64,000 nt of DNA from Bacteroidota bacterium. GTDB taxonomy: Bacteria > Bacteroidota > Bacteroidia > Chitinophagales > Chitinophagaceae. The notes beneath the pieces are model-generated. The model saw nothing but the letters and a program-made list of their open reading frames with translations, was not told where the DNA came from and did not search any database. Where the stretch lies: the NCBI GenBank assembly GCA_016868775.1, contig VGFT01000007.1, forward strand, positions 1 to 64,000, in the 5' to 3' direction. A program made the position numbers and the translations under genes. This document shows positions 1-64,000 of this stretch, piece after piece; position 1 is the stretch's first letter; each line of letters begins with the position of its first letter.

Positions 1-855
1 CGCAATCAAGTATTAGTCAGACACTCACTAACCTAACCAATCAGGTACAGACGGTAGTGTATACGGTGACGCCTACTTCAGGTGCACAGGGTAGTTGTGT
101 GGGTAGTGCGTTTACAATAACGGTGACAGTAAATCCCAAGCCATCTATCAATGCGCAGACAACAAGTAGTTGTAGTGGAGCTGGTTTTAGTTTTGCACCT
201 GCGAACGGTGGCGGTAATATTGTTCCTACTAATACAACATATACTTGGACAGCTCCAACAGTTACTGGAGGTATAACGGGTGGCGCTAGTGGTAGCGGAA
301 GCACAATAACGGGTACATTAACAAATCCTACTAATCAGCTACAGACGGCAACGTATAATGTAACACCAACTTCTGGTAGTTGCGGTGGTAGTGCGTTTAC
401 AGTAACGGTGACGGTAAATCCCAAGCCAGTTTTACCTGCACAGACACAGACAATCTGTAGTGGTGGCACGTTTACGTTAACACCTGCGAATGCGCAACCC
501 ACTACAATAATACCTACTAATACAACATATACATGGACGGTTGCCACGAACGCAAGTGTAACGGGTCAGAGTAATCAGCCGACTCCGCAATCAAGTATTA
601 GTCAGACACTCACTAACCTAACCAATCAGGTACAGACGGTAGTGTATACGGTGACGCCTACTTCAGGTGCACAGGGTAGTTGTGTGGGTAGTGCGTTTAC
701 AATAACGGTGACGGTAAATCCCAAGCCAGTTTTACCTGCACAGACACAGACAATCTGTAGTGGTGGCACGTTTACGTTAACACCTGCGAATGTGCAACCC
801 ACTACGATTATACCTGCTAATACAACGTATACGTGGACAGTTGTAGATAATCCGA
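1..855 (+). repeat. Near-identical internal DNA repeats in the giant gene
   Basis: Bases 1-143 recur at 586-728 with a single mismatch (128 versus 713), a 585-base offset. Bases 403-492 recur at 703-792 without a mismatch, a 300-base offset equal to one repeat unit. Neighbouring units at 855-1610 are much more diverged. This indicates recent unit duplication or gene conversion in this block, and it also makes the block prone to assembly collapse. Confidence 0.9.
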
Positions 856-3800
856 ATGTAACAGGGGAGTCTGATCAAGCAAGTCCACAGTCTTCTATTA
901 GTCAAACGCTGACCAATACTACGAATCAATCGCAACAGGTGGTGTTTACAGTGACACCTACCTCAGGTGCACAGGGGGGATGTGTAGGAAGCTCCTTTAC
1001 CCTTACTGTAACGGTTAGTCCCAAGCCAACAGTTCAGAATACAACCACTGCCATTTGTAGTGGAGCTACTTTTAATGTAACACCTACTGGGGGTAATGGT
1101 AATATTATACCTGTTGGCACCACATATATTTGGACGTATACGGATAATCCAAATGTGACTGGAGAGGCTAATAATAATTCACAGTCAGCATCAATTACTG
1201 GAATACTTACAAATAATACAAACCAGGTACAGACGGTGGTTTATACGGTAACACCTTCTGTAAATGGTGCTTGCGTGGGCAATACATTTACAGTAACTGT
1301 TACAGTTAATCCCAAGCCTGTTGTGCCACCGCAGACGCAGACGATATGTAGTGAAGGTACATTTATAATCAATCCTGTGAATAACCAGCCTACTACTATT
1401 ATCCCCTTTAACACTACATATACCTGGACAGTTACTGCAAATAATAATATACTTGGTGAGTCTAATCAAACTACTTCTCAGCCTGTGATAAGCCAGCAAC
1501 TAACTAACACAAGTACCACTGTCCAAAATGTTATTTATAGCGTTATCCCAACTTCAGGTGCACAGGGTAGTTGTGTGGGCTCATCTTTTACCGCTTCAAT
1601 CACTGTTAATCCTGATGCAAGGGCTCAATTCAATATTGATACTACAATTGGCTGCGTTCCTTTTAGATTACGCGATCATGTAACTTTAGTTCCACATGTA
1701 AACGCAAACAGTCAACCTGAATTCAGGTGGTATGCTGATGGTGTACTAATTGGTACCGGCGCAACTGTTCCAAACTATTCTATCACACAGCCTGCTGATA
1801 CTGTTGTATTAAAATTATTTGCTCGTAGTTTACACGGTTGTAAAAACGATTCGGTAAGTGTTACAATTTATACGATTCAGCAACCTCAACCTTCTTTTAC
1901 ATTAAGTAGAGATACTGCTTGTGGCCCAGCCTCTATATTGATTACTAACACTACGGTTCCGTTAAATGTAATCAATGGTAGTGCCTATAGTTGGAACTTT
2001 AGCAATGGTCAAACTTCTGCACAAGTACAACCAGGCTCTATCGTGTTTCAGCCTAATCCGGCAAGAAGGGATACAACTTATATCATTACTTTATCAGTGA
2101 CAACGCCTTGTCAAACTCTCACATATCGAGACTCAGTTTTAATTCGTCCTAGACCATTAGCATTGTTTCAACCTGATACAACCGTATATTGTTCTCCAGC
2201 TAACATGCGATTTAGGAATAATTCACGAGGGGTGAATAATGCTGCCTATGGACCAACAAATAAGTACATATGGGATTGGGGCGATGGCAGAAGAGATACC
2301 GTTTACGATAACCGAACGATGACCAAGCGCTATACCACGGGCATTATTGACACAATAACCGTAATGCTATATGCCTATAACGAGTGTGGAGTAGATAGTT
2401 TCGCGGTAGATGTAGTTTTGTATCCCACCACAATAACGCCTAGTTTAATCGTTTTCGGTCAAAATACTTTTGGGTGTGCACCAAAACCTGTAACGTTTGT
2501 TAACAATTCAGTGGGCGGGTTACTTTATACGATAAATTTTGGCGATGGATCGCCGCTGTATGTTACCAATCGATCGAATGATACCGTATCGCATATATAT
2601 GTAAATCCTGGTAACTATACTGTTACCATGCGATCGCAAAATTCCTGTACCGACACTACGGTTTCACAACTCATTAATGTTTTTGCTAGCCCTAGCGCCA
2701 ATTTTGTTACGAATAGCTCCATTTATTGTTCCCGTGATACCGTTCGCATCACTAACCTTTCCGCGCCCAGTGGGCTACAATATACTTGGGATATGGGGAA
2801 TGGCTCCCCTCCATTTTCTGGTGTTACTAACCCGAATTATACCTATCAAAGCCCAGGGACTTACACCATTACTTTGATCGCTGCCAATACCTTCACGGCT
2901 GGATCAACCTGTCGAGATACCGTGCGCAAGCAGGTCACTATCTTGCCCGTGCCTACGGCTAATTTTACAACGAATCTTAGTGCTTACAATTGCGCTCCAT
3001 TCTCTTTATTTGCCAATGCAACACCGGCTAATTATAGCAGTGTGGAATGGTATGTTCAAACGAGTGGTGGAAGTACTATATACGCTTCAAATGGATTTAC
3101 GCTAAATTACGTGCTGGCAACCCCTGGTAATTACCAGATCAAGATGGTTGGATACAATGCAAGTGGTTGTAAGGACTCGCTCACAACTCCTTTTGTAGTG
3201 AGTAGTAGTCCTTCGGTATCTTTTTCAGTACTCGATACGGTTTATTGCGGTCCCAGTGCTACCGTGCTATTCACCAATACATCCACTAATGGGGGCGGAG
3301 GTACCTTATCCTATCAATGGATGGTGAATGGGAATTTACTTTCTACAAGCCCCACAAACTTCTCATATACCTTTAGCATCCCTTCAACAGCCACAGCACC
3401 GCTCGTTTACACCGTGAAATTGATTGCTACTGCCTCGGTGACGGGTTGTGCACCCTCCTACGAACGAACCATCACCATGCTTCCGGCAGGTCAGGTCAAT
3501 CGTCCGCAAAACCAAATCGTATGTAACGGCGATGTGGTGCCCCTAACCTCGTTATCGACCCAGAACACAGGAGGAGTAACTACTTATCGGTGGACAAATA
3601 GTGCTCCTGGCATAGGACTAGCTTCCACTGGCACAGGCAATATCGTTGCATTTACGGCAGTCAATTCTGGGGTTTCTCCTGTAGTTGCTACAGTAACCGT
3701 GACCCCTACGTTCACTTTCGGTGGTCGTTCATGTGTTGGCACTCCTGTTACGTATACCATCACCATAAATCCCTCTGCGAATGTTAACCAGCCTGCCAAC

Positions 3801-6800
3801 CAAACGGTGTGCAATGGGCAATTGACTTCAGTGAATTTTAATTCATCTAATACAGGTGGCGTAACGACCTACAATTGGAACAACGATAATCCCTCGATCG
3901 GTGTACTTCCCTCGAATAATGGAAACATACCTCTCTTTGCGGCGATTAATACTGGCAATGCACCCGTACAGGCGAACATAACCGTTACGCCTACTTATAC
4001 CAGTGGTAGCGTATCCTGCACCGGTAGCCCGAAAACTTTTACAATTACTGTTCTGCCAACTCCTCAGGTAGATCAACCGTCCAACCAGGTTGTTTGTTTA
4101 GGGTCTACAGTTGGTTTTGCTTTTAGTACTCCCACCACTGGAGGCATTGTTACTTACCGTTGGACCAACTCTAATACGGCCGTAGGACTGGCATCTTCCG
4201 GAACCACGAACCCGGTAAGTTTTATCGCAGCCAATGCTACGAATGCCCCAGCCGTAGCAACGATTACGATTATTCCTACTATTACTCTAAACGGTAGATC
4301 TTGCGATGGGCCAAGCAAATCCTTTACTATAACGGTAAATCCGGCGGGACAGGTGAATCAGCCTCAAAGTCAGATTAAATGTAATGGTGATCTAGCCCTG
4401 GGAACCTGGTTCAATACCCAACTTACCGGTGGCATTACTACCTATAGCTGGACAAACAGCACTCCTGCCATCGGACTTGCACCTTTTGGTTACGGTGATA
4501 TTGATAGTTTCCGTGTTGTGAATAGCGGAACCGTGCCGCTTATTGCAACCATTACGGTCACCCCTACCTTCAATTTTAGTGGTGTCTCCTGTGCTGGTAG
4601 TCCTCAAGTGTTTACCATTACCGTCAATCCCCGGGCTACTGTAAATCCATTACCAAATTTGCAGTATTGTGATGGTGTTCGAACCTCTGCTATTGTATTT
4701 GGTTCTCCTGCTAGTGGTGGTACAGTGACCTACAGCTGGACAAATTCCAATACGGCTATCGGTCTAGGGGCTTCAGGTAATAGTGTCATTCCTCCTTTTA
4801 CCGCAAACAATACAACATCCGCCCCCATCATATCGACCATAACAGTTACACCTACTTTTACAAATGGGGGAGTTGGATGTGTTGGTCAACCAACTTCTTT
4901 TACCATTACCGTTTTACCCCTGCCCCAAACGTTATTCCGTGTTACACCTGACTCGGCCTGTGCACCAATGGTAGTCACCTTTACGAATTTGACGCAATAT
5001 GCTGATATATATCAATGGCTTTTGAATGGAACTCCCTTTAGTAACGCTTTTGTGCCCCCTCCCATGGTTCTGTCACAGCCCAATACTACTTATTTGTTTA
5101 CCTTATTGGCAGGAAATAGCCAAGGAGGATGTGGTCCGACCAGCTACACTTACACGGTTAGGACCTTGCCCACACCCAAAGCCATTTTTTCGCTAAACGG
5201 TAATCTTTCTGATACCCTCTATGCGTGTAAATCAATGAATGTACAAGTAACAAATTCTTCTTATTTAAATACTACTGGCAACACGGTTGGCTTGACGTAC
5301 CAATGGTTTTTAAATGGACAGTTGCAGTCAACGGCACCCAATCCACAGTTTGTTTTACGGAATACATCCTATTTAAGAGATACATTGATCCGTATAACAC
5401 TGGTTGTTTCCTCCAACGTCGGGTGTAGAGATTCTGCTAGCCGTTGGGTAAGGCTATACCCGGAGCCGCTTGCCTCTTTTACCATCAATGGCGGTGCGGC
5501 GGACTGTGCCCGACCCCGATTTGGATTGATCAAGACCGTCCAGAACCTGTCGCTTGCTAAGCCTCCTGCACAGTATAGTTGGTCTATCTTTAATCGTACT
5601 TCCGTCTCCCCTCAGCATGGTGTAATAATCAGTAATGTAAACTCGCCAACTCCAATATTTACTTTCCCGGACAACCTGAGTGCGGTTGATTCAACTTATG
5701 AAATTCGATTAAGCGTTACTTCTTCTGATGGTTGCACAAAAGATACGATGCTAACACAGGTATTGTTCGCCAGACCAATTGTCAACTTTCGGATCACTGA
5801 TTCACTATCCTGTACGGGCTCCTTAAATGTATCGTTCCTGGATCTTTCAGTTTCTCCGACTAGCGCAATTACGAGACGCCTGTGGGACTTTGATGATGGC
5901 ACCGGTACCAGTAGCTTGCCGGTTGTTTCGCACACGTATAGTACGTACGGTGCCTATTATCCGTCACTTTATGTAACCAATGCACGCGGCTGCATATCTG
6001 ACACCATGCGAAAGCGAATTGTTGTTTTTGGAAATCCGGTTGCTAATTTTACCGCAAACACACCGGTGTGTCTGGAAACACCCGTAACTTTCATTAATAC
6101 CAGTCAACTCGGCTGGGGCAGTACCCAGTTCTCTCAGGTACTTTGGGATTTTGGCAATGGGGTTACCAGCACGGTTTTTAGTCCAACTCAAACATATGCG
6201 GCCCCTGGAATTTATAACGTAACACTTACCATTTTAAGTGATAGCAGTTGTGTGCCACAGAAAAAGTCAATGCAGATTACAGTGGTTGGTAAGCCAAAAG
6301 CTGATTTTAGCTACAATAGCAGATGTGTTGGCACGCCAGTTCAATTTACAAATTTGACTCGATCGGGTTTCGCGGATGGTGGATTTACCACAATCCGGTG
6401 GAATTTCGGTAACGGACAACAATCCAGTCAATTAAATCCTTCTACAACCTACTCGGCACCGGGAACTTATACAGTTCAATTGATTGTTGGTGGCATTGGT
6501 TGTCCACTTTTGCAGGACACCATTCAGAAAGTAATTTCCGTCACTGCCCCGCGCCCCGATAGCATCTATCCACTTGTTTATGCCTCGCGGTTGAATCGAT
6601 TTACGCTGCAGGCTTTACCGGGTGGGGTAAGTTATCTATGGTCGCCCGCTATCGGATTAATCCATCCTACCCGCAGGATTACGGATGTGTACTATCTTCT
6701 TTCGGAGCCGGCACAGATTAATTATATCATAACGATTAAGGACAGTAGTGGTTGTATCAACCGCGACAAGCAAGAGGTCTGGGTCTTTGATAAGCCCGAG

Positions 6801-7073
6801 GTGTTTGTGCCAACTGCTTTTACTCCGAATAAGGACAGTGTGAACGACCTCTTCATTCCGATTTATGTAAACATAAGGTCATTACAGAGCTTCCGAATTT
6901 TCAACCGGTGGGGGGTCAAAATATTTGATACGAATGACTTGCTGGCGGGGTGGAACGGAACGATCAATGGCCAAAACGCACCTCTAGAGACATACACATG
7001 GGTGGTTGAGTGTTTTGATGTGAATGGAAAAAAATTAATCAGAAAAGGTATGGTTACATTACTCCGATATTGA
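1..7073 (+). CDS. Giant multi-PKD surface protein with gliding/T9SS C-terminal domain (5' partial)
   Basis: The frame is open from the left edge (first full codon at base 3), so the N-terminus and signal peptide lie outside. Five complete and one partial PKD-like repeats of about 100 residues (NPKP...ICSG..F...TTYTWT...LTN.T pattern) fill roughly 1-1620. Diverse PKD domains follow to about 3485 (WDWGDG, NFGDGSP, WDMGNG), then five repeats of about 95 residues starting (Q)VNxPxNQxVCNG (about 3488-4925), then further PKD domains (WDFDDG, WDFGNG, WNFGNG) to about 6570. The last 90 or so residues (from about 6795: FVPTAFTPNKDSVND, then FNRWG and W.G...) are the CHU_C/gliding-motility-associated C-terminal domain, a T9SS sorting signal. 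Inferred: a very large exported adhesin or gliding-type surface protein; its ligand cannot be told from sequence. No hairpin terminator is evident in the 110 bases after the stop. Confidence 0.93.
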   Translation, partial: QSSISQTLTNLTNQVQTVVYTVTPTSGAQGSCVGSAFTITVTVNPKPSINAQTTSSCSGAGFSFAPANGGGNIVPTNTTYTWTAPTVTGGITGGASGSGSTITGTLTNPTNQLQTATYNVTPTSGSCGGSAFTVTVTVNPKPVLPAQTQTICSGGTFTLTPANAQPTTIIPTNTTYTWTVATNASVTGQSNQPTPQSSISQTLTNLTNQVQTVVYTVTPTSGAQGSCVGSAFTITVTVNPKPVLPAQTQTICSGGTFTLTPANVQPTTIIPANTTYTWTVVDNPNVTGESDQASPQSSISQTLTNTTNQSQQVVFTVTPTSGAQGGCVGSSFTLTVTVSPKPTVQNTTTAICSGATFNVTPTGGNGNIIPVGTTYIWTYTDNPNVTGEANNNSQSASITGILTNNTNQVQTVVYTVTPSVNGACVGNTFTVTVTVNPKPVVPPQTQTICSEGTFIINPVNNQPTTIIPFNTTYTWTVTANNNILGESNQTTSQPVISQQLTNTSTTVQNVIYSVIPTSGAQGSCVGSSFTASITVNPDARAQFNIDTTIGCVPFRLRDHVTLVPHVNANSQPEFRWYADGVLIGTGATVPNYSITQPADTVVLKLFARSLHGCKNDSVSVTIYTIQQPQPSFTLSRDTACGPASILITNTTVPLNVINGSAYSWNFSNGQTSAQVQPGSIVFQPNPARRDTTYIITLSVTTPCQTLTYRDSVLIRPRPLALFQPDTTVYCSPANMRFRNNSRGVNNAAYGPTNKYIWDWGDGRRDTVYDNRTMTKRYTTGIIDTITVMLYAYNECGVDSFAVDVVLYPTTITPSLIVFGQNTFGCAPKPVTFVNNSVGGLLYTINFGDGSPLYVTNRSNDTVSHIYVNPGNYTVTMRSQNSCTDTTVSQLINVFASPSANFVTNSSIYCSRDTVRITNLSAPSGLQYTWDMGNGSPPFSGVTNPNYTYQSPGTYTITLIAANTFTAGSTCRDTVRKQVTILPVPTANFTTNLSAYNCAPFSLFANATPANYSSVEWYVQTSGGSTIYASNGFTLNYVLATPGNYQIKMVGYNASGCKDSLTTPFVVSSSPSVSFSVLDTVYCGPSATVLFTNTSTNGGGGTLSYQWMVNGNLLSTSPTNFSYTFSIPSTATAPLVYTVKLIATASVTGCAPSYERTITMLPAGQVNRPQNQIVCNGDVVPLTSLSTQNTGGVTTYRWTNSAPGIGLASTGTGNIVAFTAVNSGVSPVVATVTVTPTFTFGGRSCVGTPVTYTITINPSANVNQPANQTVCNGQLTSVNFNSSNTGGVTTYNWNNDNPSIGVLPSNNGNIPLFAAINTGNAPVQANITVTPTYTSGSVSCTGSPKTFTITVLPTPQVDQPSNQVVCLGSTVGFAFSTPTTGGIVTYRWTNSNTAVGLASSGTTNPVSFIAANATNAPAVATITIIPTITLNGRSCDGPSKSFTITVNPAGQVNQPQSQIKCNGDLALGTWFNTQLTGGITTYSWTNSTPAIGLAPFGYGDIDSFRVVNSGTVPLIATITVTPTFNFSGVSCAGSPQVFTITVNPRATVNPLPNLQYCDGVRTSAIVFGSPASGGTVTYSWTNSNTAIGLGASGNSVIPPFTANNTTSAPIISTITVTPTFTNGGVGCVGQPTSFTITVLPLPQTLFRVTPDSACAPMVVTFTNLTQYADIYQWLLNGTPFSNAFVPPPMVLSQPNTTYLFTLLAGNSQGGCGPTSYTYTVRTLPTPKAIFSLNGNLSDTLYACKSMNVQVTNSSYLNTTGNTVGLTYQWFLNGQLQSTAPNPQFVLRNTSYLRDTLIRITLVVSSNVGCRDSASRWVRLYPEPLASFTINGGAADCARPRFGLIKTVQNLSLAKPPAQYSWSIFNRTSVSPQHGVIISNVNSPTPIFTFPDNLSAVDSTYEIRLSVTSSDGCTKDTMLTQVLFARPIVNFRITDSLSCTGSLNVSFLDLSVSPTSAITRRLWDFDDGTGTSSLPVVSHTYSTYGAYYPSLYVTNARGCISDTMRKRIVVFGNPVANFTANTPVCLETPVTFINTSQLGWGSTQFSQVLWDFGNGVTSTVFSPTQTYAAPGIYNVTLTILSDSSCVPQKKSMQITVVGKPKADFSYNSRCVGTPVQFTNLTRSGFADGGFTTIRWNFGNGQQSSQLNPSTTYSAPGTYTVQLIVGGIGCPLLQDTIQKVISVTAPRPDSIYPLVYASRLNRFTLQALPGGVSYLWSPAIGLIHPTRRITDVYYLLSEPAQINYIITIKDSSGCINRDKQEVWVFDKPEVFVPTAFTPNKDSVNDLFIPIYVNIRSLQSFRIFNRWGVKIFDTNDLLAGWNGTINGQNAPLETYTWVVECFDVNGKKLIRKGMVTLLRY

Positions 7074-7183
7074 GCAATGGATAGAGCCAGTAATCTGGAT
7101 GGAGCTCTTTAGTTGTGAGAAATAATTAGTTTAATTGACTGAAAATAAATCTTAATATTATACTACCTAAGGGGTGTGGAATT

Positions 7184-7540
7184 TTATCCTCCTAATTTCC
7201 GAATGAATAAATAAGCTAGGGTGATCAGCATCAGGAGGATCAGGGTGATCCAGGTCCACCAGGATGGCGATTCAAATCCGATCCAACGTTTTCTTTTTTG
7301 GTTGCGGGACAGTCTTCGTTTCAAGTCCTGGTTAAGTGCATACGCCATTTGTTGCAGTCGCACTTGATCGGCTGAGTTTTCCATTCCTTTGATGGCATCG
7401 GACAGGAAAGGATCGTCCAATGCCCGGGCCTCCAGTTCATGGGCTTCCTGCTCACTCATTTGTCCGGAGTTATATCGAAGGATCTCTTGCGGATCGATCG
7501 CTTCTGGAGTGGGTTGTTTATGGATGGGATTATCGGCCAT
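7184..7540 (-). CDS. Putative membrane anti-sigma factor (118 aa)
   Basis: A small protein with a soluble N-terminus rich in charged residues (an SGQMSEQEAHELEARALDDP segment near residues 25-44) and one membrane helix at about residues 94-114, followed by a short basic tail. Its ATG lies inside the end of the upstream ECF sigma gene (11-base overlap), so the two are translationally coupled. This gene order, the cytoplasm-to-membrane layout and the length suggest an anti-sigma factor that holds the sigma factor at the inner membrane. There is no HxxxCxxC zinc motif, so it is not a ZAS-type anti-sigma. The function is inferred from context, because no catalytic motif is present. Confidence 0.6.
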   Translation of the reverse strand: MADNPIHKQPTPEAIDPQEILRYNSGQMSEQEAHELEARALDDPFLSDAIKGMENSADQVRLQQMAYALNQDLKRRLSRNQKRKRWIGFESPSWWTWITLILLMLITLAYLFIRKLGG

Positions 7541-8108
7541 GACCCTCGCTTGTTTTTTTGGGCATCAGTGCGATGCGCAGATTTCTTTTTCCGTTTTGGA
7601 TGTGACTTTTTACCGTGGCAACGGCCATTCCTGTTTTTTCTGAGACCTGCCGATAACTCATTTTTTGCAGGTAGAATAAAGTTACGCATTCCCGCTGCCC
7701 TTCGGGAAGTGTCGTCAACGCCTCGGAAAGATGATTCAGACTCTGTTCTTTTTCATTCCAGTATTCCTGGTCCACCGCGGCGTTGCCCTCCAGTGGCAGT
7801 TGATCCGCCGGTTGCGGGGTTCCCCATTTTTTTTGTTCTCGCAATTGTATCAGGCAATGGTTCTTGGCGATTTGGTAGATCCATGACTTGAAGTAGGTTA
7901 CTTTGTATTTCTCCAGCTCTGGAATCACTTTTAGAAAAACTTGTTGAACCGCGTCGCGGGCTAACTCTTCCTTTCGCAGGTATTTCATCGATACGGCCAG
8001 CAGCATCAGGGTATAGCGTTGCAGCAATTGCCCCAGGCAATCGGTATCCTGTTCTGTCTGATATCGGTTCAGCAGCTCTTCATCCGTCAGGTTCTGGTAA
8101 CGCTCCAT
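7530..8108 (-). CDS. ECF-family RNA polymerase sigma factor
   Basis: 192 residues, the usual ECF length. Region 2 spans about residues 25-92 (DAVQQVFLKV, then YFKSWIYQIAKN), and region 4 about 127-180 with the LPEGQRECVTLFYLQKMSYR segment and the helix-turn-helix VSEKTGMAVATVKSHI. There is no region 3, as expected for ECF factors. It overlaps the putative anti-sigma gene by 11 bases and is convergent with the giant PKD gene. It starts 59 bases after the TauE/SafE-like gene on the same strand, so it may be read through from the phoH group or have its own promoter; no clear TAnnTTTG is seen in that gap. Regulon unknown. Confidence 0.93.
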   Translation of the reverse strand: MERYQNLTDEELLNRYQTEQDTDCLGQLLQRYTLMLLAVSMKYLRKEELARDAVQQVFLKVIPELEKYKVTYFKSWIYQIAKNHCLIQLREQKKWGTPQPADQLPLEGNAAVDQEYWNEKEQSLNHLSEALTTLPEGQRECVTLFYLQKMSYRQVSEKTGMAVATVKSHIQNGKRNLRIALMPKKTSEGHGR

Positions 8109-8167
8109 CTTCTTGCAGTGTCCTTTATGGCAGGATGCTTTGCTCCGTCAAATTCAACAAGCAATTC

Positions 8168-8593
8168 TCAACTTTTTTTCAGCCATTGCAACAGCCATTG
8201 ATCCCACTCCAGCATTCGGATGGCGGAGTAGATCAAAAGGATGGCGAAGACTTGCTTTAGTTGTTCTTGTGAAAGTTTTAGTGCCCATCGTACCCCCAGA
8301 TACCCTCCGGCAACGAAGGCGATGGCGAGCAGTCCCACGATCCGCAGATCGATGGGGTGGCCTTGGGCTATGCATTGCGTGTAATAGTAGTAGGAAGCAA
8401 GAATGACTACAGGAAGGGTAAGCACGGCCAGCGAAGTGCCCTGTGCCTGGTGTTGATTGTATTGGAGAAAGAATACGAGGGCGGGCACCATAATGATTCC
8501 GCCGCCGATACCAACCAATCCGCTTAGCATACCTGCGGCGAGTCCGATCGCCAGGGCGATCAATACGATTTGTATGTCCATAGGTTTGTTCAT
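8168..8593 (-). CDS. Half-length TauE/SafE (TSUP) family membrane transporter
   Basis: 141 residues from the ATG at 8593, chosen because its first bases overlap the crcB stop as ATGA. A longer reading upstream would only translate crcB out of frame. The glycine-rich motif LAAGMLSGLVGIGGGIIMVP is typical of TauE/SafE permeases, and there are about four hydrophobic helices. Full TSUP proteins have two such halves (about 250 residues), so this one probably works as a dimer. The family exports sulfite, sulfoacetate or other small organic anions; the substrate here is unknown. Confidence 0.85.
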   Translation of the reverse strand: MNKPMDIQIVLIALAIGLAAGMLSGLVGIGGGIIMVPALVFFLQYNQHQAQGTSLAVLTLPVVILASYYYYTQCIAQGHPIDLRIVGLLAIAFVAGGYLGVRWALKLSQEQLKQVFAILLIYSAIRMLEWDQWLLQWLKKS

Positions 8594-8970
8594 TGTAGAA
8601 GGGATTCGGTTCGAAGGTACTGCCAACTGGCCAGGGTGGCGAGGAGTCCGATTCCCACGCTGGCTAATACATATCCTACTGCTAGTAACCAGCATTGCTG
8701 TTGCAGCAGCGATACGGTTTCCAGGGAAAAGGCGGAAAAGGTGGTAAAGCCCCCGCATATACCGGCCATCCAAAACCAGCGAAGGCTTTCGCTGTTGACG
8801 GATCTTTTTTCGAAGTATCCGGCAAGGATCCCGATCAATAAGCAACCGCTGGCGTTGACCCAGAAGGTGGACCAGGGAAATCCTCCCGTGGGGGTGGGGA
8901 GCCATTTACCGATCCCATAGCGGTGAGCGGACCCGATGGCGCCGCCCAGCATGACCCAGAGCAGTGTCAT
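8590..8970 (-). CDS. crcB: CrcB/Fluc fluoride ion channel
   Basis: 126 residues with about four membrane helices. The family signatures are all present: GGAIGSAHRY near the N-terminus, STFWVNASGCLLIG, and GICGGFTTFSAFSLE with the TTFS pore segment. Fluc channels work as antiparallel dimers that leak fluoride out of the cell. The start overlaps the upstream lipoprotein stop (ATGA), and the stop overlaps the next gene start (ATGA), giving a chain of coupled genes. I see no fluoride riboswitch nearby. Confidence 0.95.
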   Translation of the reverse strand: MTLLWVMLGGAIGSAHRYGIGKWLPTPTGGFPWSTFWVNASGCLLIGILAGYFEKRSVNSESLRWFWMAGICGGFTTFSAFSLETVSLLQQQCWLLAVGYVLASVGIGLLATLASWQYLRTESLLQ

Positions 8971-9395
8971 TTAGGAGTGTTTTGGATAGAATCGGTTTTG
9001 GGCCTAGAGGGGTTTTTCAGATCGACCAGCCAATTGTCCTTACGCCGTAATACCTGCAAAGTATCGTACGTTTTGGTGTAAGAGTTGGAATAGATGACCC
9101 GGGTGGTAGAATCATTTAAGTTAGTAACGGGTGGGTGGATCTGTATGCTGGCGCCCCGGTATTTTTCCAGCGTTTGGGCGTCGAAGCGACCAAATACGCG
9201 TGCAATGCTATCCAAATAGGTTCTGTTAAGGGAATCGTCAACCATATACTGCCCTGCTTTTTTGAAATCATTGGATAAAACTGCCTGAATATAATTGCGC
9301 GCGGCATCCAGATCGTTCTCTGATCGGGAGGTTATTTTTTTATCCTCACAGGCGAAGCAGGCAAGCAGGATCAGGCACCCGATGAGCGTTCGCAT
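8967..9395 (-). CDS. Small lipoprotein, NTF2-like (DUF4878-like)
   Basis: 142 residues. The N-terminus MRTLIGCLILLACFACEDKK is a lipoprotein signal with a cysteine near residue 12 or 16. The mature part (AARNYIQAVLSNDFKKAGQY, then a strand-rich stretch ending NWLVDL) looks like the DUF4878/NTF2-like lipoproteins that Bacteroidota carry; that assignment is by pattern only. It starts 3 bases after phoH ends and overlaps crcB, so it is a middle gene of this operon. No enzymatic residues are recognised. Confidence 0.7.
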   Translation of the reverse strand: MRTLIGCLILLACFACEDKKITSRSENDLDAARNYIQAVLSNDFKKAGQYMVDDSLNRTYLDSIARVFGRFDAQTLEKYRGASIQIHPPVTNLNDSTTRVIYSNSYTKTYDTLQVLRRKDNWLVDLKNPSRPKTDSIQNTPK

Positions 9396-9398
9396 GGA

Positions 9399-10394
9399 TT
9401 AGTGTTTGGGAGGAAGCCGATCGGGGTGTCGGGACTGATCGCGTTCGTGTTCTTGCGTATAGGCCCGAAGGATCTGCTTGACCAACTTGTGACGGACCAC
9501 ATCTTCTTCATCCAATTCAATGTAGCCGATGCCATCGATGTTGCGCAGGATCCGGGCAGCCGTGGCCAGTCCGCTTCGTTGGTTGCGGGGCAGATCCACC
9601 TGCGTCATGTCGCCGGTGATGATCGCTTTGGCATTGGCACCGATGCGGGTCAGAAACATTTTTAATTGGAGGTCGGTCGCGTTTTGGGATTCATCCAGAA
9701 TGATAAAGGCATTGTCGAGCGTACGTCCGCGCATGTAGGCCAGCGGCGCGATCTCAATGGTGCGGGTGGTCATATAATACCCGAGTTTATCTGCCGGGAT
9801 CATGTCGTCGAGCGCATCGTAAAGCGGGCGCAGATACGGATCGATCTTTTCTTTGAGGTCGCCCGGCAAAAACCCCAAGCTCTCGCCGGCCTCGACGGCG
9901 GGACGAGTCAGGATGATCTTTTTTACTTGTTTATTCTTAAGGGCGCGGACCGCCAGGGCCACGGCGGTATAGGTTTTTCCGGTACCGGCGGGGCCGATCG
10001 CGAAAACAATGTCATTTTTTTCAGCTTCCTGTACCAGTCTTTTCTGGTTGGCGGTACGGGCGCGGACCGATTTTCCGTTGGGACCGAACACCAATACCTC
10101 ATTGGGATTTTTTTCCTGAAAATGATCGATCACTTCGGGGTCATCCCCGCCGAGGATTTGCTCGAAATAGTTCGCGCTCATGTGCCCGTTTCTCTCCAGA
10201 TAGTCCACGATCATGCCGATCTTCTCTTTAGCTACTTCGATCTGATCGGGTGAGCCACTGAGTTTCAGCTGTGAGCCGCGGGAGAGAATCTTGAGGAGGG
10301 GAAATCGTTTTTTGAGCAGGTTCAGTTTTCCGTTATTGACGCCCAGGAATTCAATGGGATTGACGGATTCGAGATTAATGATGGTGTCGGTCAA
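9399..10394 (-). CDS. phoH: PhoH-like ATPase
   Basis: 331 residues from a TTG start at 10394; the frame runs on to another TTG at 10463 and no early in-frame ATG exists. I prefer 10394 because (L)TDTIINLESVNPIEFLG matches where family members usually begin. An N-terminal KH-like segment precedes the P-loop ATPase: Walker A GPAGTGKT at about 134-141, the ILTRPAVEAGESLGFLPGDL motif, Walker B FIILDES at about 230-236 and ITGDMTQVDLP. PhoH-like proteins are cytoplasmic ATPases linked to RNA metabolism. First gene of the group leading to the lipoprotein, crcB and TSUP genes. A possible -7 element TAATATTG lies at 10446-10439. Confidence 0.93.
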   Translation of the reverse strand: MTDTIINLESVNPIEFLGVNNGKLNLLKKRFPLLKILSRGSQLKLSGSPDQIEVAKEKIGMIVDYLERNGHMSANYFEQILGGDDPEVIDHFQEKNPNEVLVFGPNGKSVRARTANQKRLVQEAEKNDIVFAIGPAGTGKTYTAVALAVRALKNKQVKKIILTRPAVEAGESLGFLPGDLKEKIDPYLRPLYDALDDMIPADKLGYYMTTRTIEIAPLAYMRGRTLDNAFIILDESQNATDLQLKMFLTRIGANAKAIITGDMTQVDLPRNQRSGLATAARILRNIDGIGYIELDEEDVVRHKLVKQILRAYTQEHERDQSRHPDRLPPKH

Positions 10395-10598
10395 TTCGAA
10401 AGATTTAGGATGAATGGATGATGTTCGAAAGTCTGTTTCAATATTACTAAAAAGAAGTCGCAATCTCCAACTTTAACTTATGCACAGGTTGTGGATTGGG
10501 TGGCGGCGCATGTTAAAGTATAATGAAAAGAGGGTAGATCGCTCTAGGCCCTGGTCAGTTTGTGTTCCTTTGCTTCATCTTGTTCATAACCACGTTGG

Positions 10599-11687
10599 AT
10601 GCGCCTTCGAATTATTTTCTTTTTTCTGTTTTGTTTGGGAGGTTTTCCCTTGTTCGCGCAGCAGTTTCGGCTCAGCGGGCGGGTAGTGGATCCCCGGGGG
10701 GAGGCATTGCCCTTAGCTACTGTGGAGCTCAAGCAACTTCAGCTGGGTCGGATGGCAAAAGATGATGGAAGCTTTGAATTTTATCTGGAGTGCGGCCGGT
10801 ATGATCTGGTGGTGAGCCTGGTTGGATACAAAACCAGTTTGATCCCAATTTTTATCCACGATCAGCCCCTGTACGAGTTGGTGCAGCTTACGTTGGATGA
10901 ATCCCACAACCTTGGAGAAGTCGTCGTAAAGGTCAAATCCCGGGACCGATCAGAAGAATTGGTTCGTCAGGTCATTCGTGATAAAGAGGTGCGCGGATTG
11001 CCGTTGTCCAATTTTTCCCAACTGGTATACATTCGAGCACAGGAGACCGATTCGGCGCAGATCTTGCGATCGGATCGCGACACCACCAAAGGTTCTGCAC
11101 CCTTTCCCGGGATCTCTTTAACGGAGGTCTTTTTGAAGGTAGACCAGGGGGAAGGCTCTACTATTAAAGAGGAGCGCTTGGGGGTGAAGCAACAGGGATC
11201 CGGATCGGGTTTGTTTTATCTTACCACTACGGATGGTCGTTTCAACTTGTACGAAAATCTAATCCAGGCCCGTGCGCTTTCATCGATCCCCTTTGTTTCC
11301 CCGATCAGTGACAGCGGATTGTTGGCTTATCGATTCAAGACGATTAGAATCGACCGCAGTCAGCGTCCGCGTGTGTATACGATCTCGGTTCGCCCCCGGG
11401 CCCTTAGCAATGCTACGGTTGAGGGAGAGTTGGTGATCCGCGACAGCACTTTTGAGTTGCTTTCTGCCCGGTTTGAATTGCCCAAGGCGCATATTCCGGA
11501 GTATGATCGGTTTGAAGTGGAGCAGTTCTATAAGCGTCTGGGAGATACCTTACCGGTGATGATCAAGCAGGCATTTCGGTATGAAACGCGTGTAAAAGGA
11601 GGGAGGCGATATGGGGAGACGGTTGCCGTTTACTCCGATCATAAACCCGGACAGGTTTTGGGCGTAAATATTTTGGGGATGAGGTGA
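10599..11687 (+). CDS. DUF5686 family outer-membrane protein, N-terminal part (frame broken)
   Basis: 362 residues: signal peptide (FFFLFCLGGFPLFAQQ), a carboxypeptidase-regulatory-like beta-sandwich (LSGRVVDPRGEALPLATVEL to about residue 110), then the first half of the DUF5686 region. The reading ends at a TGA just where family members continue with an Fxx(D/E)EV...AYEKDSTFW segment, and that segment is found in the -1 frame starting at the next bases. Together the two pieces make about 814 residues, a normal family length. The change occurs at a TTTTGGGG run (11671-11678), which in frame reads T TTG GGG. Options: sequence error, true frameshift mutation, programmed -1 frameshifting, or two coupled cistrons (TGA overlaps a GTG). 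Confidence 0.85.
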   Translation: MRLRIIFFFLFCLGGFPLFAQQFRLSGRVVDPRGEALPLATVELKQLQLGRMAKDDGSFEFYLECGRYDLVVSLVGYKTSLIPIFIHDQPLYELVQLTLDESHNLGEVVVKVKSRDRSEELVRQVIRDKEVRGLPLSNFSQLVYIRAQETDSAQILRSDRDTTKGSAPFPGISLTEVFLKVDQGEGSTIKEERLGVKQQGSGSGLFYLTTTDGRFNLYENLIQARALSSIPFVSPISDSGLLAYRFKTIRIDRSQRPRVYTISVRPRALSNATVEGELVIRDSTFELLSARFELPKAHIPEYDRFEVEQFYKRLGDTLPVMIKQAFRYETRVKGGRRYGETVAVYSDHKPGQVLGVNILGMR

Positions 11688-13042
11688 GCCGAACCGATCA
11701 GCAGGCCTATGAGAAGGACAGTACGTTCTGGGAGGAGGTGCGGGGAGAACCTTTATCGGTGCAACAGCGAGGGTATCAGTTGTATCAAGATAGCGTGCAA
11801 CGGATCCGCCAGAGCGAAACGTATTTGGATTTTGTTGACCGGGCCCTGAACCGTATCACCTGGCCTAAGGTGCTCGTTTTCGGGCAGATCTTCAACAATC
11901 ACCGAAAAGAACGAAGCTGGATCTTGCCGCCCATAACGGCCTTGGTGCAACCCATTTCATTTGGAGGAACGCGTCTGCGGTTGAACGGGGCGTATCGGAA
12001 AACCTTTTCCGACCGTACGAATTTAAATCTGGAGGCAGACCTCAGTTATGGTTTTCGAAACCAGGATGTAAATGGATCCGTTTCTCTGCAGCGTAAATAT
12101 AATCCTTTCCGGCGCGGTCAATTTGGGGTGAAGACTGGAAGAAATTGCGAGTTCATTTATCCGGGAGATGCTTGGGTGAACGTACTCAAGCGCAGTAATA
12201 TTTACCTGAACAGCGGGCTGGAGATGAATCATGAGATCGAGCTGTTCAACGGACTAACCCTCATGAATCAAGTGGAATTGGCCTGGAGAAGATCGGTTGC
12301 CGATTATAAAGTCAGCAGTAATGCGGATTCGATTTTTGGCATTCCCAATGAACCGGCGGTTGATTTTACTCCCTATAATGCCGTATATAACGAGATGAAA
12401 TTATTTTATACGCCGAAGCTTTGCTACCTACGGGAACCCCGGGAGAAAATTTATATGGGTTCCAAGTATCCCACCTTCTATGCGGTTTGGCGAAAGGGCG
12501 TACCCGGTATCATGAATAGTGCCATCGATTTTGACTATTGGGAGTTTGGATTGTTACATACGATTCAATGGGGCACGGCGGGAAATACTTCGTATACCAT
12601 AAAGACAGGCGAGTTCACCAACAGACGAAATCTACAGATCATTGATTATCGGTTTATGCGTCGGGGCGATCCGTTGTTGTTTTTGAATCCCCAGCGAATT
12701 TTTCAAGCATTGGATTCTACTTTTCCGGTTTTTAACCGATACTATCAGGGGAATCTCCTGCACGAGTTCAACGGCTCGTTGATTAATAAGATCCTCTTCT
12801 TAAAAAAATTGAGCTTACAGGAGGTGGCGGGCGGAGGGTTTCTCATAGCTCCGGAAAGGGATCTGAAATACGCGGAGTTGTTTGCCGGCATCGAGCGGGT
12901 ATTCAAATGGCCCTTCAATCCACTAGCCCGGATTAAGTTGGGAGTTTATGTCGTGGGCTCCGTTGCCAATCAGTTCCGCAATCCGGTGCAGTTAAAAGTG
13001 GGACTAACCAGCTGGGATCGGTTTCGCAATCGCTGGCGATGA
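11684..13042 (+). CDS. DUF5686 family outer-membrane protein, C-terminal part (frame broken)
   Basis: This is the remainder of the gene beginning at 10599. The frame opens before the GTG at 11684 with FGDEVSRTDQQAYEKDSTFW, the conserved DUF5686 segment, so the GTG is unlikely to be a natural start. The piece lacks a signal peptide. It is rich in alternating amphipathic strands (for example LRLNGAYRKTFSDRTNLNLE) and ends in an arginine-containing strand, as expected for an outer-membrane beta-barrel. The role of DUF5686 proteins is unknown. It could not reach the outer membrane alone unless produced as a fusion with the N-terminal piece. Confidence 0.8.
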   Translation: MSRTDQQAYEKDSTFWEEVRGEPLSVQQRGYQLYQDSVQRIRQSETYLDFVDRALNRITWPKVLVFGQIFNNHRKERSWILPPITALVQPISFGGTRLRLNGAYRKTFSDRTNLNLEADLSYGFRNQDVNGSVSLQRKYNPFRRGQFGVKTGRNCEFIYPGDAWVNVLKRSNIYLNSGLEMNHEIELFNGLTLMNQVELAWRRSVADYKVSSNADSIFGIPNEPAVDFTPYNAVYNEMKLFYTPKLCYLREPREKIYMGSKYPTFYAVWRKGVPGIMNSAIDFDYWEFGLLHTIQWGTAGNTSYTIKTGEFTNRRNLQIIDYRFMRRGDPLLFLNPQRIFQALDSTFPVFNRYYQGNLLHEFNGSLINKILFLKKLSLQEVAGGGFLIAPERDLKYAELFAGIERVFKWPFNPLARIKLGVYVVGSVANQFRNPVQLKVGLTSWDRFRNRWR

Positions 13043-13175
13043 GTAACTAGTTTATTGTTGAGACTATCTCTTTGGATCTGCAGGTAATTGGGTGCTTGAT
13101 GGAAGTGTTTTGAATCAACTATTTTTCGCTGGGGATCAAATAAGCCGTATATTTATGCATAATCTTTTTAATGTT

Positions 13176-14129
13176 ATGATTCGCCAGTTTTTTATTTTGA
13201 GTTTGTTGGCAACTCCTTGCTTTTTGTTGGCGCAGAAATTGAAGACGTTCAGCGGCCCCTATGCGGTTTCGGCATTCTGGCAAAAAGGACAAGCCGTCTA
13301 TCAATACACTGACAGCCCCAATGCCGATGAGATAATTTTAAAAGGACCTTTTAAATTCACGTTTGTCGGAAAAGACATGTACAAAGGGGTTACTCAAGTC
13401 ATTGAGGGGTCGTACAAAGATGGCTGGAAACATGGCCAATGGACTTGTACGCTTACCTATACGGACTTTCAAAATGGTGATTATTTCCAAACCGGGTCAA
13501 TGAAATTTGTAGCAAATTATGAAGAGGGACTCCCTCATGGAGCTTGGAAATCCAATACTAATCTTAAAGTCAGACAGCTGGTCTACAACCGAGCAACGCG
13601 AAGAACTGAATACGGACCATTCAGTAAGCCAATGTTGACCGATCTAAAAGCATCTTTCAAAGACGGGATTTTGACAGGCAGCTTGATTTATAATCTGAAT
13701 GATCAAATGAATGACAAAAAATCATCTTTCACCTGTCTGTTTGATTCGCTCGGATTTTATAACGGTAAAAATGTTGTTCGTGATGGCTCTACCGAGAATA
13801 TTTATGAGTTTGACCACGGTTTCTTGTTTAAGGAGGTATCAAAAGATCTTAAAACGGGCTTTCAGAAAGTAGATGATAATTCTAAGGACCTACCACTTTT
13901 AAAACAACTACGAGCCGGACTGGCTGACGATTCTAAGTACAAATTAAGTTATCAATCTCCATACGTATACTATGTGCTGAAACCTGTCACAGAGGCACTG
14001 AAGAATTATGCTTTTTCCGAGTACTGGCATTTTGCAGATATTTCCGGAGATTATCAGTACAACTTAAATGATTCTTATAATCCGTACCAATACAAAGGGT
14101 TGTTTTTACAGAGCATACAGGCTAAATAG
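13176..14129 (+). CDS. Secreted MORN-like repeat protein (hypothetical)
   Basis: 317 residues from the ATG at 13176, which gives a clean signal peptide (FFILSLLATPCFLLAQ); a longer frame reaches back to 13092 without one. The body carries MORN-like units, such as GSYKDGWKHGQWTCTLTYTD and EEGLPHGAWKS, of the toxin-antitoxin-system YwqK/MORN kind. The gene and the bases before it are AT-richer than the surroundings. A TATATTTA stretch at about 13148 resembles a -7 element. The specific function is unknown; it resembles in style the protein at 29011. Confidence 0.75.
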   Translation: MIRQFFILSLLATPCFLLAQKLKTFSGPYAVSAFWQKGQAVYQYTDSPNADEIILKGPFKFTFVGKDMYKGVTQVIEGSYKDGWKHGQWTCTLTYTDFQNGDYFQTGSMKFVANYEEGLPHGAWKSNTNLKVRQLVYNRATRRTEYGPFSKPMLTDLKASFKDGILTGSLIYNLNDQMNDKKSSFTCLFDSLGFYNGKNVVRDGSTENIYEFDHGFLFKEVSKDLKTGFQKVDDNSKDLPLLKQLRAGLADDSKYKLSYQSPYVYYVLKPVTEALKNYAFSEYWHFADISGDYQYNLNDSYNPYQYKGLFLQSIQAK

Positions 14130-14247
14130 CAATTCAGCTGTGATTGATCTATTGGCGTAGCAAGGTTAACCAAATGCCCTTTTTTTGATAGGTGTCTGGA
14201 AGATTGTTTTGTCTAAAAAGGTATTAGTTTTTTGGTTTTTTGCCTGT

Positions 14248-14895
14248 TCAGAAAGTTTTAAGTGTTGCGATGGTGGCCTTGGGATAGGCAGATTTGAAAA
14301 CCGTGTTGCCGGCCACCAGCACGTGCGCACCGGCTTCGATCAGCGCGGGTGCATTTTCGAGGGTAACGCCGCCATCCACTTCGATGAGCGTGCTCAATTT
14401 CAACTGGTCGATTCGGGAGCGTAATTGTCGGACTTTATCGAGCGTGTGCGGAATGAATTTTTGTCCCCCAAACCCAGGATTTACACTCATGATGCAAACC
14501 AAATCGGTTTCGGGAAGAATATCTGTCAAGCTCTCAATAGGCGTATGCGGATTGATGGCGACACCGGCTTTGGCCCCGAGGGCTCGGATCTGTTGAAGGG
14601 TTCGATGCAGGTGTGTGCTGGCTTCTAGATGAACGGTGATGCCATCGGCACCGGCTTTGCGAAAGGCCTCCACATAACTTTCAGGCTCCTCGATCATCAG
14701 GTGCAGGTCGCAGTATTTCGTGGTGGCTTTTCGGAAGAATTCGACGAGCATGGGACCAAAACTGATGTTGGGAACAAAGCGACCATCCATTACGTCGAGG
14801 TGATACCAGTCCGCCGAGCTTTCATTCAGCATTCGGCAATCGGCTTCCAGGTTCAGAAAGTTAGCAGAGAGGAGGGAGGGCGCGATCAGTGCCAT
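14248..14895 (-). CDS. rpe: Ribulose-phosphate 3-epimerase
   Basis: 215 residues, full length. It converts D-ribulose 5-phosphate and D-xylulose 5-phosphate in the pentose phosphate pathway. TIM-barrel signatures: APSLLSANF near the N-terminus, WYHLDVMDGRFVPN with metal and catalytic residues, HLMIEEPE, MSVNPGFGGQKF and LIEVDGGV with the second catalytic aspartate. It lies 27 bases after the TPR lipoprotein on the same strand and is probably co-transcribed with it. Confidence 0.97.
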   Translation of the reverse strand: MALIAPSLLSANFLNLEADCRMLNESSADWYHLDVMDGRFVPNISFGPMLVEFFRKATTKYCDLHLMIEEPESYVEAFRKAGADGITVHLEASTHLHRTLQQIRALGAKAGVAINPHTPIESLTDILPETDLVCIMSVNPGFGGQKFIPHTLDKVRQLRSRIDQLKLSTLIEVDGGVTLENAPALIEAGAHVLVAGNTVFKSAYPKATIATLKTF

Positions 14896-14922
14896 CTCAG
14901 CAAATTTGACTGCAAGATAAAC

Positions 14923-15912
14923 TTATTTCAGCTGATCGGCGGCTTGCTTGGCCTCGAGCAAGGATTTATCCAATCCATATGCCTTCAGGTAATTCAGCCG
15001 GGCCGATTCTTTATCGCCTAGGGCCTGCTGGCATTTGGCGGTCCAGTAGTAAACCGATGCATTGTTAGGCGCGATGGCCAATGCCTTTGCCAATACGTCT
15101 AGGGCACTTGACCATTTTTTTTGTTGATAGAGTATGGATGATTTTTCTATGTAGGCGTCCACAAAATTGTAATCGTTTATAATGGCTTTATCAAATTGAG
15201 TCAAGGCCAGCTCATATTTTTTTTGGGTATCGTATAGAATTCCTAGGTAATAATAGGGGAGGGGGTTTGTTTTTAGACTATCGGCAGCCTTCATCTCCTC
15301 GCAAAGGGGTATCGCTTTTTCGACACCCAACTCAGCGTACCAAAGCGCTAAAATTTCCGTTACGGTTTTCTCAGCAGGCACCCTTTGATGTAGCTGTTCA
15401 ATTGTTGTCAGGGCTTCTGTCATTTTATTCTTATCTCTCTGTAAACGGGCATGTAGCAACACAAATTCGGGCTCATCATTTGCTTGGGGTATCCATTTTT
15501 CTGTGAGGCGAATGGCCGAGTCGGGCTGACCGAGTTGTTGATACGTGTCTGCCAGCGCCCATTCGAGCAGAAAATTGTCCTTGAATTGGCTGACAGCCTT
15601 TTTCAGGAAATCGGCTTGTTTGTTTATTGTCTCGCTCATCAGACTAGCGAGCGCCAGGGCATAATCGGGCATGGGGCATAGCGACCAGGCTTTTTCTAGG
15701 TCGAGCCTGGCGGCAACGGGTTGTTCGTTTTGGATTAGCAGCAGGGCCCTTTGGTAATAAAGCGAGTCATTTTTGGGTGAACGGTCGATCTGCTCCGATA
15801 ATTCACCATAGGGCGGTTCATGGAGTTGTTTTTCGAAGGGATTTTTATTATCCCCAGTACCGCAGGCCAGCAACAGCAGGGAGAGCAGAAGGAAGAGTAA
15901 GCTAAGGCGCAT
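14923..15912 (-). CDS. Tetratricopeptide-repeat lipoprotein
   Basis: 329 residues. The N-terminus MRLSLLFLLLSLLLLACGTG has a clear lipobox (LLAC). The rest is a run of TPR-like helical pairs, e.g. NDSLYYQRALLLIQNEQPVA, PYYYLGILYDTQKKYELALT, AYIEKSSILYQQKKWSSALD and ASVYYWTAKCQQALGDKESA. TPR proteins act as scaffolds; the partner is unknown. It precedes rpe on the same strand. Confidence 0.85.
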   Translation of the reverse strand: MRLSLLFLLLSLLLLACGTGDNKNPFEKQLHEPPYGELSEQIDRSPKNDSLYYQRALLLIQNEQPVAARLDLEKAWSLCPMPDYALALASLMSETINKQADFLKKAVSQFKDNFLLEWALADTYQQLGQPDSAIRLTEKWIPQANDEPEFVLLHARLQRDKNKMTEALTTIEQLHQRVPAEKTVTEILALWYAELGVEKAIPLCEEMKAADSLKTNPLPYYYLGILYDTQKKYELALTQFDKAIINDYNFVDAYIEKSSILYQQKKWSSALDVLAKALAIAPNNASVYYWTAKCQQALGDKESARLNYLKAYGLDKSLLEAKQAADQLK

Positions 15913-15976
15913 GCGGTAAAGTTACAGTTCTGGATAAACGGTGGGTCTTTTTGCGATTTGGTAACAATTGGATGAT

Positions 15977-15984
15977 TAATTTTG
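15977..15984 (+). promoter_or_regulatory. -7 promoter element TAATTTTG
   Basis: A perfect TAnnTTTG, 18 bases before the ATG of the PD40 gene, with a TTTG at 15957-15960 as a possible -33 element. Confidence 0.6.
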
Positions 15985-16001
15985 TGGCCCAAATCGATCC
16001 C

Positions 16002-17090
16002 ATGAACAAACGTCATTTCCTCCGCTTTCTTGTGTTGGTCTTGTCTTTTTCTATTTCAACTGCATCGAACGCCCAGTCTGCTGAGGTGGACACGCTGCGC
16101 TTACCCGAGGAAAAACATTTTCGGAACATGCGTCAGCTTACGTTTGGGGGCGACAATGCCGAGGCTTATTGGAGTTTTGACGGGAAGGCACTGGTGTTTC
16201 AGCGCACCAGCGTAAAAGATGGCATTCCCTGCGATCAGATCTTTTATGGCAAACTGCCCAAGAAGAATCGACCCTTTACATATAAGCTGGTCAGCACCGG
16301 TAAGGGGCGAACAACCTGTGCGTTTATTACAAAGGATAACAAGCACATCATCTATGCTTCTACGCATTTGGGATCGGCCGATTGCCCGCCGGTACCCGAC
16401 CGGGCCAAATATGGTAACAAATACATCTGGCCGCTGTATCCATCTTTCGACATTTTTATGGCCGACCTAAAGGGTAACATCGTTAAGCAGCTAACCAACG
16501 CTCCCGGATACGATGCAGAGGCCACCCTTTCGCCGGACGGAAAACAGATGCTTTATACAAGCGATAAGGACGGGGATTTGGAATTGTACATTATGGATCT
16601 GAAAACCGGATCAGAAAAACGCATCACCCACACATTGGGGTATGATGGCGGGGCCTGGTTCTCGCCCGATGGCAAGAAGATCATCTGGCGCGCGTCTCGT
16701 CCCAAATCCGATGCCGAAGTGCAGGAATACAAATCTCTCTTGACCGAGCACCTCGTGGCACCCACCAACATGGAAGTATGGGTAGCGAATGCCGATGGAT
16801 CGGATGCCCAACAGGTGACCAATCTGGGCCAGGCCAACTGGGCACCGGCATTTATGCACGACAGCCAGCGAATCATTTTTGCCAGTAACCATGAGTACAA
16901 ACGGGGCTTCCCCTTCAATCTGTATACCATGAATGGCGATGGCTCGAACCTCACGAAAGTGTCTCGCGACAAAGGTTTTGATGCCTTCCCGATGTTCTCG
17001 CCCAATGGAAAGAAGATCCTCTTTTGCAGCAACCGCAATAACGGCGGAACGAGGGATACGAATGTGTTTCTAGCGGATTGGGTGGATTAG
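16002..17090 (+). CDS. TolB-like PD40 beta-propeller protein
   Basis: 362 residues from the ATG at 16002, which follows the promoter element and begins a signal peptide (FLRFLVLVLSFSISTASNAQ). WD40-like PD40 repeats are visible: YDAEATLSPDGKQMLYTSDK, YDGGAWFSPDGKKIIW and FDAFPMFSPNGKKILFCSNR, with the Asp-rich DKDGDLELY loop. Family members are periplasmic propellers related to TolB and to the N-terminal propellers of S9 peptidases. No peptidase domain is attached. The function is unknown; a scaffold or binding role is inferred. Confidence 0.85.
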   Translation: MNKRHFLRFLVLVLSFSISTASNAQSAEVDTLRLPEEKHFRNMRQLTFGGDNAEAYWSFDGKALVFQRTSVKDGIPCDQIFYGKLPKKNRPFTYKLVSTGKGRTTCAFITKDNKHIIYASTHLGSADCPPVPDRAKYGNKYIWPLYPSFDIFMADLKGNIVKQLTNAPGYDAEATLSPDGKQMLYTSDKDGDLELYIMDLKTGSEKRITHTLGYDGGAWFSPDGKKIIWRASRPKSDAEVQEYKSLLTEHLVAPTNMEVWVANADGSDAQQVTNLGQANWAPAFMHDSQRIIFASNHEYKRGFPFNLYTMNGDGSNLTKVSRDKGFDAFPMFSPNGKKILFCSNRNNGGTRDTNVFLADWVD

Positions 17091-17114
17091 TTTAGCTTGT
17101 AGTACGGAGTTCGG

Positions 17115-17122
17115 TATATTTG
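17115..17122 (+). promoter_or_regulatory. -7 promoter element TATATTTG
   Basis: A perfect TAnnTTTG, 20 bases before the ATG at 17143; a TTG at 17097-17099 may serve as the -33 element. Confidence 0.6.
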
Positions 17123-17142
17123 GGGGAATCAAAATATGCCAT

Positions 17143-17574
17143 ATGAACACGGGACTTTTGCACCTTCATGGTTTGCTGCGCTGGGTCATTTTGATCCTAC
17201 TGTTGGTTACCCTGTATCAGTCGTTTGTAAAGAACGAGAAGATCAAATCAACCAGTTTGTGGCTGATGATCGTTTCGCATGTGATGTTGCTGATCGGAAT
17301 CTATCAATCCCTCTTAGGTCGCTTTGGTTGGACGAATCTGCCCGAGGGCGTTTCCGTAATGAAAGATTCCATTTATCGGTTTTACTTGGTTGAGCATCCG
17401 ACGTTGATGATCGCCAGCATCGTATTGATCACCCTCGCCCGTGGCAAGTCGAAGTCGCTAAACTATAGCGCTGTCAATAAACTTCTGTTGATTGCCTTGG
17501 TGCTGATCTTGCTTGCCGTTCCCTGGCCTTTCCGGGAGGCGGGTATTGGGCGTCCTTGGTTCCCGGGAATGTAA
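17143..17574 (+). CDS. Small four-helix membrane protein, cytochrome-b-like (hypothetical)
   Basis: 143 residues with four hydrophobic helices (LLRWVILILLLVTLYQSF, LWLMIVSHVMLLIGIYQSLL, LVEHPTLMIASIVLITLA, LLLIALVLILLAVPWPF). Histidines near helix ends (LLHLHGLLRW, VSHVML, VEHPTLM) recall cytochrome-b-type membrane proteins, and relatives in the phylum are often labelled that way. Heme binding is not shown. It sits alone between the PD40 gene and the homogentisate dioxygenase gene with its own promoter element. Confidence 0.7.
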   Translation: MNTGLLHLHGLLRWVILILLLVTLYQSFVKNEKIKSTSLWLMIVSHVMLLIGIYQSLLGRFGWTNLPEGVSVMKDSIYRFYLVEHPTLMIASIVLITLARGKSKSLNYSAVNKLLLIALVLILLAVPWPFREAGIGRPWFPGM

Positions 17575-17580
17575 AATTTT

Positions 17581-17660
17581 TTTGGGTTGAGTGTTTAGGG
17601 TTCAGAAATCCTCTATTATGAATACTCAACTTAAACGCTAAACCCCAAACGCCAAACTGA
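17581..17660 (+). repeat. Imperfect inverted repeat with GTTTAG/CTAAAC units
   Basis: The gap before hmgA holds GTTGAGT (17586-17592) matched by ACTCAAC (17624-17630), and a nearby GTTTAG matched by CTAAAC downstream. It has no terminator T-run and is probably a decayed intergenic repeat; any function is unknown. Confidence 0.45.
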
Positions 17661-17668
17661 TTCTTTCT

Positions 17669-18826
17669 ATGCCAAAATATCATACCCTCGGTCAGATTCC
17701 CCACAAGCGGCACACGCAGTTCCGTAAACCGGACGGCAGTTTGTACAGCGAGCAGTTGTTCTCGACGGAAGGATTCAGCAATGATTACTCGTTGCTGTAT
17801 CATTGTCATCCACCTACGCAGATCATAAAAACAGAGCCGCAGGTGGATGTATCGCCACAGGTTGCGGAGGAGAAAATGCTCAAGCATCGGAGCTTGGAGG
17901 GATTTAAGGTGCGGCCGGCGGATGATTATTTGGAAAGCCGGGTACCGGTGCTGGTGAACAACGATTGTCACATCGCACTGGCCGCTCCACGAAAAAGCAC
18001 CATCGATTATTTTTACAAGAACACCGATGCCGATGAAATGATCTTTGTGCACGAGGGAAGCGGCAAGGTTTGCACGCCGTATGGGCAGTTGCCTTTTTCA
18101 TATGGCGATTACATTGTGTTGCCGCGCGGCACGATTTACCAGATCCATTTTTATACGCCACAGAATCGGTTATTTATCGTGGAGTCGTTTTCGCCTTTGC
18201 GTTTTCCGAAGCGATACCTCAGCAAATACGGACAGTTGATGGAACATTCGCCGTATTGTGAGCGGGATATTCGTCCTCCGCAGGACATTCAAACCTTCGA
18301 CCAGTCCGGTGATTTTTTGATCCGCGCCAAAAAGCAGGGGGTGTTGTACGGACTTCATTATGGCATGCATCCGTTTGATGTGATCGGTTGGGACGGATGT
18401 TGTTACCCCTATATTTTTTCCATTCACGATTTTGAACCCATTACCGGGCGGGTACACATGCCGCCACCCACGCACCAGACCTTCGAGGCAGATGCGTTTG
18501 TGGTTTGTTCCTTTGTGCCCCGGATGTATGATTATCATCCGCAGGGTATTCCGGCCCCTTATAATCATAGCAACATCGACAGCGACGAGGTTTTGTATTA
18601 TGTGGACGGGGAATTCATGAGTCGGAAGCACGTGACTCGGGGGATGATCACCTTGCATCCGGCGGGCATTCCGCATGGTCCGCATCCGGGCGCGGTGGAA
18701 AAAAGCATTGGTGCCAAGGAAACCAAGGAGTTGGCCGTGATGGTGGACACGTTCCGGCCCCTGAAACTCACCAAGCAAGCTTTATCCATTGAAAATCAGG
18801 ATTATGTGATGAGCTGGGCGGAGTAA
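17669..18826 (+). CDS. hmgA: Homogentisate 1,2-dioxygenase
   Basis: 385 residues. It opens the aromatic ring of homogentisate to maleylacetoacetate in tyrosine/phenylalanine breakdown, using non-heme iron. Two cupin halves are seen: DEMIFVHEGSGKVCTPYG...YIVLPRGTIYQI (about residues 120-170) and a C-terminal half with MPPPTHQTFEADAFVVCSF, YNHSNIDSDEVLYYVDGEFM and ITLHPAGIPHGPHPG, which carries the histidine and glutamate iron ligands. It stands alone here; no fumarylacetoacetase or HPPD neighbour is present, so the rest of the pathway is elsewhere. Confidence 0.95.
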   Translation: MPKYHTLGQIPHKRHTQFRKPDGSLYSEQLFSTEGFSNDYSLLYHCHPPTQIIKTEPQVDVSPQVAEEKMLKHRSLEGFKVRPADDYLESRVPVLVNNDCHIALAAPRKSTIDYFYKNTDADEMIFVHEGSGKVCTPYGQLPFSYGDYIVLPRGTIYQIHFYTPQNRLFIVESFSPLRFPKRYLSKYGQLMEHSPYCERDIRPPQDIQTFDQSGDFLIRAKKQGVLYGLHYGMHPFDVIGWDGCCYPYIFSIHDFEPITGRVHMPPPTHQTFEADAFVVCSFVPRMYDYHPQGIPAPYNHSNIDSDEVLYYVDGEFMSRKHVTRGMITLHPAGIPHGPHPGAVEKSIGAKETKELAVMVDTFRPLKLTKQALSIENQDYVMSWAE

Positions 18827-18925
18827 CAGAACCGAGCTAGTACTGCCTGTTTTGGGCTGAAAATCAGGAATTTATCCCCAGCCTATTTTTTTTGATCGCC
18901 CCTTTCTTTTTCGGGGTGGGTGCTG

Positions 18926-18933
18926 TATCTTTG
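18926..18933 (+). promoter_or_regulatory. -7 promoter element TATCTTTG before infA
   Basis: A perfect TAnnTTTG, 15 bases before the infA ATG, with T-rich sequence (18887-18911) further up. It suggests that the infA-rplQ cluster starts its own transcript here rather than being read from an upstream secY. Confidence 0.65.
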
Positions 18934-18948
18934 CACCCCCAATTTCAT

Positions 18949-19167
18949 ATGTCCAAACAACCCCTGATCAAGCAAGATGGCATCATTCTGGAGGCCCTCT
19001 CCAATGCCATGTTTCGCGTCAGGTTGGAAAATGGGCATGAGATCCTGGCAACGATCTCCGGAAAGATGCGCATGCATTACATCCGAATCCTGCCGGGTGA
19101 CAAAGTGGGGGTGGAATTGTCTCCGTACGACCTGACCCGCGGGCGGATCAATTTCCGATACAAATAA
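18949..19167 (+). CDS. infA: Translation initiation factor IF-1
   Basis: 72 residues, exactly the usual length, from the ATG at 18949. An S1/OB-fold protein that binds the ribosomal A site during initiation. Signatures: [59 protein letters not shown]. It begins the cluster infA-rpmJ-rpsM-rpsK-rpsD-rpoA-rplQ. Here it follows homogentisate dioxygenase and not secY/map, which often precede infA. Confidence 0.97.
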
Positions 19168-19192
19168 TTTAAAGGCGTAGAAAAAAACGATT

Positions 19193-19309
19193 ATGAAAGT
19201 TAGAGCCTCCATCAAGAAACGCAGCGTCGATTGCAAGATCGTCCGTCGCAAAGGCAAGCTGTACATCATCAACAAAAAGAATCCTCGCTTCAAGCAGCGT
19301 CAGGGTTGA
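19193..19309 (+). CDS. rpmJ: 50S ribosomal protein L36 (C-minus form)
   Basis: 38 residues ([20 protein letters not shown]...NPRFKQRQG), in the usual place between infA and rpsM. Zinc-binding L36 carries four ligands (three Cys and a His); here only Cys14 remains, and the usual histidine position in the PKHKQRQG tail is Phe. This is the zinc-free C-minus type. Confidence 0.96.
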
Positions 19310-19344
19310 TTCATCATTCATTAAACATCATCAAGCAATAATTT

Positions 19345-19725
19345 ATGGCTCGTATCGCCGGCGTTGATTTACCAAAAAATAAAAGGGGAGAGATCGGACT
19401 GACCTATATCTATGGTATTGGTCCCTCTACTGCCAAGTACATCCTTGACAAGAACAACATTGATCGCAGCAAAAAAGTTAATCAGTGGAACGACGATGAA
19501 CTCAATGCAATCCGGAACACCATCACCGAGGAGATGAAGGTGGAAGGACAGTCGCGTTCAGAGGTGCAGATGAGCATCAAGCGTTTGTTGGACATTGCTT
19601 GCTACCGCGGACTGCGTCATCGGAAGGGACTTCCGGTTCGGGGTCAGCGGACCAAGACCAACAGCCGTACCCGTAAAGGAAAGCGTAAAACCGTTGCCGG
19701 TAAGAAGAAGGCACCGAAGAAATAA
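19345..19725 (+). CDS. rpsM: 30S ribosomal protein S13
   Basis: 126 residues. It sits in the 30S head, contacting 16S rRNA and P-site tRNA. Signatures: [34 protein letters not shown] (helix-hairpin-helix) and [20 protein letters not shown] with a basic lysine-rich tail. It lies 35 bases after rpmJ and is followed by an unusually long 150-base spacer. Confidence 0.98.
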
Positions 19726-19731
19726 ACTTGA

Positions 19732-19758
19732 CGATCGCCGGCGGTATGTCGGTGATCG
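19732..19758 (+). promoter_or_regulatory. Hairpin in the rpsM-rpsK spacer
   Basis: CGATCGCCG (19732-19740) pairs with CGGTGATCG (19750-19758) through nine positions including one G-U pair, around a nine-base loop. No T-run follows, so it is not an ordinary terminator. A processing or regulatory role in the ribosomal protein transcript is possible. Confidence 0.4.
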
Positions 19759-19875
19759 GACTTACTCCCTGAACCTGTTCTCGATCCGGATCGCCTCATA
19801 AGTCGGCAGGAGGAAAGAAAGCAGTCCCGGCCCGGCCGGTGAAACAAAAACCAGTTGACTACCTAAAAAGAACAA

Positions 19876-20289
19876 ATGGCAAAAGCACAACAACAACAGC
19901 AGCCCAGCGCCAAAGCCGCTGCAAAAAAACGGGTGGTAAAAGTAGACGCCTACGGCGATGCACACATTTCCGCTACGTTCAACAACATCATCATCAGCCT
20001 TACAAACAAGACCGGTCAGGTGATTGCCTGGAGCAGTGCCGGTAAGATGGGATTCCGTGGTTCCAAGAAGAACACGCCCTATGCTGCGCAGATGGCTGCA
20101 GCCGATGCGGCCAAAACGGCTACTGATGCCGGCCTGAAGCGGGTGGATGTATATGTAAAAGGTCCGGGTTCCGGTCGCGAAGGAGCGATTCGTTCGCTTT
20201 CTCAGAACGGGATCGAGATCGTAATGATCAAGGATGTGACGCCGATGCCACACAATGGCTGCCGTCCACCTAAAAAACGACGTGTGTAA
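19876..20289 (+). CDS. rpsK: 30S ribosomal protein S11
   Basis: 137 residues. It lies on the 30S platform near the mRNA E site. Signatures: [57 protein letters not shown] and the C-terminal [18 protein letters not shown]. The N-terminus has an extra Gln/Ala/Lys-rich stretch of about 20 residues before the conserved core. It follows rpsM after a 150-base structured spacer. Confidence 0.98.
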
Positions 20290-20292
20290 CCC

Positions 20293-20407
20293 GAGTGGCG
20301 CAGGCCACTCACTGACATAGCCTGTCTGGTTTCATTTCAACAAAGGGCATCCGATTGATTTTTTAAAAGCTTTTTACGGATCGAGGTGCCGGTTTCTAAA
20401 AAAGCTT
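20293..20407 (+). promoter_or_regulatory. Two-hairpin leader between rpsK and rpsD
   Basis: GAGTGGC (20293-20299) pairs perfectly with GCCACTC (20304-20310) around GCAG. Further on, AAGCTTTTTA (20367-20376) pairs with TAAAAAAGCTT (20397-20407) with one bulged A around a 20-base loop, ending 15 bases before the rpsD start. In E. coli, S4 represses its own operon through an mRNA structure. This leader is a candidate S4 target, but that is inference from position only. Confidence 0.45.
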
Positions 20408-20422
20408 AAATGAACAACAAAC

Positions 20423-21028
20423 ATGGCAAGGTACAAAGGTCCAAAGACCAAGATCTCCCGAATTTTCGGGGAGCCCATTCTGGGCAATGGAAAATGGCTG
20501 GGAAAGAACAGCAACCCGCCCGGTCAACACGGCGAAAAGCGCAAGCGCAAATCGCTTGGTGAATTCGCGTTGCAATTGCGCGAGAAGCAAAAAGCCAAGT
20601 ATACCTATGGGGTACTCGAGCGTCAATTCCGCAAAACATTTGAGGAGGCTGCCCGTCGCAAGGGTGCCACCGGTGAGAACCTGATCAAGTTGCTCGAGGC
20701 GCGTCTCGACAATGCGATCTTCCGCATGGGCATTGCCCCTTCTCGTCCGGCTGCTCGTCAGCTCGTCAGCCACAAGCACATCGAGGTGAACGGTCATGTT
20801 GTAAACGTTCCTTCCTATTCGCTGAAACCCGGAGACGTGGTGTCGGTAAAAGAGGGAAGTCGCGAGCGCAGCAGTGTCCAGAGCATGGTCCGCGCCAAGA
20901 ATCCAAAGTTTAGCTGGGTGGATTTCAGCGAGACCGAGTTCAAGGGCACGTTTCTGGCCTATCCGGAGCGCGATGCCGTACCGGAGAACATCAAGGAGCA
21001 GCTCATCGTGGAATTGTACTCCAAATAA
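20423..21028 (+). CDS. rpsD: 30S ribosomal protein S4 (C-minus form)
   Basis: 201 residues. A primary 16S rRNA binder that nucleates 30S assembly, and in many bacteria the repressor of the alpha operon. Signatures: MARYKGPKTKISRIFGEPIL, LRLEARLD-type LIKLLEARLDNAIFRMGIAP, and the S4 RNA-binding domain RPAARQLVSHKHIEVNGHVV. It lacks the N-terminal zinc cysteines. A 133-base spacer with two hairpins precedes it. Confidence 0.98.
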   Translation: MARYKGPKTKISRIFGEPILGNGKWLGKNSNPPGQHGEKRKRKSLGEFALQLREKQKAKYTYGVLERQFRKTFEEAARRKGATGENLIKLLEARLDNAIFRMGIAPSRPAARQLVSHKHIEVNGHVVNVPSYSLKPGDVVSVKEGSRERSSVQSMVRAKNPKFSWVDFSETEFKGTFLAYPERDAVPENIKEQLIVELYSK

Positions 21029-21066
21029 TTGACCGAACCCCATCTACAACACATAAAAGGAATAAC

Positions 21067-22068
21067 ATGGCAATATTGAATTTTCAAAAACCGGATAAGA
21101 TCATTCTGCAGAAGGCAACCGATTTCGAGGCACAATTCGAATTTCGTCCCCTTGAACCCGGATACGGCGTAACCATCGGGAATGCCTTGCGTCGCGTGCT
21201 GCTGAACTCCCTCGAAGGATATGCCATCGTTGGCGTAAAGATCGAAGGCGTTGAGCACGAATTCGCTACCCTCAAGGGCGTGAGCGAAGATGTGGTAGAG
21301 ATCTTCCTGAACTTGAAGCAAGTTCGCTTCAAGAAAAAAGGTGATCATGACCTCACGCAGGATAAGATCCATCTGACCATTAAAGGAAAAAGTGAATTCA
21401 CCGCCGGTATGATTGGCGATGCCTCTGCTTCTTTCCAAGTCATGAACCCCGAGTTGCTGATCTGCACCCTCGATCCTTCCTCCAAACTGGAGATCGAGCT
21501 CACCATTGGCAAGGGCCGTGGATACGTTCCTGCCGAGGACAACAAAGTAGCGGATGCCCCTATGGGATACATTCCCATTGATTCGATCTTCACGCCCATC
21601 AAAAATGTGAAGTACACCATCGAGAATACCCGGGTAGAGCAGCGCACCGACTTCGAAAAACTGGTCATGGAAGTTTCAACCGATGGAACCATCCATCCGG
21701 AAGAGGCCGTGAAGCAAGCTTCGCGCATCCTGATCCAGCACCTGATGATCATTACCGACGAGAACATAACCTTCGATAATAAAGAAGTGAAGAAAGAAGA
21801 CCTGGTGGATGAGCAGACCCTCCAACTCCGTAAGGTGTTGAAGACTCCGCTGGAGGACCTAGATCTGTCCGTTCGCGCCTTCAACTGTCTGAAAGCCGCC
21901 AAGATCAACTCGCTCAGCGAGCTTGTTCAGTACGAGCAGGAAGACCTGATGAAGTTCCGCAACTTCGGACAGAAGTCGCTCTCCGAGATCGAGCAGGTGC
22001 TCACCGATCGTGGACTGCATTTCGGAATGGACCTTCCCAAGCTCGGCATCGAAGTCAGCGAAATCTAA
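21067..22068 (+). CDS. rpoA: DNA-directed RNA polymerase alpha subunit
   Basis: 333 residues. The N-terminal assembly domain carries FEFRPLEPGYGVTIGNALRR, VLLNSLEGYAIVGVKIEGV, MGYIPIDSIFTPIKNVKYTI and DFEKLVMEVSTDGTIHPEEA. After a short linker the C-terminal domain (about 260-333) has LDLSVRAFNCLKAAKINSLS and FRNFGQKSLSEIEQVL, the part that contacts DNA and regulators. It lies in the standard rpsD-rpoA-rplQ order. Confidence 0.98.
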   Translation: MAILNFQKPDKIILQKATDFEAQFEFRPLEPGYGVTIGNALRRVLLNSLEGYAIVGVKIEGVEHEFATLKGVSEDVVEIFLNLKQVRFKKKGDHDLTQDKIHLTIKGKSEFTAGMIGDASASFQVMNPELLICTLDPSSKLEIELTIGKGRGYVPAEDNKVADAPMGYIPIDSIFTPIKNVKYTIENTRVEQRTDFEKLVMEVSTDGTIHPEEAVKQASRILIQHLMIITDENITFDNKEVKKEDLVDEQTLQLRKVLKTPLEDLDLSVRAFNCLKAAKINSLSELVQYEQEDLMKFRNFGQKSLSEIEQVLTDRGLHFGMDLPKLGIEVSEI

Positions 22069-22137
22069 ATCACGGAAAGTAGGTTGTAATTCCTGACACG
22101 GTACAACCGAATTTTATAAACCCGTCAAACAAACAAC

Positions 22138-22632
22138 ATGCGTCACGGAGACAAAGTCAAAAACCTAAGCCGTACCAAAGCACACCGCGAGGCGTTGCTG
22201 AGCAATCTGGCTTGCCAATTGATCCAACACAAACGGATCGTTACCACCACTGCCAAGGCTAAAGCCCTGCGCATATTCGTTGAACCCCTGATCACCAAAG
22301 CGAAAACCAACACCACGCATCAACGCCGGGTTGTGTTCAGCTACCTGGGCGATAAAGAGGCCATCAAGGAACTGTTCGGCGCTGTAGCTGAAATGATCGG
22401 TGGCCGTCCGGGCGGATACACCCGAATCATCAAGTTGGGCGCCCGTCCCGGCGACAACGCTGAAACAGCGATGATCGAACTGGTGGATTTCAACGAGATC
22501 TACGGAAAAGGTACGGAAGCGACCAAAGCACCTGCCAAGAAAACCCGTCGCTCCGCTGGTTCTAAGAAAAAAGCGGAAGCTGCACCGGCTGAAACCGAAG
22601 CCCTTGCAGCAGATGCACCGGCTGCGGAATAA
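22138..22632 (+). CDS. rplQ: 50S ribosomal protein L17
   Basis: 164 residues. The core (residues 1 to about 120) is typical: [60 protein letters not shown] and [13 protein letters not shown] low-complexity Ala/Lys/Glu extension of about 40 residues follows, as in other Bacteroidota. The 69-base gap from rpoA contains GGTTGTA (22082-22088) paired with TACAACC (22102-22108). Last gene of the cluster. Confidence 0.98.
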
Positions 22633-22650
22633 CACCAAAAAATCCATTTC

Positions 22651-22681
22651 AATCCCGACCTCACCGGTCGGGATTTTTTTA
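22651..22681 (+). terminator. Rho-independent terminator after rplQ
   Basis: A perfect 10-base-pair stem, AATCCCGACC with GGTCGGGATT, around a TCACC loop, running into seven T residues. It ends the infA-rplQ transcript. Confidence 0.93.
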
Positions 22682-22703
22682 TGTTGCCCTGCCGGGGGTT
22701 GTT

Positions 22704-22711
22704 TATTTTTG
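22704..22711 (+). promoter_or_regulatory. -7 promoter element TATTTTTG before aguB
   Basis: A perfect TAnnTTTG 16 bases before the ATG, with a TTG at 22684-22686 17 bases upstream as the -33 element. It directly follows the rplQ terminator. Confidence 0.7.
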
Positions 22712-22727
22712 AATCTCAATTTTAGTC

Positions 22728-23600
22728 ATGCGAAACGTTTCTGTCGGACTCGTCCAAATGAATTGCTCGGCCGATAAAGCCGAGAATCTGAAAAAAGCCA
22801 TCGATGGCATTCGCGCCGCCGCCGCGCAAGGCGCCCAGATCGTTTGCTTGCAGGAATTATTTACCTCGCTGTACTTCTGTGACGTGGAAGAGTATGCCAA
22901 CTTTCAATTGGCGGAGCCGATTCCGGGTCCCACTACCGAAGCCCTCCAACCCATTGCCCGCGAATTGAACCTGGTGATCGTGGCTTCCCTGTTCGAGAAA
23001 CGAGCAGAGGGGCTTTATCACAATACCACCGCCGTCATCGATGCCGACGGTAGCTACCTCGGTAAATACCGGAAAATGCACATTCCCGACGACCCGGCCT
23101 ATTTTGAAAAGTTTTATTTCACACCGGGCGATCTGGGCTACAAAGTCTTCAAGACCAAATACGCCACCCTCGGCGTGTTGATCTGTTGGGATCAGTGGTA
23201 TCCCGAAGCAGCGCGCATCACATCTCTCATGGGTGCCGAGATCCTGTTCTATCCCACCGCCATTGGCTGGGCCACGGCGCAGGATGAGGCTACCAATACC
23301 GAACAATACAACGCCTGGCAAACTATTCAACGCAGCCACGCCGTGGCCAATGGCGTGCATGTCGTAAGCGTGAACCGGGTTGGGTTTGAACAGAACGGTG
23401 CCATGAAATTCTGGGGCGGCTCTTTCGTGTCCAATCCCTTTGGATACATCCTCTACCAATCCTCACATGAGCAGGAAGAAACCAAGGTTATTACGATTGA
23501 CCTCTCGGAAACAGATCGCTATCGGACACATTGGCCTTTTTTGCGGGATCGGCGGATTGATTCGTATGAGGGAATTACCAGGCGGTATTTGGATGAGTAA
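22728..23600 (+). CDS. aguB: N-carbamoylputrescine amidase
   Basis: 290 residues, nitrilase/carbon-nitrogen hydrolase family. It hydrolyses N-carbamoylputrescine to putrescine, CO2 and ammonia. The catalytic triad is visible: Glu43 (VCLQELF), Lys116 (YRKMHIPD), Cys153 (LICWDQWYPEA). The DDPAYFEKFYFTPGD stretch is typical of AguB. The next gene is agmatine deiminase, which makes its substrate, so the specific call is well supported by context. Confidence 0.95.
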   Translation: MRNVSVGLVQMNCSADKAENLKKAIDGIRAAAAQGAQIVCLQELFTSLYFCDVEEYANFQLAEPIPGPTTEALQPIARELNLVIVASLFEKRAEGLYHNTTAVIDADGSYLGKYRKMHIPDDPAYFEKFYFTPGDLGYKVFKTKYATLGVLICWDQWYPEAARITSLMGAEILFYPTAIGWATAQDEATNTEQYNAWQTIQRSHAVANGVHVVSVNRVGFEQNGAMKFWGGSFVSNPFGYILYQSSHEQEETKVITIDLSETDRYRTHWPFLRDRRIDSYEGITRRYLDE

Positions 23601-23605
23601 TGTGC

Positions 23606-23638
23606 CCTCCTTCGCCAAGGCTTCGGCGGGCGGGGGAT
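23606..23638 (+). repeat. Short GC-rich intergenic element (CCTTCGCCAAGGCTTCGGCG type)
   Basis: The element lies between aguB and aguA and has CGCC/GGCG arms around an AAGGCTT centre. Its translation in one frame, SFAKASAGG, is a peptide I recall seeing at the ends of many mis-extended environmental Bacteroidota proteins, which suggests a dispersed repeat. A related palindrome, CCGCCTTCGGCGG, lies at 56003-56015 before lon. Confidence 0.5.
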
Positions 23639-23676
23639 GAGATTTTTAGTTAGTAAAATAGTTTAGGTTGGAATCG

Positions 23677-24720
23677 ATGAAGTTTACGCCCAGGGAGTTG
23701 GGATATTATTTTCCGGCGGAGTTTGCGCCGCATCGGGCTACTTGGTTAAGTTGGCCGCATAAGGAAGCGTCGTGGCCGGGTAAGATCCATACCATTTTTC
23801 CCGCTTATGCCCGTTTCATCAAAGAACTTACAAAAGGCGAACGCGTTTGTATCAACGTGGCCGATGAAGCCATGAAGGCTTTCGCGATCTCGTGGTTGGA
23901 AAAAGAAGCCGTTGATCTTTCGCAGGTAGATTTTTTCTTTCATCCAACCAACGATGCCTGGTGCCGCGATCATGGTCCTGCTTTCCTAATCAACCCCCAA
24001 GCGGACCAGCCGAAGGTTATTGTGGATTGGAACTACAATGCCTGGGGAAATAAATATCCGCCTTATGACCTGGATGATATTATACCTACCACTATCGGGG
24101 AGGCCCTGAACCTCCCAGTCTTCCACCCGGGTATTATCATGGAAGGCGGATCGGTGGAGTTCAATGGTGCCGGAACGGTCATGACCTCTACGGCCTGTTT
24201 GCTAAATCCCAACCGAAATCCCCACTTGAATCAGGCCCAAATTGAAAAATTTCTGATCGACTATTATGGAATGAAACAAGTGTTATGGGTCGATGAAGGG
24301 ATCGTGGGAGACGATACGGACGGTCACATTGATGATACCGTTCGTTTCGTGAATGAAGACACCGTGATCACGGTGATCGAAGAGGATAAAAACGATGCCA
24401 ATTACGAATTGCTGCAACACAACCTGCGTCAGCTGAAACAGATGCGGCTGCTAAGTGGAAAGGCGCTCAACATCCTTGAGCTGCCCATGCCGGAGGAGTT
24501 GATCTATGAGGACCAGCGACTGCCCTGCTCCTACGCCAATTTTTACATCGCCAATCAATCGGTAATCGTACCCACATTCCGAAGCCAGCGTGACGACCGC
24601 GCCCTGCAGATCATCCAATCTGCTTTTCCGGATCGGGAAGTGGTGGGGATCGATTCCACCGATATCATATGGGGACTCGGCAGCTTCCATTGCCTCTCGC
24701 AGCAAGAGCCCTTGATCTGA
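23677..24720 (+). CDS. aguA: Agmatine deiminase
   Basis: 347 residues from the ATG at 23677; the frame extends to a TTG at 23668, which I think is less likely. It converts agmatine to N-carbamoylputrescine and ammonia. Guanidino-group-modifying (pentein) fold: FAPHRATWLSWPHKE, NDAWCRDHGPAFLIN, GGSVEFNGAGTVMTSTACLL, DDTDGHIDDTVRFVNEDTV and the catalytic Cys339 in GSFHCLSQQEP. Downstream of aguB, so the two complete the arginine-derived route to putrescine. Peptidyl-arginine deiminases of the same superfamily are the alternative; the aguB partner argues against that. Confidence 0.94.
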   Translation: MKFTPRELGYYFPAEFAPHRATWLSWPHKEASWPGKIHTIFPAYARFIKELTKGERVCINVADEAMKAFAISWLEKEAVDLSQVDFFFHPTNDAWCRDHGPAFLINPQADQPKVIVDWNYNAWGNKYPPYDLDDIIPTTIGEALNLPVFHPGIIMEGGSVEFNGAGTVMTSTACLLNPNRNPHLNQAQIEKFLIDYYGMKQVLWVDEGIVGDDTDGHIDDTVRFVNEDTVITVIEEDKNDANYELLQHNLRQLKQMRLLSGKALNILELPMPEELIYEDQRLPCSYANFYIANQSVIVPTFRSQRDDRALQIIQSAFPDREVVGIDSTDIIWGLGSFHCLSQQEPLI

Positions 24721-24768
24721 GGGGGCGGAATTGTGGACATCTTTGTGGGAGAAAAAGTCAACCTCCCC

Positions 24769-24776
24769 TAATTTTG
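24769..24776 (+). promoter_or_regulatory. -7 promoter element TAATTTTG before carA
   Basis: A perfect TAnnTTTG, 28 bases before the carA ATG, with a TTTG at 24742-24745 (23-base spacing). Confidence 0.6.
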
Positions 24777-24804
24777 CTCAATTTGTTTTTTAAAAACCGA
24801 TTTT

Positions 24805-25905
24805 ATGTCGACCAATTCTACTCCTGCGGTCTTGTTGTTGACGGATGGGACCCTGGCCCGGGGTTTTGCCTTTGGTGCCCTTGGCACCACCACCGGGGAG
24901 ATCTGTTTCAATACCGGAATGACCGGCTATCAGGAAGTGTTTACCGACCCCAGTTATTTTGGGCAGATCCTGATCATGAACAATGCCCACGTTGGAAATT
25001 ATGGGGTAAAGGATTCGGATGTGGAGTCGGATTCAGTGAAGATCAGCGGACTGATCGGTCGCAATCTGGAAGATCAGTATTCTCGAAAGATGGCGGATGA
25101 TTCGCTGGATCAATACCTGAAAAAAAATGGTATCGTGTCGATTACCGGGGTAGATACCCGGGCGCTGGTGGAGCATATCCGTCAGACCGGCGCCATGAAT
25201 TGCATCATTTCTTCGGAGACCACTGATATCGAGGCGCTGAAAAAACAATTAAAAGCCGTGCCCGACATGAACGGATTGGAGTTGGCTTCGAAAGTGAGTA
25301 CTCCATCCCCCTACGTGCTGGGAGAGGATACCGGTGTGCGGATCGCAGTAATGGATTATGGCGTAAAGAAAAATATTCTGCAGTGCATGGTCGAGCGCGG
25401 AGCTCAAGTGAAAGTGTTTCCGGCAAAAACACCTTTGTCGGAGGTGGAAGCGTACCAGCCTCACGGATATTTCATTTCAAATGGTCCGGGTGATCCGGCG
25501 CCGATGGATTATGCCATTCAAACCGTTCGCGCGTTGTTGGAAAAGAATAAGCCCTTGTTTGGGATCTGTCTTGGACATCAATTGTTGGCGCTGGCCAATG
25601 GAGTCTCAACCTTCAAGATGCATCATGGGCATCGGGGATTGAACCATCCGGTCAAAAATCTGGTTACCGGTCGATCTGAGATCACGACGCAAAACCATGG
25701 GTTTGGCGTAGATCCGGTTTCCATCTCGAAATCCGAGCAAATTGAAGTGACGCACGTGAACCTGAACGATCAGTCTATCGAAGGCATTCGCGTAAAGGGT
25801 AAGCCGGCATTCTCGGTGCAGTATCATCCGGAGGCTACGCCCGGTCCGCACGACAGCCGCTACTTATTCGATCAGTTCCTGGACATGGTTCGGGCTCATG
25901 CCTGA
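24805..25905 (+). CDS. carA: Carbamoyl-phosphate synthase small (glutaminase) subunit
   Basis: 366 residues. It supplies ammonia from glutamine to CarB for carbamoyl phosphate (pyrimidines, arginine). The N-terminal CPSase_sm domain has LTDGTLARGFAFG and GEICFNTGMTGYQEVFTDPS. The class I glutamine amidotransferase domain has FGICLGHQLLALANG with nucleophile Cys255, NHGFGVD, and QYHPEATPGPHDS with His and Glu. CarB is not in this window. Confidence 0.97.
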   Translation: MSTNSTPAVLLLTDGTLARGFAFGALGTTTGEICFNTGMTGYQEVFTDPSYFGQILIMNNAHVGNYGVKDSDVESDSVKISGLIGRNLEDQYSRKMADDSLDQYLKKNGIVSITGVDTRALVEHIRQTGAMNCIISSETTDIEALKKQLKAVPDMNGLELASKVSTPSPYVLGEDTGVRIAVMDYGVKKNILQCMVERGAQVKVFPAKTPLSEVEAYQPHGYFISNGPGDPAPMDYAIQTVRALLEKNKPLFGICLGHQLLALANGVSTFKMHHGHRGLNHPVKNLVTGRSEITTQNHGFGVDPVSISKSEQIEVTHVNLNDQSIEGIRVKGKPAFSVQYHPEATPGPHDSRYLFDQFLDMVRAHA

Positions 25906-25921
25906 TCCGTATATTCGAGTT

Positions 25922-26356
25922 ATGAAAATCGCCATCATTAACGGACCCAACCTGAACCTACTTGGCAAACGGGAGCCTTCCGTTTATGGGCAAAAATCCT
26001 TTGAGGATTTTTTGGCTGAACTGCGTGCGCGTCATCCCGCGGTTGAGATCCGGTATTATCAGTCAAACGTAGAAGGCGAATTGATCAACGAAATCCAAAA
26101 GCAGGGATTTGAGGTAGATGGAATCATTTTCAATCCGGGTGGATACACCCACACATCCGTTGCCTTACGCGATGCGGTTTCTGCAATTGCGGCACCGGTT
26201 ATCGAGGTCCATATTAGCAATGTGCATGCCCGGGAGGATTTTCGGCAAGTTTCCTATATCAGCGGCGTGGCAAAAGGGACCATAGCCGGTTTGGGACTGC
26301 AGGGATACGAGTTAGCAATTCTGCATTTTCAGCAATTGGTAGCGACGAAGAATTAA
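25922..26356 (+). CDS. aroQ: Type II 3-dehydroquinate dehydratase
   Basis: 144 residues from the ATG at 25922, 16 bases after carA; the frame runs back into carA but the family starts at MKIAIINGPNLN. It converts 3-dehydroquinate to 3-dehydroshikimate (shikimate pathway). Signatures: INGPNLNLLGKREPSVYG with the catalytic tyrosine, IIFNPGGYTHTSVALRDA with the histidine, and EVHISNVHAREDFR. Its stop overlaps the stop of the convergent repeat-protein gene by four bases. Confidence 0.97.
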   Translation: MKIAIINGPNLNLLGKREPSVYGQKSFEDFLAELRARHPAVEIRYYQSNVEGELINEIQKQGFEVDGIIFNPGGYTHTSVALRDAVSAIAAPVIEVHISNVHAREDFRQVSYISGVAKGTIAGLGLQGYELAILHFQQLVATKN

Positions 26357-28959
26357 TCTTCTTCCTCCCATTCAGTCTTTTTTTCTTTTTTGGGTGCCGG
26401 TTTCTTTTTCATCCACAGCGGGTCTTTTTTCAGTTTTTGGACATCGTCCAGTTTGGCTACATACAGGCTGCGGCCGTGGGTGCCGAGAACGATCTCATTG
26501 TCGCGTATTTGTATGGCAATGTCGTGTACCGGTACGGATTTTGGTAGTCCGCTTCTCCAGGCCATAAAAGAATTGCCCCGATCGAAACTGACGTATACGC
26601 CGCCGTCGGTACCCACATAGAGAATATCCGGATCGGTGGGGTCTTCTCGGATCACGTTGATGGGTTCAGGGGGGAGGTTGCTGGCTATGGATTTCCAGGT
26701 CTTACCATAATCGTCGCTTTTGTAGAGGTAGGGGGTAAAATCATCAAATCGATATCCATTCAAACTGGCGTAGACGCTGGCTTCGTTGTGTTGGGAGGCG
26801 ACCACTCGGCTTACCCAGAGTTGGTTGGTGTTGAATCCGGTTGAGGAGGCGTTCTTGTTTTTGGTTGTGGTCGGGGCTTCGGTATTCAATTTCTCAAAAC
26901 TGTATCCGCCATCGAAGCTTCGGTGAAGGTTTCCATCGTCGGTTCCCAGGTAGATCAGTCCAAAACGCTTGGGCGATTCACAGAGGGAGGTCAGGGTGCC
27001 GTAGGGGACATTGCCAGGTATGCGTCCCTTGGTAAGATCGCTACTAATGGCGATCATCGTTTCGCCTTTGTTCAGTGAGCGGTGCAAACGATTGCTTCCG
27101 TAGTAGAGCACATCGGGTTGATGTTGGCTCAGCCAAATGGGTGTTTGCCAATTGAATCGAAGGGGTTTTTCGCCAAGTTCATGTTGCGGGCGGATGTATT
27201 TAGGTGATGCTTTCTTTTCTTTATGATACCGAGCATAGACACCGAATTGTGAGCCGGAGTAGACGGTGGTGTTGTCGCGCGGATCTACTTGGGCTTGCAT
27301 GCCGTCGCCGCCGTTGATGGAACGAAATCCGTATTGACCGTTATCAATCCATCCGATGTCTTCTTTATGCGTAGAGGGGCCCCACCAGCTGCCATTATCT
27401 TGTAATCCGCCGTATACGTTATAGGGTTTGGCTTCATCTACGGTGATGGCGTAGTATTGTCCGACAGCCGGTGTATTGGCCTTGAACCAGTTTTCACCGT
27501 TGTCGTAGCTGATGTTACATCCGCCGTCGTTACCATTGATTACATGGTCGTCGCGTTTGGGGTTGATCCAGAGCGCGTGGTGATCAGCATGCACATTTCC
27601 TTTGTCCATCGTCGTGAATGTTTTTCCGCCATCTGTGGATACTAGTGCATAGAAACCCAGAATAAATACTTTATCGGGATTGTATGCCGAGGTGTACACC
27701 TTAGCGAAATAATAGCCATAGGTGTTGAAAATACCGATGGGTTTTTCGTGTGTTTTGGTCCAGTGCAATCCGCCGTCATCGCTTCGGTAGACTTCACAGC
27801 CGGCGATGCCGGTGTTTTGAAATCCATCGTCGCTGTCGAGCCAGTCCCACACGGCCGTAGGCGAGAGTTCGCCACTGGCTACCTTTTCTTTGATGGATTT
27901 GGCCGTATGCGTTTTGGGAAATCGATTCTTTCTAAGAAAACTATCCAGTCTGGAATCATTCAGCGAGGCGAATTGCTCTTTGGTCAGATTTTTTAGATCG
28001 GATTTTTCGAAGGAGGAATCTTTTTTCTCCTTGGCGGGCAGCGGGGTGTTATTATCAACGACCGCATAAATGATCTGTGGGTTTTTGGGGTAGACGGCCA
28101 GTCCGATCCGTCCGATCTTATCGCCTTTCATGAATCCCGATCCGGCGGCACTCACCAGATTCCAGGTTAGGCCTCCATCGATGCTCTTGAAAATGCCGCT
28201 GCTGGGTCCGCTCTCCTCGAATTTCCAGGCACGCCGCACGCGGTACCACATGGCGGCATAGACTTCGTTTGGATTAGCGGGATTGATATCAATATCCACG
28301 CAGCCTGTGTTCTCATCTACAAAGAGTGTTTGTTTCCAGGATTTTCCGCCATCGGTGGTTTTATAAACGCCTCGTTCTTTGTTCGGGGAGTAGAGATGTC
28401 CGAGTACGGCCACCCACGCGGTGTTGGGATCGGAAAGATGCAATTGGATTTTTCCGATGTGATGGGATTCTTCCAATCCGATATGATTCCAGGTCTTTCC
28501 GTTGTTTTTGGTTTGATAGACGCCCAGTCCGGCATAGGACGATCGGCTGCTGTTCACTTCACCCGTTCCTACCCAAATGACACGCTCCGGTGTGTTCCAA
28601 TTCACCGCGATATCGCCAATGAAAAGTATGTCCAGGCTATCCATGATGGGAGTGAAGCTTTGTCCGTTATTCTTTGTGTGCCAGAGTCCGCCGGTTGCAT
28701 ATGCCACGTAAAATTCGGTGGGGTCGTTGGGGTTGGCGTCGATGTCTACCACGCGTCCGCTCATGATCGAGGGACCAATATTGCGGAACGGAACATCGGT
28801 GAGCAGGGAGCGATTTTCCAGATCGGTGCGTTGTAGTTGGGACTGTTTCAGTCGCCAGGTACCATTGGTAGGTTGGGTTTGTGCTTCGGCCGTATGCAGG
28901 CACGTCAGCAGACCGATCAGGAATAAAATTTGTAGGGCATTTAACAAGGCGGTACGCAT
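26353..28959 (-). CDS. Secreted Asp-box (BNR/sortilin-type) beta-propeller protein
   Basis: 868 residues with a signal peptide (ALQILFLIGLLTCLHTAEA). At least eight Asp-box motifs (S/T-x-D-x-G-x-x-W/F) are visible: TTDGGKSWK, SIDGGLTWN, SDDGGLHWT, STDGGKTFT, SYDNGENWF, SFDGGYSFE, SDDYGKTWK and SFDRGNSFM. This is the VPS10/sortilin-like propeller class that databases call BNR-repeat glycosyl hydrolase. No sialidase catalytic residues are evident and there is no T9SS C-terminal domain; the tail is lysine-rich. The role is unknown. A -7 element lies 38 bases upstream. Confidence 0.85.
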   Translation of the reverse strand: MRTALLNALQILFLIGLLTCLHTAEAQTQPTNGTWRLKQSQLQRTDLENRSLLTDVPFRNIGPSIMSGRVVDIDANPNDPTEFYVAYATGGLWHTKNNGQSFTPIMDSLDILFIGDIAVNWNTPERVIWVGTGEVNSSRSSYAGLGVYQTKNNGKTWNHIGLEESHHIGKIQLHLSDPNTAWVAVLGHLYSPNKERGVYKTTDGGKSWKQTLFVDENTGCVDIDINPANPNEVYAAMWYRVRRAWKFEESGPSSGIFKSIDGGLTWNLVSAAGSGFMKGDKIGRIGLAVYPKNPQIIYAVVDNNTPLPAKEKKDSSFEKSDLKNLTKEQFASLNDSRLDSFLRKNRFPKTHTAKSIKEKVASGELSPTAVWDWLDSDDGFQNTGIAGCEVYRSDDGGLHWTKTHEKPIGIFNTYGYYFAKVYTSAYNPDKVFILGFYALVSTDGGKTFTTMDKGNVHADHHALWINPKRDDHVINGNDGGCNISYDNGENWFKANTPAVGQYYAITVDEAKPYNVYGGLQDNGSWWGPSTHKEDIGWIDNGQYGFRSINGGDGMQAQVDPRDNTTVYSGSQFGVYARYHKEKKASPKYIRPQHELGEKPLRFNWQTPIWLSQHQPDVLYYGSNRLHRSLNKGETMIAISSDLTKGRIPGNVPYGTLTSLCESPKRFGLIYLGTDDGNLHRSFDGGYSFEKLNTEAPTTTKNKNASSTGFNTNQLWVSRVVASQHNEASVYASLNGYRFDDFTPYLYKSDDYGKTWKSIASNLPPEPINVIREDPTDPDILYVGTDGGVYVSFDRGNSFMAWRSGLPKSVPVHDIAIQIRDNEIVLGTHGRSLYVAKLDDVQKLKKDPLWMKKKPAPKKEKKTEWEEED

Positions 28960-28996
28960 GGCAGAAGTGGTTTCGTTCGTAATTTGAGGGGGTCCT

Positions 28997-29004
28997 CAAA
29001 CATA
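28997..29004 (-). promoter_or_regulatory. -7 promoter element TATGTTTG (minus strand) for the Asp-box gene
   Basis: CAAACATA on the plus strand reads TATGTTTG on the minus strand, 37 bases before the start at 28959. Confidence 0.55.
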
Positions 29005-29010
29005 CAAAAT

Positions 29011-29724
29011 ATGCGGTTTCTCATCGGGATGATTCTGTTTTCTTCGATTCATGCAGGTGCTCAGTGGAAATCTTTTGAGCTCAGTCCCCGTGGCGATACC
29101 TTAAACCGGGTGGATCAGCAGGGCAAGCGGCAGGGGCCATGGTTTATTTCCGTCCCGGAGCTTCGGGGGGAGCGCGCCTATGAAGAGCAGGGGCATTTTG
29201 TAGACAACCAGAAAGACGGGGGTTGGATGAAGTTTTCCCCGGAGGGCATTTTGATTGCGGAGGAGCAGTATCGATGGGGACTTCTGAATGGCCTTCAGAA
29301 GTATTACACACCTTTTGGTGGGTTGGTGCGCACGGAGAGTTGGCGGGCGCTTGACCCCAAAAACCCGTTTGAAACAGTTTTGGTATATGATTTAAATGAT
29401 CCGAATAAAATAGTGGGTTCGGTGGTGGTCAAAAACGAAGGGGCCTCTTTTCGTCATGGGCTGTTTACGTATTATGATCCACGGACCGGTAAGGTGGAGG
29501 AGCGGTTAGAGTATGTGATGAACCGCTTGAAGGAAGAGTTGGGAGGAGCGGGGGGGACTACTCTTCAGCCCATAGATCCGCGGGCGAAACCGGCTTATTT
29601 GCCTTCAGTTGACTCGCTGGGGAATAAGAAAGTTTCCAAGCCGCCGGAGGTTCAAGAGCATGAAAAAAAGAATTCTGGAAAAAAATCTGTTCGTGTTCGG
29701 GACGGCACCACCGGTGGCAATTGA
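29011..29724 (+). CDS. Secreted MORN-like repeat protein (hypothetical)
   Basis: 237 residues from the ATG at 29011, which begins a signal peptide (MRFLIGMILFSSIHAGAQ); a longer frame from 28984 adds nothing recognisable. MORN/YwqK-like units: RVDQQGKRQGPWFISVPE, GHFVDNQKDGGWMKFSPEG, WGLLNGLQKYYTPFGGLV and RHGLFTYYDPRTGKVEER. The C-terminus is lysine/proline-rich. It is divergent from the Asp-box gene and convergent with the esterase (2-base gap). Function unknown. Confidence 0.75.
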   Translation: MRFLIGMILFSSIHAGAQWKSFELSPRGDTLNRVDQQGKRQGPWFISVPELRGERAYEEQGHFVDNQKDGGWMKFSPEGILIAEEQYRWGLLNGLQKYYTPFGGLVRTESWRALDPKNPFETVLVYDLNDPNKIVGSVVVKNEGASFRHGLFTYYDPRTGKVEERLEYVMNRLKEELGGAGGTTLQPIDPRAKPAYLPSVDSLGNKKVSKPPEVQEHEKKNSGKKSVRVRDGTTGGN

Positions 29725-29726
29725 CC

Positions 29727-30566
29727 TTATTTTTTCTGGGCGGCTGACCGGAAGTATTTGCTAAAGAAAAGTAATTGATAGGGTATGGCGTTGCGCCAGT
29801 AGTTCCAATCGTGTTTTCCAGGGCGTTCGATGTAATCGTGATCGATCTTGAGTTGCATCAGTTTGGCGTGAAGGTTACGATTTCCTTGAATGAGGTGATC
29901 GTCCAGTCCGCAGTCAACGATGATGGCAAGGGGTTGTTTGATGGGGGTATCCAGGGCACCGAGGGCGCTGTAGGCATACCAATTATTTCGGTAGGTCAAG
30001 GTGTCGCCAATACGTTTAGCGATATCATATTTGTTGATGGAGTAGGACAAGTCTACTGCCCCGCTCATGCTTCCGCAGGCGCCAAATCGTTCAGCGTGTC
30101 GAAAGCCCAGGTAAATTCCACCGTGGCCGCCCATGCTCAGTCCGGTTATGGCTCTGCCGCTTCGATCGGCGATGGTTCGATATTGCTGATCGATCTGAAG
30201 GGGTACTTCCGCTGCGATATAGGTTTCGTAGCGGAAGGCAGGGTCAAGGGGGCTATCCCAATACCAACTACTGTATCCGCCATCCGGACAAACGATCAGG
30301 AGTTGTTCCCGGTCTGCCAGTTCTTTTAATTCCGGTACACGGGTTATCCAATTGCGGTAACACCCGCTATAGCCGTGCAGGAGGTAAACGACGGGGTATT
30401 TTTTTTCAGCATAGGGCGCTTGGCTGTAGGAGTCTGGCTTGATTACAACGCAAATAAATTTTTTATTCATCGACTGGCTGGGGAGTGTAATCGAGTCGAC
30501 GGTAGCTGCCTGGGCGAATGGGGCCAACAGCAGCGCAAAAAGACGAAGCGGCAGGTATTTTTTCAT
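29727..30566 (-). CDS. Secreted alpha/beta-hydrolase esterase (esterase D-like)
   Basis: 279 residues with a signal peptide (LPLRLFALLLAPFAQAA). Signatures: YPVVYLLHGYSGCYRNWI with the oxyanion region, nucleophile serine in AITGLSMGGHGGIYLG, the acid residue in IVDCGLDDHL, and the histidine in RPGKHDWNYWRN. It belongs with esterase D/feruloyl-esterase-like and antigen-85-like enzymes acting on acyl esters; the substrate is unknown. It lies downstream of the M1 peptidase on the same strand but beyond that gene's terminator. Confidence 0.85.
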   Translation of the reverse strand: MKKYLPLRLFALLLAPFAQAATVDSITLPSQSMNKKFICVVIKPDSYSQAPYAEKKYPVVYLLHGYSGCYRNWITRVPELKELADREQLLIVCPDGGYSSWYWDSPLDPAFRYETYIAAEVPLQIDQQYRTIADRSGRAITGLSMGGHGGIYLGFRHAERFGACGSMSGAVDLSYSINKYDIAKRIGDTLTYRNNWYAYSALGALDTPIKQPLAIIVDCGLDDHLIQGNRNLHAKLMQLKIDHDYIERPGKHDWNYWRNAIPYQLLFFSKYFRSAAQKK

Positions 30567-30577
30567 TTTACAAGTCT

Positions 30578-30602
30578 AAAAAAAAGGCCGCTTTGAGCGG
30601 CC
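30578..30602 (-). terminator. Rho-independent terminator of the M1 peptidase gene
   Basis: GGCCGCT (30586-30592) pairs with AGCGGCC (30596-30602) around TTG. On the minus strand it runs into eight U residues (30585 to 30578). It lies 21 bases after the peptidase stop. Confidence 0.88.
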
Positions 30603-30622
30603 GTAGAATGTTCGTTCGAAAA

Positions 30623-33022
30623 TCAGAAGGCTTTTTTATTTTCTTTTTCCTGTGCGCGCTGCATCGGGTTGCCTCCGATGCCGGGCGCTCCGCGACGGGG
30701 TCCGTTCATATTTTGTTTGAACACGCTGAATTTTGAAGGGGTTGGCATGGTATTCCACCTGTTGTTGAACTCGTTGATATCGGCCGTTTCGCGGTAGGGG
30801 TCGAGTTTGATGGATTTCACTTCCTTGTTTTTGACGAAGTTTTTGATCACTTTGTTCTCATTGAGCCGCCATACCTGTGCGGGGATCTTTTCGTATTCGG
30901 TTGTTCCATCGGTGTAGGTCCATTCAACAATAATGGGCATTACCAAGCCGCCTTTGTTGCTAAAGGTGAGTTCGTACATGTGACGGTTGCTGTATTTTTC
31001 TTTTTCTTCTGTATTCAATTCGTCCCCCTTCATGGCGGGGATGGTGATCTCGTATTTGGAGGTATCATAAGGTTCGATGCCTCGGGCATAGCGCCAGTAG
31101 AAATCGCGTAGTGTGGTGTCGCGATCGGTTTGGAACCGAATGGTGCTGTCTTGGCGGTTGCGGATCTTGGACAGGTCATCAAATGAAGGCACCAAGGGTT
31201 TGTCGACGCCGCGTTTCATTTTCGTCTCGGGTGATTCCATCGGTTTTGTATCCACATCGGCAGTGGCGTATTTGACAGTATCCAGCGAGATGTCGCATAC
31301 TTCTGTGCTGTAGAACCAGCCGCGCCAGAACCAATCGAGGTCTTCCCCGCTGGCGTCTTCCATGGTCCGGAAAAAGTCGGCGGGTTCGGGATGTTTGAAG
31401 GCCCATCGGCGGGCATATTGTTTGAAGGCATAGTCGAACAGTTCGCGACCCATGATGGTTTCGCGAAGGATATTCAATCCGGTAGCCGGCTTCGAATAGG
31501 CATTGGGACCAAACTGAACAATATTTTCACTGTTTGACATGATTGGCTCCAGCTGGTCTTTGGGCAGTTTCATGTAGTCGGTGATGTAAGCAGCGGGCCC
31601 CCGGCGGCTGGGGAATTTATTATCCCACAGCTCCTCCGTCAGGTATTCCACGAACGTATTCAATCCTTCATCCATCCAGCTCCATTGTCTTTCATCGCTG
31701 TTGATGATCATGGGGAAGAAGTTGTGCCCCACTTCATGGATCACAACCCCGATCATACCGTTTTTGATGTTCTCGCTGTAGGTGCCGTCTTTTTCGGTTC
31801 GCCCATAATTAAAGCAGATCATTGGATATTCCATTCCGTTGCTGGCCTCTACGCTTTGTGCGACGGGATAGGGGTAGGGAATGGTAAAGTCGGAATAGGT
31901 TTTGATGGTGTGGGCAACTACTTTGGTCGAAAAGGGGCGATACAGGCCGTAGGCTTCTTTTCCATAAAGGCTCATGGCCATTACTTTTCGGCCATCTATG
32001 TTAACGGGCATGGCATCCCAGACAAATTTGGGACTGGATCCCCAGGCAAAATCGCGAACATTTTTGGCTTTGTAATGCCAGGTTTTTTTGGCCGTGGTGT
32101 TGTTGTTTTCAGCGGCTTTGGCTTCTTCCAGTGTTACGATCTCGATCACGTCTTTGCTGGTCTGCGCCTTATTCCAGCGCCCGAGTTGAGCGGGGGTCAG
32201 TACGCTGGAATAGTTCTGACATTCACCGGTAGAACCGATGATATGGTCGGCGGGTACGGTCATTTTTACATTGAAATCTCCAAAAGTCAGGGCAAATTCT
32301 CCCCGACCCGTGAATTGATGATTTTGCCAACCCTGAAAATCGCTGTATACGCAGAGACGAGGATACCATTGGGTGATCGTGAATAGGTAATTGCCGTCCT
32401 CGGGGAAAAATTCATATCCGCCGCGTCCGCCTTGTGTCATCCGATCTGGGATTTTGTAATTCCAGTCAATGTTAAATACGAATATTTGTCCGGGTTTTAA
32501 GGGCTTGGGCAGCTCTACCCGCATCATGGTTTTGTTGATGGTGTAGGAAAGTTTTTTACCTGTAGCGTCGACGATCCGCGTAATGTTCACGCCATAGCCA
32601 TTGTCCTTGTACGATTGCTCAATGTTATCCAGTCCGGCAGAGGTCATGCGTCGATTCATGGAATTACTGTTCTGGTAATTGGCATTGTTCATGCTGCTGT
32701 GTTCATTTTCATCCAGTTGCAGCCAGAGGTATTGCAAGGCATCGGGCGATTGATTGCGGTAGGTGATCCGCTCCCGGCCGGTGAGGGTTAGTTTTTTCTC
32801 ATCCAGCTCACACGTGATGTCGTAATCGCATCGCTGTTGCCAGTATTTGGGTCCGGGGGCTCCGCTGGCGGTGCGATACTCGTTGGGAGTTGGGAAAATG
32901 GAGCCCATCTGCTCAAACTTATTGCCATGGTTGCTGCCCGGATTGTTCTGTGTGTTTTGGGCGGAGAGAGACGATACAAGCAGAAGCAGGGGAAGCAGGA
33001 TCGAAAAACGCATAAAGTTCAT
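30623..33022 (-). CDS. M1-family zinc metallopeptidase
   Basis: 799 residues with a signal peptide (FSILLPLLLLVSSLSAQ). The gluzincin site is complete: H429-E-V-G-H433, with Glu452 in WSWMDEGLNTFVEYL, exactly 18 residues between the second His and the Glu. NGMEYPM stands where M1 enzymes have the GAMEN exopeptidase motif. A long beta-rich N-terminal domain precedes it, and the C-terminus ends in a Gly/Pro/Met-rich tail. Likely a periplasmic or surface aminopeptidase-like enzyme. The next gene upstream is the HupE/UreJ-like protein (11 bases or more), so the two are probably co-transcribed. Confidence 0.92.
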   Translation of the reverse strand: MNFMRFSILLPLLLLVSSLSAQNTQNNPGSNHGNKFEQMGSIFPTPNEYRTASGAPGPKYWQQRCDYDITCELDEKKLTLTGRERITYRNQSPDALQYLWLQLDENEHSSMNNANYQNSNSMNRRMTSAGLDNIEQSYKDNGYGVNITRIVDATGKKLSYTINKTMMRVELPKPLKPGQIFVFNIDWNYKIPDRMTQGGRGGYEFFPEDGNYLFTITQWYPRLCVYSDFQGWQNHQFTGRGEFALTFGDFNVKMTVPADHIIGSTGECQNYSSVLTPAQLGRWNKAQTSKDVIEIVTLEEAKAAENNNTTAKKTWHYKAKNVRDFAWGSSPKFVWDAMPVNIDGRKVMAMSLYGKEAYGLYRPFSTKVVAHTIKTYSDFTIPYPYPVAQSVEASNGMEYPMICFNYGRTEKDGTYSENIKNGMIGVVIHEVGHNFFPMIINSDERQWSWMDEGLNTFVEYLTEELWDNKFPSRRGPAAYITDYMKLPKDQLEPIMSNSENIVQFGPNAYSKPATGLNILRETIMGRELFDYAFKQYARRWAFKHPEPADFFRTMEDASGEDLDWFWRGWFYSTEVCDISLDTVKYATADVDTKPMESPETKMKRGVDKPLVPSFDDLSKIRNRQDSTIRFQTDRDTTLRDFYWRYARGIEPYDTSKYEITIPAMKGDELNTEEKEKYSNRHMYELTFSNKGGLVMPIIVEWTYTDGTTEYEKIPAQVWRLNENKVIKNFVKNKEVKSIKLDPYRETADINEFNNRWNTMPTPSKFSVFKQNMNGPRRGAPGIGGNPMQRAQEKENKKAF

Positions 33023-33033
33023 ATTGATAACGG

Positions 33034-33609
33034 TTAAGGAATACGTTGCAAGGTGATATACAAAGCTAAGCTAAATGAGGCAGCGGAGAGAAAAAGGGAC
33101 CAATCGCGCCGGGCTACTCCCAATCGGCCCACAATCCAGTAACCCAGGGCCAGCAGGAGGGCAACGATCGCGATCTGTCCCAGTTCCAAGCCCAGGTTGA
33201 AGGCCAACAGGTTGGTCTCCAGCCGTTCGTCGGCAACCAACATGAACCGGAGGTTGTTGGCAAATCCCAGTCCGTGTATAAGCCCGAAAAAGGCCGCGAG
33301 TACGTATTGAAGGGTTCGTTGGGATTGGTCAGGCGTAAGCCGACGAAGATTCAGCAGACAGGTCAGTACGATGCTTAAGGGGATCAGGAATTCGACCCAG
33401 GCCGAATCGACCCGGACCCAATCCAGCACGCTCAGGGCCAGGGTCAGGGAATGGCCGAGCGTGAAGGCGGTGACCAGTATCAGGATCTTTTTCCATTGGT
33501 CCCACAAATACAACGCCATCAGGGCGGTGAGGAAAAGTTGATGGTCCAACGCACCGACACTCATGATGTGTTCCCAACCGAACTGAAAATAAAAGGCAAA
33601 TGAATTCAT
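33034..33609 (-). CDS. HupE/UreJ-type membrane protein
   Basis: 191 residues from the ATG at 33609 (MNSFAFYFQFGWEHI, where relatives begin); another ATG at 33621 would add four residues. About six membrane helices. Family patterns: FQFGWEHIMSVGALDHQLFL, LVTAFTLGHSLTLALS and AFFGLIHGLGFANNL with conserved histidines. HupE/UreJ proteins are linked to nickel uptake, but this shorter Bacteroidota type sits beside M1 peptidase and DUF6702 genes, not hydrogenase or urease, so nickel transport is doubtful here. Confidence 0.8.
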   Translation of the reverse strand: MNSFAFYFQFGWEHIMSVGALDHQLFLTALMALYLWDQWKKILILVTAFTLGHSLTLALSVLDWVRVDSAWVEFLIPLSIVLTCLLNLRRLTPDQSQRTLQYVLAAFFGLIHGLGFANNLRFMLVADERLETNLLAFNLGLELGQIAIVALLLALGYWIVGRLGVARRDWSLFLSAASFSLALYITLQRIP

Positions 33610-33646
33610 GGCTACAAACATTGGGGAGGAGTTTCAAATTACTTCC

Positions 33647-33654
33647 TAGTTTTG
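33647..33654 (+). promoter_or_regulatory. -7 promoter element TAGTTTTG before the DUF6702 gene
   Basis: A perfect TAnnTTTG 18 bases before the ATG at 33673, with a TTG at 33621-33623 23 bases upstream. Confidence 0.6.
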
Positions 33655-33672
33655 ATCCGGAAAAATATTATC

Positions 33673-34185
33673 ATGAAAGTGCTGTTTATGCATAGGGGTT
33701 GGGTGTTGGCGATGCTTATTTTCTTATCGGCCGCTTCCCGTAAGAATCATCCTTTTCATGTGGGTGTGATTGAGATCGAGCACAATGCCACGGATCGCTC
33801 GCTGGAGCTGTCCTGCAAATTATTTACCGACGATTTTGAAAATGCGCTGCGAACCCGCTTTCACGTGCCGATCGATCTAGGGGATCCGGCCAAGCAGAAA
33901 GGGATGGACAGCCTGGTGGCCCGTTATATACAAGATGAATTGATCTTATCCGTTAACGGGAAACGATTGTCGGGCCGGTATTTGGGATTTGAGCAGGACA
34001 AAGAGGCCATCTATGCTTATATCGAATATCCCGGTCAAGGGAAACCGACTCAATTAGCCGCGGAGTGCGGATTGATGTACGATCAATTCACCGACCAGAT
34101 CAACATCTTTCATGTGACGGTAGAGGGGAAACGGCAAAGTTCCAAATTGAATTATCCTTCGAGGAATATCGAATTTCGGTTTTAG
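33673..34185 (+). CDS. DUF6702 family secreted protein
   Basis: 170 residues from the ATG at 33673 (a frame from 33652 exists, but the promoter element overlaps it). An N-terminal hydrophobic segment (WVLAMLIFLSAASRK) is followed by HPFHVGVIEIEHNATDRSLE, the conserved beginning of this family, then a strand-rich domain with CKLFTDDFENALR and INIFHVTVEGKRQSSKLNYP. Function unknown. It is divergent from the HupE/UreJ-like and M1 peptidase genes, a grouping I recall as common in the phylum. Confidence 0.75.
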   Translation: MKVLFMHRGWVLAMLIFLSAASRKNHPFHVGVIEIEHNATDRSLELSCKLFTDDFENALRTRFHVPIDLGDPAKQKGMDSLVARYIQDELILSVNGKRLSGRYLGFEQDKEAIYAYIEYPGQGKPTQLAAECGLMYDQFTDQINIFHVTVEGKRQSSKLNYPSRNIEFRF

Positions 34186-34186
34186 C

Positions 34187-35485
34187 TCAATCCTCCAGCA
34201 TATCGCGGCGGATATCTTCGGAGACGGTGGCCAGCACTTTGTCGATGCGGTGTCCATCCATATCCAGCACTTCCAGTGAAAATTCTTTCCACTGAAACCG
34301 ATCTCCGGCCTTCGGTATCCGCTCGAGTTGATGCAAAATGAAACCGGCCAGGGTATCAAATTCCTGTTCCCCCTCGTTCATCCATTCCGTGCGATGAAAC
34401 CGACTTAAAAAATCATAAAAAGGGATTTGCGCATCAACCAGAAAGCTTCCATCGTATCGTTGTGTGACTTGGTACTCGGGTACATCTGCCTGCGGCATCT
34501 CGCCAACAATGGCTTCTAAGATGTCATTCAAAGTAATCAGGCCAAGAATGGTACCATATTCGTCAACAATGAAAGCAGAGTGGATCTGGGATGTTTGGAA
34601 TTTTTCCAGAACCTGGTAGGGGGAATTGTTTTCAGGTACAAACAGCGCCGGCTTCATGATTTTTCTAAACGGTGTTTGGTCAGGATGTATGTATAGGTCT
34701 TTGATGGACACGACTCCTTGGATTTGATCGATGTCACCGGCGCAGATCGGATAAGCCGAGTGGGGTTCTCGGAAGATCTTTTCTTTGATCTGCTCCTCCG
34801 TTTCATCGAGGTTGAACCAAATGATATCGCTTCGATGGGTCATGAGTGAGGTGATGTTTCTGTCGCTGAGATGGAAAACCCGTTCGATAATTTCTTGTTC
34901 GGTTTCCTCAATGGTACCGGCTTCGGTTCCCTCGGTGATCAGGGTTTTAATTTCTTCTTCCGTAACGGAATCCTCGGAGGCTCTTTTGATATTGAAGAGC
35001 CGAAAGATGAGGGTGGTGGTTTGATTGAGCAGCCAGACCAGCGGTGCGGTGAGTCGGGCGAATCCGTCGACGGGACCAGCCATGGCCAATGCGATCCGTT
35101 CCGCCCGAATCAATCCGATTTGTTTGGGAAACAGCTCTCCCAGCACGATGGAAAGAAAGGTAACGCCCACCACTACGATGGTGGTGGACAGGGTTTCGGC
35201 ATAGGGGGCGATCCACGACCATTTTTCCAACCACGGTTGCAGGTCGTGCGCAAAGGCTTCTCCGGAATACACCCCGGTCAGGATGGCAATCAGGGTAATG
35301 CCGATTTGGGCGGCAGATAGAAATTTTTCGGGTTGTTGTACAAGTGCCAATGCTTTTTTGGCCCGGGTATTTCCTTTTTCAGCCAGACTTTCCAATCTGG
35401 ATTTACGGACGGAGACCAGCGCGATCTCCGAGAGTACAAAAAGGGCGTTTGAAAAGATGAGAACGAGCAGGATCAGCCACTCCAT
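34187..35485 (-). CDS. CNNM/CorC (hemolysin C) family membrane protein
   Basis: 432 residues. The N-terminal DUF21 membrane domain holds several helices (WLILLVLIFSNALFVLSEIA, FLSIVLGELFPKQIG). A CBS pair follows (about 205-330: MTHRSDIIWFNLDETEEQIK, PICAGDIDQIQGVVSIKDLY, FIVDEYGTILGLITLNDILE), then a C-terminal CorC_HlyC domain (DGSFLVDAQIPFYDF). Relatives take part in magnesium or cobalt handling; hemolysin is a historical label. It follows the PAP2 gene by 3 bases. Confidence 0.92.
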   Translation of the reverse strand: MEWLILLVLIFSNALFVLSEIALVSVRKSRLESLAEKGNTRAKKALALVQQPEKFLSAAQIGITLIAILTGVYSGEAFAHDLQPWLEKWSWIAPYAETLSTTIVVVGVTFLSIVLGELFPKQIGLIRAERIALAMAGPVDGFARLTAPLVWLLNQTTTLIFRLFNIKRASEDSVTEEEIKTLITEGTEAGTIEETEQEIIERVFHLSDRNITSLMTHRSDIIWFNLDETEEQIKEKIFREPHSAYPICAGDIDQIQGVVSIKDLYIHPDQTPFRKIMKPALFVPENNSPYQVLEKFQTSQIHSAFIVDEYGTILGLITLNDILEAIVGEMPQADVPEYQVTQRYDGSFLVDAQIPFYDFLSRFHRTEWMNEGEQEFDTLAGFILHQLERIPKAGDRFQWKEFSLEVLDMDGHRIDKVLATVSEDIRRDMLED

Positions 35486-35488
35486 CAG

Positions 35489-36100
35489 TTACGGCAGTTG
35501 ATTCTCCGGAAAGATACTGTTTTTGTGGTGTTGTCGAAATGACCAACCCATCAGTGTGCCGACCGACCCCCCCAGTAGCGAGCCGGCGATTATATCCGAG
35601 GGAAAATGCAATCCTACATAGATCTGCGCATAGCCGATGCTTAGGGCCCATAGTACCCCGATCCATCCCCAATGACCGATCCGTTCGCGCAGACTAACCC
35701 AAACAAAGAAAGCCAGACACATGTGATTGGTGGCGTGGTTGGATACGAAACTGAATCCGTTTCCACATTGATCAATCAGTAAACGTAAACCGGCTTGCAT
35801 AGAAGGGTCGTTGCAGGGACGAAGTCGTTCGAATACATGCTTGAATCCGTAGTTGCCGATCAGATCCGACAAGGCCACGGCCAGCCCGCCCGCCCCAAAC
35901 CAATACAAACCGGTCCACCGAAATTTCCAAACCGCCCAGATCAGCAAGGCGACGTAAAGCGGGATCCAGTGAATCGAATGGCGGATCCAAACGAGCAACG
36001 GGTCCAGGTTCGTATGAATCCAATCTTGGTTGATTCGACGAAACAGCGCGTGATCGAGGTCGATCAGTCGGTCAAACAACGAAAGAAGAAGGCCGAGCAT
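35489..36100 (-). CDS. PAP2-family membrane phosphatase
   Basis: 203 residues with about five helices. Motif 1 is intact (KHVFERLRPC, KX6RP). Motif 2 reads SNHATN in place of PSGH, and motif 3 reads AQIYVGLHFPSDI, with the active-site histidine and aspartate kept but the usual SR replaced by AQ. Members dephosphorylate lipid phosphates such as undecaprenyl pyrophosphate or phosphatidate. The altered motifs make the substrate and possibly the activity uncertain. Probably co-transcribed with the CorC gene. Confidence 0.85.
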   Translation of the reverse strand: MLGLLLSLFDRLIDLDHALFRRINQDWIHTNLDPLLVWIRHSIHWIPLYVALLIWAVWKFRWTGLYWFGAGGLAVALSDLIGNYGFKHVFERLRPCNDPSMQAGLRLLIDQCGNGFSFVSNHATNHMCLAFFVWVSLRERIGHWGWIGVLWALSIGYAQIYVGLHFPSDIIAGSLLGGSVGTLMGWSFRQHHKNSIFPENQLP

Positions 36101-36104
36101 AACA

Positions 36105-36112
36105 CAAAACTA
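36105..36112 (-). promoter_or_regulatory. -7 promoter element TAGTTTTG (minus strand) before the PAP2 gene
   Basis: CAAAACTA on the plus strand, 4 bases before the PAP2 start at 36100; the mRNA leader would be almost absent. Confidence 0.5.
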
Positions 36113-36170
36113 CTGAATTCGTACAGGGTGTTCAGGTCTGCAAACTCAATTTGGCTTTATTTTGTCGACG

Positions 36171-38153
36171 ATGTCATACTTTGAGTCCATGCCAAAGACC
36201 CTTCGCTGGGTACTGCAAGTGGGAGCGATCTTCCTGTTGCTCTTTACGCTTTTTCGATTTACCGTGTGGGTTGCATTTTGTCCCGTAGAATGGACTTTGT
36301 TGGATGCGGTGCCTTCTTTTGTGTGGGGATTCCGTTACGACCTAAGGTGGATAGCGGGTATGTTGCTGCCGGTGACGCTGCTCAGCATTCGGGCGAAGTG
36401 GTCGCCTTTTTATTCAAATTGGAACAAGCGGGTGTGGACGACTTACCTGGCGGTGGTCACCCTGATCGTTTTCTTTTTCTTCTCGGCCGGCTTTGGCAGT
36501 TTTTCTTACAACCAAACTCCTTTGGATGCAGGCGCAATGAATTTTGTGGAGGACTTTACCATCTCGCTAACCATGATCTGGGAAACCTATCCGTTGCTTT
36601 GGATGTTGGCGGGCTTGGGCATCGCGGTTTGGTTTCTGCGGTGGATGTATCACCGGGTGCATTGGCAGGTGGTTAGTCAAACCGACGGAAAGGGTATCTC
36701 GCATCGGCCAGCTTACTTCGTTTTAGCCAGTTTGTTTCTTGGGCTTTTGATACATGGTAGTTTATCAGTTCGTTCGCTTCGTCGGGACGATTGCTTTCAG
36801 TTGCCCAGCAGTTTTGCGGCGTATCTGGCCGTTAATCCGTTGCAAAATTTCGCCACTACCTGGCGGTTGCGTCAGTTGCCGGAGAAAGATATTCCCACGA
36901 TGCGCAGTGCTCTGCCGATCGTACGGCAGTGGATGGGGTTGGAAGATCCTCGTGTGGCGGGACTTCGACGAATGGTGGGTCCGCGTAGCGATGCCTGGGA
37001 GAGCAGGCCGAACCTGGTCCTAATCCAATGTGAATCGTTCAGCATGTACAAAAGCTCGATGAGTGGAAATCCGCTGAACACCACGCCTTTTTTTGATTCG
37101 TTATCGCGTCAAGGCGTCTTCTTTGATCATTGCTTTGCGCCCCATTTTTCTACGGCTCGGGCTTTATTCGGGATCCTGACGGGCATTCCCGATGTACAGC
37201 TGTTCCGTTTCTCCTCTCGAAACCCGGCTTCCGTTTCACAACGCACGTTGATCAATCAGTTGGAGGGGTATAGTAAACATTATTTTCTATCGGGAAGTCC
37301 CGAGTTCAACAATTTTGAGGGCATCCTCTCCAACATCCGCGGGTTACAAATGCATACGGGTGATTTTTTCAAGGGCGATAAATTGAATGTGTGGGGGGTC
37401 AGTGATCGGGATCTTCTGTTGCAGTCGCTGGCCGAGATGCGAAAACAAAAAGATCCTTTTTTCGCCTACATCCAAACGGCCGGCAATCATCGTCCCTTCC
37501 AAAAAAGTATTCCAGTTGGCGATAGCAGTTTTCGTCGGATCGAGTATCCGACCGATACCTTGTTGAAATACGGATTTGAGTCGAACGAGGAACTGAATGC
37601 CTTCCGGTATTCGGATCATGCGATCCGTGCTTTTGTGGAAGCGGCGCGTCAGGAGCCTTTTTTTTCGAACACGCTTTTTGTTTTCATTGGTGATCACGGA
37701 GTGGCAGGCAATGCGCGGGCATTGTATCCGTCGTTGTGGACCGATCAGCGACTCACCGACCAACATGTTCCGCTCTTGTTCTATGCGCCCTATTTACTGG
37801 CGCCGCAACGTCGTTCGGAGGTCGTATCCCAGATCGATGTACTGCCTACCGTTTTTGGTCGGTTGAATCAATCGTTCGAACATTTCACGCTGGGTCGCGA
37901 CCTATTGGCTCCGGATAAAAAAAATCATTATGCTTTTTTGACCAATACCGCCGATCGGATCGGGATGGTTACCAACGACCTTTATTTTTCCCGTAATATT
38001 TACTCAGGCGAAGAGTTGTTGTTGCCGTTGCGGCCATCGGATGCCCGCATCACCATGCAGCGGCAGGATTCCCTTCGAAGGGAATTGTCCCGCATCACCC
38101 AAGCCTATGCGGATGTGGCTCGGTTTTTGTTGTTTCACAATAAGCCAAAATAA
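36171..38153 (+). CDS. LTA-synthase-like membrane sulfatase-fold transferase
   Basis: 660 residues from the ATG at 36171 (an in-frame TTG at 36162 is also possible). About five N-terminal membrane helices are followed by a periplasmic alkaline-phosphatase-fold domain: PNLVLIQCESFSMYKSSMSG with the metal-binding Glu, NTTPFFDSLSRQGVFFDHCF, HFSTARALFGILTGIPD with the candidate threonine nucleophile, TAGNHRPF, and FVFIGDHGVAG with the DH metal ligands. Such enzymes move phosphoglycerol or phosphoethanolamine onto glycans or lipids. Teichoic acids are not expected in Bacteroidota, so the acceptor is unknown. Confidence 0.88.
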   Translation: MSYFESMPKTLRWVLQVGAIFLLLFTLFRFTVWVAFCPVEWTLLDAVPSFVWGFRYDLRWIAGMLLPVTLLSIRAKWSPFYSNWNKRVWTTYLAVVTLIVFFFFSAGFGSFSYNQTPLDAGAMNFVEDFTISLTMIWETYPLLWMLAGLGIAVWFLRWMYHRVHWQVVSQTDGKGISHRPAYFVLASLFLGLLIHGSLSVRSLRRDDCFQLPSSFAAYLAVNPLQNFATTWRLRQLPEKDIPTMRSALPIVRQWMGLEDPRVAGLRRMVGPRSDAWESRPNLVLIQCESFSMYKSSMSGNPLNTTPFFDSLSRQGVFFDHCFAPHFSTARALFGILTGIPDVQLFRFSSRNPASVSQRTLINQLEGYSKHYFLSGSPEFNNFEGILSNIRGLQMHTGDFFKGDKLNVWGVSDRDLLLQSLAEMRKQKDPFFAYIQTAGNHRPFQKSIPVGDSSFRRIEYPTDTLLKYGFESNEELNAFRYSDHAIRAFVEAARQEPFFSNTLFVFIGDHGVAGNARALYPSLWTDQRLTDQHVPLLFYAPYLLAPQRRSEVVSQIDVLPTVFGRLNQSFEHFTLGRDLLAPDKKNHYAFLTNTADRIGMVTNDLYFSRNIYSGEELLLPLRPSDARITMQRQDSLRRELSRITQAYADVARFLLFHNKPK

Positions 38154-38154
38154 A

Positions 38155-38895
38155 TCAGTTGGGTTTGCCGATCAGGATCATTCGAGGAGATTCTACGGGG
38201 TTGTAGGGGCTTAGTAGATAATCTCCCCAGACTTCGACAATAGATACATTTACTTGCGCCAACATCCGCGCAAAGTCATTTTCCCCAAACATTGAAACTT
38301 TCTCCTCGAATGCAAGGGATTGGTTCTTTTTTCTGTCCTCGACGACAATTTTCTTGACCAAGTAGTTCGCTACAATTTTTCGAGTGATGTCGAATTTTAC
38401 CTCCTCAATCGTCCGCGCTTCATTTTCTACCAACTGCGCCCGTGCCAGACCAATGTTCAGGTAATCGATCACCAGCTTACCCGTTGGTTTGAGCGCCCGG
38501 GCCATGGTTTCCAAGGCAGCCAGGTGTTCTTGCTCGGTATCAAAATAACCAAAGCTGGTAAAGAGATTGAGAACGGCGTCAAAGGGCTCAGCGAACAACG
38601 GTTGGCGCATGTCGTGCACGTCAAACGAAAAACCCGTCCGACTGAATTGTTTTGCCTGTGCAATGTTTTCCGGGGCAATGTCGATGCCCAGTACCTCATA
38701 ACCCAGATCGGCCAAAACGATGCTGTGTCTGCCTTTGCCACAGGCCAGGTCGAGGATTCGGGCACCCGGGGGTAACTGCAAGTGACGCATTAAGCGCTCG
38801 ATAAAGGGACGGGCTTCGGATTCGTCTCGATCCCGGTAGAGCAAATGATAATACGGCGAATTAAACCACGATTCAAACCAGCTGGGGTCGTTCAT
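38155..38895 (-). CDS. Class I SAM-dependent methyltransferase
   Basis: 246 residues. Rossmann-fold motif I is ARILDLACGKGRHSIVLADL, followed by YEVLGIDIAPENIAQAKQF, then HDMRQPLFAEPFDAVLNLFT and the post-motif LKPTGKLVIDYLN. Substrate not recognised; small-molecule methyltransferases of this kind are common. It is convergent with the LTA-synthase-like gene (1-base gap) and divergent from glmM. Confidence 0.88.
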   Translation of the reverse strand: MNDPSWFESWFNSPYYHLLYRDRDESEARPFIERLMRHLQLPPGARILDLACGKGRHSIVLADLGYEVLGIDIAPENIAQAKQFSRTGFSFDVHDMRQPLFAEPFDAVLNLFTSFGYFDTEQEHLAALETMARALKPTGKLVIDYLNIGLARAQLVENEARTIEEVKFDITRKIVANYLVKKIVVEDRKKNQSLAFEEKVSMFGENDFARMLAQVNVSIVEVWGDYLLSPYNPVESPRMILIGKPN

Positions 38896-38899
38896 GGCG

Positions 38900-38907
38900 C
38901 AAAACTA
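38900..38907 (-). promoter_or_regulatory. -7 promoter element TAGTTTTG (minus strand) before the methyltransferase
   Basis: CAAAACTA on the plus strand, 4 bases before the start at 38895. Confidence 0.5.
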
Positions 38908-38942
38908 CTCCGATGCCGTAATTTCATGGCTTAATTTTAAAT

Positions 38943-40322
38943 ATGTCGCTGATCAAGAGCATTTCGGGCATTCGGGGAACCATTGGCGGAAAGCCTGGGG
39001 ATAACCTTACGCCACTGGACGTGGTCCGTTTTACGGCAGCCTATGGTTCTCTGGTAAAGGATAAAGTTGGCCAACCCAAAGTCGTGGTGGGTCGCGATGG
39101 CCGCATCAGTGGTCCAATGGTACACACCCTCGTGGTGCAGACGCTGGTGGGATTAGGCATTGAGGTGATCGATCTGGGACTTTCCACTACCCCAACGGTA
39201 GAGTTTGCCGTGATGAACGAGCAAGCGGCCGGCGGGATCATTTTAACGGCCAGTCACAATCCCCGCCAATGGAATGCCCTCAAATTATTAAATGAAAAAG
39301 GAGAGTTTCTTTCAGCGGCAGACGGACAGGCTGTTTTGCAACGGGCCGAGCAAGCTGCGATCGAATTTGCCGGGGTGGATGAATTGGGAAAAATTCGGTA
39401 CGATAACAGTTACCTGGATAAACATATCAAAGCGATCCTGAATTATCCGCTGGTAAATGCATCGGCGATCGCAGCGGCCGGATTCAGCGTGGTGGTAGAT
39501 GGGATCAATTCTTCCGGTGCGCTTTTTGTACCGGCCTTGCTTCGGGCCTTGGGGGTCAAGGACGTGATCGTCTTGAATGAGGCGATGACCGGTGATTTTG
39601 CGCACAACCCTGAGCCGTTGCCCGAGTATTTGACGGGTTTGTCTGAGGCGGTGGTGAAGCACCGGGCGCATTTGGGAATTGCGGTAGATCCGGATGTGGA
39701 CCGTCTTTGTTTTGTGAATGAGAATGGAAGTCTTTTTGGGGAGGAGTACACATTGGTGGCGGTGGCGGATCATGTATTGTGTAGTCGACCGGGAAACACC
39801 GTCAGCAACATGAGCAGCACGGCGGCATTGAAAGTGTTGACCCGAAATTTTGGAGGAGAATATCACGCCGCTGCGGTGGGGGAAGTAAACGTGGTAAGTA
39901 AAATGAAAGCGGTCAATGCCGTGATCGGGGGAGAAGGAAATGGCGGAATAATCGTTCCGGATTTTCATTACGGACGGGATGCCTTGATCGGCATCGGGTT
40001 GTTTCTTACGTTGTTGGCCGATCGAAAAATTTCGATGACGGCCCTTCGGGCCACGTATCCCGATTTTCACATCTCAAAAAATAAGATTGATTTGCTACTG
40101 GGGATGGAGTTGGGTCCGATCCTGCAAACGATCGGAAAGAAATATGCCGATCGACCGCAGCTGACGGAAGACGGACTGCGCATTGAGTTTGGGGATGATT
40201 GGGTGCACCTACGCGGGTCCAACACCGAGCCCATCATTCGGGTATATGCGGAGAGTCGTTCGCCCGAGGCCGCGCAGCAACTGGCCCGTCAACTCCTGCA
40301 AGACATCCAGGGCTTGGTCTGA
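38943..40322 (+). CDS. glmM: Phosphoglucosamine mutase
   Basis: 459 residues. It interconverts glucosamine 6-phosphate and glucosamine 1-phosphate for UDP-GlcNAc and cell-wall synthesis. Four-domain phosphohexomutase: active-site Ser104 in LTASHNPRQWNALKL, metal loop AVDPDVDRLCFV, sugar loop GGEGNGGIIVP and phosphate loop RGSNTEPIIRVYAES. A general phosphomannomutase/phosphoglucomutase is the alternative; length and motifs fit the GlmM-type proteins of the phylum. Confidence 0.9.
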   Translation: MSLIKSISGIRGTIGGKPGDNLTPLDVVRFTAAYGSLVKDKVGQPKVVVGRDGRISGPMVHTLVVQTLVGLGIEVIDLGLSTTPTVEFAVMNEQAAGGIILTASHNPRQWNALKLLNEKGEFLSAADGQAVLQRAEQAAIEFAGVDELGKIRYDNSYLDKHIKAILNYPLVNASAIAAAGFSVVVDGINSSGALFVPALLRALGVKDVIVLNEAMTGDFAHNPEPLPEYLTGLSEAVVKHRAHLGIAVDPDVDRLCFVNENGSLFGEEYTLVAVADHVLCSRPGNTVSNMSSTAALKVLTRNFGGEYHAAAVGEVNVVSKMKAVNAVIGGEGNGGIIVPDFHYGRDALIGIGLFLTLLADRKISMTALRATYPDFHISKNKIDLLLGMELGPILQTIGKKYADRPQLTEDGLRIEFGDDWVHLRGSNTEPIIRVYAESRSPEAAQQLARQLLQDIQGLV

Positions 40323-40326
40323 TGCT

Positions 40327-40334
40327 TATCTTTG
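40327..40334 (+). promoter_or_regulatory. -7 promoter element TATCTTTG before the cysteine desulfurase
   Basis: A perfect TAnnTTTG in the 22-base gap between glmM and the next ATG at 40345; no good -33 partner is seen. Confidence 0.45.
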
Positions 40335-40344
40335 CGAAGCCCTC

Positions 40345-41469
40345 ATGAAACGGATCTACCTCGACAATGCGGCCACGACGGCAATGGACCCGGTCGTCTT
40401 AGACGCCATGATGCCCTATCTAACGGAGCAGTTCGGAAATCCTTCCTCTATTTATTTTTACGGCCGCAAAAGCCGATTGGCCATTGAGAACGCTCGAAAA
40501 TCCGTTGCCAAATCGCTTCAGGTAACACCGGGGGAGATCTTTTTCACCAGCGGCGGCACGGAAAGTGATAACATGGCCATTTACTCGGCGGTGCACGACC
40601 TGGGATGCCGCGTCATCATTACTTCTCCGATCGAGCATCATGCCGTATTGCATGCGGCTGAGCGACAGGTAAAAGATGGCTTTGCACAATTGAAGCTGGT
40701 CAAGGTGTTGCCCGACGGACACATTGACTTATTGCACCTGGAGCAATTGTTGAAAGAGACCGATGCGAAATGTTTGGTGACGTTGATGCATGCCAATAAT
40801 GAGATCGGGAATTTGTTGGACCTGCATGCGGTGGCAGGACTTTGTCTGACTCATGGCGCGATCTTTCATTCCGATACCGTTCAGACAGTGGGGCATTATA
40901 AACTGGATCTGAGTCACCCGGGCATTCATTTTGCCACCGGAGCGGGGCATAAGTTTCATGGTCCGAAGGGCATTGGAATCCTTTATATCAGTAAGGAAGT
41001 GCAGGTACGTCCAATGATCGAGGGCGGGGGACAAGAGCGTAACATGCGGGCCGGCACCGAGAACCTATATGGGGTGGTTGGCTTTGCCAAGGCATTGGAA
41101 TTGGCTGAAACCCGTATGGAGCAAGATCAGCAAACGATTCAGGAATTGAAGTCATATCTAATTGCTCGACTTCGGGAGCGGGGCGATGTAGTGTTCAATG
41201 GGGATGTAGAAGGAAAAAGTTTATACACGGTATTGAATGCCTCTTTCCCGCGTACCGCTGAAACGGAGATGTTATTGATGAATTTGGATCTACGGGGAAT
41301 CTGTGTTTCCGGGGGCAGTGCCTGCAGCAGTGGGGCGGATCTGGGCAGTCATGTTATACGCGCACTTGGAAGCCATACGGATCGGGTGCCGGTCCGGTTT
41401 TCATTTTGTCGCCACAACACAAAAGAAGAATTGGATCAATTGTTGGAGGCCTTGAAGGCCTGTTGCTGA
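40345..41469 (+). CDS. Cysteine desulfurase (NifS/IscS type)
   Basis: 374 residues from the ATG at 40345; the frame runs back into glmM but MKRIYLDNAATT is the family start. A PLP enzyme that takes sulfur from cysteine for Fe-S clusters and tRNA thiolation. Signatures: FGNPSSIYFYGRKS, FFTSGGTESDNMAI, PLP Lys203 in TGAGHKFHGPKGIG, and the sulfur-carrying Cys327 in CVSGGSACSSGAD. No IscU/SufU or regulator is adjacent. Confidence 0.95.
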   Translation: MKRIYLDNAATTAMDPVVLDAMMPYLTEQFGNPSSIYFYGRKSRLAIENARKSVAKSLQVTPGEIFFTSGGTESDNMAIYSAVHDLGCRVIITSPIEHHAVLHAAERQVKDGFAQLKLVKVLPDGHIDLLHLEQLLKETDAKCLVTLMHANNEIGNLLDLHAVAGLCLTHGAIFHSDTVQTVGHYKLDLSHPGIHFATGAGHKFHGPKGIGILYISKEVQVRPMIEGGGQERNMRAGTENLYGVVGFAKALELAETRMEQDQQTIQELKSYLIARLRERGDVVFNGDVEGKSLYTVLNASFPRTAETEMLLMNLDLRGICVSGGSACSSGADLGSHVIRALGSHTDRVPVRFSFCRHNTKEELDQLLEALKACC

Positions 41470-41682
41470 TCAGAGGTAAAACCAGGGATTTCGTTTGGCG
41501 GCCCACACGTAGTGGCGGATATTTCTCCAAAAAGCCAGGATCAGATAAAGAATCACGGGTGATCCCATGGTGAGCAGGGAGGTGTACATAAAATACTGTC
41601 GGATCTTGCCGGGGGCGATGCCCAGCCTGTCGCCAATCGCCGCACAGACGCCAAAGGCATTCCATTCGATCAATCCTTTCAT
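41470..41682 (-). CDS. PspC-domain small membrane protein
   Basis: 70 residues from the ATG at 41682 (an in-frame GTG at 41691 would add three). The PspC pattern is FGVCAAIGDRLGIAPGKIRQ, followed by one membrane helix (MYTSLLTMGSPVILYLILAF) and a basic tail. PspC proteins respond to membrane stress in other bacteria. No pspA or pspB is nearby. Its stop directly abuts the desulfurase stop. Confidence 0.8.
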   Translation of the reverse strand: MKGLIEWNAFGVCAAIGDRLGIAPGKIRQYFMYTSLLTMGSPVILYLILAFWRNIRHYVWAAKRNPWFYL

Positions 41683-41695
41683 CTGATTCACCCGG

Positions 41696-41703
41696 CAAAG
41701 TTA
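41696..41703 (-). promoter_or_regulatory. -7 promoter element TAACTTTG (minus strand) before the PspC gene
   Basis: CAAAGTTA on the plus strand, 13 bases before the ATG at 41682. Confidence 0.5.
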
Positions 41704-41758
41704 CAAAATTTGTTAAACGCCCTGCCCCCTCACAGATCCATTTTTCCTTATCTATAAG

Positions 41759-41766
41759 TACCTTTG
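41759..41766 (+). promoter_or_regulatory. -7 promoter element TACCTTTG before aconitase
   Basis: A perfect TAnnTTTG, 27 bases before the ATG at 41794; T-rich sequence at 41740-41748 may serve the -33 role. Confidence 0.6.
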
Positions 41767-41793
41767 CCCCGCCAAATCCTCAAAATAAATATC

Positions 41794-44061
41794 ATGGTAT
41801 TCGACCTCGATCTTATCCGCAAAACCTATTCTGAAATGCCCGTCAAAGTGGACGCCGCCCGAAAGGCCTTGGGTCGCCCGCTTACCCTCACGGAAAAGAT
41901 CCTCTATGCCCATCTTTGGCAGGGGGTAACGGTTCAGGACTACGCCCGGGGGAATGATTATGTGGATTTTGCGCCCGATCGCGTGGCCATGCAAGATGCT
42001 ACCGCACAAATGGCCTTGTTGCAGTTCGATACAACCGGTCGGAAGAAAGTGGCGGTTCCCTCTACCGTACACTGCGATCACCTGATTGTGGCGAAAGACG
42101 AGAGCAAAACCGACCTGGCCAAAGCGGTTACGGAGAACGAAGAGGTCTATAATTTTCTTTCTTCTATTTCCAATAAATACGGGATCGGTTTTTGGAAACC
42201 CGGTGCGGGAATCATTCACCAAGTCGTGTTGGAGAACTATGCCTTTCCCGGCGGAATGATGATCGGAACGGATAGTCATACCGTCAATGCCGGCGGGCTG
42301 GGTATGATCGCCATCGGGGTGGGCGGAGCGGATGCTTGCGACGTGATGGCGGGGCTGAGTTGGGAGCTATTGATGCCCAAACTGATCGGGGTGAAGTTAA
42401 CCGGACAATTGAATGGATGGACCTCCCCCAAGGATGTGATCCTGAAAGTGGCCGGTATCCTGACCGTAAAGGGTGGAACCAATGCCATCGTGGAGTATTT
42501 TGGAGAAGGGGCCGTATCGATGAGCTGTACCGGAAAAGGAACGATCTGCAACATGGGTGCGGAGATTGGTGCCACGACCTCTACGTTCGGGTACGATGAG
42601 AGCATGAGTCGGTATTTGAAAGCGACTGGTCGAGCCGACGTGGCCGCTGCAGCCGATCAAATAAGGTCGTACCTGACCGGCGATCCGGAGGTATATGCGA
42701 ATCCCGAAAAATATTTTGATCGCGTGATCGAGATCAACCTGAGCGAACTGGAACCACATCTGAACGGACCCTTCACGCCGGATCTGGCCACCCCGATCTC
42801 TCAAATGAAAGCGGCGGTGCAGGAAAACAACTGGCCCCATAAAATTGAAGTGGGACTGATCGGCAGTTGCACCAATTCTTCGTACGAGGATATTAGTCGT
42901 GCCGTCAGCTTGGCCAGACAAGCCAAGGAAAAAGGATTGACCTTGAAATCGGAATTCACCATTACGCCCGGCAGCGAGCAAGTGCGTTATACGATTGAGC
43001 GGGATGGATTCCTTTCTGTTTTTGAAAGTGTCGGGGTTCGGGTATTTGCCAATGCATGCGGTCCTTGTATTGGTATGTGGGACCGGATGGGTGCCGAGAA
43101 ACAGGAGCGCAACACCATTGTACATTCCTTCAACCGCAATTTTGCAAAGCGCGCCGATGGCAATCCCAATACACTTGCTTTCGTGGCTTCTCCGGAGATG
43201 GTAACGGCTCTGGCGATCGCCGGCGACCTGAACTTTAACCCGCTTACGGATACGCTTATAAATGACAAGGGAGAATCCGTAAAGCTGGATCCTCCTTATG
43301 GAGACGAGTTGCCGGTGCGGGGATTCGCCGTGGAGGATGCGGGATACCAGGCACCGGCCGCCGATGGAAGCGGTGTGGTGGTGGATGTGAAAGGCGACAG
43401 CAAACGTCTACAATTGCTCTATCCGTTCGCGGCCTGGGAGGGCACGGATCTAAACGGTCTTCGCTTATTGATTAAGGCGAAGGGAAAATGCACGACCGAT
43501 CATATTTCAATGGCAGGACCCTGGTTGAAGTTTCGTGGTAACCTCGACAACATCAGCAACAATTTGCTGATCGGGGCGGTGAATTTCTTCAATGAAAAAA
43601 CAGATTCCGTCAAGAACCAATTGACGGGTGAATATGGAACCGTTCCCGGCACGCAGCGGGCGTACAAAGCAGCCGGAATCGGCACGATCGTCGTGGGCGA
43701 CGAGAATTACGGAGAAGGTTCTTCGCGCGAGCATGCGGCTATGGAGCCTCGTCACCTTGGTGTGCGGGTGGTGTTGGTGAAATCCTTTGCCCGAATTCAC
43801 GAAACAAATTTGAAAAAGCAAGGAATGTTGGCCTTGACCTTTGCGGATAAAGCCGATTACGAATTAATTCGGGAAGACGATGTCATTGATTTGAAGGGAC
43901 TGACCGAGTTTACACCAGGTAAGCCGTTGCACCTCCTTTTGAATCATGCAGATGGCACTACCGACACGCTGGTGGCAAATCATTCTTACAATGCACAGCA
44001 GATCGAATGGTTCAAGGCCGGTGGCGCGTTGAATGTGATCCGTAGCCAGATGGCGAAGTGA
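41794..44061 (+). CDS. acn: Aconitate hydratase
   Basis: 755 residues from the ATG at 41794, the size of mitochondrial-type aconitases. It isomerises citrate and isocitrate in the TCA cycle with a 4Fe-4S cluster. Signatures: [33 protein letters not shown] with one cluster cysteine, [12 protein letters not shown] with the other two, and the C-terminal swivel domain with [20 protein letters not shown] and [16 protein letters not shown]. It stands alone with its own promoter and terminator. Confidence 0.96.
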
Positions 44062-44081
44062 TCTGTTTCGTAAATGAGAAA

Positions 44082-44118
44082 TCGAAAAGCCCCCGACGGA
44101 ATGTCGGGGGTACTTTTC
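44082..44118. terminator. Probable bidirectional terminator between aconitase and the T9SS cargo gene
   Basis: CCCCCGAC (44090-44097) pairs with GTCGGGGG (44103-44110) around GGAAT. The flanks GAAAAG and CTTTTC supply a short T-run on either strand. It lies 21 bases after the aconitase stop and just past the remnant of the opposing sorting domain. Confidence 0.75.
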
Positions 44119-44133
44119 GCTCCTTGCTTACTA

Positions 44134-44277
44134 CTACTGCGTATGTTGGATCAGGACCGTTCGTGTTTCGGCGCGTCCTGTTTGCATGTCCATTATTCGG
44201 ATGCAGTGTATTCCGTTGGGCATGGAAAGGGTGGGGATGATCAGTCGATCCCGCGCATGCCACTGTCCAATTTTTTA
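44134..44277 (-). pseudogene. Detached remainder of a T9SS type A sorting domain
   Basis: Past the TAA at 44275-44277 the same frame reads on through LIIPTLSMPNGIHCIRIMDM and a final strand to a TAG at 44134-44136, the usual end of a T9SS type A C-terminal domain. Between them, about 44238-44292, the neighbouring frame reads GSVVLDKKLDSGMRGID, which also fits the domain. One extra base near 44289 and one missing base near 44242 would restore a complete domain. It is either damaged or mis-sequenced coding sequence belonging to the gene at 44275-45576. Confidence 0.7.
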
Positions 44278-45576
44278 TCCAGCACTACCGATCCATTCCA
44301 CCAGATAATACGACGTTTTCCGGGAGAAGATCAGTTGCAACTGTTCGTGTGCCGGATTGGGTTGAAGTTGGCTCATCAGCTGATCGGTATTCAAGGTGCG
44401 GATGGGCGAGTAGTTGGTTTTACCGGAGTGATCGATCTGTTTTATTCGGTATAGCGTTGCTTCCTGAATTGGGTTCGGATCGGTGAAGCTGTATCGAAGT
44501 TCATCGGTGCTGTTTCCTCCGCTGGCTTGGCTGGGTACAAATCCAACGGAACGAAACGGTTGCTCATCCACTTTATTTTTTCGTTCGATCTCAAAGCCCC
44601 GGTTATCGATTTCAGTAAGGGTTGTCCATTCTACCGCTGCGCGTTGGTCTGCATACCGCGCCGTGAAACTTCCGCATTGAATGGGTAGCAGCGCACAGTT
44701 GTTATCGAGGCGGGCCAGGGCGGTGTTGCTGCGGGTGGGGCTGGTGACCACGATCCACAGGGCGCGGCCGGCTTCCGGTTTTTGATTGGAATAAGGTAGA
44801 TAGCCCATCAGGGGAGAGTTGTACGTGAAACTGTTGGTGCTGTTGAGGGAGATGCCGGTGGCACTTGCGATCTCAATGATGTCGGTTGAGGCATTATATA
44901 CACCGTCGCCATTATCGATAAATACTTTGTAATTCACGGATAGTCCGGCCGGGTCTATGGTTTTGATCTGGAAACGGTATTGCCTGGGTGGATCGCAGAT
45001 CAGGAATCCGGTGATGCGTGGGTCGTTCGCGAAGAAGTTAAGTCCCCTTGAGAAGCAATGCACATTTTGGGCGCTGGCGGATTGGCTTTGCCAGAGGTCG
45101 GCTGTAAATTCTTGTGCTACGTTGCAGTCGGCAGCTCCGGTAATGGTGATATTTTGAATCGTAAATCGGTCGCTGCCGGCAATGCTTCCGGTACTTTTTA
45201 CGATGGATAGTCCCGTAAACTTATAGTTGGGAATAGTTGGATAGGGCGTATAGCTATCCAGCATGTACAAGTTGCTGCCGAAATGATAAAACCCCATGGT
45301 GGCAACTGCGTTTGTCAACTGCGCGGGGGTTGGGGGATTGTTATAGATCAGGGTTGGATAAAGGGATTGGGGCCATATGTGTACGTATACGTATTTCCCT
45401 CCAGCATTTGATTGCATGTCGAAATACAGGTCGAGGTTAATATCACAGCCTCCTGAGGCGTTCGGGGTGCTATAGTTAAGTTTGACCGATGCATTGGAAA
45501 TGGTACACTGTGCCTGCAAGGGAATGATTGGGTGGATGAAAAGTGCCAGCAGCAATGAAAACAGCAGGTAGCGCAT
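44275..45576 (-). CDS. Secreted protein with truncated T9SS sorting domain (hypothetical)
   Basis: 433 residues with a signal peptide (LLFSLLLALFIHPIIPLQAQ). The N-terminal about 290 residues are a strand-rich, Asn/Ser/Thr-rich region with no family I recognise. From about residue 310, GSFTARYADQRAAVEWTTLT...RGFEIERK is the fibronectin-like stretch that often precedes T9SS sorting domains, and QLQPNPAHEQLQLIF is the start of a type A sorting domain. The protein then stops about 20 residues in, though the rest of the domain is readable downstream. As it stands it would not be anchored by T9SS. Confidence 0.75.
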   Translation of the reverse strand: MRYLLFSLLLALFIHPIIPLQAQCTISNASVKLNYSTPNASGGCDINLDLYFDMQSNAGGKYVYVHIWPQSLYPTLIYNNPPTPAQLTNAVATMGFYHFGSNLYMLDSYTPYPTIPNYKFTGLSIVKSTGSIAGSDRFTIQNITITGAADCNVAQEFTADLWQSQSASAQNVHCFSRGLNFFANDPRITGFLICDPPRQYRFQIKTIDPAGLSVNYKVFIDNGDGVYNASTDIIEIASATGISLNSTNSFTYNSPLMGYLPYSNQKPEAGRALWIVVTSPTRSNTALARLDNNCALLPIQCGSFTARYADQRAAVEWTTLTEIDNRGFEIERKNKVDEQPFRSVGFVPSQASGGNSTDELRYSFTDPNPIQEATLYRIKQIDHSGKTNYSPIRTLNTDQLMSQLQPNPAHEQLQLIFSRKTSYYLVEWIGSAG

Positions 45577-45681
45577 AACGGATGCTTATGGTTACGAGTT
45601 GAGTAAACCACAAAGCAACCGGTGTGCGGTGCTGAAAAAAATGATGCGCAGGTTGGCTTGTTCTGATGCGAATCAGGACAG

Positions 45682-46239
45682 TCAAGAACCCCAGCGGTAG
45701 GTGTCGTGTTTAAGTCCGGCCAGGTCTAGCACCCGATCCACCACGGTAGCGGCGATGGCTTTTGGGGTTTGCGGCAGGCTGTAGAAGGAGGGTGTAGCGG
45801 GGCAAATGATGCCGCCGGCCAGCGTCACGGTTTCCATGTTTCGGATATGGATCAGGTTGTAGGGAGTTTCCCGGGCGACGAGGATCAATTTGCGACGTTC
45901 TTTGAGGATCACGTCGGCGGCGCGGGTGACCAGATCGCTTGAAATGCCATTGGCAATGCGGCCCAGGGTACCCATGGAGCAGGGGATTACGATGAGGGTA
46001 TCGTACTGTCCGGAACCGGAGGCAATGGGGGAGGAGAAATCGGTTGTTTCAAAACGCCTGACCGGAAATTCTTTCCAGCTTTCATTTCCCAGCTCTGTAT
46101 GCCATACTTCACGGGCATTGGCACTCATGACCAGCGCAATTTCCTGAACCTGCTCTTTCAGGGCGCAGAGTTTTTCCAGCAAGTCTTGTGCATAAATCGA
46201 ACCACTGGCTCCGGTGATGGCGACGGCGATCTTTCTCAT
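45682..46239 (-). CDS. ubiX: Flavin prenyltransferase UbiX
   Basis: 185 residues. It joins dimethylallyl phosphate to FMN to make the prenylated flavin used by UbiD-type decarboxylases. Flavoprotein fold with VAITGASGSIYAQDLLEKL at the N-terminus, GSGQYDTLIVIPCSMGTLGR, IANGISSDLVTRAADVILKE and LILVARETPYNLIHIRNMET. No UbiD is in the window. It follows pabA on the same strand after 77 bases and has its own promoter element. Confidence 0.93.
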   Translation of the reverse strand: MRKIAVAITGASGSIYAQDLLEKLCALKEQVQEIALVMSANAREVWHTELGNESWKEFPVRRFETTDFSSPIASGSGQYDTLIVIPCSMGTLGRIANGISSDLVTRAADVILKERRKLILVARETPYNLIHIRNMETVTLAGGIICPATPSFYSLPQTPKAIAATVVDRVLDLAGLKHDTYRWGS

Positions 46240-46282
46240 GTATGAATAACTATGAAAGGAAAAGGAAGTTCGGTGCGGAGCG

Positions 46283-46290
46283 CAAAACTA
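46283..46290 (-). promoter_or_regulatory. -7 promoter element TAGTTTTG (minus strand) before ubiX
   Basis: CAAAACTA on the plus strand, 43 bases before the ubiX start. Confidence 0.5.
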
Positions 46291-46316
46291 TTCAATTCCT
46301 GTTTTCCGGACAGGGG

Positions 46317-46895
46317 TTATTGAACTAACCAATTTTGGATGAGTTGCTTTCCGTTGGGGGTCATAACGCTTTCGGGGTGGAATTGAACGCCCTGCCAGGG
46401 ATTTTGGCGGTGCGTTATCGACATGATCCTGCCTTGTTCGTCCCGGGCGGTGATCTCCCACTCATGGGGCAGGCTTTGCTCGGTTACCATCCAACTGTGG
46501 TATCGACCGACGGTCAGGCTATCGGGTAGGTTTTGGTAGAGGCCGCACCGATCTGCTTTTCGATAAACACGGATGATTGCTTCGATTCCGTGCTGTACTA
46601 GGGGCAGTTGAAATAGGGTTCCGCCGCTGTGTTGGGCGAGGGCCTGCATGCCGAGGCAGACGCCGAGGACCGGCATTGTATGGGGCACCTGATGTAGAAT
46701 TTCTAGCAGGCGTCCGCTTTCGGCGGGTAGTCCAGGTCCGGGGGAGAGAAGGAGTCTTTCGAAACCCGGCAGGTCTTCGGGACGGATCGCATCGTTGCGT
46801 CTCACGACCACCGGTTGATCGGATACGGATTCCAGCAGGTGCACCAGGTTGTAGGTAAAAGAGTCATAGTTATCGAGTACAAGGATCGGTTCCAT
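46317..46895 (-). CDS. pabA: Anthranilate/aminodeoxychorismate synthase glutamine amidotransferase
   Basis: 192 residues from the ATG at 46895; the frame extends to 46955, but MEPILVLDNYDSFTYNLVHL is the family start and a -7 element lies between. It supplies ammonia to a TrpE or PabB partner. Class I amidotransferase: LLLSPGPGLPAESG, nucleophile Cys80 in VLGVCLGMQALAQ, and WQGVQFHPESVMTPNG with His and Glu. Without a trpE, trpD or pabB neighbour I cannot tell TrpG from PabA; PabA is the choice because it is not in a trp operon. Confidence 0.85.
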   Translation of the reverse strand: MEPILVLDNYDSFTYNLVHLLESVSDQPVVVRRNDAIRPEDLPGFERLLLSPGPGLPAESGRLLEILHQVPHTMPVLGVCLGMQALAQHSGGTLFQLPLVQHGIEAIIRVYRKADRCGLYQNLPDSLTVGRYHSWMVTEQSLPHEWEITARDEQGRIMSITHRQNPWQGVQFHPESVMTPNGKQLIQNWLVQ

Positions 46896-46904
46896 GGTGT
46901 CGGA

Positions 46905-46912
46905 CAAAGATA
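46905..46912 (-). promoter_or_regulatory. -7 promoter element TATCTTTG (minus strand) before pabA
   Basis: CAAAGATA on the plus strand, 9 bases before the pabA ATG; it supports the start at 46895. Confidence 0.55.
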
Positions 46913-46967
46913 TTCCCATTGGCCTCGTTTCTCCTCCTTTCAATTCGACAAACACTGTTTTTTGGTG

Positions 46968-46975
46968 TACATTTG
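46968..46975 (+). promoter_or_regulatory. -7 promoter element TACATTTG before the SPT-like gene
   Basis: A perfect TAnnTTTG, 26 bases before the ATG at 47002. Confidence 0.6.
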
Positions 46976-47001
46976 CTTCAATTTTACCTAATCCTTTCTG
47001 T

Positions 47002-48261
47002 ATGGCAGACCTTTTTGAACGACTCCTAAAGAACCAAGGTCCGTTGGGGCAGCATCGCGAGCGGGCGCATGGTTATTTTGCCTTCCCCAAGTTGGAGGGC
47101 GAGATCAGCAGCCGAATGAAGTTTCGGGGAAAAGAAATGATCGTTTGGAGCCTGAACAATTATTTGGGCTTGGCCAACCATCCAGAAGTCAGAAAAGCCG
47201 ATGCCGATGGCGCCAAGGAATATGGATTGGCTTATCCAATGGGTGCCCGGATGATGAGTGGCAACAGCAACCTGCACGAACAGCTGGAGGCCGAGTTGGC
47301 CGCTTTTGTGGGTAAAGAGGATTCAGCGCTTCTGAATTTTGGCTATCAGGGAATGGTGAGTGTGATCGATGTGCTTTGTAGCCGACACGATGTGATCGTG
47401 TATGATGCTGAGAGTCATGCTTGCATCATCGACGGACTCCGTCTCCACCCTGGCCATCGCTACGTATTCAAACACAACGATGTGGCCGATTGCGAAAAAC
47501 AATTGCAGCGCGCACAGGTCTTGATCGATAAACAAAAGGCCGGCGGTATTCTGGTCATCACTGAGGGTGTTTTTGGAATGGCAGGTGATCAGGGAAAACT
47601 CAAAGAGATCGCCGCGCTCAAATCGAATTATCAATTCCGCTTGTTGGTGGATGATGCGCATGGATTTGGCACCCTGGGGAAAACAGGGGCCGGTGCGGGG
47701 GAGGAGCAGGGATGTCAGGACACGATCGATATTTATTTTTCTACGTTTGCCAAGTCGATGGCTAGTATTGGTGCTTTTGTGGCGGGCGACAAGAAGATCA
47801 TCGATTACATCCGCTACAACATCCGCTCGCAGATCTTTGCCAAGAGTTTGCCCATGCCCTTGGTAGTGGGCAATTTGAAGCGGTTGGAGTTGCTTCGGAA
47901 CCATCCGGAATACAAGGAGAAGCTTTGGAGCAATGCCCTCAAGTTGCAAAACGGTCTCAAAGCGCGGGGTTTTGATATTGGAAAGACAGACTCTGTCGTT
48001 ACCCCGGTTTACATGCATGGAGGGGTGGAGGAGGCCACGGCGATGGTCATGGACCTGCGCGAACATTATGGCATCTTCGCTTCCATTGTAGTTTACCCCG
48101 TGATTCCCAAAGGGCATATCATTTTCCGTTTGATCCCATCAGCCGTTCACACGGATGAAGACATCGAGACCACCCTAAGGGCTTTTTCTGATACCAAGAA
48201 AAAGCTGGATGCCGGTGAATATCGTGTTGATGCCATCCCGGCCATGGCCGAAAAAGTTTAG
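47002..48261 (+). CDS. spt: Serine palmitoyltransferase-like alpha-oxoamine synthase
   Basis: 419 residues from the ATG at 47002. A PLP enzyme of the family that condenses an amino acid with an acyl-CoA. Signatures: SLNNYLGLANHPEVRKA, YPMGARMMSGNSNLHEQLE, VDDAHGFGTLGKTGAG and PLP Lys251 in STFAKSMASIGAFVAG. The IRSQIFAKSLPMP stretch is what I recall from bacterial serine palmitoyltransferases, the first step of sphingolipid synthesis in this phylum. Glycine C-acetyltransferase and 8-amino-7-oxononanoate synthase are alternatives. One base separates it from the next gene. Confidence 0.8.
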   Translation: MADLFERLLKNQGPLGQHRERAHGYFAFPKLEGEISSRMKFRGKEMIVWSLNNYLGLANHPEVRKADADGAKEYGLAYPMGARMMSGNSNLHEQLEAELAAFVGKEDSALLNFGYQGMVSVIDVLCSRHDVIVYDAESHACIIDGLRLHPGHRYVFKHNDVADCEKQLQRAQVLIDKQKAGGILVITEGVFGMAGDQGKLKEIAALKSNYQFRLLVDDAHGFGTLGKTGAGAGEEQGCQDTIDIYFSTFAKSMASIGAFVAGDKKIIDYIRYNIRSQIFAKSLPMPLVVGNLKRLELLRNHPEYKEKLWSNALKLQNGLKARGFDIGKTDSVVTPVYMHGGVEEATAMVMDLREHYGIFASIVVYPVIPKGHIIFRLIPSAVHTDEDIETTLRAFSDTKKKLDAGEYRVDAIPAMAEKV

Positions 48262-48262
48262 T

Positions 48263-51200
48263 ATGTACAAATCATTCCTACTTCTGCTTGGCGGACTGTT
48301 GTCTGCTTCTCTCCTGTCGGCTCAAACCAAGCCCATCACGCTGGAGGATATTTACAAGAAAGGTACTTTTCGGGGCGATTTTGTGCCAGTTGTTTTTGAT
48401 ACCGCAGCACCCGACAAGGAACTTTCTTTGGAGGGAGTTGTAACAGCGGATGGAAAGCCATTGGGGCAGCCCGATGAAACGCAACCCTCCCCATCGGATC
48501 CGCACTTGTTTCTGCTTCAAAAAGGCACGGAGTCTATTTATCGCCGTTCTTCCAAGTCGATGATCTATCTGTACGATTCAGTTACCCGAAAGCTAACGCT
48601 TTTGGCTTCTGAGAAAGTACTGCACCCCAGCTTCTCACCGGATGGTAGCCGGATTGCGTATGTACTGAACAACAATATTTATGTGTATGAGCTAGCGACC
48701 GGCACGACCCGGGCCTTGACCACCGATGGCGTGTGGAATCAGATCATCAACGGCAACTGCGATTGGGTATATGAGGAGGAGTTTGAATTCACTCAAGCCT
48801 ACGCGTGGAGCCCCAAAGGCAGCTTTCTGGCCTACTACCGATTCGATGAATCGAAGGTGCCGGAGTACAACATGACCATTTACGACAATGCTTACAACAA
48901 GGATTATCGCTATAAATATCCCAAGGCCGGAGATGCCAATTCGGTGGTTCAAATCCGCATTCATGATTTTGCAACCGGCAAGGTGGCGAACGCTCAGTTT
49001 GCGGAGGGGGATGTGTACATTCCTCGTATCAAGTGGACGCAGCAGGACAGCAGCTTGGTCGTTTTTTGGATGAATCGGCACCAGAACCACTTGCAGTTGT
49101 TGCAAACGAGTGCCACGACCGGTACCTCCAAGCTTTTGTACGAAGAGCGCAATAAATATTTTGTGGAGATCAACGATGATTGGCAGTTTTTGAAAAATGG
49201 GAAGCAGCTCCTGTTCACCAGTGAGCAAAGTGGATTTCGGCGACTCTACCTGCTGGAAATGAGCAGCGGTAAGTTAACGGCCTTGAGTCGCACCGATGCC
49301 GAGGTAACCGAGATCAATGGAGTTGACGAAGGGAAGAAGCAAGTTTATTATACGTTGGCTTGGCCTCGTCCGATGGACCGAAATGTATTCCTTTCGGGTT
49401 TCGATGGTAAAAAAGTTGTTGCGCTGACCAGCGATTCTGCTTGGCATCGGGTGGAGTTCAATTCCGATTTCACACAGTTTTTTGATTTTCTCTCTACGAT
49501 CAATGAACCCAACACGGTGACGGTAAAAAAACTTTCTTTTCAGAAGAAGAAAGGATGGATGGTGCAAACGCTGCGAACGGTTTCGGAAAGTTCCAAGCTA
49601 AAAGCCAAGGTGGCTGAGTATGGTTTTGGGGCTGCTGAGTTTATTCGGGTGCCCAACGCGAAGGGCGACACCCTGAATGGCTGGATGCTCAAGCCCACTT
49701 CTTTCGATCCGGCTCAAAAATACCCTGTGTTGTTCTGCAATTACGGCGGTCCGGGTTCTCAACAGGTCGCCAATCGCTGGGGCGTGGTGAGTGCCTGGCA
49801 TCAACTGATGAGTCAAAAAGGTTTCATTATTGTTAGCATCGATAATACCGGTACCGGTTACCGGGGCGAGGAATTCAAAAAGAAAACCTATTTGCAGCTG
49901 GGGAAATTCGAGATCGAGGATCAGATCGATGCGGCTATACACCTGGGGAAGCTTCCTTATGTTGACAAAACCCGGATCGGGCACTGGGGTTGGAGTTATG
50001 GCGGTCTCATGAGTTCATTGGCCATCACCAAGGGAGCCGATGTATTCAGTGCCGCCGTGGCCGTTGCGCCGGTAACCAGCTGGCGGTATTACGATAATAT
50101 TTACACGGAACGCTACATGCGTACGCCTCAGGAAAATCCAAAGGGCTATGACGATAACTCTCCCATTAATTTCACCAACCGCATCAAGGGTAACTTTTTG
50201 ATTATTCATGGCACGGCCGACGACAACGTACATTTTCAGAATGCGACACAGATGATCACCTCGTTGGTCAAGAGCAACATTGATTTTCAGAGCATGTATT
50301 ATCCCAATAAAAACCATGGAATCAATGGTGCGGTGGATAATACTACCATCCATTTATGGCGAAATATGACGCGGTGGATCGAGGAAAACCTGGGTAAGTC
50401 TGCCGCTCCGCCGTCGGGGGAGACGGTGATCGGGGCCCCTGCCGACACGCTTTGTATGCTCAGCGGGATCGACTTTTCTATACCGGACAGTACGGTTGTG
50501 CTCTTAATCCGTAATGGCGATCAAACATCCAGCCAGGAAGCTAAAGTAATGGGTGGCCGGTTTGGGTTTGCCCTCCCGCTCAAAGAAGCTAACCTTTATT
50601 TTTTACAGGTTCCAAACCAGGGCCGTCCGGTAGAATTATTTCTGGAGCCTGGTAAAATGAGTATCCGTCCAAATACGCGTCAGGAAGGCGAGTATGAGGT
50701 CACCGGGTCGGCGTCTCACAACGATTTTCAGGCATTTGTTCGGCGTTTCGTCCCGGTTGTGCAACAGGCCAACCAATGGGCTAATATCATCAACGTCACA
50801 CAAAATGTTTCTCAGCGAGATAGTCTCATGCGTTTATATCTGGAGGGGCAGATAGCTCTTCAAGCGATCATCGATTCTGCCATTGATGCAAAGCCAAATT
50901 CGGCGACTGCCCCTTTTATCTTGTCAGCCACCTATGGGTTCAATGAAGATCCGCTCCTGCTCGAGCGTCGGTTTAAGAAATTGAGTGCAAAGCTGCAGCA
51001 GACGGACATCGGCAAACAGCTGCAATCCATGATCGATGACAGCAAGGTGGGAGCTATTGGATCCGCGGCGATTGATTTTACACAAAACGATGTGAACGGA
51101 AATCCGGTTTCCCTTTCTTCGTTTCGCGGAAAATACGTGTTGGTCGATTTTTGGGCCAGCTGGTGTGGTCCGTGCCGGAGTGAAAATCCCAATGTGGTAG

Positions 51201-51481
51201 AAAATTATCAGCGGTTTAAGAACAAGAACTTTACCGTGTTGGGTGTTTCATTGGATCGCGAAGGACAAAAAGAGCGCTGGTTGGGCGCAATAGAAGAGGA
51301 CAAATTAACTTGGACGCATGTGAGCGACCTTAAGTTTTGGAACAATGAAGTTGCGAAGCTCTACAAGATCCAGAGCATCCCACAAAATCTGTTGATCGAC
51401 CCCAATGGAATGATTATAGCCAAAAATTTACGCGGGGAGGAGCTGGGCAAGAAACTTTTTGAGATTCTTGGATTTGAGTAA
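48263..51481 (+). CDS. Dipeptidyl peptidase IV fused to a DUF4369/TlpA-like thioredoxin module
   Basis: 1072 residues with a signal peptide (SFLLLLGGLLSASLLSAQ). The DPP-IV propeller includes the double-Glu motif CDWVYEEEFEF (E171-E173) that binds the substrate N-terminus. The S9 catalytic domain has Ser578 (GWSYGG), Asp653 (HGTADDNVHF) and His685 (NKNHGING). After about residue 715 a short Pro/Gly linker leads to a DUF4369-like segment (LCMLSGIDFSIPDSTVVLLI), a helical stretch, and a TlpA/AhpC-TSA thioredoxin domain with Cys968-Gly-Pro-Cys971 (DFWASWCGPCRSENP). The join has no leftover signal peptide or Met, so it looks like a true fusion. Start at 48263; the longer frame overlaps the SPT-like gene. 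Confidence 0.92.
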   Translation: MYKSFLLLLGGLLSASLLSAQTKPITLEDIYKKGTFRGDFVPVVFDTAAPDKELSLEGVVTADGKPLGQPDETQPSPSDPHLFLLQKGTESIYRRSSKSMIYLYDSVTRKLTLLASEKVLHPSFSPDGSRIAYVLNNNIYVYELATGTTRALTTDGVWNQIINGNCDWVYEEEFEFTQAYAWSPKGSFLAYYRFDESKVPEYNMTIYDNAYNKDYRYKYPKAGDANSVVQIRIHDFATGKVANAQFAEGDVYIPRIKWTQQDSSLVVFWMNRHQNHLQLLQTSATTGTSKLLYEERNKYFVEINDDWQFLKNGKQLLFTSEQSGFRRLYLLEMSSGKLTALSRTDAEVTEINGVDEGKKQVYYTLAWPRPMDRNVFLSGFDGKKVVALTSDSAWHRVEFNSDFTQFFDFLSTINEPNTVTVKKLSFQKKKGWMVQTLRTVSESSKLKAKVAEYGFGAAEFIRVPNAKGDTLNGWMLKPTSFDPAQKYPVLFCNYGGPGSQQVANRWGVVSAWHQLMSQKGFIIVSIDNTGTGYRGEEFKKKTYLQLGKFEIEDQIDAAIHLGKLPYVDKTRIGHWGWSYGGLMSSLAITKGADVFSAAVAVAPVTSWRYYDNIYTERYMRTPQENPKGYDDNSPINFTNRIKGNFLIIHGTADDNVHFQNATQMITSLVKSNIDFQSMYYPNKNHGINGAVDNTTIHLWRNMTRWIEENLGKSAAPPSGETVIGAPADTLCMLSGIDFSIPDSTVVLLIRNGDQTSSQEAKVMGGRFGFALPLKEANLYFLQVPNQGRPVELFLEPGKMSIRPNTRQEGEYEVTGSASHNDFQAFVRRFVPVVQQANQWANIINVTQNVSQRDSLMRLYLEGQIALQAIIDSAIDAKPNSATAPFILSATYGFNEDPLLLERRFKKLSAKLQQTDIGKQLQSMIDDSKVGAIGSAAIDFTQNDVNGNPVSLSSFRGKYVLVDFWASWCGPCRSENPNVVENYQRFKNKNFTVLGVSLDREGQKERWLGAIEEDKLTWTHVSDLKFWNNEVAKLYKIQSIPQNLLIDPNGMIIAKNLRGEELGKKLFEILGFE

Positions 51482-51510
51482 GCTCCGGCGGTTCTTTATG
51501 CGCGGAGGAT

Positions 51511-52104
51511 TTATTTACCAATTTTTAGCACAACGCTTAGTCCGCTGGTACCGGCCAGGGCACTTAGACCGGGTTTTACTTGGAGCGAGAGATCCGGACC
51601 CACATCAAAGCTTTTCAAATGGGCATCCACCGTTGCATCCACAACATTGAGTCCCCAGAGCACCAAGAAGAACAATACCGAGTAGTCAATGTCACGCCTG
51701 AATTGATCTCGGTAGTAGCGAAGCGATTCCTCGTCGATGGGTTTTAGCAGCGGATCGATCTGGCTGAACAGTGCTGAGTCGGTTCGGTTTACCCGCATGT
51801 TGTATTTCACCCGGTAAGCAAAGCGGGTGTCTTTGTAATTATTCAGGTTGTAGAAAAAAATGCCGGCGCACGTGCCCAGCGCTCCGTAAACGATGGGAAG
51901 CTTCCAGTATTTTTTGTTGTAGATCTGTCCCAGACCTGGCAGGATGGCCGAGCGAATTGCTGCGGTACGGGGCGGGTGAATTTTACTGATTGAGTCGTAC
52001 CGGTTGATTTTTTTGGAAGGAGTGGGGATGGTGTCGGCCTGTCCGCTTACCTCTGAGGGTGCGAAGAAGGAAAAAGTGAGTAGCAAAAAGAGTACGGGTT
52101 TCAT
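51511..52104 (-). CDS. DUF5683 family protein
   Basis: 197 residues from the ATG at 52104, directly after the parB stop; an ATG at 52122 inside parB is the alternative. Signal peptide (PVLFLLLTFSFFAPSEVSGQ), then the family core RTAAIRSAILPGLGQIYNKK, YWKLPIVYGALGTCAGIFFY and LFFLVLWGLNVVDATVDAHL, with membrane-spanning segments. Function unknown; the order parA-parB-DUF5683 is, as I recall, common in Bacteroidota. It is convergent with the DPP-IV fusion. Confidence 0.88.
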   Translation of the reverse strand: MKPVLFLLLTFSFFAPSEVSGQADTIPTPSKKINRYDSISKIHPPRTAAIRSAILPGLGQIYNKKYWKLPIVYGALGTCAGIFFYNLNNYKDTRFAYRVKYNMRVNRTDSALFSQIDPLLKPIDEESLRYYRDQFRRDIDYSVLFFLVLWGLNVVDATVDAHLKSFDVGPDLSLQVKPGLSALAGTSGLSVVLKIGK

Positions 52105-52105
52105 A

Positions 52106-53023
52106 TCAATCCAATGGCGCATTCAGCTGCCGTAGGATCTTATTCAATTCTTCCGTAGAATAGAATTCGAGGGTAATGGATCCTGCCCCTTGCGGGTTCT
52201 GATGCAGATGCACGCGCGTGCTGAAGTGAGATGCTAATTTATCCTGAATTCGTTTGAGGGGACCTTCGAGCGTGGTTTTTGCGGATTTTTTAACAGCGGG
52301 GGATTGTTTGTATAAGTTCCGAACCAGTGCTTCGGTTTGTCGGACAGAAAGTTCTTTGTTCAAAATCTCCCGGAAAACAAAAAGCTGTTGGTCAACGGTT
52401 CCTACATTCACAAGAGCCCGGGCGTGTCCCATCGTAATCTTTCCATTTCGAACGGCCAGTTGAATATCGGGGGGCAGTTTAAGCAATCGGATAAAATTGG
52501 CGACCGTGCTTCGGTCCTTTCCCATCCGCTCGGCTACTTGCTCCTGAGAATAATTGAGCTCGTCCATCATCCGCTTGTAGCTCAGTCCAATTTCCACTGC
52601 GTTGAGGTCTTCCCGTTGCAGGTTTTCGAGCAGGGCCAGTTCCAGGAGTTGTTGATCGTTGGCTTGCCGGATATAGGCGGGGATTTCGGAAAGACCTGCT
52701 TGCTTCGCGGCCCGCCAGCGGCGTTCCCCGGCGATGAGTCGGTATTTTCCATTGGACAGTTGGCTTACGGTTACCGGTTGTATGATGCCGTGTAATTTGA
52801 TCGAATTGGACAGTTCGGTCAGCGCAGCCGGTTCAAAATCATGTCGGGGTTGCTTGGGATTGGGTTGGATATCATCTACGGCAATGGTCAGCGACTGGGC
52901 AAGTTGTTCGACCACGGTTTGTTTGAGTTGACCTTGTGGGCCTTTTAGATCCGTATCGATGGATTGCAGAAGGGAGCGAATTCCTTTTCCCAGCTGATCT
53001 TTATTTGGTTTGGAAGTGGCCAT
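52106..53023 (-). CDS. parB: Chromosome-partitioning protein ParB
   Basis: 305 residues. It binds parS centromere sites and works with ParA in chromosome segregation. The N-terminal ParB/CTPase domain has IQPNPKQPRHDFEPAALTEL, SIKLHGIIQPVTVSQL and the GERRWRAAKQAG nucleotide motif. The central helix-turn-helix has YSQEQVAERMGKDRSTVANF and IRLLKLPPDIQLAVRNGKIT. The C-terminal part ends in a dimerisation segment. It follows parA after 15 bases. Confidence 0.96.
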   Translation of the reverse strand: MATSKPNKDQLGKGIRSLLQSIDTDLKGPQGQLKQTVVEQLAQSLTIAVDDIQPNPKQPRHDFEPAALTELSNSIKLHGIIQPVTVSQLSNGKYRLIAGERRWRAAKQAGLSEIPAYIRQANDQQLLELALLENLQREDLNAVEIGLSYKRMMDELNYSQEQVAERMGKDRSTVANFIRLLKLPPDIQLAVRNGKITMGHARALVNVGTVDQQLFVFREILNKELSVRQTEALVRNLYKQSPAVKKSAKTTLEGPLKRIQDKLASHFSTRVHLHQNPQGAGSITLEFYSTEELNKILRQLNAPLD

Positions 53024-53038
53024 TTCGCTTGGTTTGGG

Positions 53039-53839
53039 TTATGCCAGAACTCGGTCCTGGTTCTTGATCTTGGTCAGATCGTTTTTTTGTAGGATTTCTT
53101 TTGCCAGATTCAGGTAATTGGCGGATCCTTTGCTGTTGCCATCGTATAGAATGACCGGTTTTCCGGCAGAGGGGGCTTCGGCCAAGCGAGCATTTCGGTG
53201 GATGATGGTACTGAAGACCAGTTCATCAAAGTGTCGGCGGACCTCGCTTACGACCTGGTTACAGAGCCGGAGCCGTCCGTCGTACATGGTCATCAGAATG
53301 CCTTCAATGGCAAGTGTGGTGTTCAGTCTGCTTTGAACGATCTTGATCGTGTTTAGCAATTTACCGAGTCCCTCCAGCGCAAAGAACTCGGCCTGTACCG
53401 GAATCACCACCGAATCGGCAGCGGTGAGGGCATTCACGGTGATCAATCCAAGCGACGGCGAACAATCGATGATGATGAAATCATAGTCGCCCCGCAACGT
53501 CTCGAGTAAATTTTTGAGTACCATCTCCCGACTCGGGTAATTGATCATTTCAATTTCAGCTCCAACCAGGTCGATGTGCGATGGGATCAGGTCGAGGTTG
53601 GGGATCTCGGTTTTCAGCACCACATCCTTGGGTCGGGCTTGGTTCACCATACAATCGTACAGGCTTTGGGTGATGTTTTGCAAATCGAAGCCGACGCCTG
53701 TGGTGCTGTTGGCCTGTGGGTCGCCGTCGACCAGCAAGGTCTTGTATTCCAGTACCGCCAAACTAGCGGCCAGATTGATGGCTGTGGTAGTTTTCCCTAC
53801 GCCTCCTTTTTGATTCGCTACGCCGATGATTCTCGCCAT
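53039..53839 (-). CDS. parA: Chromosome-partitioning ATPase ParA
   Basis: 266 residues. Deviant Walker [21 protein letters not shown] at the N-terminus, Walker A' [13 protein letters not shown], Walker [22 protein letters not shown] chromosomal ParA/Soj-type ATPase without an N-terminal DNA-binding extension, matched to the ParB downstream. A TATTTTG stretch on the minus strand (about 53876) is a weak promoter candidate. Confidence 0.96.
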
Positions 53840-53945
53840 GACCCGTTCTATGTGGTGGTAAAGTTGAAAGGGTTACAAAATACGGCAAAAAATAGTTATG
53901 CCCACCGGATAAAACCTTCTGCCGCAGGGATTGTTTAAGATGAAC

Positions 53946-53953
53946 TAATTTTG
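53946..53953 (+). promoter_or_regulatory. -7 promoter element TAATTTTG before the metallophosphoesterase
   Basis: A perfect TAnnTTTG that overlaps a possible TTG start at 53951, which argues for the ATG at 53960 as the true start. Confidence 0.6.
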
Positions 53954-53959
53954 CCTCGC

Positions 53960-55207
53960 ATGCGCGTCACTGTTTTTGGGATTGTAGCTACGGCCTTTTA
54001 TTTGCTCATCGACCTATACGTATTCTGGGTGCTGCGCAGTTATTTACTCAGTACCGGTGTGCGCCGGGCCGGATTGATTCAGGGGGTTTATTTGGCGCTG
54101 GGTATCGGTTCCCTGTTGTTCTTCTTTTTTATCCCCAAGCTGGTGCAAACGGAGGGGTGGAAGCCCATCGGGATGACTGTTTTTGCATTGGTGGTTTCCT
54201 GGTTCCTGGCCAGAGGAGTAGCGTCCTTGTTTTTCCTGGCTGATGATATACGAAGACTGCTCCAATGGGGTGGCATTCGGGCCTATCGGATGGCTACTTC
54301 CACGGCGGGGGTCGATTCAGCAGTCAGTCGCTCGGTTTTTTTGAGTTGGATGGGCATTCTTGCCGGTTCCGGGCTACTCGGGATTTTGGTTTACGGTTTC
54401 GGAAATAAATACCGCTATGAGGTAAGAAGACAAAAAATTCGTTCGCCCAAGTTGCCGGAGTCTTTTGAGGGACTCAAAATTGTGCAATTATCCGATATTC
54501 ATGTGGGGAGCTTTGATGACCCCAAGGCCGTGGCCCGCGGGATTGAAAAGGCAATTTCCTTAAACCCCGATCTGATCGTTTTTACGGGCGACCTGGTAAA
54601 CAACATGGCCAAAGAGGTGGGGGAATACGAAAAGATTTTTTCACGCCTTCATGCTCCGCTGGGCATCTTTTCGATTTTGGGCAATCACGATTACGGCGAT
54701 TATATAGCCTGGGAAACGGCCGATCAGAAAAGTGAAAATCTCCAACAGCTTAAGTCCATACATGAAAGAATGGGATGGCGATTGTTGCTCAATGAGAACG
54801 TTACGATTCGTCGAGGAGATCAATCGATCGTGTTGATCGGGGTAGAAAATTGGTCTTCCCGCGCGAATTTCAAACGATACGGCGATCTCGCATTGGCCTA
54901 TGAAGGCGTGGAGCCAAGTCAGTTCCAAATCTTACTAAGTCACGATCCTTCACATTTTGAGGCAGAGGTACCCAAATCCTATCCGGGCATCGACCTTACC
55001 TTGTCCGGCCATACACACGGAATGCAGTTTGGACTTGAGGTGCCGGGTTTTCGATGGAGTCCGGTCCAATATGTATACAACTGCTGGGCTGGCCATTACG
55101 AACAAGGTAGCCAACAGCTTTATGTGAATCGCGGGTTTGGTTTTCTGGGGTATCCCGGAAGAGTGGGCATTTTACCAGAGATCACCCTGTTGGAATTAAC
55201 GAGTTGA
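53960..55207 (+). CDS. Membrane-anchored metallophosphoesterase
   Basis: 415 residues from the ATG at 53960. About four N-terminal membrane helices, then a calcineurin-like phosphoesterase domain: KIVQLSDIHVGSFDDPK, DLIVFTGDLVNNMA, FSILGNHDYGDY, LLSHDPSHF and LTLSGHTHGMQFG, a complete set of metal ligands. Related to YkuE/LpxH-like enzymes that cleave phosphoesters on lipids; the substrate is unknown. Confidence 0.92.
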   Translation: MRVTVFGIVATAFYLLIDLYVFWVLRSYLLSTGVRRAGLIQGVYLALGIGSLLFFFFIPKLVQTEGWKPIGMTVFALVVSWFLARGVASLFFLADDIRRLLQWGGIRAYRMATSTAGVDSAVSRSVFLSWMGILAGSGLLGILVYGFGNKYRYEVRRQKIRSPKLPESFEGLKIVQLSDIHVGSFDDPKAVARGIEKAISLNPDLIVFTGDLVNNMAKEVGEYEKIFSRLHAPLGIFSILGNHDYGDYIAWETADQKSENLQQLKSIHERMGWRLLLNENVTIRRGDQSIVLIGVENWSSRANFKRYGDLALAYEGVEPSQFQILLSHDPSHFEAEVPKSYPGIDLTLSGHTHGMQFGLEVPGFRWSPVQYVYNCWAGHYEQGSQQLYVNRGFGFLGYPGRVGILPEITLLELTS

Positions 55208-55249
55208 ATTCTTTGGGCAATTTTAACATACAGCTGGTATCCCAGTAAC

Positions 55250-55257
55250 TAATTTTG
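55250..55257 (+). promoter_or_regulatory. -7 promoter element TAATTTTG before the porin gene
   Basis: A perfect TAnnTTTG, 19 bases before the ATG at 55277. Confidence 0.6.
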
Positions 55258-55276
55258 AATCATAAACATTATTCCT

Positions 55277-55867
55277 ATGCTTAGCCGTAAACTCTTGGTG
55301 ATTGCGTTCGCTACTCTTTCCCAGGTCGCTTTCGCCCAACTGGATCTTGGTGCAAAAATCGGTGTAAACCTGACTAAGATTGATGGCAGTGCTTTTTCGG
55401 ACCAATTTAAGTATGGGTATCATGCCGGAGGCTTTATTGCCATTCCGCTTGGGAAGAAATTTGGATTCCAACCCGAAGTGTTGTACAACCAAAACAGCCT
55501 TCGTGTTGACACCAGTTTCACCAATACGGTCAATGGAATTTTTCGGGGCGGAATCACCAGCGTGAAGTTGAATTATCTCTCCATCCCCATTCTGATCAAT
55601 TATAAACTTGTCGGTAAGTTTATCACGCTACAACTGGGACCGCAGTTTGGTATACTGCTCGACCAGAATCGTACCTTTTTACAAAATGGGGGCAATGCCT
55701 TCAAGAGTGGCGACCTATCCCTATTGGGCGGCGTGCAGGTAAAACTCGGACCGCTTCGGGTGAACGGCCGTTACGTCATTGGCCTAAACAACCTTAGCGA
55801 CCTCACAAACAATAGCCAATGGAAAAGCCGAGGATATCAGGTTTCAGCGGGGATTGCAATTCTTTAG
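55277..55867 (+). CDS. Outer-membrane beta-barrel porin-like protein
   Basis: 196 residues. A signal peptide (LLVIAFATLSQVAFAQ) is followed by an eight-stranded-barrel pattern: LDLGAKIGVNLTKIDGSAF, YGYHAGGFIAIPLGKKFGFQ, PEVLYNQNSLR, VKLNYLSIPILINYKLVGKF, LQLGPQFGILLDQ, GGVQVKLGPLRVNGRYVIGL and a final strand ending in AGIAIL. This is the outer_membrane_beta-barrel (PorT-like) family, common and mostly of unknown function in the phylum. Confidence 0.88.
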   Translation: MLSRKLLVIAFATLSQVAFAQLDLGAKIGVNLTKIDGSAFSDQFKYGYHAGGFIAIPLGKKFGFQPEVLYNQNSLRVDTSFTNTVNGIFRGGITSVKLNYLSIPILINYKLVGKFITLQLGPQFGILLDQNRTFLQNGGNAFKSGDLSLLGGVQVKLGPLRVNGRYVIGLNNLSDLTNNSQWKSRGYQVSAGIAIL

Positions 55868-55868
55868 A

Positions 55869-56015
55869 AAGTTTGGGTAGTTTGGATAGTTTGGATAGTT
55901 TGAGTCCAGTAGGAATTACTCTTTTAGCAAAGGCACTAGCAAATAGGTAGAACTCTCCAAACTCTCCAAACTGCCCAAACTATCCAAACTATCCTAGCTA
56001 GTCCGCCTTCGGCGG
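55869..56015 (+). repeat. 9-base tandem repeats in inverted arms, plus CCGCCTTCGGCGG palindrome
   Basis: Four AGTTTGGRT-type units (about 55869-55904) face four to five complementary CCAAACTMT-type units (about 55953-55993) across some 50 bases, so the arms could form a long imperfect hairpin. The palindrome CCGCC-TTC-GGCGG follows at 56003-56015. The whole lies in the 245-base gap between the porin gene and lon. No coding capacity is evident. Confidence 0.8.
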
Positions 56016-56112
56016 CCAGTTTGTCAGCCAACCGCCTTTGGTACAAGAATTGGAGTTGCTCAGCGGGAATTCTATATTTACTCCCTATCAATTTTTCAAC
56101 AATCTGATTAAC

Positions 56113-58515
56113 ATGATTTTGCGTCCGGAGGAGGAAATGGATTTTTTGCCGATTATTCCCTTGCATGAGGGCGATAATGAGGATATTGACAATCTGGTCG
56201 TACCGGAGGAACTGCCTTTGTTGCCGCTTCGAAATACGGTTTTGTTTCCGGGGGTAGTGCTGCCCATCACTGTGGGGCGCGACAAAAGCATTAAAGCCGT
56301 AACCGAAGCATACAAGGCCGATAAACTCATCGGGGTGGTGGCCCAAAAGGACAGCCAGGTCGAAGACCCCCAAGTGGCCGATCTCAGTTCCATTGGCACC
56401 GTCGCACGGATCGTCAAACAGATCAAAATGCCAGACGGCGGTACCACCATCATCATACAAGGGAAGGCTCGGTTTCGCAAGCTGGAAATAACCTCCATCG
56501 AGCCCTACTTCAAGGCCAAGGTGGAAAAGATGACCGAACAGGCCGCCCCCACTGATGAACATTTCAAAGCCTATGTATCCAATATCAAGGAACTGGCTTC
56601 CGAGATCATTCAGCTATCTCCCAATATTCCCACGGAGGCCGGCATCATCTTAAAAAACATCGAAAACCCGGTTTTTCTGATTCACTTCGTGTCCAGCAAC
56701 CTGAGTGTTGACCTGATAGAGAAACAGCGCTTGTTGGAGATCGATGACATTCGGCAGCGGGCCGACCTGCTCATGCAATTCCTTCAACGCGAATTGCAGT
56801 TTGCCGAATTGAAAAATAAAGTCACGACCAAGACCCGAACGGAAATCGACAAACAACAACGCGAGTACTTTCTTCAACAACAACTCAAGAGCATTCGAGA
56901 GGAGCTGGGGGGCGACAGCAATCAGCAAGAGCTGAAGGAAATGCAGAAAAAGGCCGATCAAAAAAAATGGCCGGTCGCCGCCAAAGAGTTATTTCACAAA
57001 GGGATGGAGAAGCTCGAGCGGATGCACTCCAGTACGCCCGATTATTCCGTGGTGTACAATCACCTCGACTTGATGCTCGACCTGCCCTGGGGCGAATGCA
57101 CGGAAGATAATTATAACCTTAAACAGGCCCGGGAAACACTCGACCGTGATCATTACGGCATGAAAAAGATCAAGGAACGCATCCTCGAGTACCTGGCCGT
57201 GTTGAAACTGAAAGGAGACATGAAAAGTCCCATCCTCTGTTTCCTCGGCCCTCCCGGTATCGGCAAAACATCCCTTGGTAAAAGCATTGCACAGGCACTG
57301 GGTAGAAAATACGTACGCCTGAGTTTGGGCGGATTGCACGACGAAAGCGAGATCCGTGGTCACCGTAAAACCTATATCGGTGCTATGCCAGGACGAATTC
57401 TCCAATCCATTCGAAAGGTCAATTCTTCCAACCCCGTCATGATCCTCGATGAGATCGATAAAGTAGGACGCGATTTTCGGACCGATCCCTCCTCCGCCTT
57501 GCTCGAAGTGCTCGACCCCGAACAAAATCACAGCTTTTACGACAACTACCTCGAAACCGAGTATGACCTCAGTAAAGTATTGTTCATCGCTACGGCCAAT
57601 GATATCCAACACATCCAACCGGCCCTGCGCGACCGACTCGAGATCATCGACCTCAGCGGCTATGCCCTGGAGGAAAAAGTACAGATTGCCCAACGACACT
57701 TGATCCCTAAACAAAAAGAACAACACGGTTTGGGTAAATCCTCCATTCAGCTCAGTGATAAAGTGCTGGAGCGATTGATTCAGGACTATACCCGCGAGAG
57801 CGGGGTACGGGAACTCGACAGACAACTGGCCTCCCTGATGCGCAACCAAGCAAAAGAAATGGCACTGCGCGGAAAATCCAAACGTTCTCTCACGCTGGAG
57901 GACGTTGAAAAAATTCTGGGCAAACCCCGCTACTCCAATGACATCTACAAAACCGCTCTAATGCCCGGGGTGGCCGTGGGGTTGGCATGGACCTACGTCG
58001 GCGGCGACATCCTCTTCATGGAAGCCAGTCTCAGCGAGGGCAAAGGCGAAATGAAACTTACCGGTAACCTCGGACAGGTCATGAAAGAAAGTGTAAGTAC
58101 CGCGTATACGTATTTGCAGGTCAATGCCCGCAAATACGGGATCGACTCTACGTTGTTCGAAAAGCGAAACATACATGTGCATGTGCCGGAAGGCGCCGTG
58201 CCGAAGGATGGTCCCAGCGCAGGCGTAACCATGCTCACCGCCATGGCCTCCGCCTTTAGCGGGAAAAAAGTAAAATCTTATCTGGCGATGACCGGGGAGA
58301 TAACGTTACGGGGGCAAGTACTGCCCGTCGGCGGAATCCAAGAGAAAGTACTCGCCGCGAAACGCGCCGGACTACGAGAGATCATTCTCTGCAATCAAAA
58401 TGAAAAGGATGTGGCGGAGATCGATCCGGAATACATAAAAGGATTGACCTTCCACTATGTCAAGAATATGAACCAGGTGTTGGAACTGGCGATTCCCGGA
58501 ATTCCTTCCAAATAA
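56113..58515 (+). CDS. lon: ATP-dependent protease Lon
   Basis: 800 residues from the ATG at 56113. The open frame reaches a TTG at 56038, but the preceding bases look like leader and repeat; an ATG at 56146 is also possible. N-terminal substrate domain ([20 protein letters not shown]), coiled-coil region (about 180-300), AAA+ domain with Walker A GPPGIGKT at 379-386 and Walker [12 protein letters not shown], and the protease domain with the Ser702 (PKDGPSAG) and Lys745 ([14 protein letters not shown]) dyad at the normal 43-residue spacing. Degrades misfolded and regulatory proteins in the cytoplasm. Confidence 0.97.
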
Positions 58516-58541
58516 CTCCTGCAGTTGTTTTATTTTCGACC

Positions 58542-59588
58542 GTGCGCACCGCGATTCTAATTGGATCCCTATCCGTTTGTTCGATCGTATCGAATGCACA
58601 ACTATTGGGCGGTTCCGCCTCCATGAATTTTCTTCGCCTCCCTCCGGGCGCAACGGTGAGCGCACCGGGCGGATTGGTCGTCGCCCGCGATCGATCCGAT
58701 CTGGCCATCGCTTATCAAAACCCCGCCTTACTCGAAACCGGCCGCCCGGCCCGACTGCATTCTTCTTTTCTTTTTCTTCCCGGCGGATCCAGCGTTTATT
58801 TTTTATCTGCGATTACCAGTAAGCCGCAGGCACGCTTGGTAACGTCCGTGTCTCTTCAGTATGTAGATCATGGAACGGTTCCTTCAACAGATGCCGGCGG
58901 AAATATCTTGGGCAGTTTTCGTCCGCGCGACTGGAGCATGCAATTAGCCGCCTCACTGCCTTACTTATCTCGCTGGCGCGGTGGGGCAGCCCTCCAATGG
59001 GCTCATGCTTCTTATGGCATCTACCGAAGCACAGCCTTTCTTGCTAACATGGGTATTCGCTATCGCGATACGGCCAACGGATTCACGTTTGGAGCCATCC
59101 TGCGCCATGCCGGTTTCTTTGTTGGACGATTCGATGGCGGAAGCACCCAACAACTTCCAATCGAGTTGGCATTCGGAGTTTGGAAAAAATGGAAAGATTC
59201 TCCCTTTGCCGCCGGCATCACCTGGCAGCGCATGCAACGCTGGAATTTGGAAGCAGATGAATTGTTTGATCCGAATCTATCACCCATCGGGGTCGATAAC
59301 CGGCAGTCGACCTTCGCCGGACAATTTTTCAATCACTTGATTCTATCCGCACGCGTGGAGTTGCATCCGCAACTGCAATTCATCGGCGGCTATAATTTTT
59401 TGCGCCGCCGAGAACTTGGCTGGGCCGGAGGTGCAAACGGGCTTTCGGGGTTTTCATACGGCGTGCAAGCAACGCTTCACCGTCTACAGCTCAGCTTCGC
59501 GCGATCGCATTACATGGCGAATCAATCTCAGAACCAACTATCGTTCGAATATTCCCTAAAACCATACGGCAACGGCTGGAAACGGTAA
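58542..59588 (+). CDS. porQ: Type IX secretion system protein PorQ
   Basis: 348 residues from a GTG at 58542, which gives a signal peptide (ILIGSLSVCSIVSNAQ); a TATTTTCG at 58531-58538 is a near-consensus -7 element. The mature part opens LLGGSASMNFLRLPPGATVS, followed by DLAIAYQNPALLETG, a FadL/PorV-like beginning, and continues as an outer-membrane barrel. PorQ works with the PorV/PorU/PorZ attachment complex that processes T9SS cargo at the surface. This fits the T9SS-type C-termini elsewhere in the window. Confidence 0.85.
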   Translation: MRTAILIGSLSVCSIVSNAQLLGGSASMNFLRLPPGATVSAPGGLVVARDRSDLAIAYQNPALLETGRPARLHSSFLFLPGGSSVYFLSAITSKPQARLVTSVSLQYVDHGTVPSTDAGGNILGSFRPRDWSMQLAASLPYLSRWRGGAALQWAHASYGIYRSTAFLANMGIRYRDTANGFTFGAILRHAGFFVGRFDGGSTQQLPIELAFGVWKKWKDSPFAAGITWQRMQRWNLEADELFDPNLSPIGVDNRQSTFAGQFFNHLILSARVELHPQLQFIGGYNFLRRRELGWAGGANGLSGFSYGVQATLHRLQLSFARSHYMANQSQNQLSFEYSLKPYGNGWKR

Positions 59589-59596
59589 CGCCAAGT

Positions 59597-61060
59597 TCAA
59601 TCGTACAGAAAAACGGGCGTGTACCGGCGTTTAATAAAAGTAGTGTCGTATAACTGCTCCAGTACGTGGGGAAACACGTTGTGTACCTGAACCGAGTCGG
59701 GCAATATATTTTTGAGCCCTTTCACAAATAGGATCGTATTGAATTCAATGCCATCGGGCGAAGGGGTGCGCATGTTTTTCCAACCGTGATCGCTTATGAC
59801 GATAAAAATCGTCTCTTCATTGTTTTTCATCATGGCTTTTAGCATTTCCAGCAGCCGATGGTTAGTGTATTTCAGGTAGCTCAGATAGGCTGCTTTGTTA
59901 GAGGAATTCAGCGCTGTTTCCACGTCCACCTCCTGGCTTTCTTCGTTCAGTAAGTATGGGTCATGTGGCAGGAAGAGGTGTATGTAATGAAAATCAGGCT
60001 CGGCGGAGTTGTTTACAACCTTCTCTGTCTGAGTACGCAGAAAATCGTTCTGCAATCGGATCATTTTTCGCTGAAATGTTTTTTTACTCTGGCCAAACAG
60101 ATTTTTTGTATAAAGGTGGTAGGCGAGATCCCGATAAATCGTTTGAGAGGTATTAAAATGATGAAGTCGCTCTGCCCCCACGATGTGTAGGTGAAAAAGA
60201 TCCTCGAAAGGAGGCTGGTCGTTAAAAGGAAAGATGGAGGCATTGTGGATTTTGTAGCCATTGGTCTGTAAGGAGGCGGTCCATATATTTCTGTTGATGT
60301 GTTGGATCCCCTTTCGCCAGCTTGCCAGATTGGACACATCGGTGCTGAGCAGCTCCAGGGGTTGCATGTCAAAGAGCGAAGCCATCGAAAAGATAGTCAG
60401 GTTGTATAAACTACCCGCTTGGTCGACCTCCTGAAATCCGATCGATTTCATTTTTTCTGTAAAATCGCTGTTATCAAATTGGAAAAACGACCGAAGGGAG
60501 GAGGTTCCGGCATATTCGTCGAGTAGCAAAAGCACGATATCGGGTTTCTTTTTGAGTTCCCGAAAGCTTGGTGTATCGGTTGGCGTTGACGCACTTTTCT
60601 GCTGCCGCAGAAGTTGACTCACAGACACCGGAATCATCGCGAGGGAAAATACTGTGATCAACTTTACAAAGCGGTAGCGGGGTTTGCGGATTGAACCATA
60701 TACAATGATCAGAAGAAGAAGTAGCGGTATCGGGAGGAGCAGTGTATAGCTCGACCAAAAACTTTCTCCAATCAGGGATTTGAAGGATTTGTGAAGGGGA
60801 CTAATATAAAATTCGATCAGCAGCAAGATCAGTATGATGGAATTTGGTCTTGTCCAATTGGAGAAAAAATATCTAAGTCCCAAGGCCAACACCATGCCGC
60901 CCCCACCATAAAGCAGGATCTCCATCAGCAGATCCGTTTCCGGAATGGTCGGGTAGTGGTTGGAATAAATAGCGAATAGCTGGGCAAAAACCAGTAGGGG
61001 GATGGGCCAGGGTCCGGATTCGGATATTTTTTTTACCGACTTTTTTATTTTTTCGAACAT
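59597..61060 (-). CDS. Membrane sulfatase-fold enzyme of the 54-aa/methyltransferase cassette
   Basis: 487 residues. Four to five N-terminal membrane helices (to about residue 155), then an alkaline-phosphatase-fold domain: KKKPDIVLLLLDEYAGTSSL with the metal-binding Asp/Glu, AGSLYNLTIFSMASLFDMQP with candidate Ser/Thr nucleophiles, FHYIHLFLPHDPYLL, and IFIVISDHGWKNMRTPSPDG with DH metal ligands. It could be a sulfatase, phosphodiesterase or phosphoglycerol/phosphoethanolamine-type transferase. The start overlaps the end of the kinase-like/methyltransferase gene by 16 bases, pointing to coordinated production. Convergent with porQ. Confidence 0.85.
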   Translation of the reverse strand: MFEKIKKSVKKISESGPWPIPLLVFAQLFAIYSNHYPTIPETDLLMEILLYGGGGMVLALGLRYFFSNWTRPNSIILILLLIEFYISPLHKSFKSLIGESFWSSYTLLLPIPLLLLLIIVYGSIRKPRYRFVKLITVFSLAMIPVSVSQLLRQQKSASTPTDTPSFRELKKKPDIVLLLLDEYAGTSSLRSFFQFDNSDFTEKMKSIGFQEVDQAGSLYNLTIFSMASLFDMQPLELLSTDVSNLASWRKGIQHINRNIWTASLQTNGYKIHNASIFPFNDQPPFEDLFHLHIVGAERLHHFNTSQTIYRDLAYHLYTKNLFGQSKKTFQRKMIRLQNDFLRTQTEKVVNNSAEPDFHYIHLFLPHDPYLLNEESQEVDVETALNSSNKAAYLSYLKYTNHRLLEMLKAMMKNNEETIFIVISDHGWKNMRTPSPDGIEFNTILFVKGLKNILPDSVQVHNVFPHVLEQLYDTTFIKRRYTPVFLYD

Positions 61061-62403
61061 AGATACAGTCTTCTCGTGGAGTCAGTCAGGTTCGATTGGA
61101 ATCGGATGGTAAAAAGTTTCTGCAGTTCGGCTTCAAATGTAAGCTGGTCGACCGGACGTTTCGCTACAATATCTGGGTTAAAAAATTCCACAATCAACGG
61201 ATCGGCCGGATCGATGAATTCGATCCACAGGTGTCGGTTTGATAATTGATGCAGTAGGTTCAACACATCCGTAAGGGGGATGTTGTTTCGATACGTGAGG
61301 TGATGAAGCAGTCCCAGACAGAGCACCAGATCAGAACGGATGGAGGGAATCCGGTTAGGGTCTTGACCGGCCGGTAAAAGTTCTTCAATATTCAGACAGA
61401 AGGTGGTGCAGTTTTTGTGTTGGGCCTGAAGATTTCTGAGGTAAAGTCGGTTTAAGGTCTGCGAATCCGACTCGAGCTGAATTATCTTTCGCTCATCCCG
61501 TTGGAGCGTTTGTGAGTAGACGCCCGTGTTTGAGCCAAGGTCTACTATTGAATTCACTTGCGGCAGCTGATCCGTTTCTTGTTTGATCAAGTTCAATTTA
61601 TGCCGGGAGTATTCTCCTCTGTCCTGAACGTCGTTTTCATAGTTGATCCATTCGGAGTGATTCGGTGCGGCCCGACATTTTTCCGTGGCTAACTGCAAGC
61701 TCCGCAGCAGGTTTTTCATTTTGGGCGCGGAGAAAGTCGGTTGATGCCAATCGGAGCTTTTGCGGGTGATGAATTGACGTGCGTTCAGGTGAATGTGTAA
61801 TAGCCAGTGCAGATACAATTTAGATCGGAGGGGCAAGAGTTTTCGTCCGGTATTCAGCGGGAGGCCATTCGGCCAGGCGCGGAGCAACTGGGGACTTTCC
61901 GCGCCGAGATAATTTCCGGTTACCAAGGGTAGCAAAAACGATTCGCAATATTGCCGATAGGCTACCCAGGGTTTTTCGGTTTCCCAATGCCCCAGGGAAA
62001 GCGTGTCGATCAGAATGGGAGCCGATCCGATGAATTGTATGTTGGATGGATGAGCATCTTTCAAACTCATGCCATATTCCAGAGATATTTGTTGAATCTT
62101 CAGGGTAAGCAATGCAGCCTGTTTCAGCATGTCATAGGTCCAATGCCATGGAGCCATGATGGGATGTATTCGCTGCGGCTTAATGACCAGAAAGGTGTCG
62201 GCCGAATTGGGTCTTTCTACTACTTCATGCGGTATCAGCAGGTTTTGTTGAACCAGCCGATCATACAACCCCGACTGCATGAGTGTTTGGTAGGCAGATC
62301 GGTGAAGTGGGTGTATCGACCGGTGAAGGATGCCGTCTTTTTCAAAAACAAATCCGGCCGGATCCCGGTAAGAGGCCGGGTGTCGGGTAGGAGGGGCATT
62401 CAT
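61045..62403 (-). CDS. Kinase-like domain fused to a SAM-dependent methyltransferase
   Basis: 452 residues. The N-terminal half has the stretch GMSLKDAHPSNIQF...ILIDTLSL (Asp116, Asn121, Asp133), which resembles the catalytic and metal-binding loops of aminoglycoside-phosphotransferase-like kinases (HGDxxxxN...D), though His-Gly is replaced by Leu-Lys. The C-terminal half is a class I methyltransferase with motif I NSIVDLGSNTGVYSQTL (about 285-300) and SDLVLCLGLLHHLTY. NoeA-like proteins of rhizobia have, as I recall, a similar layout. The start overlaps the stop of the 54-residue protein (ATGA). Substrate unknown. Confidence 0.85.
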   Translation of the reverse strand: MNAPPTRHPASYRDPAGFVFEKDGILHRSIHPLHRSAYQTLMQSGLYDRLVQQNLLIPHEVVERPNSADTFLVIKPQRIHPIMAPWHWTYDMLKQAALLTLKIQQISLEYGMSLKDAHPSNIQFIGSAPILIDTLSLGHWETEKPWVAYRQYCESFLLPLVTGNYLGAESPQLLRAWPNGLPLNTGRKLLPLRSKLYLHWLLHIHLNARQFITRKSSDWHQPTFSAPKMKNLLRSLQLATEKCRAAPNHSEWINYENDVQDRGEYSRHKLNLIKQETDQLPQVNSIVDLGSNTGVYSQTLQRDERKIIQLESDSQTLNRLYLRNLQAQHKNCTTFCLNIEELLPAGQDPNRIPSIRSDLVLCLGLLHHLTYRNNIPLTDVLNLLHQLSNRHLWIEFIDPADPLIVEFFNPDIVAKRPVDQLTFEAELQKLFTIRFQSNLTDSTRRLYLCSKK

Positions 62404-62564
62404 GAGTCAGCCGAACGGTCTTTTTTACCCAGCATTCGGTAAAAAAAATTACGAATGACGTATAGCAGGTTCCGAAAATAGAATACCACTTTCAGGATCG
62501 AGGCGATGATGACTTGTGCCAGATAACTTCCATTGCCCGGATCGAGGTAGAGTAGGTAGATCAC
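62400..62564 (-). CDS. 54-residue membrane protein with LDPGNGS motif
   Basis: Starts at a GTG (62564) that overlaps the M42 peptidase stop as GTGA and ends in an ATGA overlap with the methyltransferase start. The protein reads VIYLLYLDPGNGSYLAQVII then a hydrophobic helix, an arginine/tyrosine amphipathic stretch and a charged tail (GKKDRSADS). The LDPG(T/S/N)GS segment before one membrane helix is a pattern I recall from small proteins next to similar methyltransferase and sulfatase genes. A longer frame to 62771 only re-reads the M42 gene. Function unknown, perhaps a membrane anchor or subunit of the cassette. Confidence 0.75.
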   Translation of the reverse strand: MIYLLYLDPGNGSYLAQVIIASILKVVFYFRNLLYVIRNFFYRMLGKKDRSADS

Positions 62565-63679
62565 AGGTAATTCAGGTTTGTTTTCGGCGTCAGCGTTAAC
62601 AGGGTCTCGTACATCAGCCGGATGGTCTGCTCGATGTCGTCTCGGTGAAGCATCTCCACGGTGGTGTGCATATAGCGAAGGGGGATAGAGATCAATACGG
62701 AAGGGCAACCGTCGTTCGAGTAAGCGAATGAATCGGTATCGGTACCGGTGCTGCGGCTGAGTGCCCGCCATTGAACTGGTATTTTCTTTTTTTCCGCTAC
62801 GGATTCTACTAAGGCCAGTAGTTTATTGTGTACAGCCGGAGCGTAGGAGAGGGAGGGGCCTTTTCCGGTCGACACATCTCCCTCGATGATCTTGCTGATC
62901 AGGGGGGTGGTGGTATCGTGGGTGACATCCGTTACAATGGCGACATGTGGTTTGATGCGTCGGGCGATCATTTCGGCTCCGCGTAGACCGATCTCCTCTT
63001 GAACAGCGTTAACCACATATAAGCCAAAGGGCAATTTCTTTTTATTTTCTTTTAGCAGGCGGGCTACTTCGGCGATCATGAATCCGCCGATGCGGTTATC
63101 GAAGGCGCGGCCGACGTAGTTTCCATGGGCCAGTTCATCAAAACCATCTTGGTAGGTAACCACGGCTCCGATGTGGATGCCGAGGGCCGTGACCTCTTTT
63201 TTACTTCGGGCACCGCAATCAAGCCAGAGATTATCGGTGCGCGGGGTGGGTTCTTTTTGCTCGGAATTGCCGATGCGGGTATGGATAGCGGGCCAGCCGA
63301 ATACGGCTTTTACGGCGCCTTTTTTTCCGTGGATGAGTACGCGGGAGGCGGGTGCGGTTTGGTGGTCGACTCCGCCGTTTCGTTTCAGGTAGATCAGTCC
63401 GTCGGCCGTGATGTAATTCACGAACCAGCTGATCTCATCGGCATGGGCTTCGATCACAACGCGAAAGGGGTGGTCGGCATTGATCACACCCACGGCGGTT
63501 CCGTAGGGGTCGACATAGTGTGAATCGACGTAGGGCTTGAGATAGTTGAGCCAAAGTTTTTGTCCCCAGCTCTCAAACCCCACCGGAGAGGCGTTGTTGA
63601 TGTAGTTGCGGAAGAATTGGAGGGAAGAATCGGTCAGAACAGACTTATTCTTTTTTGTGGTGATTTTTCTGGTAGCCAT
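62561..63679 (-). CDS. M42-family metallopeptidase (glutamyl aminopeptidase-like)
   Basis: 372 residues, cytoplasmic (no signal peptide). M42 di-zinc aminopeptidase signatures: INNASPVGFESWGQKLWL, VIEAHADEISWFVNYI (His, Asp), YVGRAFDNRIGGFMIAE (bridging Asp), NAVQEEIGLRGAEMIA (catalytic Glu pair), VAIVTDVTHD and IPLRYMHTTVEMLHRDD (final His). M42 enzymes form dodecameric shells that trim peptides. It lies 13 bases after the partial gene at the right edge and overlaps the 54-residue gene. Confidence 0.93.
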   Translation of the reverse strand: MATRKITTKKNKSVLTDSSLQFFRNYINNASPVGFESWGQKLWLNYLKPYVDSHYVDPYGTAVGVINADHPFRVVIEAHADEISWFVNYITADGLIYLKRNGGVDHQTAPASRVLIHGKKGAVKAVFGWPAIHTRIGNSEQKEPTPRTDNLWLDCGARSKKEVTALGIHIGAVVTYQDGFDELAHGNYVGRAFDNRIGGFMIAEVARLLKENKKKLPFGLYVVNAVQEEIGLRGAEMIARRIKPHVAIVTDVTHDTTTPLISKIIEGDVSTGKGPSLSYAPAVHNKLLALVESVAEKKKIPVQWRALSRSTGTDTDSFAYSNDGCPSVLISIPLRYMHTTVEMLHRDDIEQTIRLMYETLLTLTPKTNLNYL

Positions 63680-63692
63680 GTGGCAGGGGCGA

Positions 63693-64000
63693 TTAAGGTT
63701 TTTTGAGTCGGATCGTGGGTGATTCGGCGTAGTTGCTTCTGTTTTTGGCTTTATCGATCAACACCAAACCGAATGCAGCGGTGGTGTCGCGTTGGCCAAC
63801 GCCCGGCAATTTGGTGAGATCGGGATAGTTGTTGGTATTGTACTCGAATTGCAGTGTGAGTTCTCCTTTTTGCACGCCGGTTGGCATGCCGAGCTGATTG
63901 AAGTCAAACCGAAAGGTATCGAACCGAACGGCGGTTGTGTTACGGTACCATTTATAAATGATCAGAGCGGAGTCGATATCTCCTTCCAAGTCGGAATAGC
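63693..64000 (-). CDS. Hypothetical protein, 5' end beyond the window
   Basis: The frame is open through the right edge; about 102 residues are seen. The visible part starts YSDLEGDIDSALIIYKWYRN and has strand-rich stretches (FDTFRFDFNQLGMPTG, KGELTLQFEYNTN, AAFGLVLIDKAKNRSN). The EGDIDS start and the Ig-like strands suggest a small secreted or lipoprotein beta-sandwich, but I do not recognise the family. It precedes the M42 gene by 13 bases on the same strand. Confidence 0.7.
   Translation of the reverse strand, partial: YSDLEGDIDSALIIYKWYRNTTAVRFDTFRFDFNQLGMPTGVQKGELTLQFEYNTNNYPDLTKLPGVGQRDTTAAFGLVLIDKAKNRSNYAESPTIRLKKP

Follow-up and report, generated by a model that had tools for sequence, protein, structure and literature searches.

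A small YxDPGxGS membrane protein travels with a NoeA-NoeB kinase-methyltransferase and membrane-enzyme pair in bacteria and archaea

Three consecutive genes lie at the locus analysed here, within a window (the whole stretch of DNA that was analysed) of 64,000 nucleotides. The first encodes a small membrane protein, whose sequence begins VIYLLYLDPGNGSYLAQ..., and is followed by a kinase-methyltransferase gene (gene 2) and a membrane-enzyme gene (gene 3; Table 1). The initial annotation had described the three genes as overlapping and as coupled to an M42-family peptidase gene, and both the coordinates and the overlaps were confirmed: the GTG of the small gene overlaps the stop codon of the M42 gene in GTGA at 62561-62564, the small gene and gene 2 overlap in ATGA at 62400-62403, and genes 2 and 3 share 16 bases (61045-61060).

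Table 1 Features of the trio and its overlapping neighbour in the window.
Feature	Position	Strand	Remarks
Small gene, first of the trio; encodes a 54-aa YxDPGxGS-family membrane protein	62400..62564	-	GTG start
YLDPGNGS motif, residues 6-13 of the small protein	62526..62549	-	N-terminal segment probably outward-facing
Gene 2, NoeA-family kinase-methyltransferase, 452 aa	61045..62403	-	
Putative kinase catalytic loop and metal-binding Asp, residues 114-133 (D116, N121, D133)	62005..62064	-	Invariant in 54/54 rows
SAM-binding motif, residues 286-296 (methyltransferase domain)	61516..61548	-	D288, G290, N292 and G294 invariant in 54/54 rows
H367-H368, methyltransferase domain	61300..61305	-	Invariant in 54/54 rows
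Gene 3, NoeB-family membrane enzyme of 487 aa that carries a PF00884 (alkaline phosphatase superfamily) domain	59597..61060	-	
Membrane region of gene 3, residues 19-157	60590..61006	-	Model: five helices, four clearly hydrophobic, the first weak
T222, putative nucleophile	60395..60397	-	Thr in 57/59, Ser in 2/59 rows
D424-H425, putative metal ligands	59786..59791	-	D424 in 59/59, H425 in 57/59 rows
M42-family aminopeptidase gene, overlapping neighbour	62561..63679	-	Probably outside the function of the module

The overlaps in the window are no local accident, given the gaps in 80 related loci, which are the best 80 of at least 560 confirmed relatives and for that reason lean to close ones. 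In this set, the median gap between the small gene and gene 2 is -4, with 64 of 75 measured pairs overlapping, and that between genes 2 and 3 is 0, with 29 of 63 pairs overlapping; these counts are somewhat overstated because the longest possible starts were taken. Of the 53 Bacteroidota-like loci among the best 80, 44 have an M42 gene no further than 1.5 kb upstream of the small gene (32 of these at a gap of -4 or -1). None was found in that position at the 27 loci from other phyla, so the peptidase was dropped as a member of the module. "Bacteroidota-like" here denotes the 53 loci outside this list of 27, with phyla taken from the record titles, which seem to be wrong for some metagenome bins (L063 carries the title Williamsia yet resembles Bacteroidota). 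The Bacteroidota copies adjoin housekeeping genes (M42, Lon, PorQ-like) rather than a glycan cluster.

The initial annotation had named a lack of protein-level conservation in the small frame as a refutation, but such conservation was found. Relative to locus L037, its nearest relative, the frame has a pS of 0.32, a pN of 0.05 and a dN/dS of 0.13, and in an alignment of 41 rows Y6, G10 and Q17 are invariant and D8, P9, G12 and S13 are each kept in at least 90%. A spurious frame was dropped on these grounds; judged by its sequence, the 54-residue frame is a real protein. We define its family by the series Y-x-D-P-G-x-G-S, a hydrophobic stretch and a basic tail in a short protein, a layout that the window protein fits; a sister type carries MYIDPNTGG. 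The YxDPGxGS members tried had no match among Pfam and NCBIfam models, and a literature search on DPG-type motif strings of the small protein returned unrelated papers only.

In the other-phyla set, an AxA-type site directly precedes the invariant Tyr in 22 of 26 small proteins (20 with a hydrophobic leader), and a leader ending just before this residue in most of these loci suggests that the motif faces outward. A wider sample of 25 Chloroflexi genomes, which shares one genome (L116) with the set of 26, mostly lacks such a leader: five pass the signal-site rule, one of them with a clear AxA; in several, the motif follows a hydrophobic stretch with RR at its end, and others have a short N-tail. 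The 21 Bacteroidota rows have 5-17 residues ahead of the Tyr and no cleavable signal. Both groups count against the outward orientation, which is a tentative assignment. Under a looser definition, signal sites number 27 among 101 small proteins overall.

Gene 2 matched rhizobial plasmids in tblastn at 25-27% identity over 88-99%, and NoeA scored an E-value of 8e-108 (for 100,000 sequences) against a gene-2 family profile built without it. The assignment of its N-terminal half as a kinase comes from that of the NoeA family in the available part of PMC9758233, and the residue roles follow Lani_1194 in the same source, matched by motif and spacing only; R28 (an Arg in place of the catalytic Lys), D116, N121 and D133 are present in all 54 aligned rows. 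The structure model is confident, and its whole-chain fold matches were filled by the methyltransferase. This class I SAM methyltransferase domain occupies residues 248-452, C-terminal to the kinase, and matches NodS at Z 18.5 (2.7 Å, 182 residues) and a methylphosphate capping enzyme at Z 18.1 (3.2 Å, 194 residues); with 996 of 1000 chains reaching Z ≥8, the fold matches are too broad to point to phosphate methylation in particular. Among PDB sequences, the gene-2 profile hit the WbdD methyltransferase best (E 7e-5), and single-sequence PDB searches gave no relevant match.

Gene 3 scores 31.3 bits against PF00884 (Pfam cut-off 25), the only family to which sequence models assign it. NoeB matched the gene-3 family profile, again built without the rhizobial protein, at an E-value of 5e-12 (best single domain 1.3e-6, for 100,000 sequences). 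The presumed active site also includes D181, H361 and H366, each present in 59 of 59 rows, and loss of this site was dropped as a possibility, the presumed catalytic residues being present in 57-59 of the 59 rows. Fold matches of the model include YejM, EptC, LtaP, MCR-1 and sulfatases at Z 17.5-19.8 and 10-15% identity, with transferases, sulfatases and YejM tied in a list that YejM tops at 19.8 and EptC follows within 1. Like EptA/EptC/MCR and LtaS/LtaP, gene 3 combines membrane helices with a domain of the alkaline phosphatase superfamily in which Thr, Asp and His are conserved, although only at the 10-15% identity seen by structure; EptA itself has a T-x-x-S nucleophile motif and a five-helix layout. 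If all five modelled helices cross the membrane, the loop charges fit an N-in arrangement that puts the domain outside; the catalytic domain is probably outside the cytoplasm.

The view of the initial annotation that no characterised system has this make-up does not stand, since the same trio, known genetically, occurs in the rhizobial nodL operon. On symbiotic plasmids, the order is nodL, small gene, noeA, noeB, with the trio arranged as in the window. The rhizobial small gene is unnamed and encodes 71 residues with YLDPGTGS. Its overlap with noeA is 23 bases long in both E. canadensis and S. meliloti ml47, and 14 in Rhizobium sp. T136; its product matched seven sequences of the window's own family at E 5.5e-7. 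The two systems differ in their upstream neighbour, which is nodL in rhizobia and the M42 gene in the window, and in the signal-peptide-like leader that the rhizobial small protein has and the window protein lacks; identity is about 25% for NoeA and 13% for NoeB. That the window trio is a NoeA-NoeB module with a small third component is near certain. noeA and noeB, which are known chiefly as nodulation genes in alfalfa bacteria, were reportedly named in a 1995 paper and have since counted as host-range genes.

Additionally, as far as its available text goes, a Legionella kinome paper from 2022 (PMC9758233) had earlier described the kinase-methyltransferase together with its conserved neighbours, as well as the alkaline-phosphatase fold of NoeB. 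Its Lani_1194 is homologous to NoeA and, like gene 2, has both a kinase and a methyltransferase domain, and Lani_1195 has a predicted alkaline-phosphatase fold, like gene 3; across 816 neighbourhoods, the paper gives frequencies of 65% and 38% for the neighbours. Our guess is that Lani_1193 is the small protein.

WbdD, from the E. coli O9a O-antigen system, similarly combines a kinase and a class I methyltransferase in one chain. Its domain order, which we take to be methyltransferase first and then kinase, is the reverse of that in gene 2, with the WbdD match falling at chain residues 64-178, and an identification of gene 2 as WbdD was rejected on this basis. The gene-2 profile found no sequence match to WbdD in the kinase half, and the NoeA-like and WbdD families are only remotely related according to the part of PMC9758233 that treats them.

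What is new here is how tightly the trio travels, small gene included. Among 644 genomes in three phylum samples, 36 have a strong gene-2 match, 37 have the small gene (E 1e-3) and 35 have both, with Fisher p values of 2e-11 and 5e-31 in two of the samples; the rarity of co-occurrence that the initial annotation had named as a refutation is thus not seen. Strong gene-2 matches came from 7 of 56 matching genomes in one sample (E 5e-52 or better; the other 49 have weak matches, those with positions lying in the C-terminal half), from 25 of 37 in another (one, G508, interrupted) and from four genomes at E 1e-20 or better in the third. The small gene occurs without gene 2 in G440 (the DPNTGG sister) and G808 (a weak match), and gene 2 occurs without the small gene in G355, where the surrounding 14 kb held no gene-3 match. 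In an order sample, the small gene and gene 2 are found in the same 7 of 149 genomes; an eighth (G088) has a weak partial gene-2 match, and gene 3 occurs without gene 2 in G009 and, as a fragment, in G036.

The small gene was not found at 4 of the best 80 loci: in L043 the motif is present in an interrupted frame, in L059 and L088 the contig starts at gene 2, and in L074 none was seen. A NoeB-like gene lies within up to 8 kb in 67 of the 80. Where none directly adjoins gene 2, one is encoded elsewhere in all 12 genomes tested, namely 10 of the 13 loci without a nearby gene 3 together with L087, where gene 3 lies some 2 kb upstream, and G047; L057, L070 and L105 (at contig end) were left out. 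The small gene accompanies the module in nearly every genome where the module was found, and the initial proposal that the small membrane protein, the kinase-like methyltransferase and the alkaline-phosphatase-fold membrane enzyme form one conserved unit is upheld by co-occurrence and gene order.

With a probability of roughly 0.37, our main reading is a complete module, small component included, that acts to modify a glycan or glycolipid at the cell surface. It builds on homology, gene order, genome-wide co-occurrence and the intact kinase-type, SAM-binding and phosphatase-superfamily residues. Gene 2 would phosphorylate a growing or lipid-linked glycan in the cytoplasm, and its methyltransferase domain would cap that phosphate with a methyl group, on the model of WbdD and the O-antigen. 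Gene 3, with its Thr-nucleophile domain on the outer face, may then act on the molecule after export, transferring or removing the group linked through phosphate. The small protein may be a membrane-embedded subunit, activating or bridging, that connects gene 3 with gene 2; its YxDPGxGS end would lie outside, close to the active site of gene 3, and its basic tail would reach into the cytoplasm. The pathway of phosphorylation, methylation and transfer onto a surface lipid or glycan put forward initially is hence plausible, if unproven. Outside Bacteroidota, the flanks include glycosyltransferases, NDP-sugar enzymes and O-antigen ligases (111 proteins at 27 loci, counted with no control set), and some upstream neighbours are unrelated (enolase, a trypsin/PDZ protease, topoisomerase). 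Archaeal members found in the phylum samples argue against a role in LPS only.

A rather unlikely alternative is that the target of decoration is a small signal molecule that the cell secretes, in line with proposals for Nod factors, and that gene 3 is a later phosphatase on the same signal. The accessible parts of the literature do link NoeA and NoeB to host range and to the modification of Nod factors (PMC9758233, PMC9048898), and the nodulation-deficient S. meliloti M162 has a truncated noeA (PMC4053727, as far as its text was available). However, most carriers among the best 80 of at least 560 relatives, which include Bacteroidota, Chloroflexi, Patescibacteria and Methanoculleus, are not titled as legume symbionts, and the gene-3 catalytic domain is probably outside the cytoplasm. 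Nod factors may be one recruited substrate of the module.

The small protein could also be a substrate or covalent carrier, on the model of DltX in D-alanylation, in which the motif Tyr, Ser or Thr, or a new N-terminal amine, takes a group from gene 3 and passes it to a surface acceptor. Signal-peptide cleavage would expose the invariant Tyr as the mature N-terminus in many non-Bacteroidota members, and the small gene pairs with alkaline-phosphatase-superfamily enzymes that have no kinase alongside (L087, L235, L237, L238, L239). Yet a free N-terminal Tyr is not universal, because the Bacteroidota rows have no cleavable signal and a clear site is rare in the Chloroflexi sample, and we consider this arrangement unlikely. 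We regard as improbable a purely regulatory, non-catalytic role for gene 3 in the membrane, as in YejM/PbgA, in which the trio would sense or control envelope synthesis: YejM heads the fold list, but the near-complete retention of the presumed active site is unlike a degenerate regulator. That the three genes share an operon by history only and have unrelated jobs is very improbable: gene 3 is sometimes not adjacent and L055 and L087 carry additional small-gene/gene-3 pairs, but adjacency and co-occurrence extend across bacteria and archaea and a NoeB-like gene was present in every genome tested without one beside gene 2.

The module reading places NoeA and NoeB in a three-part system of several bacterial phyla and archaea, with an unnamed small protein as its most constant neighbour, and this breadth makes a more general glycan or lipid of the surface likelier as substrate than Nod factors. 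The small gene would be worth including in mutant and biochemical work on noeA and noeB. We tentatively suggest that YxDPGxGS proteins may be unrecognised obligatory small subunits, or carriers, of outward-facing alkaline-phosphatase-superfamily enzymes, linking one such enzyme to the kinase-methyltransferase in the NoeA-NoeB module, with the MYIDPNTGG sister type serving PF01663 phosphodiesterases without a kinase. If this is true, the classical nodL-noeA-noeB nodulation operon holds an unrecognised functional gene.

The M42 peptidase gene, the small gene, gene 2 and gene 3 overlap end to start on the minus strand, exactly as the initial annotation had claimed. The genome comprises ten contigs totalling 2.03 Mb, and the cassette is flanked by genes for Lon and a PorQ-like protein (195.6 bits, under the model cut-off of 220). 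Taken with the relatives found for the cassette, these flanks suggest a host in or near Chitinophagaceae. We identify the cassette, with a probability of about 95%, as a further instance of a known, little-understood module comprising a YxDPGxGS-family membrane protein, a NoeA-like kinase-methyltransferase and a NoeB-like protein. Among the best 80 of at least 560 gene-2 loci, M42 lies upstream in 44 of the 53 Bacteroidota-like ones, with a gap of -4 or -1 in 32 of these 44.

Coordinates of the cassette, a second sulfatase-family match and the sister-type pairs
Feature	Sequence	Coordinates	Strand
M42 peptidase gene	window	63679-62561	minus
Small gene, 54 aa	window	62564-62400	minus
Gene 2, 452 aa	window	62403-61045	minus
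Gene 3, 487 aa	window	61060-59597	minus
PF00884 sulfatase-family match outside the cassette	window	37008-37865	
MYIDPNTGG sister directly upstream of ~605-aa PF01663 phosphodiesterase	L235	4513-6501	
MYIDPNTGG sister directly upstream of ~605-aa PF01663 phosphodiesterase	L237	4579-6572	
MYIDPNTGG sister directly upstream of ~605-aa PF01663 phosphodiesterase	L238	4274-6271	

Judged from its sequence, gene 2 is NoeA-like: NoeA of Ensifer canadensis matched a 53-sequence family profile that excluded it at E 8e-108, and tblastn against plasmids matched 65 records, 57 of them from Sinorhizobium, several of which carry noeA as the annotation of the match. The AlphaFold2 model was confident (mean pLDDT 89.6, pTM 0.91), and residues 248-452 are a class I methyltransferase, matching NodS (Z 18.5, rmsd 2.7, 182 residues) and methylphosphate capping enzyme (Z 18.1, rmsd 3.2, 194 residues) in a fold search where rows up to 1 Z apart count as tied and 996 of 1000 chains reached Z 8. 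The gene-2 sequence profile gave the WbdD methyltransferase as its top PDB match (E 7e-5), and the methyltransferase residues D288, G290, N292, G294, H367 and H368 are invariant in 54/54 rows, as are the kinase-type R28, D116, N121 and D133. The N-terminal half is assigned as a putative kinase from the motif spacing seen here and from PMC9758233. NoeA-like genes also occur in Singulisphaera pSINAC01 (L119) and the Smac51 plasmid (L120), where an adjoining DPGxGS frame is absent from the listed features.

Gene 3 is NoeB-like: NoeB matched a profile that excluded it at E 5e-12, scaled to 100,000 sequences, with its best single domain at 1.3e-6, and gene 3 itself scored 31.3 bits against Pfam Sulfatase (cut-off 25). 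Its model (pLDDT 88.4, pTM 0.86) begins with five helices long enough to span a membrane, of which the first is weakly hydrophobic and the other four clearly so, and the loop charges fit an arrangement in which, if all five cross, the N terminus would lie inside and the domain outside. This domain resembles YejM, EptC, LtaP, MCR-1 and sulfatases (Z 17.5-19.8); D181, H361, H366 and D424 are present in 59/59 rows and H425 in 57/59, with Thr at position 222 in 57/59 and Ser in 2/59. The second sulfatase-family match in the window is stronger (125.7 bits). Genome G391 holds eight gene-3 family matches, six full length and one a broken copy in two pieces, none adjoining the NoeA-like gene of its locus L081.

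The small frame encodes a genuine protein. Between it and L037, its nearest relative, differences affect 32% of the synonymous sites but 5% of the non-synonymous ones (dN/dS 0.13), and across 41 diverse small proteins Y6, G10 and Q17 are invariant, with D8, P9, G12 and S13 at ≥90%. Pfam and NCBIfam models matched none of the members tried. At L043, near 7841, the motif is intact and the frame is interrupted in the tail, while the adjoining gene-2 and gene-3 frames are open.

The three genes travel together closely. Within up to 8 kb of the best 80 of at least 560 gene-2 loci, we found the small gene at 76, gene 3 at 67 and both at 63; gene 3 was encoded elsewhere in 12/12 genomes tested that lacked it next to gene 2 (about 2 kb away in L087). 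The small gene was present in 28 of 29 genomes checked, twice in two of the 28. In the order sample, the same seven of 149 genomes carried both the small gene and a full-length gene 2, and gene 3 occurred in those seven plus one further full copy and one fragment. Strong gene-2 matches, small-gene matches and their overlap numbered 7, 6 and 6 in 247 Bacteroidota genomes, 25, 26 and 25 in 201 genomes titled Chloroflexi (the L116 phylum sample; both within one short locus in 25/25), and 4, 5 and 4, adjacent, in 196 genomes of the Methanoculleus phylum, or 36, 37 and 35 in the pooled 644. PMC9758233 reports conserved neighbours at 65% and 38%, figures drawn from a separate collection of 816 neighbourhoods.

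The same arrangement occurs in rhizobia. Three records, those of E. canadensis, Sinorhizobium meliloti ml47 and Rhizobium sp. T136, show nodL followed by a 216-base gene annotated 'hypothetical protein', then noeA or an unnamed equivalent, and finally noeB or a sulfatase-like gene. The E. canadensis hypothetical protein has a signal-peptide-like leader, then YLDPGTGSMLVQ..., and the same small open frame is present in S. meliloti 1021; together, these observations indicate that the nod operon holds an unnamed member of the small family. Passages around the names noeA and noeB in most of the papers found to use them carry no mention of it. In open-licence full texts, we found in print neither the small protein's near-perfect co-occurrence and likely topology nor its nod-operon place and DPNTGG sister pairing. 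Lani_1193 of PMC9758233 could well correspond to this small protein, in which case that work may have priority for neighbourhood conservation.

That the small-protein motif faces outward is our best reading, not a settled one. Our own simple scan for an AxA-type site directly before the invariant Tyr (not SignalP) found one in 22/26 small proteins of the other-phyla loci, with a hydrophobic leader in 20, and in 0/51 motif-bearing Bacteroidota-like proteins, both within the best 80 of at least 560; if the leader is cleaved, the motif must lie outside. Bacteroidota rows of the 41-row alignment have N-tails of 5-9 residues (17 in L064), and net charge after the motif is positive in all rows. Counting against the outward reading, only five of the 25 Chloroflexi-sample genomes passed the rule, one of them clearly; in several of the sample's small proteins the motif follows a hydrophobic stretch that ends in RR, and others carry a short tail. 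In several of L189-L201 from this sample, with starts as predicted, this longer N-terminal stretch abuts the motif, unlike both the signal-peptide and short-tail types.

Small-gene and gene-3-type pairs occur away from gene 2 (L087, L239), and in L055 an extra such pair lies immediately upstream of the small-gene/gene-2 pair. In all three cases found of a sister type, MYIDPNTGG, the gene that follows encodes a PF01663 phosphodiesterase, with no kinase-methyltransferase beside the pair. Together, the separate pairs and the sister pairing suggest, in a small sample, that the phosphatase-fold enzyme is the small protein's direct partner. Farther along L235 lie a sulfotransferase-family gene and a sulfatase.

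Outside Bacteroidota, a raw tally without control of 111 proteins flanking the trio included six PF00534 glycosyltransferases, four NDP-sugar enzymes and four O-antigen ligases, and Wzy_C-type or polysaccharide flippase genes lie directly upstream in L066 (just under the Pfam cut-off), L097, L098 and L111. LPS as the only substrate is disfavoured because there are archaeal carriers, and Nod factors as the original substrate because there are carriers that are not legume symbionts. We tentatively propose, as our best reading though at somewhat short of even odds, that the module modifies a surface glycan or lipid, which would be phosphorylated and then methylated on the phosphate inside the cell, with WbdD as a model, and the modified molecule would be processed outside, as modelled by EptA-like or LtaS-like enzymes.
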